This document shows positions 1 through 46,909 of a DNA stretch of 46,909 nt, piece by piece. Below the pieces are notes generated by a model. The model was not told where the DNA came from. It made no database searches and saw only the letters and a program-made list of their open reading frames with translations. This DNA comes from Acidobacteriota bacterium (GTDB lineage: Bacteria > Acidobacteriota > Thermoanaerobaculia > Multivoradales > JAHEKO01). The DNA lies in contig JAUVRX010000003.1 in NCBI GenBank assembly GCA_030597375.1, positions 1-46,909 of the forward strand, given 5' to 3'. The translations under genes and the position numbers were made by a program. Each line of letters starts with the position of its first letter. Within the stretch, counting starts at the first letter, position 1.

Positions 1-494
1 ATGAGCCCCTCTCGATACAGACGAACGAAAGCTGTGCGCACGGCTTTCGACAGCCGCTCATCGAGAGTGAAGCGCTCTCGGCTCCAGTCGCAGCTCGCCC
101 CCAATCGATCGAGTTGGGAGCGAATGTGCCCACTATGCTGGCGTGTCCAATCCCAGGCGCGCTCGAGGAAGAGCTCGCGGCCGAGGCTCACTCGATCGAC
201 CCCTTCCTTCACCAATTGGCGCTCTACCATCAATTGGGTGGCGATGCCCGCATGGTCGGTGCCTGGAAGCCAGAGGGCGTTGTAACCGCACATCCGCTTC
301 CAACGGGTGAGAAGATCCTGGATCGTCGTCTGCAGAGCGTGCCCCGCGTGCAAATTGCCAGTCACGTTCGGCGGCGGGATCATGATGCAGAAACTCGGTT
401 TCGTGGAGGGTGCCGCCGCCACGAAGATGCCCTCTTCGGACCAACGCTCCTGCCACTTCTGCTCGTAGCTGGCTGGATCGAATCTCTTTTCCAT
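1..494 (-). CDS. valS: Valine--tRNA ligase, N-terminal part (cut by left edge)
   Basis: Cytoplasmic class I aminoacyl-tRNA synthetase that charges tRNA-Val. Reading the minus strand from the ATG at 494 gives 164 codons that run off the left edge. The start MEKRFDPASYEQKWQERW is typical of ValRS. Residues near 40-55 read PPPNVTGNLHAGHAL, which holds the HIGH-type ATP-binding signature (here HAGH), followed by the family sequences LWLPGTDHAGIATQ and ERAWDW. Identity with ValRS, rather than IleRS or LeuRS, rests on PPPNVTG and TDHAGIATQ. The ATG shares one base with the stop of a tiny upstream reading frame (494-583). The KMSKS motif and editing domain lie outside the window. Confidence 0.95.
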   Translation of the reverse strand, partial: MEKRFDPASYEQKWQERWSEEGIFVAAAPSTKPSFCIMIPPPNVTGNLHAGHALQTTIQDLLTRWKRMCGYNALWLPGTDHAGIATQLMVERQLVKEGVDRVSLGRELFLERAWDWTRQHSGHIRSQLDRLGASCDWSRERFTLDERLSKAVRTAFVRLYREGL

Positions 495-583
495 CAAATC
501 AGCCCTTCCACCTGGGAGGCCACACGGTCGTCCTTCTCGCATCCCGCCACCTCGGCTCTCACCTTCGCCTGGAGCGACTTCAC
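494..583 (-). CDS. Possible 29-codon ORF coupled to valS
   Basis: A GTG at 583 opens a 29-codon frame whose TGA shares its A with the valS ATG (TGATG). A GGAGG sits 7 bases before the GTG. The predicted peptide is charged and helix-prone (it includes KVRAEVAG and EKDDRVAS) and resembles no family I know. It could be a small translationally coupled protein, a leader, or chance. No other gene is visible between valS and the stop of the receiver protein at 678. Confidence 0.2.
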   Translation of the reverse strand: MKSLQAKVRAEVAGCEKDDRVASQVEGLI

Positions 584-677
584 CTGCCGTCCTCCAGGAC
601 ACCGGATCCTACACATGCTCGAGGGGATTCAGCTCAGCCGACGCCGAACAAGAAGATCGGCTGGCCCTTGGGGCCGC

Positions 678-1469
678 TCAGTCGACCTCGTCTTCTAGCT
701 CTCGAAGCCGATCCTTGATGACGATCTCGGCGAGATCCGGAATCACATCCCAGGCGATCTCTCGGACGACCTCTGCGCCCAGCAGCTCGACGACCCGACG
801 GGCAATCCGATCCACATCTCCATCTGAAAGTGCTTCTGCCTGTTGATCTTCAATGCCCACCTGGACCTCCGTTTCTGGCTCTACGGTCTCTTCGAAGGCC
901 ACCTCTGTCAGCTCTGCCTCGAGACTCTCCGCTGCCTCGCCGATTTCGATCTCAAAGGATTCGACAGACTCCGGACCGTCCGTCGGGAACTCCGTAACCA
1001 CTGCCCCGAAGCCCGCCACCCCGGTCGCTTCGTGCATGTCTTCCTCGTCTTCGCGCTCAGCGCCATTGTCGAACATGAGGGGCTCCTCCGCGAGCTCTCC
1101 ATCGGGGGCTCCACTCAACATCTCTTCTACGAGGCGCAACAGCTCCTGAGAATCAAAGGGTTTCTTGAGGTGCCCCTCGGCACCGCAGTCCTCCATCTCA
1201 GTGGCCTCGAAAGGCTCGAATGTGCCAACCAGCAGCAGCACCGGCGTGTCGGGGTTGCGCTCCTTTACGGCCCTGCAGATCTCATAGCCTGAAGCCCCGG
1301 GCATGTGGATATCGGCAATGACGAGATCTGCTGGCACGTCGTCAAGGTGGCTCAGGGCATCGTCGCCATTGCTGACAGAGACGACGTCGTAGTCCCCTGC
1401 CATGAAGGTCAACTCGACGACCTTCTGGATCGTCAGGCTGTCATCGGCCAAGAGAATCGTCTTGCTCAT
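678..1469 (-). CDS. Receiver-domain protein with acidic linker and C-terminal helix
   Basis: A 263-residue response regulator without a recognisable DNA-binding or enzymatic output domain. Residues 1-120 form a CheY-like receiver: acidic pair D9/D10, phospho-acceptor D53 in IADIHMPG, and the conserved lysine in HLKKPFDS. About residues 125-215 are very acidic and low in complexity. The last 45 residues form an amphipathic segment containing VVREIAWDVIPDLAEIVI. From memory, this receiver-linker-helix plan is common in Acidobacteriota and Myxococcota, where such proteins are linked to motility or polarity, but no motility gene is nearby. No histidine kinase is adjacent, so its partner is unknown. 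It lies between valS and an acyl-CoA dehydrogenase. A TACAAT -10-like box at 1530-1535 lies upstream. Confidence 0.85.
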   Translation of the reverse strand: MSKTILLADDSLTIQKVVELTFMAGDYDVVSVSNGDDALSHLDDVPADLVIADIHMPGASGYEICRAVKERNPDTPVLLLVGTFEPFEATEMEDCGAEGHLKKPFDSQELLRLVEEMLSGAPDGELAEEPLMFDNGAEREDEEDMHEATGVAGFGAVVTEFPTDGPESVESFEIEIGEAAESLEAELTEVAFEETVEPETEVQVGIEDQQAEALSDGDVDRIARRVVELLGAEVVREIAWDVIPDLAEIVIKDRLRELEDEVD

Positions 1470-1575
1470 AGGCTCTCCAGGGTATTCAACTCGCTATCGG
1501 CGTGGTTTCTGGGCTTCTCGAGCCGCTCGATTGTAGCAGGTTGACGGCCGCCAAAAGGGGTCTCCGAATCGGTGC

Positions 1576-2721
1576 TCAGCTGTTCTCGATCACCCAGTTC
1601 GAGATCACCATCTTCTGGATCTCGCTTGTACCTTCGTAGATCTCTGCGATTCGGGCGTCGCGGAAATAGCGCTCGACATTGTATTCTCGAACGTAGCCGT
1701 AGCCGCCGTGGATCTGAAGAGCCTTGCTGGTGACTCTCTGGGCCATCTCGGAGGCGAAGAGCTTCGCTTGAGCGGCTTCGAGGCTGAATCTGCGTCCCGA
1801 ACCCTTCGCCCAGGCGGCCTTCCATGTCAGGAGCCTGGCCGCATCGATCTCGGTCGACATGTCGGCGAGGTAGAACTGAATCGCCTGGAAATCGACGATC
1901 GGATGCCCGAACTGCTCTCTCTGCCGGGAGTAGGCCAGGGCCTCTTCGAAGGCTACCTGCGCGATACCGACGGCCTGGGAAGCGATTCCCAGGCGGCCGC
2001 CATCGAGCGCGCTCATGGCCACCTTGAACCCTTCGCCCTCGCCACCCAGCCTCTGATTCACCGGAATTCTCATGTCCGCGAACGACAGTTCGGTGGTACC
2101 GGAGGCGTTGACTCCCAGCTTGTACTCATGCGTGCCGTGGCTGTAGCCCGGAGTATCCGCAGGCACGATGAACGCTGTGATTGCCTTGTGGCGCTTCTCC
2201 CTGTCGAGGGTGGCAAATACGATGGCGATGTCTGCATCCGTGCCGTTGGTGATGAAGACCTTGTTGCCGTTCAGAACGTATTCCTCACCCTGTCGAACAG
2301 CGCTAGTTCGAATCGCAGCGGGGTCACTCCCAGCTTCGGGCTCCGTCAGGGCAAAGCAACCGAGCATCTGACCACGGGCGAGCGGCTTTAGATAGCTCTG
2401 TTTCTGATCCTCGGTGCCGAACTTGAGGATCGGATCGCAGGCGAGAGAGTTGTTGACCGACAAGATCACTCCGCTGCTGGCACAAGCCCGGCTGATCTCC
2501 TCGATGACGATGCTGTAGGACAGAGGGTCCATGCCGGCACCGCCGTACTCTTCTGGGACCGCCACTCCGGCCAGCCCGAGCTCACCGGCCTGGGCGAAGA
2601 ACTGACGCGGGAACTCTCCTGTCTCGTCGATCTCCTTGGCCCGCGGTTTCACCACTTCCTCGGCAAACTGTCGAACGGAATCCCGCAGCAGAAGCTGCTC
2701 TTCACTGAGCTCGATATGCAT
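1576..2721 (-). CDS. Acyl-CoA dehydrogenase
   Basis: FAD-dependent flavoprotein of 381 residues, the usual length for short- or medium-chain acyl-CoA dehydrogenases. It oxidises acyl-CoA to trans-2-enoyl-CoA and passes electrons to electron-transferring flavoprotein. Visible family signatures are CFALTEPEAGSDP, VFITNG, the flavin-site QIHGGYGY and the C-terminal RIYEGT-type sequence IAEIYEGTSEIQK. The Glu in EIYEGTSE is in the position of the catalytic base of butyryl-CoA dehydrogenases. The exact chain-length preference cannot be read from sequence. The gene is a monocistron by appearance, with its own promoter at 2782-2810. The thiolase and SDR at 20667-22606 could act in the same beta-oxidation or butyrate-type pathway, but they are 18 kb away. 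Confidence 0.92.
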   Translation of the reverse strand: MHIELSEEQLLLRDSVRQFAEEVVKPRAKEIDETGEFPRQFFAQAGELGLAGVAVPEEYGGAGMDPLSYSIVIEEISRACASSGVILSVNNSLACDPILKFGTEDQKQSYLKPLARGQMLGCFALTEPEAGSDPAAIRTSAVRQGEEYVLNGNKVFITNGTDADIAIVFATLDREKRHKAITAFIVPADTPGYSHGTHEYKLGVNASGTTELSFADMRIPVNQRLGGEGEGFKVAMSALDGGRLGIASQAVGIAQVAFEEALAYSRQREQFGHPIVDFQAIQFYLADMSTEIDAARLLTWKAAWAKGSGRRFSLEAAQAKLFASEMAQRVTSKALQIHGGYGYVREYNVERYFRDARIAEIYEGTSEIQKMVISNWVIENS

Positions 2722-2781
2722 GATTTCGACTCGAACCGGGCTTGGATGGTCTGAGAGATTGGGACTTGGCTGAACCCGGTG

Positions 2782-2810
2782 ATCGTAGCAACGGCCTCTC
2801 GAGGGGTCAA
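2782..2810 (-). promoter_or_regulatory. Sigma-70 type promoter of acyl-CoA dehydrogenase
   Basis: On the minus strand TTGACC (2805-2810) is followed after 17 bases by TACGAT (2782-2787), about 60 bases before the dehydrogenase ATG. It sits directly downstream of the pyrE terminator, which fits a new transcription unit. Confidence 0.6.
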
Positions 2811-2825
2811 GAACGGCAGCGGCTC

Positions 2826-2850
2826 AAAAAGTCCAGCTCAGACGCTGGAC
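2826..2850 (-). terminator. Intrinsic terminator of pyrE
   Basis: On the minus strand GTCCAGC (2850-2844), a 6-base loop and GCTGGAC (2837-2831) form a perfect 7-bp stem followed by TTTTT (2830-2826). The pyrE stop codon (2840-2838) lies in the loop, so the hairpin begins inside the last codons of the gene. Confidence 0.85.
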
Positions 2851-3437
2851 GGCCGGCTCCCCGGCTTGCTGACCGGCTCCCCTGCCGCACAGAGCGAACA
2901 GCTCTCCGCTGGATAGGTAGTCAGGCTCAAGGCCAACAGAGAGACGAACGGCACCGGGAAGGGGTTGACGCCGTCGGTCCGATCGAGAATCGAGCCGGCA
3001 GCAACGATCTGGGCGCCCTTCTCCTGGGCGACGGACATCGCCTCGAGGGACGATCGGCCGGTCGTGACGACATCTTCCACCAGCACCACCCGCTCTCCCG
3101 GTTCGAGGACGAACCCCCGTCTCAGGGCCATTCCCTCTCCGGCCCGCTCCGTGAACCGAAAGGGGACATCCAGAGCCGCTGCGACCTCGTGGCCGATCAG
3201 CAAACCGCCCAGGGCCGGTGCCAGTACCGACTCGGGAGAAATGCTCTGGAGCCTCGCCGCCAGACGCTCACCGATCCGCCTCGCCAGACGTGGATTCTGC
3301 AGGAGAAGCGCGCACTGCACGTAACCCGTGGAGTGCAGACCCGACGAGAGCAGGAAATGCCCATCCAGCAGTGCTCCGGTGTCGCTCAACAGGCGCCGTA
3401 GCCATGCCTCGGTCTGGCCTTCACTCTGGCTCGTCAT
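2838..3437 (-). CDS. pyrE: Orotate phosphoribosyltransferase
   Basis: Cytoplasmic enzyme that joins orotate to PRPP to give OMP in pyrimidine synthesis. The 13-residue PRPP-binding signature of type I phosphoribosyltransferases is clear (VVLVEDVVTTGRSS), and LLSSGLHSTGYVQC matches the PyrE N-terminal substrate loop. The frame is open upstream to 3527, but the ATG at 3437 gives a normal 199-residue protein and overlaps the end of the sigma-54 regulator by 17 bases. The longer form would add 30 basic residues that look like read-through of the neighbouring frame. It is probably co-transcribed with that regulator and ends at the terminator 2826-2850. The last 15 residues are Pro/Ser-rich and unlikely to be structured. 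Confidence 0.92.
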   Translation of the reverse strand: MTSQSEGQTEAWLRRLLSDTGALLDGHFLLSSGLHSTGYVQCALLLQNPRLARRIGERLAARLQSISPESVLAPALGGLLIGHEVAAALDVPFRFTERAGEGMALRRGFVLEPGERVVLVEDVVTTGRSSLEAMSVAQEKGAQIVAAGSILDRTDGVNPFPVPFVSLLALSLTTYPAESCSLCAAGEPVSKPGSRPSSV

Positions 3438-4809
3438 TCGGACTGGCTCGTTGAATTGCGTACTGTTCCATTTTCTTGTAGAGGTTGCTTCGCGGCGTTT
3501 CGATGGATTTTGCCGTGCGAGTGACATTCCAGTCGTGCCCCTCCAGTTGCTCGACCAGAAAAAGCCGCTCGGCCGCCTCTCGGAACTGCCTAAGAGTCGT
3601 AGCCGAGCTCAACAAGCCGGTCAGATCGTCCCGCTTGCCACCGATCGATGCCGCCACATCCGAAGACTCGATCGTAGCGTCCTCGCCCAGAATCAGCAGC
3701 CTCTCGACGATGTTCTTGAGCTCGCGGACATTGCCTCTCCACTCCATGGCCTGCAGGTGCCCGATAGCGGAAGGTGAGAACTCTTGGGGTCGCTGGTTGT
3801 TGGCAGCCGCATAACGCCGGACAAAATAGTCCACCAATTCCGGAATATCTTCCGGATGCTCCCGCAGCGGCGGTGTGCTTATCGGAACCACATTCAATCG
3901 ATAGTAGAGATCTTCGCGGAATCTGCCCGCCGCGATCTCCTCCTCGAGAGAACGATTGGTGGCCGCCAGAACGCGCACATCGACTCGCACCAGATCGTGT
4001 GAACCCACCGGTTCCACTTCGCCGTTCTCCAGGACTCGCAAGACCTTGGCCTGGGTCCTGGGGGACATGTCTCCGACCTCGTCCAGGAAGATGGTGCCAC
4101 CATCGGCGGCAACAAACTTCCCCAGCTGCTTTCGGACTGCTCCTGTGAAGCTCCCCTTTTCATGGCCGAAGAGCTCCGACTCGATGAGCTCATCGGGAAT
4201 CGCCGCACAATTGACCTGTACGAAAGGGCGATCCCGTCTGGAGCTGAGCAGATGAAGGCCCCTGGATACCAGCTCTTTTCCCGTCCCGCTCTCCCCGGTA
4301 ATGAGGACCGTCGCGTTCGAGGGGGCGGCTTTCTTGATCGTCTCGCGGAGCTTTCGCATCGGCAACGACGTGCCGATGAGCTCGTCCGGCCGAATCGAAT
4401 GGGACTGACTCTCCTTCTGAAGACGGTAGCTCTCCAGCGCATTCCGCAAGCTCAGCAGGACTCGCTCCCGCTGCAGCGGCTTTTCGAAGAAATCGAAGGC
4501 GCCCTTCCGGGTCGCTTCGATGGCGGTCGAGATATCGCCATGCCCCGTGATGATGATCACCGGCATCTCGTACCCACGCTCTCTGAGGAGCTGCAGTACC
4601 TGGAGCCCGTCCAATTCGGGCATCTTGATATCCAGGAGTACGGCATCGGGCTGGACTCTCCTCACCTGTTGGAGTCCCTGGTCTCCGCTGGCCGCTTCCA
4701 CGACCTTCAGGCCCTCGTATTCCAGAACCATCCTCAGGCTGTCGCGAATCGCACTCTCGTCGTCGACGATCAGCACGGTTGCTTGAGCTGCCCTCTCCTG
4801 ATCACTCAT
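3421..4809 (-). CDS. Sigma-54-dependent response regulator (NtrC family)
   Basis: A 462-residue three-domain activator. Residues 10-130 are a receiver with D16/D17 and phospho-acceptor D60 (LLDIKMPELDG). Residues about 145-380 are an AAA+ domain with Walker A GESGTGKE, a GSFTGA loop for sigma-54 contact (the canonical form is GAFTGA) and Walker B-like GGTIFLDEVGDM. The end is a Fis-type helix-turn-helix (WNVTRTAKSIETPRSNLYKKM). It should drive ATP-dependent open-complex formation at sigma-54 promoters after phosphorylation. No cognate kinase is adjacent and the targets are unknown. It overlaps pyrE by 17 bases. It lies just after the htrA terminator, so transcription probably starts between about 4810 and 4855; a CGCCTC/GAGGCG hairpin occurs there. 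Confidence 0.93.
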   Translation of the reverse strand: MSDQERAAQATVLIVDDESAIRDSLRMVLEYEGLKVVEAASGDQGLQQVRRVQPDAVLLDIKMPELDGLQVLQLLRERGYEMPVIIITGHGDISTAIEATRKGAFDFFEKPLQRERVLLSLRNALESYRLQKESQSHSIRPDELIGTSLPMRKLRETIKKAAPSNATVLITGESGTGKELVSRGLHLLSSRRDRPFVQVNCAAIPDELIESELFGHEKGSFTGAVRKQLGKFVAADGGTIFLDEVGDMSPRTQAKVLRVLENGEVEPVGSHDLVRVDVRVLAATNRSLEEEIAAGRFREDLYYRLNVVPISTPPLREHPEDIPELVDYFVRRYAAANNQRPQEFSPSAIGHLQAMEWRGNVRELKNIVERLLILGEDATIESSDVAASIGGKRDDLTGLLSSATTLRQFREAAERLFLVEQLEGHDWNVTRTAKSIETPRSNLYKKMEQYAIQRASPNDEPE

Positions 4810-4855
4810 GATGTGCGTCTGAGTCTACCCCGGAATCTCGCCTCCAGGAGAGGCG

Positions 4856-4895
4856 AAAAGACACGAGGCCGGTCCAATCAGGGACCGGCCTCGTG
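4856..4895 (-). terminator. Intrinsic terminator of htrA
   Basis: A perfect 14-bp GC-rich inverted repeat (4862-4875 with 4882-4895, 6-base loop) is followed on the minus strand by TCTTTTC. It lies 21 bases past the htrA stop and separates that gene from the sigma-54 regulator downstream. Confidence 0.88.
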
Positions 4896-4916
4896 ACCTT
4901 CACAATGGAGCGTTGC

Positions 4917-6434
4917 TCAGGGGACTGCAGGAAACACAAAGAGTGGTTGTAGCTCCTGGCCGCGTCCGAATCTCCGCAGGTAGAGGCGCAGGCGTGAGCC
5001 CGCGGAGGCGTCGCGAACCAACTCCTCGAACTCGGCAACGCTGCTGATACTGCGTCCATTGACCTCGGTGATCACGTTGATCACCTGGCCGGCACGAACT
5101 CCTTCGTCGTAGAGCGGACTGCGCGGCGAGATCTCAGTGATCCAGACCCCGTCTACGTCCTCCGGCACGCCGTGTGTCGAGCGCAGACCGGGTGTCAGGT
5201 CCTGATAACGAAGGCCGAGCCACTCGATCCCATGGTCCTCAGACTCTTCGGCTTCCTCGGCATCGCCCGACTCAGAGGGACGCTCGGCAAGCTGGATGGT
5301 CTTCTCCAGCTTCTTGCCCTCCCGCAGGATCCCCAACTCAACCGTCGCATCCGGCCCCTGTCTCGAAACGTAGTCGATCAACTCTCGGGTGTTGGCGATC
5401 TTGCGCCCATCGACCGTGAGAATGATGTCCCCGGCCTGGAGACCTCCCTCGTCTGCCGGCAAGCCCGGAATTACATTGCTCACCAGGGCACCCTCGCTGG
5501 AGTCCAAGCCGAATGCCTCGGCAGCGCGGTCGGTCACGTCGTTGACGCCGATGCCGAGGTAACCCCTGCGAACACGCCCCTCCTCACGCAGCTGTGGCAG
5601 GACCTGTCGAAGGATGTTGACCGGCACGGCAAATCCGATGTTCTCGGATCCCCAGTTGATCGCCGTGTTGATTCCCACCACTCGGCCCGACAAATCGACC
5701 AGGGGTCCTCCTGAGTTCCCGAAGTTGATCGCCGCATCCGTTTGAATGAAACTCTCGAAGGAGGTGGTCTCGGGACTGATGTTGATCCTCCGGCCCTTCG
5801 CACTGACCACTCCTACAGTGACGGTGTTCGCCAGTTCGAGCGGACTGCCGATCGCCATCACCCAGTCACCAGGGCGCAATTCGTCGCTGTCTCCAAGAGG
5901 CAGAAACGGCAAGTCATGACCGACATCGATCTTCAGGAGGGCCAGATCGGTAGCCGGATCGGTTCCCTTGACCTCGGCGTCGTAGGCCTTGCTGCCCATT
6001 CTGACTCGAATCTGCTCAGCTCCTCGGATGACATGGGTGTTCGTCACCACCAGGCCGTCGGCGCTGACCAGAAATCCACTACCACCAGAATCCGACCGGT
6101 GCTCCTGTTCCCCGGGCTCCCCTTGCTGCCGCTGCCTCGGACCGAAGAAAAATTCGAACGGATCTGACATCCGCCCACCTCGAGAGCGTTCGAATGTCGA
6201 GGCTTCAATAGTCACCACAGCCGGCGATACCTGCTCGGCCAGATCGGCAAAGCTCGGTAGGCCAGAGGCGCCATGGGCGGCGTCCGCCGCCACTGCCGGA
6301 GTTGCAGGAGATGGCTCAGGGGAGGTTCGCCCCTTGGGGGTAAGCCCCAGCCCGCCGGCCAGGACCATGCCAAAGATCACCGCACCGAAAACGATGACCA
6401 GGGTCACCAGGTGTTGTTTCGAGAATCCGCTCAT
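4917..6434 (-). CDS. htrA: HtrA/DegP-type periplasmic serine protease
   Basis: An envelope quality-control protease of 505 residues. Residues 8-30 form one hydrophobic segment, a signal anchor or uncleaved signal. About residues 31-60 are a Pro/Ala linker. The trypsin-like domain carries the triad H134 (TNTHVI), D163 (ATDLALLKI) and S241 (FGNSGGPLVD). Two PDZ domains follow, about 285-370 (RGYLGIGV, GLQAGDIIL) and 395-500, joined by an acidic linker. The frame is open to 6707, but the ATG at 6434 directly precedes the signal segment and has AGGAG upstream. A TTGACA-containing promoter is likely at 6462-6490 and a strong terminator follows. The gene stands alone as a unit, divergent from rimP. 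Confidence 0.93.
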   Translation of the reverse strand: MSGFSKQHLVTLVIVFGAVIFGMVLAGGLGLTPKGRTSPEPSPATPAVAADAAHGASGLPSFADLAEQVSPAVVTIEASTFERSRGGRMSDPFEFFFGPRQRQQGEPGEQEHRSDSGGSGFLVSADGLVVTNTHVIRGAEQIRVRMGSKAYDAEVKGTDPATDLALLKIDVGHDLPFLPLGDSDELRPGDWVMAIGSPLELANTVTVGVVSAKGRRINISPETTSFESFIQTDAAINFGNSGGPLVDLSGRVVGINTAINWGSENIGFAVPVNILRQVLPQLREEGRVRRGYLGIGVNDVTDRAAEAFGLDSSEGALVSNVIPGLPADEGGLQAGDIILTVDGRKIANTRELIDYVSRQGPDATVELGILREGKKLEKTIQLAERPSESGDAEEAEESEDHGIEWLGLRYQDLTPGLRSTHGVPEDVDGVWITEISPRSPLYDEGVRAGQVINVITEVNGRSISSVAEFEELVRDASAGSRLRLYLRRFGRGQELQPLFVFPAVP

Positions 6435-6461
6435 CGACGTTGTGACTCCTTTCCTCTCCCA

Positions 6462-6490
6462 ATCGTGCGGAGCATGACCGCAAATGTCAA
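6462..6490 (-). promoter_or_regulatory. Possible promoter of htrA
   Basis: On the minus strand a consensus TTGACA (6485-6490) is followed after 17 bases by the weak -10 CACGAT (6462-6467), 28 bases before the htrA ATG. The perfect -35 with a poor -10 could mean activator dependence. The rest of the 6491-6690 stretch shows no gene. Confidence 0.4.
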
Positions 6491-6694
6491 GCAAACATCC
6501 TGCCAACGAGATGTTCAGCTCGAGGTGGCCTGTTCGGGGAGGACCGAGAGATAGTGTGCCAAAGTGGCAGGGTAACGGCGGGTGCCCGGGCCGATCCTTC
6601 GTCTCAGCCAGACAGCCGAGCGGATGGGTAGAATCTCCGCAGGTCACTCGCGCAACCATCCGAAGGATGGCTTGCCGATCCGACGTTCGCCGCC

Positions 6695-6723
6695 TTGAAG
6701 ACCGCAATGGGATCGACTATACT
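6695..6723 (+). promoter_or_regulatory. Promoter of the rimP-nusA-infB operon
   Basis: TTGAAG (6695-6700), a 17-base spacer and TATACT (6718-6723). Start of transcription is expected near 6730, giving a leader of about 80 bases before rimP that contains a terminator-like hairpin. The same -10 hexamer is used before rpsA. Confidence 0.7.
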
Positions 6724-6749
6724 TCGTGGGCTGGCTTTGTCAGGCGACG

Positions 6750-6779
6750 AAGTGAGTGGGTGTTTCACTCACTTTTTTT
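6750..6779 (+). terminator. Attenuator-like terminator in the rimP leader
   Basis: AAGTGAGTG (6750-6758), a 7-base loop and CACTCACTT (6766-6774) form a 9-bp stem running into a tract of seven T (6773-6779). It lies about 20 bases after the expected transcription start and 31 bases before the rimP ATG, with no gene upstream on this strand to terminate. It is therefore more likely a regulatory terminator. In E. coli the matching operon leader has terminators through which NusA limits its own synthesis; the same role here is inference. Confidence 0.75.
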
Positions 6780-6810
6780 GTTGCCTAAAAAGAGCCTTCA
6801 GAGAAGTTAG

Positions 6811-7275
6811 ATGAATGCATCGAGGCGGCTCGAACCAGATTTTCTGGACGAACTATCGGACGTCGCCATGGAGTCCGGTTGCGAGCTGCTGGACTGCGAG
6901 TTCCAAGGCAATGTCTTGCGACTCGTCATCGATCGGCCGGAAGGAGTTACAATCGGTGACTGTCAGGAGTTTTCGAAGCAGGCCTCGGCCCTTCTGGATG
7001 TGACCGATTTCGGCAGCACTCGATATCTCCTAGAGGTCAGCTCACCCGGTCTGGACCGAAAGTTCTATAGCGACGACGACTACGACAAATACCTCGGGCG
7101 CAAAGTCAGGATCTCCTGGCACCATCCGTCAAGGGGCAAGACGACCTTTGTAGGGATCCTGCGAGACTTCGACCGCACCCAGAATCAGGTGACCGTGGAA
7201 GACCTGCCCTCGGGTGAGAGCCACGCCATCTCACTGAAGCATATTGACTTAGCTCGCCTCGAGCCGGAATTCTAG
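6811..7275 (+). CDS. rimP: Ribosome maturation factor RimP
   Basis: A 154-residue protein for 30S subunit assembly, usual family length. The N-terminal domain has LLDCEFQGNVLRLVIDRPEG followed by the signature SSPGLDRKF at about residues 78-86. The C-terminal SH3-like domain ends with SLKHIDLARLEPEF, typical of RimP. The start ATG at 6811 follows a leader with an attenuator-like hairpin. nusA follows after 12 bases, as in most bacteria, so the two are co-transcribed. Confidence 0.95.
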   Translation: MNASRRLEPDFLDELSDVAMESGCELLDCEFQGNVLRLVIDRPEGVTIGDCQEFSKQASALLDVTDFGSTRYLLEVSSPGLDRKFYSDDDYDKYLGRKVRISWHHPSRGKTTFVGILRDFDRTQNQVTVEDLPSGESHAISLKHIDLARLEPEF

Positions 7276-7287
7276 GAACAGATCGAC

Positions 7288-8832
7288 ATGGCACAAGCAC
7301 AGACAGCTGACGTCAACCTCAGCGAGATCCTCAAGCAGGTGGCGCGAGAGAAGGACATCGACTACGAGCGCTGGGTCTCGGCTCTCGAGGATGCGATGGC
7401 TTCAGCTGCCAAGAAACAGCATCGGATCAAAGCGCCCGTGCGTTCGATTTTCGATCCTGAGACCGGCAAATTCGACGCCTTCATCGTCAAGACCGTAGCC
7501 GAAGAGGTGGAAGACCCCCTTTCAGAGTGGACGGTCGAGGAGGCTCAGGATCATCAGGAGGGCGCCCAGGTCGGAGATGAGATCCATATTCCCATCTCCA
7601 CCGAGGGACTCGGGCGCATCGCCGCCCAGTCAGCCAAACAGGTTCTCTATCAGCGGATCCGCGAGGCCGAACGCGAGAAGATCTACAACGAGTTCATCGA
7701 TCGAGTCGGCGAGGTCGTCAACGGTACCGTCAAACGGTTCGAGCGTGGCGATATCGTCGTCGATCTGGGACGGACAGAAGCTGCCGTGCCACGCGGCGAG
7801 CAAGCTCGTCACGAGCGCTACAGTCAGGGTGAGAGAATTCGTGCCGTGATTGTCGAGGTCCATCAACAGCCGAAGGGTCCACAGGTGGTGCTGTCTCGCA
7901 CCGACCCCAGATTGCTCGTCAAGCTCTTCGAGATGGAGGTGCCTGAGATCTACGACGGTACCGTACAGATCAAGGCCGCTGTCCGTGCGCCGGGAGAGCG
8001 GGCCAAGGTCGCCGTCGTGAGTCGGGAGCGCGATGTCGATCCCGTCGGCGCCTGTGTCGGGATGAAGGGGTCCCGAGTACAGTCCATCATCCGAGAGTTG
8101 CGTGGCGAGAAGATCGACATCATCGAGCACAGTGACGATCTGGTCACCTTCGCGCAAAGCGCCTTGGCCCCGGCTCGCATCACCCGCGTCTCGGTGACTC
8201 ATCATGGCGAAGTGCCGCATCTCGATGTAATCGTCGAGGACGAACAACTGTCGCTGGCGATCGGCAAGCGGGGTCAGAATGTTCGCCTGGCTGCCGAGCT
8301 CCTGGGGTCGCAGATCGAGATCAAGAGTGAAAGCGACGTCAAGGAGGAGGTCGCTGGGGCTCTCGCCAGGATGCTCCAAACTGCCATGTCCGAGGACATG
8401 CCTGAAGGATCAACCCCCGAGTTCTCGATCAAGTCGGCTCCTGGCGTCGGACCCAAGACAGCCGCAAAGCTCGAGGAGGCGGGATTCAGCAAGCTCGACG
8501 ACCTGCTGGCTGCCAGTCCAGGGCAGCTCGAAGAGGTCGAAGGCGTCGGGGCCAAGACGGCCAAGGCCATCCTGGCGTGGGCAGCCGACCAGGCCGAGAG
8601 CATGCAGAAGGGGCAGCTCGAGGGTAAGGGAGCGACCGAAAAGGAAGGCGAGCTCGCCACCGCGGTGATGGACGAGGGAGACGACTTCATGGCGGCCTTG
8701 AGTCAGGCGTTGGCAGAGGCCGAGAAGACCGACGCGGAGGCCTCGGCGGCGCTCGAATCGGAGGCCCAGGCCGAGGAATTGTCGAACGAGAATGGATCGC
8801 CTGTGGCTGAGAAACCAACAGGCGACGAGTGA
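7288..8832 (+). CDS. nusA: Transcription termination/antitermination factor NusA
   Basis: A 514-residue RNA polymerase-binding elongation factor that modulates pausing, termination and antitermination. Domains in order: N-terminal RNAP-binding domain (1-130), S1 domain (about 135-205, beginning VNGTVKRFERGDIVVDLG), two KH domains (about 210-350, with VGACVGMKGSRVQ and LAIGKRGQNVRLA), then a helix-hairpin-helix segment (about 375-435, APGVGPKTAAKLEEAG and VEGVGAKTAKAIL) and a Glu/Ala-rich tail of about 80 residues. The HhH C-terminus resembles the NusA C-terminal repeats of Proteobacteria. The gene that often follows nusA, ylxR, is absent: infB starts 48 bases later. Confidence 0.97.
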   Translation: MAQAQTADVNLSEILKQVAREKDIDYERWVSALEDAMASAAKKQHRIKAPVRSIFDPETGKFDAFIVKTVAEEVEDPLSEWTVEEAQDHQEGAQVGDEIHIPISTEGLGRIAAQSAKQVLYQRIREAEREKIYNEFIDRVGEVVNGTVKRFERGDIVVDLGRTEAAVPRGEQARHERYSQGERIRAVIVEVHQQPKGPQVVLSRTDPRLLVKLFEMEVPEIYDGTVQIKAAVRAPGERAKVAVVSRERDVDPVGACVGMKGSRVQSIIRELRGEKIDIIEHSDDLVTFAQSALAPARITRVSVTHHGEVPHLDVIVEDEQLSLAIGKRGQNVRLAAELLGSQIEIKSESDVKEEVAGALARMLQTAMSEDMPEGSTPEFSIKSAPGVGPKTAAKLEEAGFSKLDDLLAASPGQLEEVEGVGAKTAKAILAWAADQAESMQKGQLEGKGATEKEGELATAVMDEGDDFMAALSQALAEAEKTDAEASAALESEAQAEELSNENGSPVAEKPTGDE

Positions 8833-8880
8833 AGCGAGTCGAAATTGCAGCCTGAGCGACACTGGGGAGTTTCATAGGAA

Positions 8881-11295
8881 ATGGGCAAGATTCGGGTCAG
8901 AGATCTGGCGCAGAAGATGGGCGTTCCCGAACAGGATCTCCTGTTCAAGCTGAAGTCCATCGGCGTCCGTCTGGATGAAGAGAATCCAGAGATCGATACC
9001 GGTGTGATTCAGGCGATCCTGGAGGGCAAGAGACTCCCACAGCCTCGGGAAGTAATCCTGAGGGACGAGGAGGCCAAGGCCACTGCCACACCGGTCACCG
9101 CCCGTCGCCGGCCGGCACCTAGGAGAATGCCGCAAGGGCCAGTTCGCCCGGGCCGCCGGCGTCCGATGATTCAGAGGGTAGAGCCCCGAATCAAGACCAT
9201 CCCGAGCTCCGAGCCACCCAAGGTCGACCGACCCCCAGCCGAGCCGATTCCAGCTCCTCCGGAGGTCACAGCCACTCAGGAGACTGCGCCGAGCGGAGTG
9301 GCTCCCACTGCGCCGACAATCGAGGCCAAGACCACTGACGCAGCTGCCAAGACCAGGGAAGCTGCGCCAGGCAGCCAGGTCCCGAGTGCAGTTACGACAC
9401 CGACCAGGAGATCCAAACCAGGCGTAGTCGAAGTCGAAACCTCGAAGGGGCGAAGTCAGCGTCGGGCAGACCGGAGACCGCAGAAGGGTGCAGAGGCTGG
9501 GCGGCTCTTGACCTTCAAGACGTCGCCCCCCGAAGCGCCCATCACCATTTCCGAGGGCATGACTGTCCGCGACTTCGCCGACAAGCTGGGAGTCAAAGCC
9601 AAGGATCTCATCCAGATGCTCGTCAGGCGCGGCATCATGGCCACCATCAACCATGTATTGGAAACCGACCTGGCCCTGGAGATCGCCGAACAGCACGGCA
9701 TCGAAGCCACGGTGGTCACCTTCGAAGAGGAAATGCAACTCCATCAGGTACAGGAGTTGGAGCTCGAAGAGGCAGTACCCCAGTCGCCACGTGCTCCTGT
9801 GGTGACCATCATGGGCCATGTCGACCACGGTAAGACGACGCTCCTCGACGCCATCCGCTCCTCGAAGATCACCGAGAGCGAGCATGGCGGCATAACACAA
9901 CATATCGGCGCCTACCAGGTCGAGGTCAAAGGCAAGAAGATCGTCTTCCTGGATACGCCCGGGCACGAGGCCTTCACGATGATGCGAGCCAGGGGGGCCA
10001 GGGCCACCGATATCGTGGTTCTCGTCGTGGCTGCGGACGACGGCGTCATGCCCCAGACCGTCGAAGCGATCGACCATGCGCGAGCCGCTGGTGTGCCGAT
10101 CCTCGTCGCTATCAACAAGATCGACAAGGCCAACGCCAATCCGGACCGCGTCAAGAAGGAACTGGCAGAGCACGAGTTGACTGTGGAGGACTGGGGTGGC
10201 GAGACGGTCTCAGTTTCCATCTCCGCCCTCAAGAACGAAGGCATCTCCGAATTGATGGAGATGATTCTGTTGACAGCCGAGCTGGCGGATCTGAAAGCCA
10301 ACCCGGAGCTGCCTGCACAGGGCGTGGTTCTGGAAGCCCGCAAGGAGGTCGGCCGCGGCATCATCGCTACCGTCCTGGTCCAGAATGGGGCCATGCACCG
10401 GGGCGACATCTTCGTCGCTGGGGCGACATGGGGTCGAGTCCGTTCCATGATGAACGACCGCAATGAGAAAATTCAGGAAGCCGGACCGGCCACTCCGACC
10501 GAGGTCATGGGTTTCGGCGACGTGCCGGAGGCTGGAGACCTTTTCCAAGTCGTCGAAGAGGAAGCCAAGGCCCGCGCTATCTCCGAGTTCCGCCACCACG
10601 AGAAGCGCATTCGCGAGCTCGCGCCGAGTATCGGCAAGACCTCCCTCGAACAGCTCTTCAGCCAGATTCAGCAGGGTGGGATCAAGGAGCTTCCCATCGT
10701 CCTGAAGGCCGATGTCAAGGGCTCTGTAGAGGTCTTGCGAGACACGCTCAGCAAGTTGTCCACGGACCAGGTCAAGCTAGAAGTGATCCGTGCCGCGGTG
10801 GGTGGCATCACGACGGACGACATTATTCTCGCCTCCGCCTCGGGAGCAGTGGTCGTAGGCTTCAACGTCAGACCAGAGCGCAAGGCAGCAGATTTGGCGA
10901 ACAAAGAGGAAGTCGACGTTCGACTTCACACCGTCATCTATGAATTGAGCGACGAGATCAAGAAGGCCATGGTGGGGCTGTTGGAGCCCACCTTCAAGGA
11001 GGTACAGACCGGGCGAGCAGAGGTTCGAGAGACCTTCAGCGTACCCAAGCTGGGTGTAGTGGCCGGCTGTCATATCATCGAGGGAGTGATCCCTCGCAGC
11101 GCCTCTGTTCGACTCTTGAGAGATAACGTCGTGATCTACGAAGGTACGATCGGCTCCCTGAGACGGTTCAAGGAGGACGTATCCGAGGTCCGGACCGGTT
11201 TCGACTGTGGCATCCGGCTCGATCGCTATCAGGATGTCAAGCCGGGAGACACCATCGAAGCATTCGTCCAGGAAGAGGTCGCTCCAACACTCTGA
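8881..11295 (+). CDS. infB: Translation initiation factor IF-2
   Basis: An 804-residue GTPase that brings fMet-tRNA to the 30S subunit and promotes subunit joining. There is an IF2_N module at residues 1-55 ([19 protein letters not shown]), a long Pro/Ala/Thr-rich basic linker (about 60-215), and a second IF2_N module (about 220-275, [17 protein letters not shown]). The G domain starts near 305: G1 [15 protein letters not shown]3 DTPGHEAF, G4 NKID. Domains II, III and IV follow to the C-terminus ([23 protein letters not shown]). All GTPase motifs are intact. It is the third gene of the nusA operon; a 129-base gap with no visible gene precedes ylxP. Confidence 0.97.
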
Positions 11296-11424
11296 GACGG
11301 GTAGAGCACTCCCCTACTGATCCCGCGGCGCAGAAGGGCTCTTCGAGTCAGCTGTAACACCCTTCCAGCGGCAGCCGGACGACGAAGAGCGGTTCGTAGG
11401 AACGGGTACCCACCTGGTGTCAAC

Positions 11425-11718
11425 ATGGTTGTCGTCATCTCTGTCGTCGAGCTACATATCCCCGAGGGCCGGAGCCTCAAACAGAAACGCCGCATCCTCA
11501 AGAGCATCATGGACCGGATTCACCAGCGCTACAGGGTCTCCATCGCCGAGACCGACTACCACGATCTGCATCAGCGAGCCGAGATCGCGATCGCCGCTGT
11601 CCACGGCTCCCGCTCCGAAATGGAACGAATGATGCAGGGGATTCGCCACCTCGTGGAGGCAACGCCAGGGGCCATGTTGCTCTCGTGGGAACCTCAGTAC
11701 TTGGAGACTGCGGGATGA
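11425..11718 (+). CDS. ylxP: YlxP-like DUF503 protein
   Basis: A 97-residue protein of the DUF503/YlxP family, recognised from the start VVVISVVELHIPEGRSLKQKRR and its place between infB and rbfA, where this family is usually found. Its exact role is not settled in the literature I know; a link to ribosome biogenesis is inferred from position. Its TGA overlaps the rbfA ATG (ATGA), so the two are translationally coupled. The 11296-11424 gap before it holds no evident gene or terminator, only short palindromes such as GGGTACCC. Confidence 0.85.
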   Translation: MVVVISVVELHIPEGRSLKQKRRILKSIMDRIHQRYRVSIAETDYHDLHQRAEIAIAAVHGSRSEMERMMQGIRHLVEATPGAMLLSWEPQYLETAG

Positions 11719-12086
11719 GCCGGCGCACTCACAGGGTCGAGGATTTGTTGCGTACCGAGATCTCGAAAATCATCCTGCGTCGCATCCAGGACCCTCGAGT
11801 GCAGTTGGCATCCGTTTCGAAAGTCGACGTCAGTCCCGATTTGAAGAGAGCCGTCGTGCAGATATCAATCATCGGTAACGACGAAGATCGAGAGGCCACT
11901 ATCGAGGCCCTGCGGCATGCCCAGGGGTTCATTCGATCTTGCCTTGCCAAGAGCCTGAAGAGAATGCGTACCATCCCTGAATTGCTCTTCGAGATCGACC
12001 GGGGGGCAGAGTACAGTCAACACATCAGTGACCTGTTGGAGAAACTTCATGAGCGCGAACACGAAAGCACCAGAGAATCTTCTTAA
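11715..12086 (+). CDS. rbfA: Ribosome-binding factor A
   Basis: A 123-residue 30S maturation factor with a KH-like fold that binds near the 5' end helix of 16S rRNA. Family features: RRTHRVEDLLRTEISKII, the segment VQLASVSKVDVSPDLKRAVV, and LKRMRTIPELLFEID near the C-terminus. The frame is open from 11685, but the ATG at 11715 overlaps the ylxP stop in an ATGA and gives the usual length. Its last 38 bases overlap the start of nrnA. Confidence 0.95.
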   Translation: MSRRTHRVEDLLRTEISKIILRRIQDPRVQLASVSKVDVSPDLKRAVVQISIIGNDEDREATIEALRHAQGFIRSCLAKSLKRMRTIPELLFEIDRGAEYSQHISDLLEKLHEREHESTRESS

Positions 12087-13026
12087 GAAACTCCGCTCCG
12101 GGCATCGTTATGTCATCACGAGCCACATCAATCCTGATGGGGATGCCGTCGGCTCTTCGCTGGGCCTGGTCCGGATCCTGAGGGCCATCGGCAAGGGAGC
12201 TGTCATCTGGAGTAGGGATGAGCCGCCCAAGCTCTACCGCGCCTTGGCAGGCAGTGACCGCATGCACCTCGGATCTGAACCTCCGGCTGGATTTCCCGAC
12301 TCATTCGACGGCGCCATCGTGCTCGAGTGCCCGACATTGGATCGCTGCGGATTGGAAGAACATCTGTCTGACCTGCCGGTGATCAATATCGACCATCACC
12401 TGGGCAACGAGCACTACGGCGAGGTCAATTGGGTCGATACAGCCGCGCCCTCCCTCGGAGAGATGATCTATCGTCTCTCGCAGGGCCTGATGGTCAGCCT
12501 CGATCAGGAAACCGCCACCGCACTCTACCTAACCCTCGTCACCGACACAGGTGGCTTCCGATTCGCCAATTCGACACCTGCGGCATTCGCGGCAGCCTCG
12601 GCATTGGTAACCGAGGGGGCGAGTCCCGAGCAGGTGGCCCAATGGCTCTACGAGAGCCAGCCAGAATCGGCCGTGCGGCTGCTCGGTGAAATGCTCCAGT
12701 CCCTGGAGATTCATGATGGTCGAGTTGCCACGGCCGTCGTCACTCTGGAGATGTTCGACAACGCAGGGGCCTCTCCCAGCGACACCGAAGGCCTGATCGA
12801 TCACCCTCGCTCCATCGCCGGGGTCGACGCCGTAGCCCTCATTCGGCAGGTTGATGAAAAGCGGTTCAAAGTCTCGTTACGGAGTCGCGGTGACATCGAC
12901 GTCGAGAAAGTCGCCCGTCAACATGGAGGTGGCGGACATCGCAACGCCGCTGGATACATGGCCGACGGCCCTATCGAAGACCTGCGCCCGAAGGTCCTGA
13001 GCGAGCTCCAGGCTGCCCTCGGTTGA
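12049..13026 (+). CDS. nrnA: DHH-family phosphoesterase, NrnA-like
   Basis: A 325-residue DHH/DHHA1 enzyme. Members degrade nanoRNAs (2-5 nt) or cyclic dinucleotide breakdown products and hydrolyse 3',5'-bisphosphate nucleotides (pAp). The Mn-binding motifs are present: NPDGDAVGS, an acidic residue in VLECP, IDHH, and DTGGF. The C-terminal DHHA1 domain has GGGGHRNAAG. The ATG at 12049 has GGAG 7 bases upstream and is preferred to the in-frame ATG at 12028. It sits between rbfA and truB, the usual place in many phyla. Whether it prefers nanoRNA, pAp or cyclic dinucleotide products cannot be told. Confidence 0.93.
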   Translation: MSANTKAPENLLKKLRSGHRYVITSHINPDGDAVGSSLGLVRILRAIGKGAVIWSRDEPPKLYRALAGSDRMHLGSEPPAGFPDSFDGAIVLECPTLDRCGLEEHLSDLPVINIDHHLGNEHYGEVNWVDTAAPSLGEMIYRLSQGLMVSLDQETATALYLTLVTDTGGFRFANSTPAAFAAASALVTEGASPEQVAQWLYESQPESAVRLLGEMLQSLEIHDGRVATAVVTLEMFDNAGASPSDTEGLIDHPRSIAGVDAVALIRQVDEKRFKVSLRSRGDIDVEKVARQHGGGGHRNAAGYMADGPIEDLRPKVLSELQAALG

Positions 13027-13030
13027 AGCC

Positions 13031-13939
13031 ATGCACGACGGTCTCTATTTGATCGACAAGGAGCCGGCCTGTACCTCCCACGACGTGGTGCAGCAGGCCC
13101 GTAGAATTCTTTCCCAACGCAAGATCGGGCATTGCGGCACGCTGGACCCCGGCGCCACAGGCCTGCTCGTCCTGACCCTCGGCCGAGCCACCAGGCTGAC
13201 CCGCTTCCTGATCCGGGCACCGAAGATCTACGAAGGCGATATCCAGTTCGGTCTGACGACCGACACCTACGATCGTCACGGTGAGACCACAGCCGTGAGC
13301 TCTATCGACGGCCTCGAAGTCTCGGCCATCACGAGCTCCCTGAAAGAGCTCGTCGGAACACTCGATCAAGCCGCCCCTCCCTTCAGCGCCAAGAAGTTCA
13401 AGGGAGTCAAGTACTACGAGATGGCTCGGCGGGGCGAGGAGGTACCGGAGGCGCGAAAGCAGATCACAATCTTCGATTTCAGCGCTACAGGACCCCTCGT
13501 GGAGGGTGTCCTGCCTTTCCGGCTCGAGTGCTCGTCTGGCACCTACGTTCGAAGTCTGGCGCACGACCTCGGCCAGACGCTCGGCTGTGGAGCCCACCTT
13601 GCCGAGCTGCGCCGAATCAAAGTCGGGCCTTTTCACATCGACCAGGCCGTCTCCCTCGACAAGCTGAGCGAGGAGGCAGAAGCCGAGGCTGCGCCGCGTC
13701 AGGGCTGGGTACCCCTCGATCAGCTTCCTTTGCCTTTCCAGGAGCTGGCAACCGACAGTCAACAGTCCAAGAGAGTCGTCCATGGTCAGTCGGTGTTGTT
13801 TCGGGACCTCGAGGGTGAAGAGGGTGATTGGGTGAAGCTCGTCGACCGACGGGGGCAGCTCATCGCCGTGGGTACGGTTGCAGAGCGGATCGGCACCGGC
13901 AAAGTCGGCCTTGTCCAGCCCCGGATCGTCTTTACATAG
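13031..13939 (+). CDS. truB: tRNA pseudouridine(55) synthase
   Basis: A 302-residue enzyme that makes pseudouridine 55 in the T-loop of tRNAs. The catalytic aspartate is D39 in GHCGTLDPGATGLL, and other TruB features are YLIDKEP at the start, PPFSAKKFKGVKYYEMAR and SGTYVRSLAHDLG. The C-terminal part resembles a PUA-like extension. It starts 4 bases after nrnA, so they are co-transcribed. A new promoter for rpsO probably begins at its 3' end. Confidence 0.96.
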   Translation: MHDGLYLIDKEPACTSHDVVQQARRILSQRKIGHCGTLDPGATGLLVLTLGRATRLTRFLIRAPKIYEGDIQFGLTTDTYDRHGETTAVSSIDGLEVSAITSSLKELVGTLDQAAPPFSAKKFKGVKYYEMARRGEEVPEARKQITIFDFSATGPLVEGVLPFRLECSSGTYVRSLAHDLGQTLGCGAHLAELRRIKVGPFHIDQAVSLDKLSEEAEAEAAPRQGWVPLDQLPLPFQELATDSQQSKRVVHGQSVLFRDLEGEEGDWVKLVDRRGQLIAVGTVAERIGTGKVGLVQPRIVFT

Positions 13940-13947
13940 TTGTAGTC

Positions 13948-13983
13948 TTGACACCGTTGGCACGCAGAGCGCTGTGCTAGCAT
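13948..13983 (+). promoter_or_regulatory. Probable promoter region of rpsO-pnp
   Basis: Just after truB there is a consensus TTGACA (13948-13953) and an extended -10 TGCTAGCAT (13975-13983). Their spacing (24) is too long for one promoter. TTGGCA at 13957-13962 gives a spacer of 15 to the same -10. The exact pair used is therefore uncertain, but a start site before rpsO is likely. Confidence 0.35.
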
Positions 13984-14033
13984 GCACTGTTTGATAGAGG
14001 TAGAGGTTTTAGAGAAGCAAGGAGGAAGCAGAG

Positions 14034-14303
14034 TTGTCCCAGACCAAAGAGGTCAAATCAAAGATCATTCAAGAGTCACGCCTGCACGATAACGATACCG
14101 GTTCTCCGGAGGTGCAGGTGGCCCTTCTGACGAATCGGATTACCGAGTTGACCGAGCACTTCAAGACGCACGCCAAGGATCACCACAGCCGGCGAGGCTT
14201 GCTCAAACTCGTCGGGCAACGAAGACGGTTGCTCGACTACATGAAGGGGCAGGACTTCGAGCGCTACCGCGCCACAATCGAGCGACTGGGCATCCGCAAG
14301 TAG
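14034..14303 (+). CDS. rpsO: 30S ribosomal protein S15
   Basis: An 89-residue primary 16S rRNA-binding protein of the 30S platform. The sequence is canonical: [35 protein letters not shown], and [16 protein letters not shown]. Translation starts at a TTG (14034) with AAGGAGG ending 8 bases before it; no ATG or GTG would give the conserved N-terminus. S15 often represses its own mRNA through the leader; the leader here is short and I cannot assign a pseudoknot. pnp follows, as in E. coli, with a hairpin between them. Confidence 0.97.
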
Positions 14304-14316
14304 AGAACCCTGAGCC

Positions 14317-14350
14317 TGTGCTGCCGGGGAGAGACCTCCATGGCAGCACA
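14317..14350 (+). other. Long stem-loop between rpsO and pnp
   Basis: TGTGCTGCC (14317-14325) pairs perfectly with GGCAGCACA (14342-14350), and inside it GGAG (14328-14331) pairs with CTCC (14336-14339) across a 4-base loop and a small internal loop. There is no T tract, so it is not a simple terminator. In E. coli a hairpin at the same place is cut by RNase III and lets PNPase limit its own mRNA; the same function here is inferred from position. Confidence 0.7.
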
Positions 14351-14436
14351 TCCACTGGCCGTCCCTGACTAGCTGCTCATCCCAGTCTGAGTCAGTCCCG
14401 GCAGAGCCCGCGCAAACCAAGCGAACAGGAACCCTT

Positions 14437-16668
14437 ATGAAACATGAATCTGAAGTAACCGTCGGTGCCGAAACCATCACCTTTGAAACCGGCAAGCTTG
14501 CCAGGCAGGCCGACGGCTCCTGTGTGACGCGATGTGGCGACACCGGCGTACTGAGCACCGCCTGCATGCTGAAACCCGCCAGCACCCGGGACTTTCTCCC
14601 TTTGACCGTCGACTACCGCGAGTACACCTATGCCGGTGGTCGGATCCCGGGCGGCTTTTTCAAGCGCGAGGGGCGTCCCACCGAGAAAGAGATCCTCACG
14701 TGCCGAATGCCAGACCGCCCATTGCGGCCTCTCTTTCCCGAGGGCTACAGGCACGAAACCCAGGTCATATCGCTCGTGCTGTCGGCTGACGGTGAGAACG
14801 ACCCGGACATCCTCGCCATCAACGGAGCTTCGGCGGCTCTGATGGTCTCAGCAATCCCTTTCTACACTCCGGTTGCGGCGGTCCGCGTCGGACTCGTAGA
14901 AGGCGAAGTCGTGTTCAATCCTGCCAACAGCCTACGCGATGTTTCCGATCTCGATCTCATCGTGGTCGGAACCGAGGAAGCCGTCGTCATGGTGGAGGCC
15001 GGCGCCAATCAGCTCTCCGAGGAGATCCTTCTCGACTGCATATTCAAGGGACACGAGGAGATCCAGAAGCTCATCCAGGCCCAGCTCGACCTGCAGCGGA
15101 AGGTCGGTGTCCAGAAGCCGGAATGGCAAGCGCCCCAGTCCTTCTCCAGCGAGCTGTTCGAGCAGGTCAAGACCGACCTCTATGACTCCCTTTTCACAGC
15201 CCTGCACACAACTGGAAAGTTCGAGAGACGAGAGGCTGTGGCGACTCTGGTCGATCCCTATCTCGAGGCACTGGCCGGGGAGGAAGAGGACAGGATACCC
15301 CTGGTCAAACAGGTCATCAAACGGCTGGAGGAAGATATCCTGCGGCAAGAGATCCTCACCAACCGAAAGCGCTTCGACGGCAGGACCCTGGATCAGATCC
15401 GCGATATCGAAATCGACGTCGGCCCGCTACCCCGGACCCATGGCTCTGCCCTGTTCACCCGCGGTGAGACCCAGGCACTGGTGTCGGCTACTCTCGGCAC
15501 CAGCCGCGACGCTCAAATCATCGAGGAGTACGAGGGCGAAAGCCGACAGAAGTTCATCTTGCACTACAGCTTTCCTCCGTTTTCAGTCGGCGAGGTCAAG
15601 TTTCTTCGCGGCCCGAGCCGGCGCGAGATCGGTCACGGTGTCCTGGCGAGGCGGGCCCTGACTCCCCTGCTGCCTCACGAAGACGACTTCCCCTATACGA
15701 TTCGCGTGGTCTCCGACATTCTCGAATCGAACGGCTCGTCCTCCATGGCCACGGTTTGTGGCGGCTCCCTGGCCCTGTTCGATGCCGGCGTACCGATGCT
15801 CGCGCCCGTCGCCGGTGTAGCCATGGGCCTCATCAAGAGCGACGACGGCTTCGCGGTCCTGTCCGATATCGCCGGCCAGGAGGACCACTATGGCGACATG
15901 GACTTCAAGGTAGCCGGAACCCGAACTGGAATCACCGCCTTGCAGATGGACATCAAGATCGCGGGTGTCACCCGCGAGATCATGCAGGCGGCGTTGGCTC
16001 AGGCCCACACGGGTCGGATGCATATTCTTGATCTCATGCAAGAGGCCATCGACTCTCCTCGGCAGGATCTCTCCGAATTCGCACCGCGCCTCTACACCAT
16101 GTCCGTCCCGACGGACAAGATCCGCGACATCATCGGTCCCGGAGGAAAGACCATACGCTCGATCGTTGAAGAGACCGGCTGCGAAGTGGATGTCCAGAAC
16201 GACGGCACCGTGGTCATCGCCTCGCCGGATGGAGTGGCAGCAAAGCGGGCCAGGGAGATCATCGAACGGCTCACCGAGACCCCGGAGATCGGCAAGATCT
16301 ACGAGGGAACCGTTCGCCGCGTCGAGGGCTACGGCGCCTTCGTTGAGATTCTGCCTGGATCCGACGGCCTGGTCCATATCAGCGAGCTGGCGCCCTATCG
16401 AGTCCGAGAAGTGACGGATATCGTTCAGGAGGGTGACAGCCTCGAGGTCAAGGTCATCAACATCGACGAGCAAGGCAAGGTCCGCCTTTCGCGCAAGGCC
16501 GTCATCATGGAGGCCCCAGATTACGATCCTTCCAAATACGAAGGCATGGGCTACGAAGGTCCCCCACCGGAACGACGCGATCGCGGCGGCCAACGGGACT
16601 CGCGGTCCAATCCCCGGCGGCGCGGCGGAGGCGGAGGTTCCGGCGGCCCTCGCAGGGGCCGGAGCTGA
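14437..16668 (+). CDS. pnp: Polyribonucleotide nucleotidyltransferase (PNPase)
   Basis: A 743-residue phosphorolytic 3'-5' exoribonuclease. Two RNase PH-like domains (about 1-230 and 310-545) flank an all-helical domain. Family sequences include TVDYREYTYAGGRIPGGF, RPLRPLFPEGY and ESNGSSSMATVCGGSLALFDAGV. A KH domain (about 555-620, IRDIIGPGGKTIRSI) and an S1 domain (about 622-690, GKIYEGTVRRVEGYGAFVEI) follow. The last 35 residues are Arg/Gly-rich, likely an extra RNA-binding tail. It follows rpsO by 133 bases containing a hairpin. The start ATG has AGGA upstream. Confidence 0.98.
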   Translation: MKHESEVTVGAETITFETGKLARQADGSCVTRCGDTGVLSTACMLKPASTRDFLPLTVDYREYTYAGGRIPGGFFKREGRPTEKEILTCRMPDRPLRPLFPEGYRHETQVISLVLSADGENDPDILAINGASAALMVSAIPFYTPVAAVRVGLVEGEVVFNPANSLRDVSDLDLIVVGTEEAVVMVEAGANQLSEEILLDCIFKGHEEIQKLIQAQLDLQRKVGVQKPEWQAPQSFSSELFEQVKTDLYDSLFTALHTTGKFERREAVATLVDPYLEALAGEEEDRIPLVKQVIKRLEEDILRQEILTNRKRFDGRTLDQIRDIEIDVGPLPRTHGSALFTRGETQALVSATLGTSRDAQIIEEYEGESRQKFILHYSFPPFSVGEVKFLRGPSRREIGHGVLARRALTPLLPHEDDFPYTIRVVSDILESNGSSSMATVCGGSLALFDAGVPMLAPVAGVAMGLIKSDDGFAVLSDIAGQEDHYGDMDFKVAGTRTGITALQMDIKIAGVTREIMQAALAQAHTGRMHILDLMQEAIDSPRQDLSEFAPRLYTMSVPTDKIRDIIGPGGKTIRSIVEETGCEVDVQNDGTVVIASPDGVAAKRAREIIERLTETPEIGKIYEGTVRRVEGYGAFVEILPGSDGLVHISELAPYRVREVTDIVQEGDSLEVKVINIDEQGKVRLSRKAVIMEAPDYDPSKYEGMGYEGPPPERRDRGGQRDSRSNPRRRGGGGGSGGPRRGRS

Positions 16669-16688
16669 GGCGCCAGCCCGCATGATTC

Positions 16689-17900
16689 ATGAGGGCTAGG
16701 CCTATTGCTACCGTCGACCTCCGAATGAACGCTTCTCCCGAAGCACGGAGTCCAGACCGAGAGAGCGGCTCTGCGCCGGGCTACATTCTGGTCGTCGACG
16801 ACGAAGAGCAGATCCGGGACCTCATCAGCCGCTACCTGGTGGAGGGCGGACACCAGTGCCATACCGCCGCCACTGCAGAAGAGGCTCTTGCAGTAGCAGC
16901 CACCTATCCCGACCCCGCGCTGGTACTGACGGACATTCGCATGCCGGGAGTCGGTGGCGTCGAGCTCCTGCATCGCCTCAAGCAGATGGACGAAAACGTC
17001 CAGGTCGTCATGGTCTCGAGCCACCAGGATCTCGACACCGTTCGGCAGTGTCTGCGGGAGGGTGCCTACGACTATCTCCTGAAGCCTTTCAAATGGGAGC
17101 TCCTGTCGAATACCGTGTCGCGAGCTCTCGAGCGCCATTATCTGCTGCGGGAGAACGATCGCTATCGACAGAATCTCGAGCGGCTCATTCTGGAGCAGAC
17201 CGAAGAGATTCGCGAGACCCGTGACATCGCCATGATCACGCTTGCCAAGCTGGCCGAATCGCGAGACAGCACGACAGGCCTTCATCTGGACCGAATCGAG
17301 GCCTACAGTCGTCGGCTGGCGGAAGAGCTTCAGGCCGGCCCCTACGCGAGCCATCTGACGGACGCATATCTCGACCACCTGGCAAAGTCCAGCCCTCTTC
17401 ACGACATCGGCAAGGTCGGCATACCCGACTCGATCCTCTGTAAGCCCGGCCCTCTGAGCAGCGCGCAGTTTCGACTCATGCAGACGCACACCACGATCGG
17501 CGGCAACACGTTGCGCTCGGTCCTGGAGCGTTTCGAAACCCATGGCTTTCTGGTCATGGCCATGGAAATCGCCTACAGTCATCACGAACGATGGGATGGA
17601 TGCGGCTATCCACAGGGCCTGGCCGGTGAAGAGATCCCGCTGGCAGCGAGAATCGTCGCTCTGGTAGACTCCTACGACACTCTCACCAGCGACCGCCCCT
17701 ACAAACGAGCCGTTTCCCACGCCGAAGCCGTTCAGCGCATCGTCGTCGACCGTGGCAAGCACTTCGAGCCGGGCATCGTCGACGGTTTCATGGCCTGCCA
17801 TGCCGATCTCGACTCGATTCGGAAGCAAGGTTCCAGTGCCGACTCAGAGCCGGTGACATGGGACTCCGACGAGCAGCCCACCAAGGAGAATCCCAGCTGA
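16689..17900 (+). CDS. HD-GYP response regulator (probable c-di-GMP phosphodiesterase)
   Basis: A 403-residue two-domain signalling protein. A receiver spans about residues 30-150 (VVDDEEQIRD, phospho-acceptor in LTDIRMPG, lysine in LKPF). A coiled region about 155-185 links it to an HD-GYP domain (about 190-385) with HDIGKVGIPD and HHERWDGCGYPQGL, so both the metal-binding HD and the GYP signature are intact. The expected reaction is hydrolysis of cyclic di-GMP. ATG codons at 16689 and 16725 are both possible starts; neither has a clear Shine-Dalgarno. It follows pnp by 20 bases and is followed by the Nif3-like gene. No kinase is nearby. Confidence 0.9.
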   Translation: MRARPIATVDLRMNASPEARSPDRESGSAPGYILVVDDEEQIRDLISRYLVEGGHQCHTAATAEEALAVAATYPDPALVLTDIRMPGVGGVELLHRLKQMDENVQVVMVSSHQDLDTVRQCLREGAYDYLLKPFKWELLSNTVSRALERHYLLRENDRYRQNLERLILEQTEEIRETRDIAMITLAKLAESRDSTTGLHLDRIEAYSRRLAEELQAGPYASHLTDAYLDHLAKSSPLHDIGKVGIPDSILCKPGPLSSAQFRLMQTHTTIGGNTLRSVLERFETHGFLVMAMEIAYSHHERWDGCGYPQGLAGEEIPLAARIVALVDSYDTLTSDRPYKRAVSHAEAVQRIVVDRGKHFEPGIVDGFMACHADLDSIRKQGSSADSEPVTWDSDEQPTKENPS

Positions 17901-17929
17901 CGATCGACAGGCCAACATCCAAGGGGACG

Positions 17930-18685
17930 GTGGATCGCGACGACCTGGTTTCCTACCTCGACAGATTCCTGATGGCGGACCAGGGCGCCGATTTCTGCCC
18001 GAACGGTTTGCAGGTCGAAGGGACTCCGACCGTTCGAAGACTTGTCACCGGCGTATCGGCCTGCCTCGAGCTATTCGAGCGCGCGCGTCAGCGACAGGCG
18101 GATGCGGTTCTCGTTCACCACGGCATCTTCTGGGAAGGCACTCCCAGACAATTGACGGGGCTCCAGCGCCGACGGGTGGCCGAGCTCATCGAAGCAGATC
18201 TCAATCTGATCGCCTACCACCTGCCTCTCGATCGCCACCCCGAGGTCGGCAACAATGCAGTCGCAGCTCGACGCCTGGAACTCCGACATCTCGAGCCCTT
18301 CGGGGATCACGCAGGATCGAGTTTGGGATTTAGAGGAGAGTTTGCCCGACCGATCCAGTTACCGGAGCTGCTCGATCGGTGTCGGGCGGTCTTCGCGCAG
18401 GAACCTCTCTGCTTTGCTGCCGGACCCGAAGCCGTCTCCACCCTCGGAGTGATCAGCGGCGGGGCCGAGAGCTCCTTTCATGACGCCATCTCCGCCGGCC
18501 TCGACGCCTTTGTCACCGGTGAGGCCAGTGAGTGGGTCATGAATGTCGCGCGAGAGAGCGCTACCCACTTCATCGCTGCCGGCCACTATGCCACCGAGCG
18601 CCTCGGCGTTCAGGCCCTCGGGGAGCACCTCCGCCAGAAGTTCGGAATCGAAGTACACTTCGAAGACATTCCAAACCCCGTCTAG
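17930..18685 (+). CDS. Nif3-like dinuclear metal-centre protein
   Basis: Member of the Nif3/YbgI family (also annotated GTP cyclohydrolase I type 2 homologue); the true substrate is unclear for most members. Metal-site features: CPNGLQVEG, VLVHHGIFWEG, YHLPLDRHPEVGNN and the C-terminal GHYATERLG, with GGAES before it. The start is uncertain. GTG 17930 (chosen) gives 251 residues beginning where homologues begin, but its AAGGGG is only 3 bases away. ATG 17858 overlaps the HD-GYP gene by 43 bases. A CTG at 17897 overlaps the upstream TGA (CTGA) and has AAGGAG at an ideal 8-base distance. Last gene of the plus-strand cluster, convergent with tatD. Confidence 0.9.
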   Translation: MDRDDLVSYLDRFLMADQGADFCPNGLQVEGTPTVRRLVTGVSACLELFERARQRQADAVLVHHGIFWEGTPRQLTGLQRRRVAELIEADLNLIAYHLPLDRHPEVGNNAVAARRLELRHLEPFGDHAGSSLGFRGEFARPIQLPELLDRCRAVFAQEPLCFAAGPEAVSTLGVISGGAESSFHDAISAGLDAFVTGEASEWVMNVARESATHFIAAGHYATERLGVQALGEHLRQKFGIEVHFEDIPNPV

Positions 18686-18723
18686 GAGTCCGCCCGAGGT
18701 ACCCAGGTCGCTGCGCGGGGGCC

Positions 18724-19521
18724 TCAGGCGGCCTTGGGGAAGAGTCGGTAGAAGTTCCGAGTGCTCACCTGGCAGAAGTCTTCGTATCCCAGTTCCAGCT
18801 CCCCGGCCACACACCGGGCCACCTCGATCACATAGGCTGGCCGGTTCGGCTTTCCTCGATAGGGCACTGGCGCCAGGTAGGGAGTGTCCGTTTCGACGAG
18901 AATCCGGTCACGAGGAATGTGTGGCAGGACCTCTCGGACATTCTGTGCCCGCTCGAAGGTGACCATGCCCGAGAATCCAAGATAGAAACCCCTGCCAATC
19001 AGGTACGTCGCCAACTCGAGACCTGCGGCGAATGAGTGAAAGTCCCCTTCGAGCCCGTCGAAGCCTGGTTCCTGCAAGAGCTCCCACATCTCCTCATTGC
19101 TCTCGCGGTTGTGTACCACAACAGGAAGACCGTGTTCCAACGCCACTTCCCATTGCTCGCGCAGTGCCAACATCTGGGACTGCCTGTCAGACAGGTTGTA
19201 GTGGAAGTCAAGACCGCACTCCCCAACCGCCACGACCTTTGGATCCGCCAGAAGCTCAGACAATCGACTTCGGTGACCGCCAGACCATGAAGAGGCCTCG
19301 TGAGGGTGGACGCCGAGGGCGCACCAGACGTCTGTCTGATGATGGCAGAGATCCAATATCTCCTCTGCCTCCTCCAACCGCAGGGCTGGAATCAGAAACC
19401 CGGTAACCCCTCGGGATCTCGCCTCTTCGAGGGCCGCCTGACGTTGTGAAACCGTGAGGCTCTGCAAGTGGCAATGGGAATCGATGACCCGACCCGCACC
19501 ACCTGACGCTGGCGACGTCAC
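18724..19521 (-). CDS. tatD: TatD-family metal-dependent deoxyribonuclease
   Basis: A 265-residue TIM-barrel hydrolase related to TatD/YcfH DNases. Metal ligands are visible in VIDSHCHL (start of the barrel), GVHPHEA, AVGECGLDFHY, a His in VVVHNRES, HSFA and VETDTPYLAP. Members cleave DNA from the 3' end, with suggested roles in DNA repair or tRNA quality control. Translation starts at GTG 19521, which overlaps the stop of the tRNA-binding-domain gene upstream (GTGA). That arrangement echoes the metG-tatD neighbourhood of many bacteria. It ends 38 bases from the convergent Nif3-like gene. Confidence 0.92.
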   Translation of the reverse strand: MTSPASGGAGRVIDSHCHLQSLTVSQRQAALEEARSRGVTGFLIPALRLEEAEEILDLCHHQTDVWCALGVHPHEASSWSGGHRSRLSELLADPKVVAVGECGLDFHYNLSDRQSQMLALREQWEVALEHGLPVVVHNRESNEEMWELLQEPGFDGLEGDFHSFAAGLELATYLIGRGFYLGFSGMVTFERAQNVREVLPHIPRDRILVETDTPYLAPVPYRGKPNRPAYVIEVARCVAGELELGYEDFCQVSTRNFYRLFPKAA

Positions 19522-19850
19522 TTGACCGGGGTACCGCTCGGCACCGGTTCCCCTGGTTGCAATAGCACCGGTTTCCCCTCCACTGAGGCCGCAAGCACCA
19601 TCCCTTGGGACTCGACACCCATCAGCTGGACGGGTTCCAGGTTCGTGACCACCACTACCTGTCTGCCCACGAGCTCCTCGGTGGAATACTGGCGGGCGAT
19701 TCCAGCCACCAGGACCCGACTCTCGCTGCCGAGATCGACGATCAGCTTCAGAAGCTTGTTCGAATTCGGAATCGGCTCGGCCCCGGTCACGGTCGCGACC
19801 TTGAGCTCGGATTGGAAGAACTGCTCGATGGTGATCGTAGACATGCTCAT
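19518..19850 (-). CDS. Stand-alone tRNA-binding domain (MetRS beta-type)
   Basis: A 110-residue OB-fold protein homologous to the C-terminal tRNA-binding domain of methionyl-tRNA synthetase and to Trbp111/Arc1p-like proteins. The sequence ELKVATVTGAEPIPNSNKLL, then LVAGIARQYSTEELVGRQVV, and SQGMVLAA are the family signatures. It should bind tRNA and help a synthetase in trans. The MetRS catalytic part is not adjacent: radC lies upstream and tatD downstream. The ATG at 19850 has AGGAGG just before it; a second ATG two codons later is also possible. It overlaps tatD by 4 bases, so they form one operon. Confidence 0.88.
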   Translation of the reverse strand: MSMSTITIEQFFQSELKVATVTGAEPIPNSNKLLKLIVDLGSESRVLVAGIARQYSTEELVGRQVVVVTNLEPVQLMGVESQGMVLAASVEGKPVLLQPGEPVPSGTPVK

Positions 19851-19889
19851 GCTCCCTCCTCGAAACGGAGTGAGCTTACCAGACCACCT

Positions 19890-20594
19890 CTAGCAGATTC
19901 CCTGGCGACGCAACGAGGTCCACGCACCCCCGGCTCCCAGCACCAGATGGTCCACCAGGTGCAGACCCACGAGCTGCCCGGCCTCCACCATTCTGCGGGT
20001 AAAACCCAGGTCTTCAGCGCTGGGCGAGGGGTCTCCGCTCGGATGGGTATGAAACAAGACGATGCCGGCCGCGTCACGCAGGCGACCCTCCTTGAGGATC
20101 GCTCTCGGCTCCACGGCTGCTCGACTCAGAGTACCCCGATACAGCTCTGTTTCACCGATCAGACGATTTCGAGTGTCCAGGTAGAGAGCGCCCATCACCT
20201 CTTGACCTTTGAGGCTGTACCGAAGCTCCAGGTACGAGGCTACGGATTGGGGGTCCGTGAGCAGCTCGCGATCGGCCATTCGTGCCCGCGAGAAGCGCCG
20301 GGCGAGCTCCACCGCAGCCAGAAGTCCCGCCGCCTTGGCAGGCCCCAGCCCGGCCCTCTTCAAGACCAGGGGTCCGGCCCCCAGCAGACCGGTCAGACCT
20401 TCGCTGGTGCGTAAGAGGTCCCGTGCCAGCTCGAGCACAGACTTGCCGGGCTTGCCTGTCCGCAGAACAACCGCCACCAATTCCACGTCGGAAAGGGCCG
20501 CGCTTCCATTGTTGAGGAGGCGCTCGCGCGGCCGCTGATCCCTGGGCAACTCGCGCAGAAAGCTACTACGACCATCGGTTGGCTCAGATTCCAA
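19890..20594 (-). CDS. radC: RadC family JAMM/MPN protein
   Basis: A 234-residue protein of the RadC family, historically called a DNA repair protein, though the repair role is doubtful in E. coli. The N-terminal part (1-105) has RPRERLLNNG and a helix-hairpin-helix-like segment. The C-terminal JAMM metalloprotease-like domain (about 115-230) holds HTHPSGDPSPSAEDLGFT, the metal-binding signature, intact. It starts 72 bases after the SDR stop. A GC-rich hairpin at 20609-20625 lies between them, so it may be separately transcribed. It precedes the tRNA-binding-domain gene by 39 bases. Confidence 0.92.
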   Translation of the reverse strand: MESEPTDGRSSFLRELPRDQRPRERLLNNGSAALSDVELVAVVLRTGKPGKSVLELARDLLRTSEGLTGLLGAGPLVLKRAGLGPAKAAGLLAAVELARRFSRARMADRELLTDPQSVASYLELRYSLKGQEVMGALYLDTRNRLIGETELYRGTLSRAAVEPRAILKEGRLRDAAGIVLFHTHPSGDPSPSAEDLGFTRRMVEAGQLVGLHLVDHLVLGAGGAWTSLRRQGIC

Positions 20595-20608
20595 TCTTCG
20601 AAGTCCTC

Positions 20609-20625
20609 GGGCCGTGGAGCGGCCC
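20609..20625 (-). other. GC-rich hairpin between SDR and radC
   Basis: GGGCCG and CGGCCC form a 6-bp stem with a 5-base loop. It lies 42 bases past the SDR stop and 15 bases before radC. No T tract follows on either strand at the expected place (plus side has TTCTT), so termination is only possible, not shown. Confidence 0.4.
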
Positions 20626-20666
20626 TTCTTGGATCAGTAGACGGAATCGGGAGCCGGATTCTTGCT

Positions 20667-21422
20667 TCAGCCCGCCAAGACGCTACCACCGTTGACGTTC
20701 AAGACCTCACCCGTGATGTGTCGAGCCAGTGGAGAGGCCAGGAAGACCACCGGCCCGGCAATGTCTTCGGGAGATGCCACCCTCTCGAGGGGAATCGCCT
20801 CTTCAATGGCCTCTCGCCCGCCGTCTTCGAACGCCTCGCGACAGAGCTCCGTGTCCACCCAGCCTGGAGCTACGGCGTTGACGCGAATCTGTGGTGCCAG
20901 CTCCGAGCTCCACGACTTCGTGGCCGAGATCACCGCGCCTTTGCTGGCAGCGTAGGGGCTGTACAAGGCCTCGCCCCTTTGCCCGGCTGTGGAGCTGATG
21001 TTGACGATGTTTCCGTCGTTCGACCTCTCGAAAAGCCGAATCGCCCGAGATGCACAAAGGAAGACGCCTCGCTCGTTGAGGGTCCAGGTCTCTTCGAGCA
21101 GTTGGAGATTCAGCTCTCTCAGCGGATTTTCAATCCAGATTCCGGCGTTGTTGACCAGACAATCGAGCTGGCCCCATGTCGCTTCGATAGCTTCGAACAG
21201 GCTGTCCACTCCTGCAGGCTCACCCAGATCGGCTGCCACCTTGAAATGGGGTTGGCTCGTCAGCCCCTCCAGGTCGCTCAAAACTGCAGCCGCTGCGTTC
21301 TCCTCAGCCCGATAGTGCACGCACACAGCTGCACCCACCTCGGCAAAGAGACGGCAACAGGCCGCTCCGATCCCCCGGCTACCGCCGGTGACCAGAACCC
21401 TGGAACCTTCGAGATCGATCAT
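20667..21422 (-). CDS. Short-chain dehydrogenase/reductase (FabG-like)
   Basis: A 251-residue classical SDR. The NAD(P)-binding TGGSRGIG lies at about residues 12-19, NNAG near 91, and the catalytic Ser-Tyr-Lys set in NISSTAGQRGEALYSPYAASK. The end VFLASPLARHITGEVLNVNGG is FabG-like. It probably reduces or oxidises a 3-oxoacyl/3-hydroxyacyl thioester; the HYRAEE after the second strand suggests NADPH preference, which is an inference. Its ATG overlaps the thiolase stop, so the pair likely catalyses successive acyl-CoA steps (condensation then reduction, or the reverse). Confidence 0.9.
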   Translation of the reverse strand: MIDLEGSRVLVTGGSRGIGAACCRLFAEVGAAVCVHYRAEENAAAAVLSDLEGLTSQPHFKVAADLGEPAGVDSLFEAIEATWGQLDCLVNNAGIWIENPLRELNLQLLEETWTLNERGVFLCASRAIRLFERSNDGNIVNISSTAGQRGEALYSPYAASKGAVISATKSWSSELAPQIRVNAVAPGWVDTELCREAFEDGGREAIEEAIPLERVASPEDIAGPVVFLASPLARHITGEVLNVNGGSVLAG

Positions 21423-22606
21423 GAGAAAGCCTCGACGACCATGGCGATTCCCTGACCACCACCGATGCAGGCCGAAGCCACTCCTCTCCCGCCGCCCCGG
21501 CGCCGCAGTTCCTTCAGAAGAGTCAGGACCAGACGGGTTCCGGTAGCACCCAATGGATGACCCAGGGCGATGGCACCGCCGTTGACGTTCAGTTTGCTCG
21601 TCTCCAGGTCCATCTCGCGAACGACAGCCACGATCTGTCCAGCGAAGGCCTCGTTGATCTCGAAAAGGTCCAGATCCCCCATCGAGAGCCCGGCGCGCTC
21701 GAGAGCGAGGGCGATAGCAGGGACCGGACCGATACCCATCCGAGAAGGCTCTACGCCTACAGTCGCCCAGGAGAGAATCCTCCCCAGCGGTGGATCGGAT
21801 CGACCCTGAACGCCCTCGTTGGTGGTCAACACCATCATGGCAGCTCCATCGACAATGCCGGACGCATTCCCCGCGGTCACAGAGCTCTCTTCACCAAACA
21901 CCGGCGGCAACGCCGCGAGCTCTTCCAGAGTCGTCTCGGGACGCAGATGCTCGTCGCGCTCTACCGTTCTTCGTCGCCTTCCCCTGCCGACCTCGACCGG
22001 CATGACTTCTTCGGCCAGGCGGCCACTCTCCCAGGCGGCCGCTGCACGCTCCTGGCTCTGCAGCGCGAACTCGTCCTGCTCCTGTCGACTGATCCCGTAG
22101 TCCTTTGCCAGGTTGTTGCTGGTCTGCGCCATGAAACAGCCGCAATAGGGATCGTAGAGCGACGCCATGAGCAGGTCTTCCAGCTTTCCCTGACCGAGGC
22201 GGAACCCCTTTCGCGCTCCCCAGATGCAGTGCGGAGCCTGCGTCATGTTCTCCATACCACCCACCAGGCAAGTGCTCGCCTCGCCCAGCAGGATGGCATG
22301 AGCGCCCGAAATGATCGACTGGATCCCCGAGCCGCAGAGGCGGTTGACGGTCAGCGCCGGCTTCGACTTCGGCACCTCCGCCTTGAGAGCCACGTGTCGG
22401 GCCCCGTAGATCGCATCGGTCGAAGTCTGCAGTGCGTTGCCAACGAAGGTGTGATCGATCGCCTCCGGATCAATTCCGGTCCGCCGCAGAGTCTCCTTGG
22501 CAGCCAGGACTCCAAGATCGAGGGCCGAGATATCGGCAAAGGACTGGCCGAACTCCGCCATCGGAGTCCGAACACCGTCCAGCAGTACCAGGTCTTTGAT
22601 CTCCAT
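21419..22606 (-). CDS. Acetyl-CoA C-acyltransferase (thiolase)
   Basis: A 395-residue thiolase, the usual length for acetyl-CoA acetyltransferase/3-ketoacyl-CoA thiolase. Catalytic residues: nucleophile C91 in NRLCGSGIQS, NEAF, His in GHPLGATGTR and the second Cys in ACIGGGQG. It either condenses two acyl-CoAs or cleaves 3-ketoacyl-CoA. Coupled to the SDR by a 4-base overlap and 15 bases after threonine synthase. The acyl-CoA dehydrogenase at 1576-2721 could supply or use the same intermediates. Chain-length preference is not readable. Confidence 0.94.
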   Translation of the reverse strand: MEIKDLVLLDGVRTPMAEFGQSFADISALDLGVLAAKETLRRTGIDPEAIDHTFVGNALQTSTDAIYGARHVALKAEVPKSKPALTVNRLCGSGIQSIISGAHAILLGEASTCLVGGMENMTQAPHCIWGARKGFRLGQGKLEDLLMASLYDPYCGCFMAQTSNNLAKDYGISRQEQDEFALQSQERAAAAWESGRLAEEVMPVEVGRGRRRRTVERDEHLRPETTLEELAALPPVFGEESSVTAGNASGIVDGAAMMVLTTNEGVQGRSDPPLGRILSWATVGVEPSRMGIGPVPAIALALERAGLSMGDLDLFEINEAFAGQIVAVVREMDLETSKLNVNGGAIALGHPLGATGTRLVLTLLKELRRRGGGRGVASACIGGGQGIAMVVEAFS

Positions 22607-22621
22607 TTCGCAATCTCCCTT

Positions 22622-23821
22622 TCAGGATCGATCGGTCTCGACCCCCTGCTCGAAGTAGTTCGCCGGGTGGCCGGTCTGAAATACGACCGTACGCTCACCC
22701 GCTTGAATCAGGCCCTCGTCGACCAACTTCTCGAATCCCACCACGGCCGCCGCCCCTTCGGGCCCCAGCCATAGGCCCTCCTGGCTCGCGAACCGCGCTC
22801 GGGTCTCCACGACCTCCTGCTCGCCTACGGTCACAGCCGCCCCCCTGGTTTCCCGAAGCGCACCCAGGATCAGTGAGTCAGCCAGCGATCTGGGGACTCG
22901 AAGGCCCCACACCCGCGTCCGTGGCTCCTCCCACGGAACGGCTCGTTCCTCTCCTGACTGGAAGGCCCGCACGATCGGTGCAAAAGCTGCCATCTGGACC
23001 GCCGCCAATCGGGGTAGCCGGTCCTGCAAGAGGCCCAGCGCCTGGAGCTCCCGAAACGCCTTGTACATGGCGACGATTCCAGTGCCCCCTCCCGTCGGGT
23101 ACACGATCCAGTCGGGCGGGTCCCAGCCGAACTGCTCGACCACTTCGAGACCCATGGTCTTCTTGCCCTCGACCCTGTACGGTTCTCGGAAGGTCGAAAG
23201 ATCCCAAAAGCCATCCTCGAAGGCTTGCAGCTCCAAGGCGGAATCTACGAGGGTCGCTCCGCCGAGCAGCACGTCGGCACCAAACAAGCGGCAGCGATCC
23301 ACGATCCCACCCGGTGTATCGCTCGGCAGGGCCACCCTGCAGGGAAGGCCGGCGGCAGCGGCAAAGGCGGCAGTGGCGAGAGCGGCGTTTCCGGCGCTCG
23401 GCAGCTGAACACCCGGAGCTCCCAATTCGCGCGCCCGATTCACCGCCAGGGACAGCCCACGGTCCTTGAAGGAGCCGGTAGGATTTCCTGCCTCCTCTTT
23501 GAGCCACAGCTGTGTTCCTTCAGGCGAATGCCGAACGCGAATCAGAGGCGTTCCACCTTCCCCCAGGTCGATCCGATCGGCGAAGCGCTCTACCGGTAGC
23601 AGCTCCCGGTATCGCCAGAGACTCCAGGGCCTACCAGCCAACCGAGTCTTCAGAACCGCTCCTTTTTTCGGATCCAGATCGTAGGTAACCAGCCAGGGGA
23701 CCTCTTCATCGCTCGTCGGCGACTGCGCTCGCAGGTTCAAATGCCGCCCACTCTTCGACGAAACCAGATCTCTGGCCCAGGTCACCGCCGCAGACTGCTC
23801 GATTGACGTCGATGAGCTCAC
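22622..23821 (-). CDS. thrC: Threonine synthase-like PLP enzyme
   Basis: A 399-residue fold-type II PLP enzyme, expected to convert O-phosphohomoserine to threonine. The PLP lysine is K119 in NPTGSFKDRG, with SAGNAALATAAFAAAAGLP after it and the phosphate-binding YPTGGGTGI later. Length and order fit threonine synthase of the shorter bacterial class. The first 40 residues, where many homologues have a CxxC pair, read SSKSGRHLNL and lack cysteine. A threonine dehydratase-like or other PLP-lyase role is less likely but not excluded. The ATG overlaps the stop of the glycosyltransferase upstream by 4 bases. No other threonine gene is nearby. Confidence 0.85.
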   Translation of the reverse strand: MSSSTSIEQSAAVTWARDLVSSKSGRHLNLRAQSPTSDEEVPWLVTYDLDPKKGAVLKTRLAGRPWSLWRYRELLPVERFADRIDLGEGGTPLIRVRHSPEGTQLWLKEEAGNPTGSFKDRGLSLAVNRARELGAPGVQLPSAGNAALATAAFAAAAGLPCRVALPSDTPGGIVDRCRLFGADVLLGGATLVDSALELQAFEDGFWDLSTFREPYRVEGKKTMGLEVVEQFGWDPPDWIVYPTGGGTGIVAMYKAFRELQALGLLQDRLPRLAAVQMAAFAPIVRAFQSGEERAVPWEEPRTRVWGLRVPRSLADSLILGALRETRGAAVTVGEQEVVETRARFASQEGLWLGPEGAAAVVGFEKLVDEGLIQAGERTVVFQTGHPANYFEQGVETDRS

Positions 23822-25077
23822 TTCGTCGCTTCCTCCATGGAGCGGTCCTTGGGCTTCGAGCTCTCAGCAGCTCGGCTCAGGGCCGCCTCGTAAGCCGATC
23901 GATACCGTCCAGCCACCACCTGCCAGGTGAGCTCTTCAGTGGCCTTCCGGCGGGCAGCAGCACCCATTCGAGCCCGCTCCGATGGTGACTCGAGAAGACG
24001 ACGTAAAGCCGCCAACAACTGCTCGGCGTTTTGTTCCTCTACGAGCAGGCCCTGTTCTCCATCGGTCACGGCCAAGGGGATACCGGATATCGCCGAAGCC
24101 ACAACCGGCAACCCGCTGGCCATGCCTTCGAGAATGACATTCGGCAACCCATCGACGTTTCCCTTGTCGTCATGAACGGCGGGCAGCACGAAGAGATCGG
24201 CCGCCCGATACAGATCGGGCAGTGTGTCTCGAAGGACCAGCCCCGGAAAGTGAACTCGATCGGACCACCCTGCGGAGCTCTGTCGGAACTCCTCCAGCCG
24301 GTCTCCACCACCGGCCAGCACGAGATGGAGCGCCGAGTTGCTCCCGAGGAGCTCCGGCAGCAACCGAAGCAATCCCTGAAACCCCTTCTTGGTGACCATG
24401 CGACCGACGCCCAGCGCCATGACTGCACCTGCCGGGAGGCCGAGCCTCTGGCGCCAGATCTCTCGTCTTTCGGGGTCCGGCTTGAAGAGATCCACATCGA
24501 CGCCGTACGGGATGACCTGTGCCCATGAGCGATCGAAACCCAACTGGCAGACGCGGTCCACAAGCTCCGGCGAGCAGCCCGTAACCAGGCGGGCCTTTCG
24601 CAGCGCCATCCTGACCCAGGGGCGGAGCATGGCTTTCTCCGCCATAAAGACATCGCTGCCGTGCAATCCCACCGCAACCGGGACCGCGATTCTCGTCAGA
24701 CCCGAAACTACGCCGTTGGGCACCACCCAATGAGCGTGTACCAGGTCGTACGATCCAGCCTCGAGCTCTCTGGTTACCGCCGCCCGAGCCGCCAACGCGT
24801 AGAGCGGCGCAACGGCGCCAGCGCCGACTCTTACCGTCTCGTCCGAGCTCAGGCTGCGGCTGTATCCGAGCACCTCCAGACGCTCTGGAGCATAGCGAAA
24901 GCTCCTGACCTCCACGCCGTCGTCGGTCCAGCCGGGAGCGACCCCCTCTGCATGAGGTGTGAGTACAGTCACTCGATCTCCACCCTGGACGAGGGCTCGC
25001 GCCAGATCCCGAATGAAGGGTCCTGCAGTGTCGCCTTCGAAGCGAGGATAGGTCTGGGTCAGAAAGAGAAGATTCAG
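23818..25077 (-). CDS. Family 4 glycosyltransferase with CTG start
   Basis: A GT-B fold retaining glycosyltransferase, likely for envelope or exopolysaccharide. The C-terminal donor-binding half is typical: ALGVGRMVTKKGFQGLL, FPGLVLRDTLPDLYRAAD and NVILEGMASGLPVVAS with the EX7E-type glutamates. The earliest ATG/GTG/TTG in frame is GTG 24972, but this would remove the first Rossmann strand. The frame upstream encodes NLLFLTQTYPRFEGDTAGPF, a normal GT4 N-terminus, and begins at CTG 25077, 12 bases after the TAG of the GT2 gene, with GGAAGG 6 bases before it. From CTG the protein has 419 residues. Coupled to thrC downstream. Confidence 0.85.
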   Translation of the reverse strand: MNLLFLTQTYPRFEGDTAGPFIRDLARALVQGGDRVTVLTPHAEGVAPGWTDDGVEVRSFRYAPERLEVLGYSRSLSSDETVRVGAGAVAPLYALAARAAVTRELEAGSYDLVHAHWVVPNGVVSGLTRIAVPVAVGLHGSDVFMAEKAMLRPWVRMALRKARLVTGCSPELVDRVCQLGFDRSWAQVIPYGVDVDLFKPDPERREIWRQRLGLPAGAVMALGVGRMVTKKGFQGLLRLLPELLGSNSALHLVLAGGGDRLEEFRQSSAGWSDRVHFPGLVLRDTLPDLYRAADLFVLPAVHDDKGNVDGLPNVILEGMASGLPVVASAISGIPLAVTDGEQGLLVEEQNAEQLLAALRRLLESPSERARMGAAARRKATEELTWQVVAGRYRSAYEAALSRAAESSKPKDRSMEEATK

Positions 25078-25089
25078 GGCCGGCCTTCC

Positions 25090-26076
25090 CTACTCCACTC
25101 GCTCCTTGACTGAGTAGGTGTCAGTGCGATCGAAGTTCTTGAAGGTGATCATCTCGCCGATTAGACCGGTCGTGAGGACTTGAATTCCGAGCAGCATCAG
25201 CAACACTCCCAGCAGCAGAAGCGGACGGTTCGACAGGGTCTGGCCCGACAACCAGAGAACCGCCAGGTAGAGATTGATACCGAGACCAACGACAAGCGAG
25301 CTCAGGCCGATCATTCCGAACAGGTGCAGCGGCCGGCGCGTGTACTTGGTGATGAACAGAACCGTGATCAGGTCCAACAGCCCTTTGTAGTAACGATCCC
25401 AGCCGTACTTGCTGGTTCCGTGCTTCCTGGGATGATGGACAACAGACAGCTCACCCAGAGTGAACCCACGACGGCTGGCCAGGACAGGAATGTAGCGATG
25501 GAGCTCCCCGTACAGTGCGATCTCGTCCACTACCTCCCGCCGATAGGCCTTGTAACCGCAGTTGAAGTCATGAAGGTCCACATGAGCGAGCTTTCTCGTC
25601 ACCCAGTTGAACAGGCGCGACGGGTAGCGCTTCGAGACCGGATCCTGTCTCTGCTGCTTCCACCCCGAGACCAGATCCAGGTCCTCAGACTCCAGCTTCT
25701 CCAAGAAACGGGGGATCTCGTCCGGATCGTCCTGCAGGTCACCGTCCATCGTGATCAGAATGTCTCCTTGCGAGAAGTCGAAGCCGGCACACAGGGCCGC
25801 AGCCTTGCCGAAATTTCGTCTCAGGCTGACGAGCTTGACCCGCTCGTCGAGCTCGTGGGCCTCTTTGACCTGCTGTCGCGTTTCATCGGCAGAGCCGTCA
25901 TCCACGAAGACGATCTCGAACCGGAGCCCGAGCCGATCCAGGACCTCTGCGACTCGCTGCGCAAGCTCCATCACCGTATCGGCCTCGTTGAGGACCGGTA
26001 CGATGACGCTCACCTGGGGCTTGGCACCCTGTTGGTCTGCAACCTCCAGTGAGGTCGGAAGCGACTCTACTGTCAT
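25090..26076 (-). CDS. Family 2 glycosyltransferase with two membrane helices
   Basis: A 328-residue polyprenyl-phosphate glycosyltransferase of the DPM1/ArnC/GtrB type. The GT-A domain has VSVIVPVLNEADTV, VDDGSADET, the metal-binding MDGDLQDDP and a cytoplasmic RRNFGKAAAL loop. Two hydrophobic helices lie at about 250-272 and 285-308. Members move a sugar from a nucleotide donor to undecaprenyl phosphate at the inner membrane. It lies 65 bases after udg and 12 bases before the GT4 gene, so the two likely act in the same glycan or lipid modification. Confidence 0.9.
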   Translation of the reverse strand: MTVESLPTSLEVADQQGAKPQVSVIVPVLNEADTVMELAQRVAEVLDRLGLRFEIVFVDDGSADETRQQVKEAHELDERVKLVSLRRNFGKAAALCAGFDFSQGDILITMDGDLQDDPDEIPRFLEKLESEDLDLVSGWKQQRQDPVSKRYPSRLFNWVTRKLAHVDLHDFNCGYKAYRREVVDEIALYGELHRYIPVLASRRGFTLGELSVVHHPRKHGTSKYGWDRYYKGLLDLITVLFITKYTRRPLHLFGMIGLSSLVVGLGINLYLAVLWLSGQTLSNRPLLLLGVLLMLLGIQVLTTGLIGEMITFKNFDRTDTYSVKERVE

Positions 26077-26141
26077 GGCTGGCTATTGTAGCAATGGCTC
26101 TTCAACAGGTAGGCGGCCGTCGGATTGCCGATGAATGACCT

Positions 26142-26864
26142 TCATCCGCCTGTGACTTCTGCCAGTCTGTCACGAACCACCTGCATGTCCTCCCAGGTGG
26201 GTCGTTTCAACGATGCATTTCGCAAGAGCGCAGCCGGGTGGTAGGTAACTCGCGTCTCGACGCCACGAACCCGATACCACTCGCCTCTCATCCGCCCCAA
26301 TGTGAGGTCGTTCCCCAGGAGGGTCTGGGCCGCTACCCGGCCCAGGAGAACGATGACCTTGGGCTCTATCAGATCGATCTGTTGCTCGAGGTATCGCCGG
26401 CATGACGCCACCTCTTCGGGCTGTGGATCCCGGTTTCCGGGCGGTCGGCACTTGACGATGTTGGCGATATAGACCGTCTCGCGCTCGAAGCCGATTGCCT
26501 GGATGATCTTGGTCAGCAGCTCCCCAGCCCGGCCGACAAATGGTAGCCCCTGCCGATCCTCTTCCGCTCCAGGTCCTTCGCCAATGAACATCAGGTCGGC
26601 GTCTGGATCTCCTGACCCGAACACCACCTTCTGGCGCCGCTGGCTGAGATTGCAGAGGCTGCAGGTCTGGGACTCTCTGGCGAGCTCAGCCAGGCGACTC
26701 TTCCGGTCTTCAGCATTCTCGCTGTGGACCTCGAGGCTCGCTTGCTCCTGCGGCCGAGATGCCCCTGCCAGGGATGTTCCCTGCGGAAGGTAGAGCTCCT
26801 CGAATCCGATCTCCTGCAGATACTCGAGAAGGTCATCCACCAGCGGTATCCATCCCTGGTTCAC
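26142..26864 (-). CDS. Uracil-DNA glycosylase, family 4 (Fe-S)
   Basis: A 240-residue family 4 uracil-DNA glycosylase that removes uracil from DNA. Four cysteines for a 4Fe-4S cluster are present: C68 and C71 (TCSLC), C139 (IVKCRPP) and C155 (ASCRRY). The active-site motifs GEGPGAEEDRQGLPFVG and HPAALLRN are intact. About 60 N-terminal residues precede the domain, with no known fold. It overlaps the end of coaBC by 32 bases, so the two are co-transcribed and probably coupled. Confidence 0.93.
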   Translation of the reverse strand: MNQGWIPLVDDLLEYLQEIGFEELYLPQGTSLAGASRPQEQASLEVHSENAEDRKSRLAELARESQTCSLCNLSQRRQKVVFGSGDPDADLMFIGEGPGAEEDRQGLPFVGRAGELLTKIIQAIGFERETVYIANIVKCRPPGNRDPQPEEVASCRRYLEQQIDLIEPKVIVLLGRVAAQTLLGNDLTLGRMRGEWYRVRGVETRVTYHPAALLRNASLKRPTWEDMQVVRDRLAEVTGG

Positions 26865-28080
26865 CCCCGTCGAGCTCCTGCCTGATCAGGTCGAGCAACC
26901 GAGCCGCAACCAATCTCTTGGCCTGGAGGGGAATGGTCAAAGGCGGTTTGCCGGCACGAAAGACCGTGACCTCGTTGTTCTCGGACCCAAAGCCGATGTC
27001 GCTCCGCGATACGTCGTTGGCGACGATCAGGTGTGCTCGCTTGTCCACCAGCTTTCGCCTGGCTTCGCTTTCGAGATTCCCGGTCTCGGCGGCGAAGCCC
27101 ACTCGCAAGGTGTTCGGCGCGATCTCCTGGAGGCGCGTCAGAATATCTGGAGTCGCCACCAGCGACATCCGAGGTGGACCGGCGCCCTTCTTCAGCTTGG
27201 TCTCAGAGGTGGATCGAGGCGTGAAGTCGGCCACCGCCGCCGCCATGATCACGACCTCAGCCTCCTGGGCCAGTCGATCGACGACATCGGCCATTTCGGC
27301 TGCGGTGGTGACGTCGAACCGCTCGACTCCCCTGGGAGTCGGAAGAGACACCGGGCCAGACACCAGCAGGGTTCTGGCCCCACGACTCGCTGCCTCGACC
27401 GCCAGGCTGAAGCCCATCTTGCCACTGGACCGGTTCGAGAGGAAGCGGACCGGATCGAGCGGCTCGTGAGTTGGGCCGGCTGTAATCAGCACGGTCCTGC
27501 CCTCCAGATCACCACCCTTCGCGGTCGCCTCGATTGCGGTCACGATCTCGTCGGGATCGGCCATTCGCCCCATCGCCGTTTCCCCGGTGGCCAACGGGCC
27601 GACGACAGGCCCAATCAGCGTCACACCCCGAGCCAGAAGGGTTGTCACATGGGCCTGCACCGCCTCCTTTTCCCACATCTCACTCGTCATGGCGGGTGCG
27701 ACGAGCAGATCCCCGGTGAAGGCCAGAGCCGTCGTGGCCAGGAAATCATCCGCCAGGCCGAGAGCCAGCCGAGCGAGGGTGTTGCATGTCGCCGGAGCCA
27801 CACAGAACACGTCGGCCCATCGCGCCGCACTGATATGGAGCTCGTCGCCGTTGTTGTCGGGCTGAAGATACTCTTCCCGGTAGACCGGATACTGGCTCAG
27901 CACTTCCAAGGTCAGGGGTGTGACGAAGGCGCCGGCGCTGCGAGTCATCGAGCAGCGAACCGCGTGCCCCTTGCGCCGCAGGCTACGGACGATTTCGGGG
28001 GCCTTGAATGCGGCGATTCCCCCGCTGACTCCAAGGAGAACTTTCACGGGCTCCCAAGTCCTCTTTTCGGCGACAGCCAC
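26833..28080 (-). CDS. coaBC: Bifunctional phosphopantothenoylcysteine decarboxylase/synthetase
   Basis: A 415-residue CoA-biosynthesis enzyme that ligates cysteine to 4'-phosphopantothenate (CoaB) and decarboxylates the product (CoaC, FMN-dependent). CoaC: LGVSGGIAAFKAPE at 16-29, active-site H82 in ELHIS and VAPATCNT. The usual PAMN becomes PAMT (T132), and the usual ACG before GRM is ATG (T165), so residues equivalent to E. coli N125 and C158 are missing. CoaB: TAGPTHEPLDPVRFLSNRSSG, AAAVADF and KLKKG. The GTG at 28080 is the longest start; GTG 28044 would begin just before the first strand. Overlaps udg downstream; rpoZ lies upstream. Confidence 0.93.
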   Translation of the reverse strand: MAVAEKRTWEPVKVLLGVSGGIAAFKAPEIVRSLRRKGHAVRCSMTRSAGAFVTPLTLEVLSQYPVYREEYLQPDNNGDELHISAARWADVFCVAPATCNTLARLALGLADDFLATTALAFTGDLLVAPAMTSEMWEKEAVQAHVTTLLARGVTLIGPVVGPLATGETAMGRMADPDEIVTAIEATAKGGDLEGRTVLITAGPTHEPLDPVRFLSNRSSGKMGFSLAVEAASRGARTLLVSGPVSLPTPRGVERFDVTTAAEMADVVDRLAQEAEVVIMAAAVADFTPRSTSETKLKKGAGPPRMSLVATPDILTRLQEIAPNTLRVGFAAETGNLESEARRKLVDKRAHLIVANDVSRSDIGFGSENNEVTVFRAGKPPLTIPLQAKRLVAARLLDLIRQELDGGEPGMDTAGG

Positions 28081-28145
28081 CTGTCAACCGTAACCCGCCC
28101 AGTGCACTGGATGGTCGCCACTGATGGCCTTTTCGGACAGAAATA

Positions 28146-28388
28146 CTACTCGGTCTCTTCAGCTGGCTCGGGCGCAGCTGGCTCCTCTTCTTCCACCACT
28201 AGCTCGGGCGCAGGGCCGAAGTCCCACTTCACCAGATCGTTGGCGATCTCGTGCATCGCGATCCGGGTAGCCTTCTTGCCTGGTATTTCCAGTTTCGGCT
28301 TGGCACCACGCAGCATCTGCTCAGCACGTTCAGACGCCAGCAGCACGAAACGGAACTTGCTATCGATTTTCTCGGGCATTCGATCCAT
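28146..28388 (-). CDS. rpoZ: RNA polymerase omega subunit
   Basis: An 80-residue RNA polymerase omega subunit that helps assemble and stabilise the beta' subunit. The conserved core reads DSKFRFVLLASERAEQMLRG, then KATRIAMHEIANDLVKW. The C-terminal 20 residues are a Glu/Pro/Ala tail. The gmk-rpoZ-coaBC order is classic. The 65-base gap to coaBC contains a 12-bp palindrome (28099-28110) of unknown meaning. Confidence 0.94.
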   Translation of the reverse strand: MDRMPEKIDSKFRFVLLASERAEQMLRGAKPKLEIPGKKATRIAMHEIANDLVKWDFGPAPELVVEEEEPAAPEPAEETE

Positions 28389-28442
28389 GATCAGAGCTCT
28401 CCTCGAACTTTACTGCTGAACTGACGACGGCGTACAAAGAGA

Positions 28443-29084
28443 CTATTCGCCCCGAGTCGCGGAGCGAAAACCCTGGAGGATAGTCTCGATCCGATGGTTC
28501 TGCTGGTCTCGCCGAAGTCGCTTTTCCAGAATGATCGCCGTCAGGGCTAGTACGGCGAGTTCCAAGTCATCGTTGATAATAACATACCCGAAAAGCTCAT
28601 AACGTTCGAGTTCCCAAAGAGATAGCGCCAGACGTTCGGCAATCTGGGCGCCGGTGTCCTGGCCGCGTCGATGCAGCCGCTCACGCAACACCTCGTAACT
28701 CGGGGGCAGCACCAGGATTCCATGGGACTCTGGGATCTTCTCGAGAATCTGCTGCGCTCCCTGGACCTCGATGTCCAAGATGACGTCGATTCCCTTCTCG
28801 AGTCTCGGCGGGACCTCTCGCTGCGAAGTCCCGTAGTAGTTGTCGTTGTACTCGGCCCACTCGAGGAACTCACCGTTCGACACCATCTTCTCGAAGGCGC
28901 TCCGATCCACGAAGTAATAATGCTCGCCATCCACCTCTTCGCTTCGCGGCTTGCGAGTGGTGTGGCTGATCGAGTGCCAGAGGGCACCGTTCCTGGCAGC
29001 TTCACCCTTCAGCACTCCATCGATCAGTGTGTCCTTGCCTGTCCCTGACGGCGCGGTCACCAGAAACAGCTCGCCTCTTCGCAT
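28443..29084 (-). CDS. gmk: Guanylate kinase
   Basis: A 213-residue kinase that phosphorylates GMP/dGMP to GDP/dGDP with ATP. The P-loop reads APSGTGKDTL (usually GPSG), and the GMP-binding HTTRKPRSEEVDGEHYYF and EWAEYNDNYYGTS are conserved. The lid region has ILDIEVQGAQQI. It lies between yicC and rpoZ, the common order, and is co-transcribed with them. The C-terminal 40 residues are a little longer and more basic than usual. Confidence 0.95.
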   Translation of the reverse strand: MRRGELFLVTAPSGTGKDTLIDGVLKGEAARNGALWHSISHTTRKPRSEEVDGEHYYFVDRSAFEKMVSNGEFLEWAEYNDNYYGTSQREVPPRLEKGIDVILDIEVQGAQQILEKIPESHGILVLPPSYEVLRERLHRRGQDTGAQIAERLALSLWELERYELFGYVIINDDLELAVLALTAIILEKRLRRDQQNHRIETILQGFRSATRGE

Positions 29085-29123
29085 GACGGTTCGTAAGCCC
29101 TTTCCTTCCGTAGCGGCAAACTT

Positions 29124-30008
29124 CTACTCGATGTTTTGTACCTGCTCACGGATCTGCTCGCACACCAACTTACCGTCGATGACCCGCCGTACGGCCTCCG
29201 GGTCGCGGAATTTCGCCGCCAGCGTGGACAGCTCCCGCAAGATCTCCTGAGCGATGAAATCCAGTCGTTTGCCTACCGCTTGCCCGACGACATCCAGCAT
29301 CTCACCGAAATGCTCCAGGTGCGACCGCAGGCGATCCAACTCCTCCCGCACATCACCACGATCCGCCAGAATAGCCACCTCCTGAGCCAACCGGGTCTCG
29401 TCGAGAGCCATATTGCCCTGGAGCACCTGGTCGATTCTGGCACGCACTCTCTCTGGCAGGTCGACGGTCGCGTCCTGCCATTCCGTCTCCACTGATGTAA
29501 CGACCACGCTCAGCTCTTCGCCCAACCTCTTCAGGGCCGCCCTGAGATTCTTGCCCTCGGTCTGTCGAGCCACGACGACCCCCTCCAGGGCTTTCTGAAC
29601 AGTCTGGACCAGAAGATCGACCTCCTGAGTTCCAAACTCCGTCGTGCTCGGCAGAGATCGCACTGCACCGGGCACCTTCAAGAGGTCCGCGAAGCTCACC
29701 TCGGAGGTGATCAACCCCTTGGCCGCCAGGTCGTCGATCATCGAGCGCAGCGCCCTGACGGCGCTTTCCTCCACCTTGAACAGGGGCTCTTCGCGATTCA
29801 GATACAGGACATCGACGCGGATTTCTGCCCTTCCCCTCCTCAGGTTCTCCGCGGCCAGTCTTCGAACTCGACTCTCATGCTCCCGGAGCTCCTCTGGCAC
29901 CTTCAACATGACGTCGAGATGACGGTGGTTCACGGTTCGGATGGCCACTTCCAGCCGCAGCCGCTGGTTCTCCCCAGAGGCCCTACCGAAACCCGTCATG
30001 CTTCGCAC
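29124..30008 (-). CDS. yicC: YicC-family endoribonuclease
   Basis: A 294-residue protein of the YicC/YloC family, recently described as an endoribonuclease that acts on structured RNA. Both conserved ends are present: MRSMTGFGRASGE at the N-terminus with TVNHRHLD after it, and the C-terminal QIREQVQNIE. The core has GRGRAEI-type sequence (LRRGRAEIRVDV) and RLDFIAQEILREL. It starts 11 bases after msbA ends and is followed by gmk, the usual pairing. Confidence 0.92.
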   Translation of the reverse strand: MRSMTGFGRASGENQRLRLEVAIRTVNHRHLDVMLKVPEELREHESRVRRLAAENLRRGRAEIRVDVLYLNREEPLFKVEESAVRALRSMIDDLAAKGLITSEVSFADLLKVPGAVRSLPSTTEFGTQEVDLLVQTVQKALEGVVVARQTEGKNLRAALKRLGEELSVVVTSVETEWQDATVDLPERVRARIDQVLQGNMALDETRLAQEVAILADRGDVREELDRLRSHLEHFGEMLDVVGQAVGKRLDFIAQEILRELSTLAAKFRDPEAVRRVIDGKLVCEQIREQVQNIE

Positions 30009-30019
30009 GATCTCGATCC

Positions 30020-31912
30020 TCAGCCCTGAAATTGCAGGTCGTAGAGGCGCCGGTAGAGTCCCCCGATCGCCAGCAGGTGTTCATGGTCGCCCTCCTCTAC
30101 GATCCGCCCACGATCCATGACGATGATTCGATCGGCTGTCATCACCGTCGACAGGCGATGCGCTATGACCAGGGTCGTGCGACCGGCCATCAGGTTCGAG
30201 AGCGCCTTTTGCACCAGCGCCTCCGACTCGGAGTCGAGTTGAGAAGTCGCCTCGTCCAAAATGAGAATCGGGGCGTTCTTCAACAGCGCTCTGGCGATGG
30301 CCAGTCGCTGCCTTTGCCCCCCTGACAGATGCACCCCCGACTCGCCGACACTGGTGTCATATTCGGATGGAGTCTCCATGATGAAGTCGTCCGCGTAGGC
30401 CGCCGCCGCCGCTTCACGGATCTGCTCGAGCGGTAGGTCGCTTCTGCCGTAGGCGATGTTGGCTCGAATCGAGTCATCGAAGAGAACCGTCTCCTGCGTT
30501 ACCAGACCGATCAGGGAGCGCAGGCTCTTCAGGGTCAGCTTTTGAATGTCGTGGCCATCGATCTCGATGATTCCGGAGTTGGGATCGAAGAATCGCGGCA
30601 ACAGGTTGACCAGGGTCGACTTGCCTGCCCCGGAAGGTCCAACCAACGCCACGACCTCACCCTTGCCGAGGCGCAGGCTGACATCCCGAAGGACCGGCTG
30701 CCTTTCGTAGGCGAACGAGACGTTCTCGAAGCTGACGGCCTCGTTCACTGTTGCCAACGTTCCGGCGTCGGGTGCTTCCTGAATCTCGTTCGGGACCTGC
30801 ATGACATCCTTCACACGATGCGCTGCCGCCAGAGACTGCTGCAACATGAGGTTGACCTTGTTCAGCTTTCGGATCGGCTCGTACATCCAGAACAGATTGA
30901 TGAGGAAGGCGACGAAGAGAGGCGCCGAGAGGCTCCCTGCCCTGATCTGGAGTCCTGCGTACATCAGCAGAACGGCCACTCCGATCACCCCCATGGACTC
31001 GACGACCGGACTGGAGAGAGTCGACAGCGTCTGAGCCCAGAGATTGACTCTCAGGTGGCGTTTTGTGGCCTCTCGGAACTTGTCGATCTCGAACTCCTCC
31101 ATGCCGAAGGCCTTGACTACCCTGTGTCCCCGCACCCCCTCTCCGACCAGATTGGCCAGATCCGCCATCCGTTCCTGAATCCGATGGCTGCTGCGGCGCA
31201 TTCCAGAGCCGAATCTGACGATGGGGAACAAGAATATGGGCGTCAGCACCAAGCAGGTCACGGCGAGCTGGAAATGGGTCGACAGGAGCAGCGAGACCAG
31301 GAACAGGAGCGTCAAGGTCTGTTGCACGAGATCCACGATCCGGTAGGACACGGCAGTCTGCATGACACCGACATCATTCACGACCCGGCTGATCAGCTCA
31401 CCCGATGGATGCGCTGCGTGGAAACGGCTCGATTGTGTCAGGATTCTCTCGTAGAGGTCATTGCGAAGATCATTGGTCATCCCGAGGCCGATTCTCTGGA
31501 ATGAGTAGCCGCTGACGAAGTTGGCCAGACTTCGTGACAGGAAGATCCCCACTACCAGCAACGGCAGGAAGTAGACAACGTTGGCTTCGTTGACACCGAA
31601 CCTCTTCTTGAGGCTCTCATAACCGTCATCCAGACGGTCCTTGAGTTGAAATTTGGCGGCCCACCGCTGCACTCGGGAGCTCGCGACACCATCCCCCCCT
31701 TCACCGCCCCCCCCACCTGACGCCAAGGGTTCGGTAGCTGCCAACGCGATGGGAGACTGGTCTCCAGCCAGCAAAACCTCTCCGAAGATGGGCTCGATCA
31801 TGGCGACGATACCCGCCGTCAGGATGCCGTACAGCAGAGCGGCCACCGCCGCGAGCACCGCCCAGCCGACATAGTGGCGAAAATAGCCAAAAAGAAAAGT
31901 TGCGAGTTTCAA
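30020..31912 (-). CDS. msbA: MsbA-like ABC exporter (lipid A flippase)
   Basis: A 630-residue half-transporter with an N-terminal six-helix membrane domain and a C-terminal ATPase. The ATPase holds Walker A GPSGAGKST, Q-loop TQETVLF, signature LSGGQRQR, Walker B ILILDEATS and H-loop AHRLST. It likely flips lipid A-core across the inner membrane, given lpxB upstream. The TTG at 31912 is preferred: it comes after the lpxB stop, has AGGA upstream and starts MKLATFLF. The longer frame to 32005 overlaps lpxB by 71 bases. Between helices 1 and 2 there is a loop of about 70 residues with a run of glycines. Confidence 0.9.
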   Translation of the reverse strand: MKLATFLFGYFRHYVGWAVLAAVAALLYGILTAGIVAMIEPIFGEVLLAGDQSPIALAATEPLASGGGGGEGGDGVASSRVQRWAAKFQLKDRLDDGYESLKKRFGVNEANVVYFLPLLVVGIFLSRSLANFVSGYSFQRIGLGMTNDLRNDLYERILTQSSRFHAAHPSGELISRVVNDVGVMQTAVSYRIVDLVQQTLTLLFLVSLLLSTHFQLAVTCLVLTPIFLFPIVRFGSGMRRSSHRIQERMADLANLVGEGVRGHRVVKAFGMEEFEIDKFREATKRHLRVNLWAQTLSTLSSPVVESMGVIGVAVLLMYAGLQIRAGSLSAPLFVAFLINLFWMYEPIRKLNKVNLMLQQSLAAAHRVKDVMQVPNEIQEAPDAGTLATVNEAVSFENVSFAYERQPVLRDVSLRLGKGEVVALVGPSGAGKSTLVNLLPRFFDPNSGIIEIDGHDIQKLTLKSLRSLIGLVTQETVLFDDSIRANIAYGRSDLPLEQIREAAAAAYADDFIMETPSEYDTSVGESGVHLSGGQRQRLAIARALLKNAPILILDEATSQLDSESEALVQKALSNLMAGRTTLVIAHRLSTVMTADRIIVMDRGRIVEEGDHEHLLAIGGLYRRLYDLQFQG

Positions 31913-31934
31913 GCTGTCATTTCCTGCAGTCGGG

Positions 31935-33071
31935 TCACCGATCCATGTCGCCAAGAAAGCCAACCACTTCTGCCGCCGCCCGCCGGCTGGCCCCTGACTC
32001 GCCAAGCCGAACCCATAACTGCTCGAGGGAGGACCTCATCCGTCGAATCCTATCCTGATTGGTCAGAAGACGTACGGCTTCGTCACTGATCCTGGCCGGT
32101 CGCGCGCTGCCCTGGATGAGCTCTTCGACCACTCGCTTCCCCAGCACCAGGTTGACCAGGCTGACGTTGGGCAGGCGAACCAGAAGTCGACCGAGGAGAT
32201 AGGTCCATGGACGAACCCGGTAGACCACGATCATGGGAGTTCCGATCATGCCCACTTCGAGAGTTGCGGTACCGGATGCGCAGAGGGCGAGGTGAGAATC
32301 GGCGAGGGCTGGAAACCGGTCGTTCTCGACGATTTCCACGTCCAAGCCACTGGACTCGATGAATGTCTCCAGATACGCCCGATCGAGGCTACTGGCCTTG
32401 ATCAACTTCAAGCGTACCTCCAGATGTCGACGCAACTCTCGCGCCGCCTCCAGAAGGGTCGGCAGGATGGATTCGACCTCGCTCTTACGGGATCCAGGCA
32501 ACAGGGCAATGTTGAAGGGGCCGGCCGAATCCGGCAAACGGTCCCAGACATGATCCAACCTCGGGACTTCGTCCACCAGGGGATGTCCTACATGCACGGC
32601 GTCGATCCCGTGCTGCCGGTAGAACTCGACCTCGAAAGGCAAGACCACGAGCATCTTGTCTCCCACCTTCGCTATGAGTCGCACCCTTCCCCTGCGCCCG
32701 GCCCAGCCCTGAGGGCTGATGTAGTAGACGACCTTTCTTCCACGTCTCTTCAGCGCCTTGGCCAAGCGCAGATTGAAGTCCGGAGAATCCACCAGCACTG
32801 CGGCTCCCGAATCACGCCTCTCCACTTCCATGAGAAGGGTGCGGAAGATCTCACGCGCCCGCGGCAGTACCTTCAGAGCCTCACTGATACCGACGACCGA
32901 GATCTCCTCACTGTCGGCCACGACCTCCAGCCCCGCAGCCCTCAACTCGGCACCACCCATGCCAAAAGCACGGACCTCTGGCAACAGCCTCTGGATCTCG
33001 CTGAGTAACCGCGCGGAGTGCATGTCACCGGAAGCTTCGCCAGCGACGATCAGGAGGGAGAGGAAATTCAT
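31935..33071 (-). CDS. lpxB: Lipid-A-disaccharide synthase
   Basis: A 378-residue GT19 enzyme that joins UDP-diacylglucosamine and lipid X to form the tetra-acyl disaccharide of lipid A on the inner membrane. Signatures: SLLIVAGEASGDMHSARL, FGMGGAELRAAGLE, DSPDFNLRLAK, LLPGSRKSEV and SGTATLEVGM. The catalytic Asp lies in VLVDSPDF. The usual PQVWAWR reads PQGWAGR here. The frame is open to 33242, but ATG 33071 begins at the conserved N-terminus. Other lpx genes are not in the window. msbA follows directly. Confidence 0.95.
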   Translation of the reverse strand: MNFLSLLIVAGEASGDMHSARLLSEIQRLLPEVRAFGMGGAELRAAGLEVVADSEEISVVGISEALKVLPRAREIFRTLLMEVERRDSGAAVLVDSPDFNLRLAKALKRRGRKVVYYISPQGWAGRRGRVRLIAKVGDKMLVVLPFEVEFYRQHGIDAVHVGHPLVDEVPRLDHVWDRLPDSAGPFNIALLPGSRKSEVESILPTLLEAARELRRHLEVRLKLIKASSLDRAYLETFIESSGLDVEIVENDRFPALADSHLALCASGTATLEVGMIGTPMIVVYRVRPWTYLLGRLLVRLPNVSLVNLVLGKRVVEELIQGSARPARISDEAVRLLTNQDRIRRMRSSLEQLWVRLGESGASRRAAAEVVGFLGDMDR

Positions 33072-33112
33072 CGGTTGTTCGAACTGGCCCTTGGATGAGA
33101 ACGGGCCACCGA

Positions 33113-33310
33113 TCAGGGGAACGGCGTCGGGGGACCGGATGGGAACGGGTACATGATCCAGGCGACGAGCAGCGCGCCGCCGACCAGGCCGAGGAACATC
33201 TGCAGCAGGAGCTTCACCTGTTCGCGCCGGTTTCGTCGCCACAGGATCGCGAAGAACAGGCTCACGATCACCGAATATAGCGTCATGAGGAAGAAGTGGC
33301 TGATCGGCAT
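33113..33310 (-). CDS. Small membrane protein, unknown function
   Basis: A 65-residue protein not recognised. Two hydrophobic helices (about 5-22 and 33-53) flank a basic loop (WRRNRREQVK), predicting both ends on the same side. The end is Pro-rich (FPSGPPTPFP). ATG 33310 is chosen because it follows the stop of the gene upstream (33315) by 4 bases; a longer frame to 33349 would overlap it. It sits in a run of tightly spaced genes before lpxB. Confidence 0.7.
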   Translation of the reverse strand: MPISHFFLMTLYSVIVSLFFAILWRRNRREQVKLLLQMFLGLVGGALLVAWIMYPFPSGPPTPFP

Positions 33311-33314
33311 GCCG

Positions 33315-33731
33315 CTAGTCCTTTCGCCCGCGAGCAATATCCCAAACATCCATCACCAGCAGGAGGTTCATCAGTCCCGCGGTGAGGAGAAAAGCCGTGC
33401 CATATTCAAAGCCCACAGAGGTGAGATCGCCCTGATAGCCAAGGAAATATCGAAGAAGGAAGTAGGGCGCTCCCATTCCCATCGATCCCAGGGTCGCCAG
33501 AATCGTCAAGGGCTGATCGGCCAGAATCCGATAGAGGTTTCCACTCAGCAGGTACCCGGTCAGGACGGCGGAGAGCACCAGCAGAAGAAAGATCGCACCC
33601 CTGCCGCGCCTACCCAGGAGGAAGTGTCCAGCACCTGGAACCAGCCAGGCAACCACCAGGGTGCTGAAGAGCTTCGAAAGCACCATCTCACCCGAGGCCG
33701 GAGAGCCGGCTGCCGATTCGCTGTCCGTCAC
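33315..33731 (-). CDS. DUF6677-like multi-pass membrane protein
   Basis: A 138-residue membrane protein with about four hydrophobic helices. The first contains VAWLVPGAGHFLLGRRGRG, resembling the TM2-like pattern and the Acidobacteriota family DUF6677 (recognition from memory, not searched). The GTG at 33731 directly follows the HIT stop and has GAGGAG 6 bases upstream; an internal ATG at 33686 is the alternative. It lies between HIT and the small membrane protein and may form a pair with the latter. Function is unknown. Confidence 0.7.
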   Translation of the reverse strand: MTDSESAAGSPASGEMVLSKLFSTLVVAWLVPGAGHFLLGRRGRGAIFLLLVLSAVLTGYLLSGNLYRILADQPLTILATLGSMGMGAPYFLLRYFLGYQGDLTSVGFEYGTAFLLTAGLMNLLLVMDVWDIARGRKD

Positions 33732-34226
33732 TCAGATCTCCTCTTCTTCGAATAGAGGTAGCAAACGTGCCCGGATCTGTCCCGGCTCCTGCGGGGCCAA
33801 CCTCGTCTCCCCCACAACGCTCATGAAGTTCGTGTCGCCCTTCCAGCGGGGCACGATATGGAAGTGGAAGTGATCGGGGACCCCGGCACCCCCTGCTCGG
33901 CCGAGATTGATTCCCATGTTGAATCCATCCGGAGCATAAGCCCGCTGAAGGACTCTCTGGCATTTCAAAACCAGGGGCCAGAACTCGGCTACTGCTGCTG
34001 CTGCCGATTCTTCGGGGCTGGCCAGGTGACGCAGAGGCGCAACCATCAAATGGCCACTGGTATAGGGATAGCGGTTGAGCATCACCAGGTGGTGGGCCGC
34101 AACCGCCACCACAAGTCGCTCCGGATCGTCTGGCTTCTCGGCGGCAGCACAGAAGAAACAGTCTTTCGGCTCTGAGACAGATTCAGAAATGTACGCGAAC
34201 CTCCACGGAGTTAGCAACGTCTGCAT
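33732..34226 (-). CDS. HIT-family nucleotide hydrolase/phosphorylase
   Basis: A 164-residue histidine-triad protein. The active-site motif HFHFHIVPRW is intact, with NRYPYTSGHLMVAP and NLGRAGGAGVPDH upstream, as in the ApaH-like/FHIT-type diadenosine polyphosphate (Ap4A) phosphorylase group. A CFFCAAA near residue 25 could bind zinc. Expected role is cleavage of Ap4A or adenylated metabolites. It follows HU/IHF by 21 bases and is immediately followed by the DUF6677-like gene. Confidence 0.9.
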   Translation of the reverse strand: MQTLLTPWRFAYISESVSEPKDCFFCAAAEKPDDPERLVVAVAAHHLVMLNRYPYTSGHLMVAPLRHLASPEESAAAAVAEFWPLVLKCQRVLQRAYAPDGFNMGINLGRAGGAGVPDHFHFHIVPRWKGDTNFMSVVGETRLAPQEPGQIRARLLPLFEEEEI

Positions 34227-34247
34227 GGGTCCTGCCGATCACCTCGC

Positions 34248-34529
34248 TCAGGAGTCGCTGTTCAGCAGTTCCTTCAGCTCTTTGCCTGGCTTGAAATAGG
34301 GGATTCGCTTCGGGGGGACTTCGACGCGGGCACCGGTCTTGGGGTTCCGGCCGATTCGCGATCCCCGTTGACGAATGCGGAAGCTGCCAAATCCCCGCAG
34401 TTCGATCTTCTCACCATCCTTGAGCGATTCGACGATGCTCTCGAAGACCGTGTTGACGATGAGCTCGGCGTGCTTCTTGGTGAGCTGCGTGGTCTCCGCG
34501 ACCTGCTCCACCAACTCCGCTTTCGTCAT
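34248..34529 (-). CDS. HU/IHF-family DNA-bending protein
   Basis: A 93-residue nucleoid protein. The HU fold is clear: MTKAELVEQVAETTQLTKKH at the start, IELRGFGSFRIRQR, then the DNA-binding arm GRNPKTGARVEVPPKRIPYF. The C-terminal FKPGKELKELLN is closer to IHF-beta than to HU, but subunit class is not certain. ATG 34529 matches the family N-terminus; a GTG at 34547 would add six residues. The rpsA-ihf order recalls E. coli rpsA-ihfB. A stem-loop lies between them. Confidence 0.93.
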   Translation of the reverse strand: MTKAELVEQVAETTQLTKKHAELIVNTVFESIVESLKDGEKIELRGFGSFRIRQRGSRIGRNPKTGARVEVPPKRIPYFKPGKELKELLNSDS

Positions 34530-34573
34530 TCCACCCGCCACTTGCACGTCTCGCTCTTGTCTAGCTCTCGACT

Positions 34574-34618
34574 GGTGGGTCGGCCTTGTCTGGGCTCCTG
34601 CACGACGGCCAGCCCACC
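34574..34618 (-). other. Stem-loop between rpsA and HU/IHF
   Basis: GGTGGG (34574-34579) pairs with CCCACC (34613-34618) and GGCC (34582-34585) with GGCC (34607-34610), with a 2-base bulge on each side and a 21-base loop. It starts 13 bases after the rpsA stop. No T tract follows on the minus strand, so it may be a processing or stability element rather than a terminator. Confidence 0.5.
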
Positions 34619-34630
34619 CTGATTCAGAGC

Positions 34631-36937
34631 TTAGTCTACAACCTCCTTGACCTTGTCCTCGGCGGATTCTTCGCCAGAAGCGCTTTCACTCTCCTTTGCC
34701 TCCGAATCCTCCTCTGACGTAACTGCCTCTACCTTCTCCGGGGAGGTATCGGCCACCTCAACGCTGTCCTCGTCGGCGGCAACCTCCTGATCGGTCTTCT
34801 CGCCTTCCTTTGCGGGCTCGATCTCGACGGCCGTTTCAGCCTCGGGCTCCTCTATTGATTCGCCCGCCACCTCATCCTCGGCTGTCTCGGCAGCATCGGC
34901 TACGTCTGCCGTCGACGCCGCTTCCCCCTCAGCCGGCGGCGCCTCCTCAGCAGCCTCGACGCTGTCCTCGTCGGCGGCAACCTCCTGATCGGTCTTCTCG
35001 CCTTCCTTTGCGGACTCGATCTCGACGGCCGTTTCAGCCTCGGGCTCCTCTATTGATTCGCCCGCCACCTCATCCTCGGCTGTCTCGGCAGCATCGGCTA
35101 CGTCTGCCGTCGACTCCGCTTCCCCCTCAGCCGGCGGCGCCTCCTCAACGGCCTCCGCCTCGGCCTCTACCTCGACTTCTTCCTCCGAAGTCTCTTCGAC
35201 ATCCTCGGCCTCAGCATCGCCAGGCTTCTCCTGGGCTGCGGGTTCCTCGGATTCGGCCTCGGCATCAGCCCTCTCCAGTTCGGAAATTTCTTCGGCTGTA
35301 GGCTGGGGAACACCGCGCATCGTCAGCCCGACCTTCTTGTCGTCCTCCTCGATGCGCAAGATCCTGGCGCTGACCCATTCACCGACCGAATACTGATCTT
35401 CGAGCGAGCTCGCGCCGCTCTCGATCTCACTCACATGAGCCAAGCCTTCCAGGCCATCATAGATATCTACGAATAATCCGAAGTCGGTCACATTGACCAC
35501 TCTGCCCGTAACGGTGTCACCGACTGTGTTCTCCTCCACGAAACTGTCCCATTCGTTCGGCAGGAATTCCTTGATGGACAGAGACACCCTTTGATTCTCG
35601 ACATCGATGTTCGTAATCCGCGCCCGAACATCGTCGCCCTTGGTCAACACGTCGCCGGGATGTTTGATCCGTTTCGTCCAGCTCATGTCCGAAACGTGGA
35701 TCAGGCCGTCGATTTCATCCGTGATCTGTACGAAAGCTCCGAACTCTGTCAGGTTCCGTACTTTGCCTTCGATGACGCTGCCCGTCGGCTGGGAGATCGC
35801 CAGCTCTTCCCACGGATTTCTCTCGGCTTGCCGCAACGACAAGCTGATCCGCCGCTGCGCCAGATCCAGCTCGGAGACGATGGCCTCGATCTCGTCTCCC
35901 GCTTCCAGGATCTTGGATGGGTTCACCACTTTCTTGGTCCACGACATCTCGCTGACATGGATCAGGCCCTCGACTCCCTCCTCGAGCTCGACGAAGGCAC
36001 CATAGTCCACAAGGCTGACTACCTTGCCTCGAACTTTGGAGCCAAGCGGATATTTCTTGTCCACCAGCGACCAGGGATCCTCGGATCTCTGTTTGTAGCC
36101 CAAGGAGACCCTCTCCGTTTCAGGGTCGAACTTCAGCACCACGACCTCGGCATCGTCGCCAATCGCAAAGTGCTCCGAAGGGTGGTTGACCCGGCCCCAG
36201 GAAATATCAGTAATGTGCAGGAGGCCATCGATGCCACCCAGGTCGACGAACACTCCGTAGTCGGTGATGTTCTTGACCACACCGTCGAGAATCACGCCCT
36301 CTTCGAGCTTGGTCAGGGTCTCGGCCTTCTTGGCGGCAAATTCCTTTTCGAGCACGGCCTTGCGAGAAAGCACCACATTGTTGCGTCGGCGGTCCATGCT
36401 GATGACCTTGAACTCCAGCTCCTCACCTCGGAGCGACTCCAGGTTCTTGACCGGTTTGATGTCGACCAGGGATCCTGGCAGAAAGGCTCGGATGCCAACA
36501 TCGATCGCCAGACCGCCTTTGATACGGTCGATCACCCGGCCACGGATGATGTCTCCCGCTTTGTAGCTCTTCTCGATATCCGCCCAGACCTTCATCCTTT
36601 CGGCCTTCTGCTTGGAGAGCAGCACATGTCCTTCCGCATCCTCTGTGCGCTCGAGAAGCACTTCGACCTCATCGCCGACCTCGACCGACACCTTGCCTTC
36701 GAAGTCGACGAATTCTGCGATGGGAACCAAGCCCTCTGATTTGTAGCCCACATCGACCACCACATGGTTCTGGGTGAGCGCAATGACCCGCCCTGTGACG
36801 ATCTGTCCCTCGCTGAGATGGCGCATGCTCTCATCGTAGAGAGATACCATCTCCTCGAATCCAAATTCCTCCTTCTCCTCGATCGTGTCGGACGTACTGT
36901 CAGTCTCCTGACGGTCGTTCTCGTCCATGGACTCCAT
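34631..36937 (-). CDS. rpsA: 30S ribosomal protein S1
   Basis: A 768-residue protein with six S1 domains (about residues 45-500) that holds mRNA on the 30S subunit. Domain starts include VTGRVIALTQNHVVVDVG, DGVVKNITDYGVFVDLGG and RGKVVSLVDYGAFVELEEG. About 220 very acidic C-terminal residues follow, containing two near-identical 66-residue repeats. Three ATGs lie close together at 36946, 36937 and 36928; 36937 is chosen since AGGAGG is 10 bases before it and only 1 base before 36946. A consensus promoter lies at 37040-37068. It should be the first gene of the run towards lpxB. Confidence 0.96.
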   Translation of the reverse strand: MESMDENDRQETDSTSDTIEEKEEFGFEEMVSLYDESMRHLSEGQIVTGRVIALTQNHVVVDVGYKSEGLVPIAEFVDFEGKVSVEVGDEVEVLLERTEDAEGHVLLSKQKAERMKVWADIEKSYKAGDIIRGRVIDRIKGGLAIDVGIRAFLPGSLVDIKPVKNLESLRGEELEFKVISMDRRRNNVVLSRKAVLEKEFAAKKAETLTKLEEGVILDGVVKNITDYGVFVDLGGIDGLLHITDISWGRVNHPSEHFAIGDDAEVVVLKFDPETERVSLGYKQRSEDPWSLVDKKYPLGSKVRGKVVSLVDYGAFVELEEGVEGLIHVSEMSWTKKVVNPSKILEAGDEIEAIVSELDLAQRRISLSLRQAERNPWEELAISQPTGSVIEGKVRNLTEFGAFVQITDEIDGLIHVSDMSWTKRIKHPGDVLTKGDDVRARITNIDVENQRVSLSIKEFLPNEWDSFVEENTVGDTVTGRVVNVTDFGLFVDIYDGLEGLAHVSEIESGASSLEDQYSVGEWVSARILRIEEDDKKVGLTMRGVPQPTAEEISELERADAEAESEEPAAQEKPGDAEAEDVEETSEEEVEVEAEAEAVEEAPPAEGEAESTADVADAAETAEDEVAGESIEEPEAETAVEIESAKEGEKTDQEVAADEDSVEAAEEAPPAEGEAASTADVADAAETAEDEVAGESIEEPEAETAVEIEPAKEGEKTDQEVAADEDSVEVADTSPEKVEAVTSEEDSEAKESESASGEESAEDKVKEVVD
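34756..35151 (-). repeat. 198-bp tandem duplication in rpsA tail
   Basis: Two direct copies, about 34756-34953 and 34954-35151, differ at only a few bases. The period is exactly 66 codons, so the frame is kept. Each encodes an acidic segment including APPAEGEA, DVADAAETAEDEVAG and KEGEKTDQEVA. The high identity, including third codon positions, points to recent duplication. Confidence 0.9.
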
Positions 36938-36965
36938 AAGACACATTCCTCCTTGACAATGGGAT

Positions 36966-36980
36966 CAGGCCGAGGGCCTG
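36966..36980 (-). other. Hairpin in rpsA leader
   Basis: CAGGCC and GGCCTG form a 6-bp stem with a 3-base loop, about 12 bases before the AGGAGG of rpsA. S1 represses its own mRNA in E. coli through structured leader elements; a similar role here is a guess from position. Confidence 0.4.
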
Positions 36981-37039
36981 TCTTTCCCTATGACGGGAAA
37001 TTCGAGCTCCGTTAAGTCGTTTAGAACTCGAAGTTTCAG

Positions 37040-37068
37040 AGTATAGGGAGGTCCCTTTGGGCTGTCAA
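37040..37068 (-). promoter_or_regulatory. Consensus promoter of rpsA
   Basis: On the minus strand TTGACA (37063-37068), a 17-base spacer and TATACT (37040-37045). It lies just after the queG stop and gives a leader of about 100 bases to rpsA. Confidence 0.85.
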
Positions 37069-37078
37069 CCCAGAGACT

Positions 37079-38236
37079 CTAGCCACTTTCCGCGCTGTGC
37101 TCATCTCGATTCTCGAGCTGCGAGAGCGCCGCCTCGATCTCCCGACGAACGTCGGACTCGGATTCGGCCCCCTGTCGAGCCTCCAGACCAGCGCGAGCCT
37201 CATCTCCACCAATCTGTCCTAGAGCCCATGCAACGTGAAGGCGTACCAGCTCGCTACCCTCTTGTAGGGCCTCCAGAAGGGCGGGTACATATCGGCGGTT
37301 CCCCGAGTTTCCCATCGCCACAGCCGCGTTTCTCTGCAGGCCTTCCTGTTTGGCCCGCTTCATTGGGCTGCCTCGAAACCGCTCGATATATTGTTGCCGG
37401 TCGATTCGTAGCAAACCGGCCAGATCCAGCTCTGCCCTCTTCGAAGGCAGGTGCATTTCCGGATGATGGACCTCGATGGCGGTGCCATTCCAGGGGCAGG
37501 CCTCCTGGCACAGATCGCAGCCGAAGACCCAGCCGCCCATCTGATGGCGTATCTCCTGAGGAAACGCTCCTCGATGCTCGATTGTCCAGTAGCTGATGCA
37601 CCGATTGGCATCCAACCGGTACGGCTCCGGCAACGCACCGGTTGGACATGCCTCCAGGCACTGCGTGCAGCTGCCGCAGAGGTCAGCGATGGCGACATCC
37701 GGATCCAGTTCCAGGCTCAAGAAGAGCTCACCCAGTAGAAGCCATGAGCCGGACTCTTCGTTCAACAGCATGGTGTTCTTTCCGAAGGCCCCCAGGCCGG
37801 CGCGGGTTGCGAGCTCGCGCTCCAGCACCGGTCCGGTATCGACATAGGCTCTCGTCGAGCACTCAGGAAAGACGTCACGGACTCTCTCCGCGAGCCGATC
37901 CAGCCGGCCCTTCATCAGATCGTGGTAGTCGACTCCTCGAGCATAGCGAGCTACACATGGCCATAAGTCCCCATCGACCGTTCGCTCACCGCTGAGCGGG
38001 CTGTACTGAAGCGCCACGCAGACCGCGCTACGAGCACCTGGAAAGATCTCTCTCGGGTCGACACGCAGCCCGGTGCGCCGGTTCATATAGGCCATTGCCG
38101 CGTGGTTGCCCTCATCCAACCAGCGCAGGACCGCCTGTCGTTGGGATGAAGGCTCCAACCTGGCAATACCGGCTCGATCGAATCCCACTTCCAGAGCCCA
38201 GCTCCGAAGCAGGTCGGCTGTACTCTCAGACTGCAC
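37079..38236 (-). CDS. queG: Epoxyqueuosine reductase
   Basis: A 385-residue cobalamin-dependent iron-sulfur enzyme that makes the last step of queuosine in tRNA (epoxyqueuosine to queuosine). Two 4Fe-4S motifs are present: CGSCTQCLEACPTGAL and CDLCQEACPWN, joined at the first by the family sequence RAGLGAFGKNTMLL. ARYARGVDYH belongs to the N-terminal catalytic domain. The end is a HEAT-like repeat (about 300-375, RNAAVAMGNSG and LHVAWALGQIGG), as in many QueG. It is transcribed away from leucine dehydrogenase and ends just before the rpsA promoter. Confidence 0.95.
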   Translation of the reverse strand: MQSESTADLLRSWALEVGFDRAGIARLEPSSQRQAVLRWLDEGNHAAMAYMNRRTGLRVDPREIFPGARSAVCVALQYSPLSGERTVDGDLWPCVARYARGVDYHDLMKGRLDRLAERVRDVFPECSTRAYVDTGPVLERELATRAGLGAFGKNTMLLNEESGSWLLLGELFLSLELDPDVAIADLCGSCTQCLEACPTGALPEPYRLDANRCISYWTIEHRGAFPQEIRHQMGGWVFGCDLCQEACPWNGTAIEVHHPEMHLPSKRAELDLAGLLRIDRQQYIERFRGSPMKRAKQEGLQRNAAVAMGNSGNRRYVPALLEALQEGSELVRLHVAWALGQIGGDEARAGLEARQGAESESDVRREIEAALSQLENRDEHSAESG

Positions 38237-38287
38237 GACCCGTCATTCTAGCCGTACCAGATCCCTCTTCGGGCGTCATCAGGATAT

Positions 38288-38317
38288 TTGGTGGGTCACG
38301 GCAAGTTCGAGTAGACT
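38288..38317 (+). promoter_or_regulatory. Possible promoter of leucine dehydrogenase
   Basis: TTGGTG (38288-38293), an 18-base spacer and TAGACT (38312-38317). Start of transcription near 38324 would leave a 200-base leader. An inverted repeat lies just downstream. No other gene is seen in the 38237-38522 divergent gap. Confidence 0.35.
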
Positions 38318-38330
38318 GTATGGGATTCGA

Positions 38331-38348
38331 CGTACCCAGGCGGGTACG
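38331..38348. promoter_or_regulatory. Operator-like inverted repeat
   Basis: CGTACCC and GGGTACG form a perfect 7-bp inverted repeat around AGGC. It lies about 7 bases after the expected start site of the possible promoter 38288-38317, a typical place for a repressor site. It could instead be a small RNA hairpin in the leader. Confidence 0.4.
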
Positions 38349-38522
38349 GCCTGTCATTCCAACCGGTCGTCCGCTCGGGCCAGTTTCGGCAGCTCCGAAC
38401 TGAGGACACACCAGAAAACTCGAGGCCCCAACGAATGGGTCCTTGTTCGGGAACCGCCGCAGAAGCGAGCCTGACGGGCAACCGAACCGTTCACACTCTG
38501 ACCTGATCAGGAGATCTGGCAC

Positions 38523-39629
38523 ATGGAGCTTTTCGAACGACTCGAGGACATGGGACACGAGCGCGTACTTCTGTGCTCGAATCCCGAAGTAGGACTGAAG
38601 GCCATTATCGCCGTCCATTCCACCACCCTCGGCCCGGGCCTCGGAGGCCTCAGGATGTGGCCCTTCAAGGACTTCGAAGAGGCCCTCACCGATGTTCTCC
38701 GCCTATCCCGGGGTATGACCTACAAGGCGGCTGCAGCGGGTCTTCACCTCGGCGGCGGCAAGGCGGTCATCATCGGCGACCCGAAGTCCGACAAGAGCGA
38801 GGCGCTCTTCCGCTGCTTCGGTCGCTACGTCGAGTCCCTGAACGGTCTCTACATCACCGCGGAGGATGTGGGTACTGACATGGAGGACATGGAGGTCATC
38901 CTTTCCGAGACCCGCTGGGTTACAGGTGTTTCTCCGGCCCACGGTGGCAGTGGCGATCCATCGCCGGTGACCGCCTACGGTGTGCTGCAGGGAATCAAGG
39001 CTGCCGCCAACTGGAAGAATGACGAGCCCTCTCTCAAGGGTATGACCGTAGCCGTTCAGGGAGTCGGAAACGTCGGCTACTACCTGGCCAAGTACCTCAC
39101 GGATGAAGGCGCCAAGGTCATCGGAGCCGACATCGACCCGGAAAGGACGGCCAGGGCCGAGAGTGATCTGGGGATCGAAGTCGTTTCACCGCAAGAGATC
39201 ATGGAAGTGGACTGCGATGTACTGGCACCCTGCGCGCTCGGGGCCGGCCTCAACCAGGAGTCCATCCCCAAGCTGCGCTGCAGCATCGTGGCTGGCGGCG
39301 CCAACAACCAGCTACACAACGAAGAAGTCGACGGCGTCGCGCTTCACGAGCAAGACATCCTCTATGCCCCTGATTTCGTCATCAACGCCGGTGGACTGAT
39401 CAATGTCTACAACGAACTGACGGGCGAATACAACCAGGAGAGAGCGTTGCGCATGACCCGCGGCATCTACCTGAACCTGATGCGGGTCTTCCAGATCTCC
39501 AAGGAAGAAAAGGTACCGACCTACGTCGCTGCGGATCGCATGGCCGAGGAACGGATCGCCACCATCAGGAAGCTCGGCTCCCGCCATTGGGGCCGCTTCA
39601 TCAGCAACCACAAGCCCGAGGCAGGTTGA
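38523..39629 (+). CDS. Leucine dehydrogenase (Glu/Leu/Phe/Val family)
   Basis: A 368-residue NAD-dependent enzyme that reversibly deaminates branched-chain amino acids to 2-oxo acids. Lysines of the active site match the LeuDH pattern: K68 (RGMTYK) and K80 (AAAGLHLGGGK). GGLRMWPF and the Rossmann VQGVGNVGYYLAKYL are typical. The C-terminal KAPDFVIN-like sequence reads YAPDFVINAGGLINVY. Valine or phenylalanine specificity cannot be excluded. The start ATG has AGGAG 9 bases upstream. It is a single-gene unit facing opposite to both neighbours. Confidence 0.93.
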   Translation: MELFERLEDMGHERVLLCSNPEVGLKAIIAVHSTTLGPGLGGLRMWPFKDFEEALTDVLRLSRGMTYKAAAAGLHLGGGKAVIIGDPKSDKSEALFRCFGRYVESLNGLYITAEDVGTDMEDMEVILSETRWVTGVSPAHGGSGDPSPVTAYGVLQGIKAAANWKNDEPSLKGMTVAVQGVGNVGYYLAKYLTDEGAKVIGADIDPERTARAESDLGIEVVSPQEIMEVDCDVLAPCALGAGLNQESIPKLRCSIVAGGANNQLHNEEVDGVALHEQDILYAPDFVINAGGLINVYNELTGEYNQERALRMTRGIYLNLMRVFQISKEEKVPTYVAADRMAEERIATIRKLGSRHWGRFISNHKPEAG

Positions 39630-39705
39630 GAATCAAACACTCGAGTTGAAATAGGAGTCCGTCCGAGGGCCGCTCAGGCACTATGCGTTTGAACGTTTCA
39701 GTCCA

Positions 39706-40401
39706 CTAGGCCGGACTCTTCATGAGCCGCTGCTGGATCTCTTCCAGGATTACCTGGACCACTTCCTCAATCGACCGAGAGCCGGTGTCTACCACCCGGT
39801 AGCTGCTATCCAGGGTCAGGGGTGATTCGGCCCTGGTGGAATCCCGCTCGTCCCGCTGGCCTACCTCGCGCATCAGCTCGTCTGCGCTCAGATTCGACTG
39901 GCCGGACTCCTGGAGTTGCTTGAAGCGGCGACGAACTCTCGTTTCCAACGGCGCCTGCAAGAAGAATTTGTAGGGCGTGTGGGGGAAGACCTTGGTGCCG
40001 ATGTCACGCCCCTCCACCACAGCCCCTCTCGACTCGGCGAATGAGCGCTGGTGTTCCACCATGATCCGGCGGACCCTCGGATACGCCGAAATAGCTGAAG
40101 TGATCTCCGAGATCCGCGGCTGCCGTGCTCGATCCCCCAGATGCCTGCCGTCCAGGAGCACCTCGACGGTGCCGTTTTCTTCACGGCGCAGCTCGAGATC
40201 CAGATCGGCAGCCAACTCCTCTACCTTCGACTGATTCACGGGATCGACACCCAGTTGATCGACCTTGAGGCCCAAAGCCCGATACATCGCCCCAGTCTCG
40301 AGATAGGGCACATCCAGCGCCACCGCCAATCGGCGGGCTACTGTGGTCTTGCCCACCCCGGAAGTACCATCGATGGCCACGATCAGCGGCTCGCCCTTCA
40401 T
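39706..40401 (-). CDS. cmk: Cytidylate kinase
   Basis: A 231-residue kinase that phosphorylates CMP/dCMP to the diphosphates. The P-loop DGTSGVGKTT lies near the start, followed by YLETGAMYRALGL, and the CMP-binding VVEGRDIGTKVFP is intact. The lid has RRRFKQLQESG. It overlaps the pseudouridine synthase gene by 4 bases (ATGA). In related genomes cmk often precedes rpsA directly; here queG and leucine dehydrogenase separate them. Confidence 0.96.
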   Translation of the reverse strand: MKGEPLIVAIDGTSGVGKTTVARRLAVALDVPYLETGAMYRALGLKVDQLGVDPVNQSKVEELAADLDLELRREENGTVEVLLDGRHLGDRARQPRISEITSAISAYPRVRRIMVEHQRSFAESRGAVVEGRDIGTKVFPHTPYKFFLQAPLETRVRRRFKQLQESGQSNLSADELMREVGQRDERDSTRAESPLTLDSSYRVVDTGSRSIEEVVQVILEEIQQRLMKSPA

Positions 40402-41189
40402 CGACGTGACCTCCGGTTCGTCCGGCGTCGATTTCCCCGTCCAGCGGTCTTCGGTCGCCGACCGCTCTTCAGTGACTCGACTTCCCGGGTGCTGAGCTCT
40501 CTATAGGATCCGATTGGGAGATCTGGATCCGCGACAGCACCGATTCCGGCACGCACCAGCCGTTGCACCGGGTTGCCGATGCGGAAGAACATCTCGCGAA
40601 TCTGTCGATTCCGCCCCTCCTGAAGCTCCACCACCCACCATGAGTTGGACTCGCCCTTTCCACCCCTGGGGCTCTTCAGCAAGCGGATCTTTGCTGGTGC
40701 GGTCCGTTTGCCGTCCAAGATCACACCTGCTCGCAGCTTGGTGACAGCATCCTCGCTGGGCACGCCCTTCACCTTCACATGGTAGGTCTTCGAGCAACCG
40801 AAACTGGGATGTGCGAGACGATGAGCCAAATCTCCGTCATCTGTCAGGATTATCAACCCTTCGCTGTTGAAGTCGAGCCGGCCTGCGATCACCAGGGACT
40901 TTCGAAGCCTTGGAGGCAGGAGATCGAAGACCGTTGGACGCCCCTGGGGATCGGCCCGTGTGGACATGTAGCCTCTGGGTTTGTACAACAGGAAGTGCGC
41001 GTTCCCCCTGGGTGGTTTGAGGCGACGTCCGTCCACCTTGATGGCGTCACTCAGCGGGTCGGCCTTCTCACCGACCTCTGCGACCCTACCGTTGACGGTG
41101 ACTCGCCCCTCGCGGATCCAATCCTCGGCCTTGCGGCGGGAAGCGATGCCGGCGCGAGAGAGAATACGCTGTAAACGTTCCTGGCTCAC
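40398..41189 (-). CDS. rluB: RluB/RsuA-type rRNA pseudouridine synthase
   Basis: A 263-residue pseudouridine synthase of the RsuA/RluB/E/F family. An S4 RNA-binding domain spans 3-50 (RLQRILSRAGIASRRKAE), and the catalytic D106 is in AGRLDFNSEGLIILT. EGRNRQIREMF is the third family motif. The C-terminal 25 residues are Arg/Lys-rich. Substrate site is probably 23S rRNA; RluB rather than RsuA is inferred from its place after scpB. GTG start overlaps the scpB stop. Confidence 0.93.
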   Translation of the reverse strand: MSQERLQRILSRAGIASRRKAEDWIREGRVTVNGRVAEVGEKADPLSDAIKVDGRRLKPPRGNAHFLLYKPRGYMSTRADPQGRPTVFDLLPPRLRKSLVIAGRLDFNSEGLIILTDDGDLAHRLAHPSFGCSKTYHVKVKGVPSEDAVTKLRAGVILDGKRTAPAKIRLLKSPRGGKGESNSWWVVELQEGRNRQIREMFFRIGNPVQRLVRAGIGAVADPDLPIGSYRELSTREVESLKSGRRPKTAGRGNRRRTNRRSRR

Positions 41190-41821
41190 GATTCGCCGGG
41201 CTCGATCGGTTCGGCCTCTCCGCCGGGTTCGTCGACGACAGCCTGCCGCTGTTCGACCGGCTGTCCCCCTGGATCGGCCCCATCCGAACCGAAGATCTCC
41301 TCGAACTCCTCCAGGGGAGGAAGGTCCTCCAGAGACTCGAGCCCGAAGTGCATCAGGAACTCCCGGGTGGTTCGGTAGAGAAACGGCTTGCCGACTACCT
41401 TCTTGCGACCGGCGATACGAACCAGCCGCTTCTCCAGAAGAGTCTTCAAGACACCCGCCGGGCTGACTCCCCTGGACTCTTGGATCTCGGGGCCTGTGAT
41501 CGGTTGGCGGTAGGCCACGATCGCCAGCGTCTCCAGAGCCGCCATGGAAAGACGCGTCCTGCCGGAGACCTCGAAGAACTTTCGCAAGTAGCCGTGCAGA
41601 TCAGGTCGGGTCACCAGTCTCAGCCCACCCGCGACCTCCTCGATCTGAATTCCGGCACCAGGTCCACCGCGATATCGATCGACGACCCGATCCAACGCGG
41701 CCGCAACCTCGTCCTGTTCCTGGCTTCCGAAGATCTCCAGAAGCTTCGAACGATCCACCGGTTCGGCTGCAACAAAGAGAACAGCCTCCAGCGCCGCTTC
41801 GATCTCCGAGCGTTCCGTCAT
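41186..41821 (-). CDS. scpB: Segregation and condensation protein B
   Basis: A 211-residue winged-helix protein that forms the SMC-ScpAB condensin with ScpA. Family features: IEAALEAVLFVAAEPV at the start, RLSMAALETLAIVAYRQPIT, and the second winged helix GRKKVVGKPFLYRTT. A 40-residue Glu/Pro-rich tail follows. It overlaps scpA by 4 bases and rluB by 4 bases. Confidence 0.95.
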   Translation of the reverse strand: MTERSEIEAALEAVLFVAAEPVDRSKLLEIFGSQEQDEVAAALDRVVDRYRGGPGAGIQIEEVAGGLRLVTRPDLHGYLRKFFEVSGRTRLSMAALETLAIVAYRQPITGPEIQESRGVSPAGVLKTLLEKRLVRIAGRKKVVGKPFLYRTTREFLMHFGLESLEDLPPLEEFEEIFGSDGADPGGQPVEQRQAVVDEPGGEAEPIEPGES

Positions 41822-42609
41822 CCCTGAATCGCCTCCAACTCGTGAGCCTGGACCTCTTTCGGGGTGCGATAGAGCAAGATTTCTCCCTGCTCGGTTCTGT
41901 GCAGTCGAACCAGATTCAGCCGTGCCAGCTCCAGGATCGCCAGGAACGTCGCTACGGCTTCGGCACGACAGCTGCGGCCTCGCAGATCGGCGAGCAGGTC
42001 GTGCGGGCGATCTCGATCGAGAAGCGACATCAAGCGCTCGAACTGGCTACGCACCGAGAAGCTCTCGCGACGAATGTGCATCGGGTCCGGATGGTCACGG
42101 TCATACCGCGCCAGAACTTCCTTGAGGGCGCCGAGGAGGTCGAACAACGACACCTCTTCCAGTTCCACCGAGTCCTCGGCTTCGACCAGATCGAGCGACT
42201 GCGGCAGACGAGTCCAGAGTCCCTCCCTGAGAGAGTGCAGCTCGCCCAGAGACTGGGCCGCTTCCTTGATCCGCTGATACTCGAGTAGACGCTCCACGAG
42301 CTCTCGGCGAGGATCTTCCTCCGAGCCATCCTCCTCACCGGAGGGTCGCGGTAGGAGCATCCTGGATTTGAGGTGTATGAGGACTGCCGCCTCGTAGATG
42401 TACTCTGCCGCGACGTCGAGGTCGAACACCTCCATCAGGTGGAGGTATTCGTCGAACTGGTCGCAGATCATCACCACGGGAATGTCTTTGATCTCCACCT
42501 CGTTGATCTTGATCAGGTGCAGTAGCAGGTCTAGCGGCCCCTCGAAGACCGGGAGCTGCACCTGCCAGGCTTCCGGCAGACTGGTTCTATCGATGGCTGG
42601 AATGTCCAT
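41818..42609 (-). CDS. scpA: Segregation and condensation protein A
   Basis: A 263-residue kleisin subunit of the SMC complex. The N-terminal VFEGPLDLLLHLIKINEVEI and AAVLIHLKSRMLLPRP are typical; the C-terminal part binds the SMC head (VATFLAILELARLNLVRL). The ATG at 42609 overlaps the trpS stop by one base; a GTG at 42612 is an alternative. Runs with scpB, rluB and cmk. Confidence 0.95.
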   Translation of the reverse strand: MDIPAIDRTSLPEAWQVQLPVFEGPLDLLLHLIKINEVEIKDIPVVMICDQFDEYLHLMEVFDLDVAAEYIYEAAVLIHLKSRMLLPRPSGEEDGSEEDPRRELVERLLEYQRIKEAAQSLGELHSLREGLWTRLPQSLDLVEAEDSVELEEVSLFDLLGALKEVLARYDRDHPDPMHIRRESFSVRSQFERLMSLLDRDRPHDLLADLRGRSCRAEAVATFLAILELARLNLVRLHRTEQGEILLYRTPKEVQAHELEAIQG

Positions 42610-43625
42610 CACCGGGTTTTCTCAACGACCTTTCGATAGTTGATCGACAGTGCGGTCCGCACCAGGTCCATGGTTTCCGTAGCCCGCTCTCGAGCTTTAC
42701 CGGAGCCCTCATAGAGGATATCCAACAGGGAGTCCCTGCTCTTCAGCAGCTCCTGCCGCTTGGCTCGGATCGGCTCGAGAAACGAATTGATCTGATCGGC
42801 AATGAGCCGTTTGTCATCGACGCATCCGATCTGAGCCCTTCGACACTCCCTGGCCACCTTCTCCTGGAGCTCGGGAGACGAGAAGAGTCTGTGAAACTGG
42901 TACAGATTGCAGGTCTCGGGGTGCCCCACGTCCTTTCGCCGAAGGCGTTGAGGGTCCGTGAACATCTGATTGCACTTGGCATCGACCTCTTCCGGACTGT
43001 CGGACAGAAGGATGGTGTTGCCATAGGATTTCGACATCTTGCGTCCATCGAGTCCCGGGACCTTCGGGGTCGGCGTGAACAGGGCCTTGGGCTCCGGAAA
43101 GATCTCACCGAAGTAGCTGTTGAATCGGCGACCGATCTCTCTACTCAGCTCGAGGTGGCTCGCCTGGTCCTCGCCGACGGGTACGAAATGAGCCCGATAC
43201 AGCAGTATGTCCGCGGTCTGAAGGACCGGATAGCCGAGAAAACCGTGGGTGGAGAGATCCTTGTTCGACAATTCGCGAATCTGCTCTTTGTAGGTCGGTA
43301 CTCTCTCCAGCCATCCCAACGGAGTAATCATGGAGAGCAAGAGGTGGAGCTCTGCGTGCTCGGGCACCATGGATTGGACAAAAATCACAGAGCGGTCAGG
43401 ATCCAGGCCCGACGCCAGGAGATCGGCGAGCATCTCGAGTGAATGGCCCCCGATCCGCGACGGATCTGCGTAATCGGTAGTCAGGGCATGCCAGTCGGCG
43501 ATGAAATAGAAGCACCGGTAACGGTCCTGCAACTCCACCCAGTTCTTGACGGCTCCGAAGTAGTTACCCAGATGGATTCGGCCCGTCGCCCGCATCCCGG
43601 AAAGAACGACATTCTCGTTGATCAT
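42609..43625 (-). CDS. trpS: Tryptophan--tRNA ligase
   Basis: A 338-residue class I synthetase charging tRNA-Trp. The HIGH-type motif is in RIHLGNYFGA and the KMSKS loop is intact (DGRKMSKSYGN). FYFIADWHALT and the dimer-interface IQS-type FVQSMVPEH are as usual. The leader contains a short ORF ending 4 bases before the ATG. It is followed by scpA with a 1-base overlap. Confidence 0.97.
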   Translation of the reverse strand: MINENVVLSGMRATGRIHLGNYFGAVKNWVELQDRYRCFYFIADWHALTTDYADPSRIGGHSLEMLADLLASGLDPDRSVIFVQSMVPEHAELHLLLSMITPLGWLERVPTYKEQIRELSNKDLSTHGFLGYPVLQTADILLYRAHFVPVGEDQASHLELSREIGRRFNSYFGEIFPEPKALFTPTPKVPGLDGRKMSKSYGNTILLSDSPEEVDAKCNQMFTDPQRLRRKDVGHPETCNLYQFHRLFSSPELQEKVARECRRAQIGCVDDKRLIADQINSFLEPIRAKRQELLKSRDSLLDILYEGSGKARERATETMDLVRTALSINYRKVVEKTR

Positions 43626-43629
43626 GGCT

Positions 43630-43686
43630 CTAGGAACTGGCCTCGGTACTGCTGCTGTTCATGAAGAAAGGGAAGTCCAGTGCCAT
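43630..43686 (-). CDS. Possible 18-codon leader ORF of trpS
   Basis: ATG 43686 opens an 18-codon frame (peptide begins MALDFPFF and ends STEASS) whose TAG lies 4 bases before the trpS ATG. AAGGA lies about 10 bases upstream. No tryptophan codon is present, so classical Trp attenuation is not supported, but ribosomes ending here could reinitiate at trpS. A GGACTTC direct repeat flanks its start. Confidence 0.3.
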   Translation of the reverse strand: MALDFPFFMNSSSTEASS

Positions 43687-43717
43687 CACGAGAAGTCCTT
43701 CCCTGCGGCGTCGGGTG

Positions 43718-43723
43718 ATTATA
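43718..43723 (-). promoter_or_regulatory. -10 box (TATAAT) of trpS
   Basis: A perfect TATAAT on the minus strand, 92 bases before the trpS ATG. No good -35 hexamer is seen 16-18 bases upstream, so the promoter may be weak or activator-dependent. Confidence 0.4.
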
Positions 43724-43765
43724 GGACAGGCCAGGAGGTTGATGGCACCACCAGCGGCCACGGCC

Positions 43766-44275
43766 CTACAAGGGGACTCCAGATCGGTCGCCGGAATCAG
43801 CAGATCGGATGCGCCGGTCCATCTCCCGCATCAGGCGCTCGTTGGCTCCGAGCACCTTCCCCTCGAGCAGCAGCGTCCAGAGCTGGATCGCCAGAGTGAC
43901 GAAGAACAGCAGAGCGTGTACCCACTTGGCAATGACTCCGGTGGCAACTCCTCCCCCGACGATGAAGGTGGCCATGACGGCCCCCATCGCCAGCATGAGC
44001 CAGGGATTGCTGCGATTCTTGAACTCCCGCGTCTGCGCCGCCGGCCCTTCGCCGAAGTCGAGCTCGTTCGCGGCCGACTTGATCGCCTTGCCGGTGCCGA
44101 TGAGATAGAACAGGATCCAAGAGTGGGAGAACAGTATCAACAGGCAGGAGAACAGAGCTACCAGGAGATGCCAGCCGACGGTTCCCTGCTCACCGATTCG
44201 ATAGCCGAGGATCCCTGTCACGACCAGGCCACCTGTGGCAACCCAACCCAACATGAGGAGGGCTCGTCCCATCAT
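43766..44275 (-). CDS. Four-helix membrane protein, unknown function
   Basis: A 169-residue protein not recognised. Predicted helices are about 5-24, 36-60, 91-113 and 118-137. Histidines lie at H36 and H51 (helix 2, FSHSWILFY) and H120 (helix 4, KWVHALLFF), a pattern that might bind haem b but is not proven. A charged cytoplasmic or periplasmic loop (about 62-90) contains GKAIKSAA and TREFKNRSNP. The end is basic. It overlaps the glycosyltransferase upstream by 4 bases (ATGA) and precedes trpS by 140 bases with a promoter between. Confidence 0.75.
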   Translation of the reverse strand: MMGRALLMLGWVATGGLVVTGILGYRIGEQGTVGWHLLVALFSCLLILFSHSWILFYLIGTGKAIKSAANELDFGEGPAAQTREFKNRSNPWLMLAMGAVMATFIVGGGVATGVIAKWVHALLFFVTLAIQLWTLLLEGKVLGANERLMREMDRRIRSADSGDRSGVPL

Positions 44276-45492
44276 GGCGTCGTCTCCTTCTTCAAGGTCA
44301 TCTCGCGGTCCTGCTCGAACACGACCGTAGGCTGGGGTGATTTCGGGTCTGCCACGACTGACGAGTCGAGCAGCTCACACCAGATTCTCGCAGCGTGCTG
44401 CGGCCGCCAAAACTCCTCCAGAGCCAGTTTCCCAGCCTCCCCCCTGCGTCTCGCGGCCAGGGGCTCGTCGAGAACCTCGGACAGGGCCACGCAGAGACCG
44501 CCGACGTCTTCCGGCGGAAACAGCCATCCGGTCTGGCCCGGCCTCACGACTTCCGGCAATCCACTCACATCGCTCGCCACGACTGGAAGCGCCTCCTCCA
44601 TGGCTTCCAGGACAACCAGGGGCATGCCCTCGTAGACAGAAGGGACCACCAGCGCCAGGGCTCGGGACATCAGGCTCCGAACCGTCCCCGCATCACAACC
44701 GCCGAGAAATCGCACCGAGTCACCGAGCCCCAAGCGCCGAGATGTCGCCTCGAGAGAGGCACGATGCTCCCCCTCCCCAGCCACCACGAGTTGGACCTCT
44801 CTGCCGCTTTCTCTGAGGATCGCCACAGCGTTCAGCAGAACCTCCACACCCTTGCGGATCCGCAGGCGACCCACGAAGAGTAGAAATCCCTCCAGTTCCG
44901 GTAGCGGCAGAGAAGAAGTCCCTTGAATGTGGCGACCGCCCATCACGTTGGGCAGCACCAGGACGGGACCGACCTTGTAGTCCCTCTCCACCTCCAGGGC
45001 GGTCTGTCGGCTCGGCGCCAGCACCAGATCGCTCAGCCAGGCGGTGAATGATCCCAGGACTATCTGCAAGGGGGCCTTGAAGAGCCGGAACACCCACTCT
45101 CTCAGGCCGGGCACCCCCAGGATCTGGCCGTCGAATCTGAGGGGACGCACCGCTCTCAACTCCTCCAGGTAACTCACTTGCAGGAGCACCACCAGTCGGG
45201 GGCTCGGTTCCAGCACGGCACTCAAGGTCCTCGTCAGAAAAGCCACCAGAGCACCATCCGATTCATGTACCTGGACGACGTCCGGTTCGAATTGATGTAA
45301 CGCTCTCAGAAAACCAGGAACGATCGCTACCGGGAACAGGAGCTTCGGTCCTCTGGCTCCTCCTGGGCCTCGCCCCAGTACTTCCACCTGATGGCCCATC
45401 GCTTCCAAGCCGGCCGCCAGCTGAAGCACCTGTTCTCCCACGCCGGAGACATCCATGGGGGGCAGGGTGTTGGCGACGAGAAGAACTCTCAC
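44272..45492 (-). CDS. Family 4 glycosyltransferase
   Basis: A 406-residue GT-B glycosyltransferase. The N-terminal half starts MRVLLVANTLPPMDVSGVGE and holds the acceptor-side pattern VVQVHESDGALV. The donor half has LFVGRLRIRKGVEVLLNA, VRFLGGCDAGTV and VPSVYEGMPLVVLEAMEEAL, including the EX7E glutamates. The sugar and acceptor are unknown. It overlaps recG by 4 bases upstream and the four-helix membrane protein by 4 bases downstream. Confidence 0.9.
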   Translation of the reverse strand: MRVLLVANTLPPMDVSGVGEQVLQLAAGLEAMGHQVEVLGRGPGGARGPKLLFPVAIVPGFLRALHQFEPDVVQVHESDGALVAFLTRTLSAVLEPSPRLVVLLQVSYLEELRAVRPLRFDGQILGVPGLREWVFRLFKAPLQIVLGSFTAWLSDLVLAPSRQTALEVERDYKVGPVLVLPNVMGGRHIQGTSSLPLPELEGFLLFVGRLRIRKGVEVLLNAVAILRESGREVQLVVAGEGEHRASLEATSRRLGLGDSVRFLGGCDAGTVRSLMSRALALVVPSVYEGMPLVVLEAMEEALPVVASDVSGLPEVVRPGQTGWLFPPEDVGGLCVALSEVLDEPLAARRRGEAGKLALEEFWRPQHAARIWCELLDSSVVADPKSPQPTVVFEQDREMTLKKETTP

Positions 45493-46909
45493 GATCGCCC
45501 CCCGGCGAAGCCGTCGTATCGCACCCTTGCGCGCTCGCTCAGACGCCTCATGAATGGGTCTCCCCTCGCCTCGGTGGACTCGGCCAGGAGCTCATTCGCA
45601 TCGATTCGTGACTTCTCCAGCCATTCCCGGTCCGCCACGATGTTCGCCACCCTGAAGAGTGGCTCGCCGGCTTGACGCGTTCCCAGCAGATCGCCTGGAC
45701 CGCGGATCTCGAGATCTTTTTCGGCAATTCGAAAGCCGTCGGTAGTGGCCCCGAAGACTTCGAGTCGCTGCCTTGCCTGCTCCGTGAGTCGGCCGTGAAG
45801 AGCTACGCAGAATGACCGTTCGGCTCCCCGTCCAACCCGACCTCGGAGCTGGTGGAGTTGGGCCAGACCGAAGCGTTCCGCACTATCGATAATCATGATC
45901 GTAGCTCGAGGCACATCCACACCGACCTCGATGATCGAGGTCGCTATCAAGACCCTGATCTCGCCAGCTCCGAACGACTCCATGATCCTCTCACGTTCCT
46001 CGGCGTCGACCCTGCCATGGAGGACCTCGGATGGCCAGTCGGCGAGGTAGCTTCGCACGGCCTCTCCCTGACCGCAGATGGATGTGCCCATGATTTGCGG
46101 ATTTTCATCGATCATCGGGAATACCAGATAGGCTTGTCCACCCTCCTCGAGACGCTTCACGAGCCAACGATAGACGCGGTCTCGGCGAGCCTGCGAAACA
46201 ACCTTGGTAACCACTTCCCGACGTCCCGGCGGCAGCTCGTCGATGACCGAGAGAGAAAGATCGCCATAGGCCGTCAGAGCCAAAGAGCGGGGAATGGGTG
46301 TCGCCGTCATCACCAGCATGTCGGCTCGTTGCCCCTTGCTCTGCAGCGTCTGGCGCTGGGCCACCCCAAACCTGTGCTGCTCATCGACCACCACCAGACC
46401 GAGCCGGTCGAAGGCAACACCTTCCTGAATCAGGGCATGGGTACCGACCGCCAATTGAATTCTTCCAGCCGCCAGAGCGCTGCGGACCTCCTCGGATCGA
46501 CCATCTGAGCCCGTCACCAGAGCCAACCTGAAGCGAGGCCCGAGGAGGCGGTTCAAGGTCCTGAAGTGCTGCGCCGCCAGGAGCTCGGTCGGAGCCATGA
46601 AGGCTCCCTGCAGGCCGTTCTCCATGGCCGCGACCAGTGCCAAGGCCGCGACGATCGTCTGGCCGCTGCCGACGTCGCCCTGTAAGAGACGAAGCATGGG
46701 ATAGGGACTCTCCAGGTCGCCCACGATCTCCTCGACGACGCGTTGCTGAGCTGCGGTAAGCCGGAAGGGTAGAACCGCCTGCATCAGCTGCCGAAGGGAC
46801 TGCCCGATCCTATAGGTGTGACCCTTCTGATCGCGGGTCTCGTAGTCTCGCAACAGGCCGAGCTCGATCTGAAGCTCCAGAAACTCCCCGTAGATCAACC
46901 TCTGGTGAG
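45489..46909 (-). CDS. recG: ATP-dependent DNA helicase RecG, C-terminal part (cut by right edge)
   Basis: The C-terminal 472 codons of RecG, a fork-reversal/branch-migration SF2 helicase. Motifs in order: LTAAQQRVVEEI (Q motif), Walker A GDVGSGQT, LAPTELL-type MAPTELLAAQHF, Walker B DEQHRFGV (DEQH), TATPIPR, and LQGRVGRG-type LRGRVGRG with the RecG-specific GRTDGF-like ATTDGFRIAEKDLEIRGPG. The Walker A lysine is glutamine (CAG, 46659-46661); the rest is intact. The wedge domain is outside the window; the frame continues through the right edge (HQRLIYGEF). Confidence 0.93.
   Translation of the reverse strand, partial: HQRLIYGEFLELQIELGLLRDYETRDQKGHTYRIGQSLRQLMQAVLPFRLTAAQQRVVEEIVGDLESPYPMLRLLQGDVGSGQTIVAALALVAAMENGLQGAFMAPTELLAAQHFRTLNRLLGPRFRLALVTGSDGRSEEVRSALAAGRIQLAVGTHALIQEGVAFDRLGLVVVDEQHRFGVAQRQTLQSKGQRADMLVMTATPIPRSLALTAYGDLSLSVIDELPPGRREVVTKVVSQARRDRVYRWLVKRLEEGGQAYLVFPMIDENPQIMGTSICGQGEAVRSYLADWPSEVLHGRVDAEERERIMESFGAGEIRVLIATSIIEVGVDVPRATIMIIDSAERFGLAQLHQLRGRVGRGAERSFCVALHGRLTEQARQRLEVFGATTDGFRIAEKDLEIRGPGDLLGTRQAGEPLFRVANIVADREWLEKSRIDANELLAESTEARGDPFMRRLSERARVRYDGFAGGRS

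Follow-up and report, generated by a model that had tools for sequence, protein, structure and literature searches.

The helicase RecG binds to forked DNA and drives branch migration and fork regression through ATP hydrolysis, which takes place in its two helicase domains. In its Walker A motif, a lysine holds the ATP phosphates; engineered mutants of this residue exist, such as Escherichia coli K302A. The window analyzed here (the whole stretch of 46,909 bases, which is the complete contig C26) runs out within a recG gene whose Walker A motif, GDVGSGQT, has glutamine at the lysine position. Judging from the sequence, this is probably an ordinary recG, split by the assembler where two versions of the locus were assembled, and the RecG of the organism most likely carries the normal lysine (probability about 0.92). 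One version would end the window with glutamine, while the other would begin contig C186 with lysine, and the enzyme of the organism would act as an ordinary SF2 fork-remodelling helicase.

The recG frame at the end of the window

The minus-strand frame is open at the contig end and translates to ...LLQGDVGSGQTIVAAL..., in which the RecG helicase motifs DEQH, TATPIPR and LRGRVGRG share one frame with GDVGSGQT (Table 1). The initial annotation had read the P-loop and its CAG codon at these coordinates and had described the remaining motifs as intact; letters, positions and motifs were all confirmed. Its view of an open, undecayed gene holds in that this arm contains no stop or frameshift, but the gene is cut off by the contig end.

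Table 1 Positions of the recG-related features in the window.
Feature	Position	Strand	Basis
recG 3′ two thirds: helicase domains and C terminus, 472 codons, open at contig end	45489–46907	−	TIGR00643, NF008168, 1gm5
Walker A motif GDVGSGQT	46656–46679	−	Translated frame
CAG (Gln) versus AAG (Lys) in overlapping C186 of the same assembly	46659–46661	−	Overlap alignment
Contig-end stretch duplicated as C186:1–658 with 30 mismatches; putative haplotype arms of one locus	46252–46909	.	Alignment
Glycosyltransferase-like gene directly downstream of recG	44272–45492	−	Sequence inspection (label); gene order in three relatives

Family searches return RecG models as the best families for both recG parts of the assembly. 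The protein of the window spans positions 187–628 of 629 in TIGR00643 and scores 634 bits with NF008168, while the part on C186 spans TIGR00643 positions 2–410, corresponding to the N-terminal (wedge/OB) part that is absent from the window. Both score below the RecG model cut-offs because each part is truncated; L006, a complete homologue from the same genus, passes TIGR00643, NF008168 and NF008165. The best solved relative of the window's protein is RecG 1gm5 (E = 1.1e-120), and the residue aligned to its glutamine is lysine in both RecG structure alignments shown. The mfd model reaches 348.9 bits on the same protein, below the mfd cut-off of 800. GDVGSGQT in RecG is not a chance match.

The downstream glycosyltransferase-like gene starts 4 bases within the end of recG (45489–45492 are shared), and this pair, an odd but conserved partnership for a repair helicase, is retained in three relatives. 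Elsewhere in the window, a short dispersed element at 39663–39712 has at least 12 further matches of 85–96%, spread over 11 other contigs. It is flanked by imperfect 13-nt inverted arms (39655–39667 and 39706–39718) and is REP- or MITE-like.

Two arms of one recG locus

The assembly comprises 3,013,452 bases in 323 contigs and is 91.73% complete and 0.98% contaminated. Within it, the RecG model has four matches: one on the window's contig, one on C132 that is Mfd (GDVGFGKT), one at C186:3–1235 and a weak one on C186. Besides the two recG parts, the own-genome family search thus returned no further recG, only Mfd and the weak match. C186 starts with the N-terminal part of recG, the other half of the window's gene. 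Its bases 1–658 form an ungapped alignment with the end of the window (628 of 658 identical) that reaches both contig ends. Mismatches are absent from the first 77 bases of the overlap, and the last of them lies at overlap position 639 of 658. Where the window has glutamine, C186 codes GDVGSGKT. This copy search covered the window outside 20001–27000. A second recG copy, which the initial annotation had proposed to look for, is present and has lysine, but it is most probably not a second gene, as the two copies overlap end to end at contig ends.

Gene order in relatives agrees with this placement. In a same-genus genome (G001), a single 7.6-kb contig has recG between homologues of its C186 neighbour or neighbours on one side and, on the other, homologues of the window's glycosyltransferase-like gene and the genes that follow it. 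The same recG gene order is found in two further relatives (L037 and L038; genomes G011 and G005). Because the flanks of both parts border one recG in all three relatives, the two contigs are adjacent and their overlap represents two versions of one stretch. We read the assembly as containing a single recG in two haplotype arms, of which one has lysine and the other glutamine.

The other contig ends behave differently. Window positions 1–127 overlap exactly with contig C240, at its start and in opposite orientation, and the far end of C186 has an exact 127-base overlap with C280. Exact overlaps of this length usually indicate a de Bruijn assembler with k = 127 and allow the neighbouring contigs of the window to be named. 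An assembler overlap with k = 77 was considered for the 77 identical bases with which C186 begins and set aside, because the other two tested ends overlap by exactly 127. The recG end is unlike these ends, which would be expected if the assembly path was broken by two strains or by thin coverage. In PMC8311964, low coverage and closely related strains are described as fragmenting metagenome assemblies, with contigs becoming a strain consensus.

The 30 bases that differ between the two arms fall in 29 codons, 19 of them changed synonymously and 10 nonsynonymously. When the same 30 changes were placed at random, 21.5 ± 2.3 were nonsynonymous, and none of 5000 draws was as low as 10. This strong synonymous excess argues for two real haplotypes of a gene under selection. 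Three of the 10 replacements lie in conserved columns, where no more than one of 27 relatives departs (C186 protein numbering): at position 302 the window's arm is the odd one, with its glutamine, and at positions 279 (Q for E) and 349 (P for L) it is the C186 arm (L003 3-1313). Since the chance share of replacements in near-invariant columns is 81/218, the observed replacements do not avoid such columns, consistent with errors among them. Odd residues in both arms are as expected of imperfect contig ends. The lysine arm, too, may contain errors or rare alleles at Q279 and P349.

Apart from the glutamine, the window's protein departs at no column that is invariant in relatives, including 54 further such columns outside the overlap. 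Departures at one to three columns invariant in all others occur in 10 of 27 complete relatives, so a single odd residue alone is no proof of error. For these column counts, L018 (GDVASGKT) was dropped by the motif filter, giving 28 relatives, and the truncated L029 was also dropped for the near-invariant-column and placement counts, giving 27.

Origin of the glutamine

Lysine occupies the Walker A position in all 29 relatives read, which are the best 29 of 58 searched and include the same-genus L006: 21 have GDVGSGKT, seven GDVGCGKT and one GDVASGKT. A DNA pattern for the glutamine form, which demands QGDVG ahead of the motif and misses glutamine forms with other flanks, matched one of 396 phylum genomes, on the window's contig only. 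The corresponding lysine pattern matched 265 of the 396, this genome included, and under the same limits misses about a third of genomes. A DNA-pattern scan of species genomes for a glutamine-type RecG family, in which records of the window's own genome were possibly omitted, found no RecG. Its single match (L035) was rejected as a glutamine-type RecG: it is a 779-aa protein that reads GDVGTGQT, lacks the helicase motifs and looks like a sedolisin-type protease from its sequence, and it was matched because WSN in the pattern also admits Thr. Among the papers listed by a literature search, none was on a natural RecG with a Walker A glutamine. The initial annotation had named a common and active GSGQT among relatives as an outcome that would overturn its reading. 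The reverse was found, with lysine in C186, in the same-genus G001 and in every relative read.

We infer that the glutamine is most likely, and with somewhat better than even odds, a wrong consensus base at a contig end with thin coverage. Sequencing or assembly error is thus the option of the initial annotation with the most support, more precisely at a contig end assembled as two haplotypes, the other arm carrying lysine. The lysine copy of the same locus leads us to expect an ordinary RecG in the organism, and a glutamine in Walker A is not claimable as a property of the organism. GGC precedes the changed A, a context that resembles a motif linked to Illumina miscalls. As a cause of the glutamine, such a context error is plausible but weak, because GGC alone does not reliably predict errors according to PMC3622629.

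It is possible, though clearly less probable than an error, that the glutamine is a real base change in the arm of a minor strain, and thus a catalytically dead RecG allele beside the lysine strain. The differences between the arms, with their synonymous excess, favour the window's arm as a real haplotype, and its lack of stops or frameshifts and its fit to the invariant columns point in the same direction. Against this, no relative or other genome with a glutamine-type RecG was found, and a long-dead allele should show relaxed constraint, whereas the window's arm departs at 0 of the 54 further invariant columns outside the overlap. In such a strain, the cell would depend on RuvAB and other fork enzymes. 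A lineage-specific inactive RecG, as suggested initially, is not supported for the lineage, given the lysine in C186, L006 and all 29 relatives, and survives in this narrower form of one minor strain. Wolbachia was considered and rejected as a precedent for recG decay: PMC4224334 reports decay of ruvA and purifying selection on recG.

A stronger version, in which the sample held, beside the lysine strain, a natural strain with a Walker-A-dead but otherwise conserved RecG that was kept because it is useful, is very improbable. If true, it would be a natural test of whether RecG has a separate function in binding DNA when it does not hydrolyse ATP.

The two remaining readings carry almost no weight. 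Two different recG sequences on two contigs of one assembly could suggest paralogues, an active lysine form and a glutamine form serving as regulator or passive fork binder, but a second recG paralogue was rejected because both copies are cut at contig ends and overlap end to end, and their flanks neighbour each other around one recG in three relatives. An ATP-hydrolysing, lineage-specific RecG with a Walker A glutamine would fit the open frame and the intact remaining motifs, but the overlapping copy has lysine, as do the same-genus relative and every one of the 29 relatives read; a compensated ATPase, as the initial annotation put it, has no support, given that no other glutamine RecG was found in the 396 phylum genomes or the species-genome scan and that the window's protein shows no other invariant-column departure.

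Comparison with known RecG proteins

With the consensus error as the preferred origin of the glutamine, the locus carries a caution: a single catalytic-residue change within a few hundred bases of the end of a metagenome-type contig needs checking against the other contigs of the assembly. If the glutamine were real and fixed, this would be a rare natural RecG without the ATP-binding lysine. The glutamine form should bind DNA yet not turn over ATP, and by analogy with K302A-type mutants it would be inactive. In those E. coli mutants the same residue is altered, but by engineering, whereas the window gives no sign of a cell with the change fixed. Mfd, the transcription-repair coupling factor, has a related helicase motor but belongs to a different family, and it occurs once in the genome, with GDVGFGKT. 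The closest match is RecG itself (TIGR00643/NF008168; solved structures 1gm5 and 9wm0): the family is the same along the entire stretch and the gene order is that of relatives, and one residue differs, glutamine for the Walker A lysine, in the copy on the window's contig only, while the C186 copy retains lysine.
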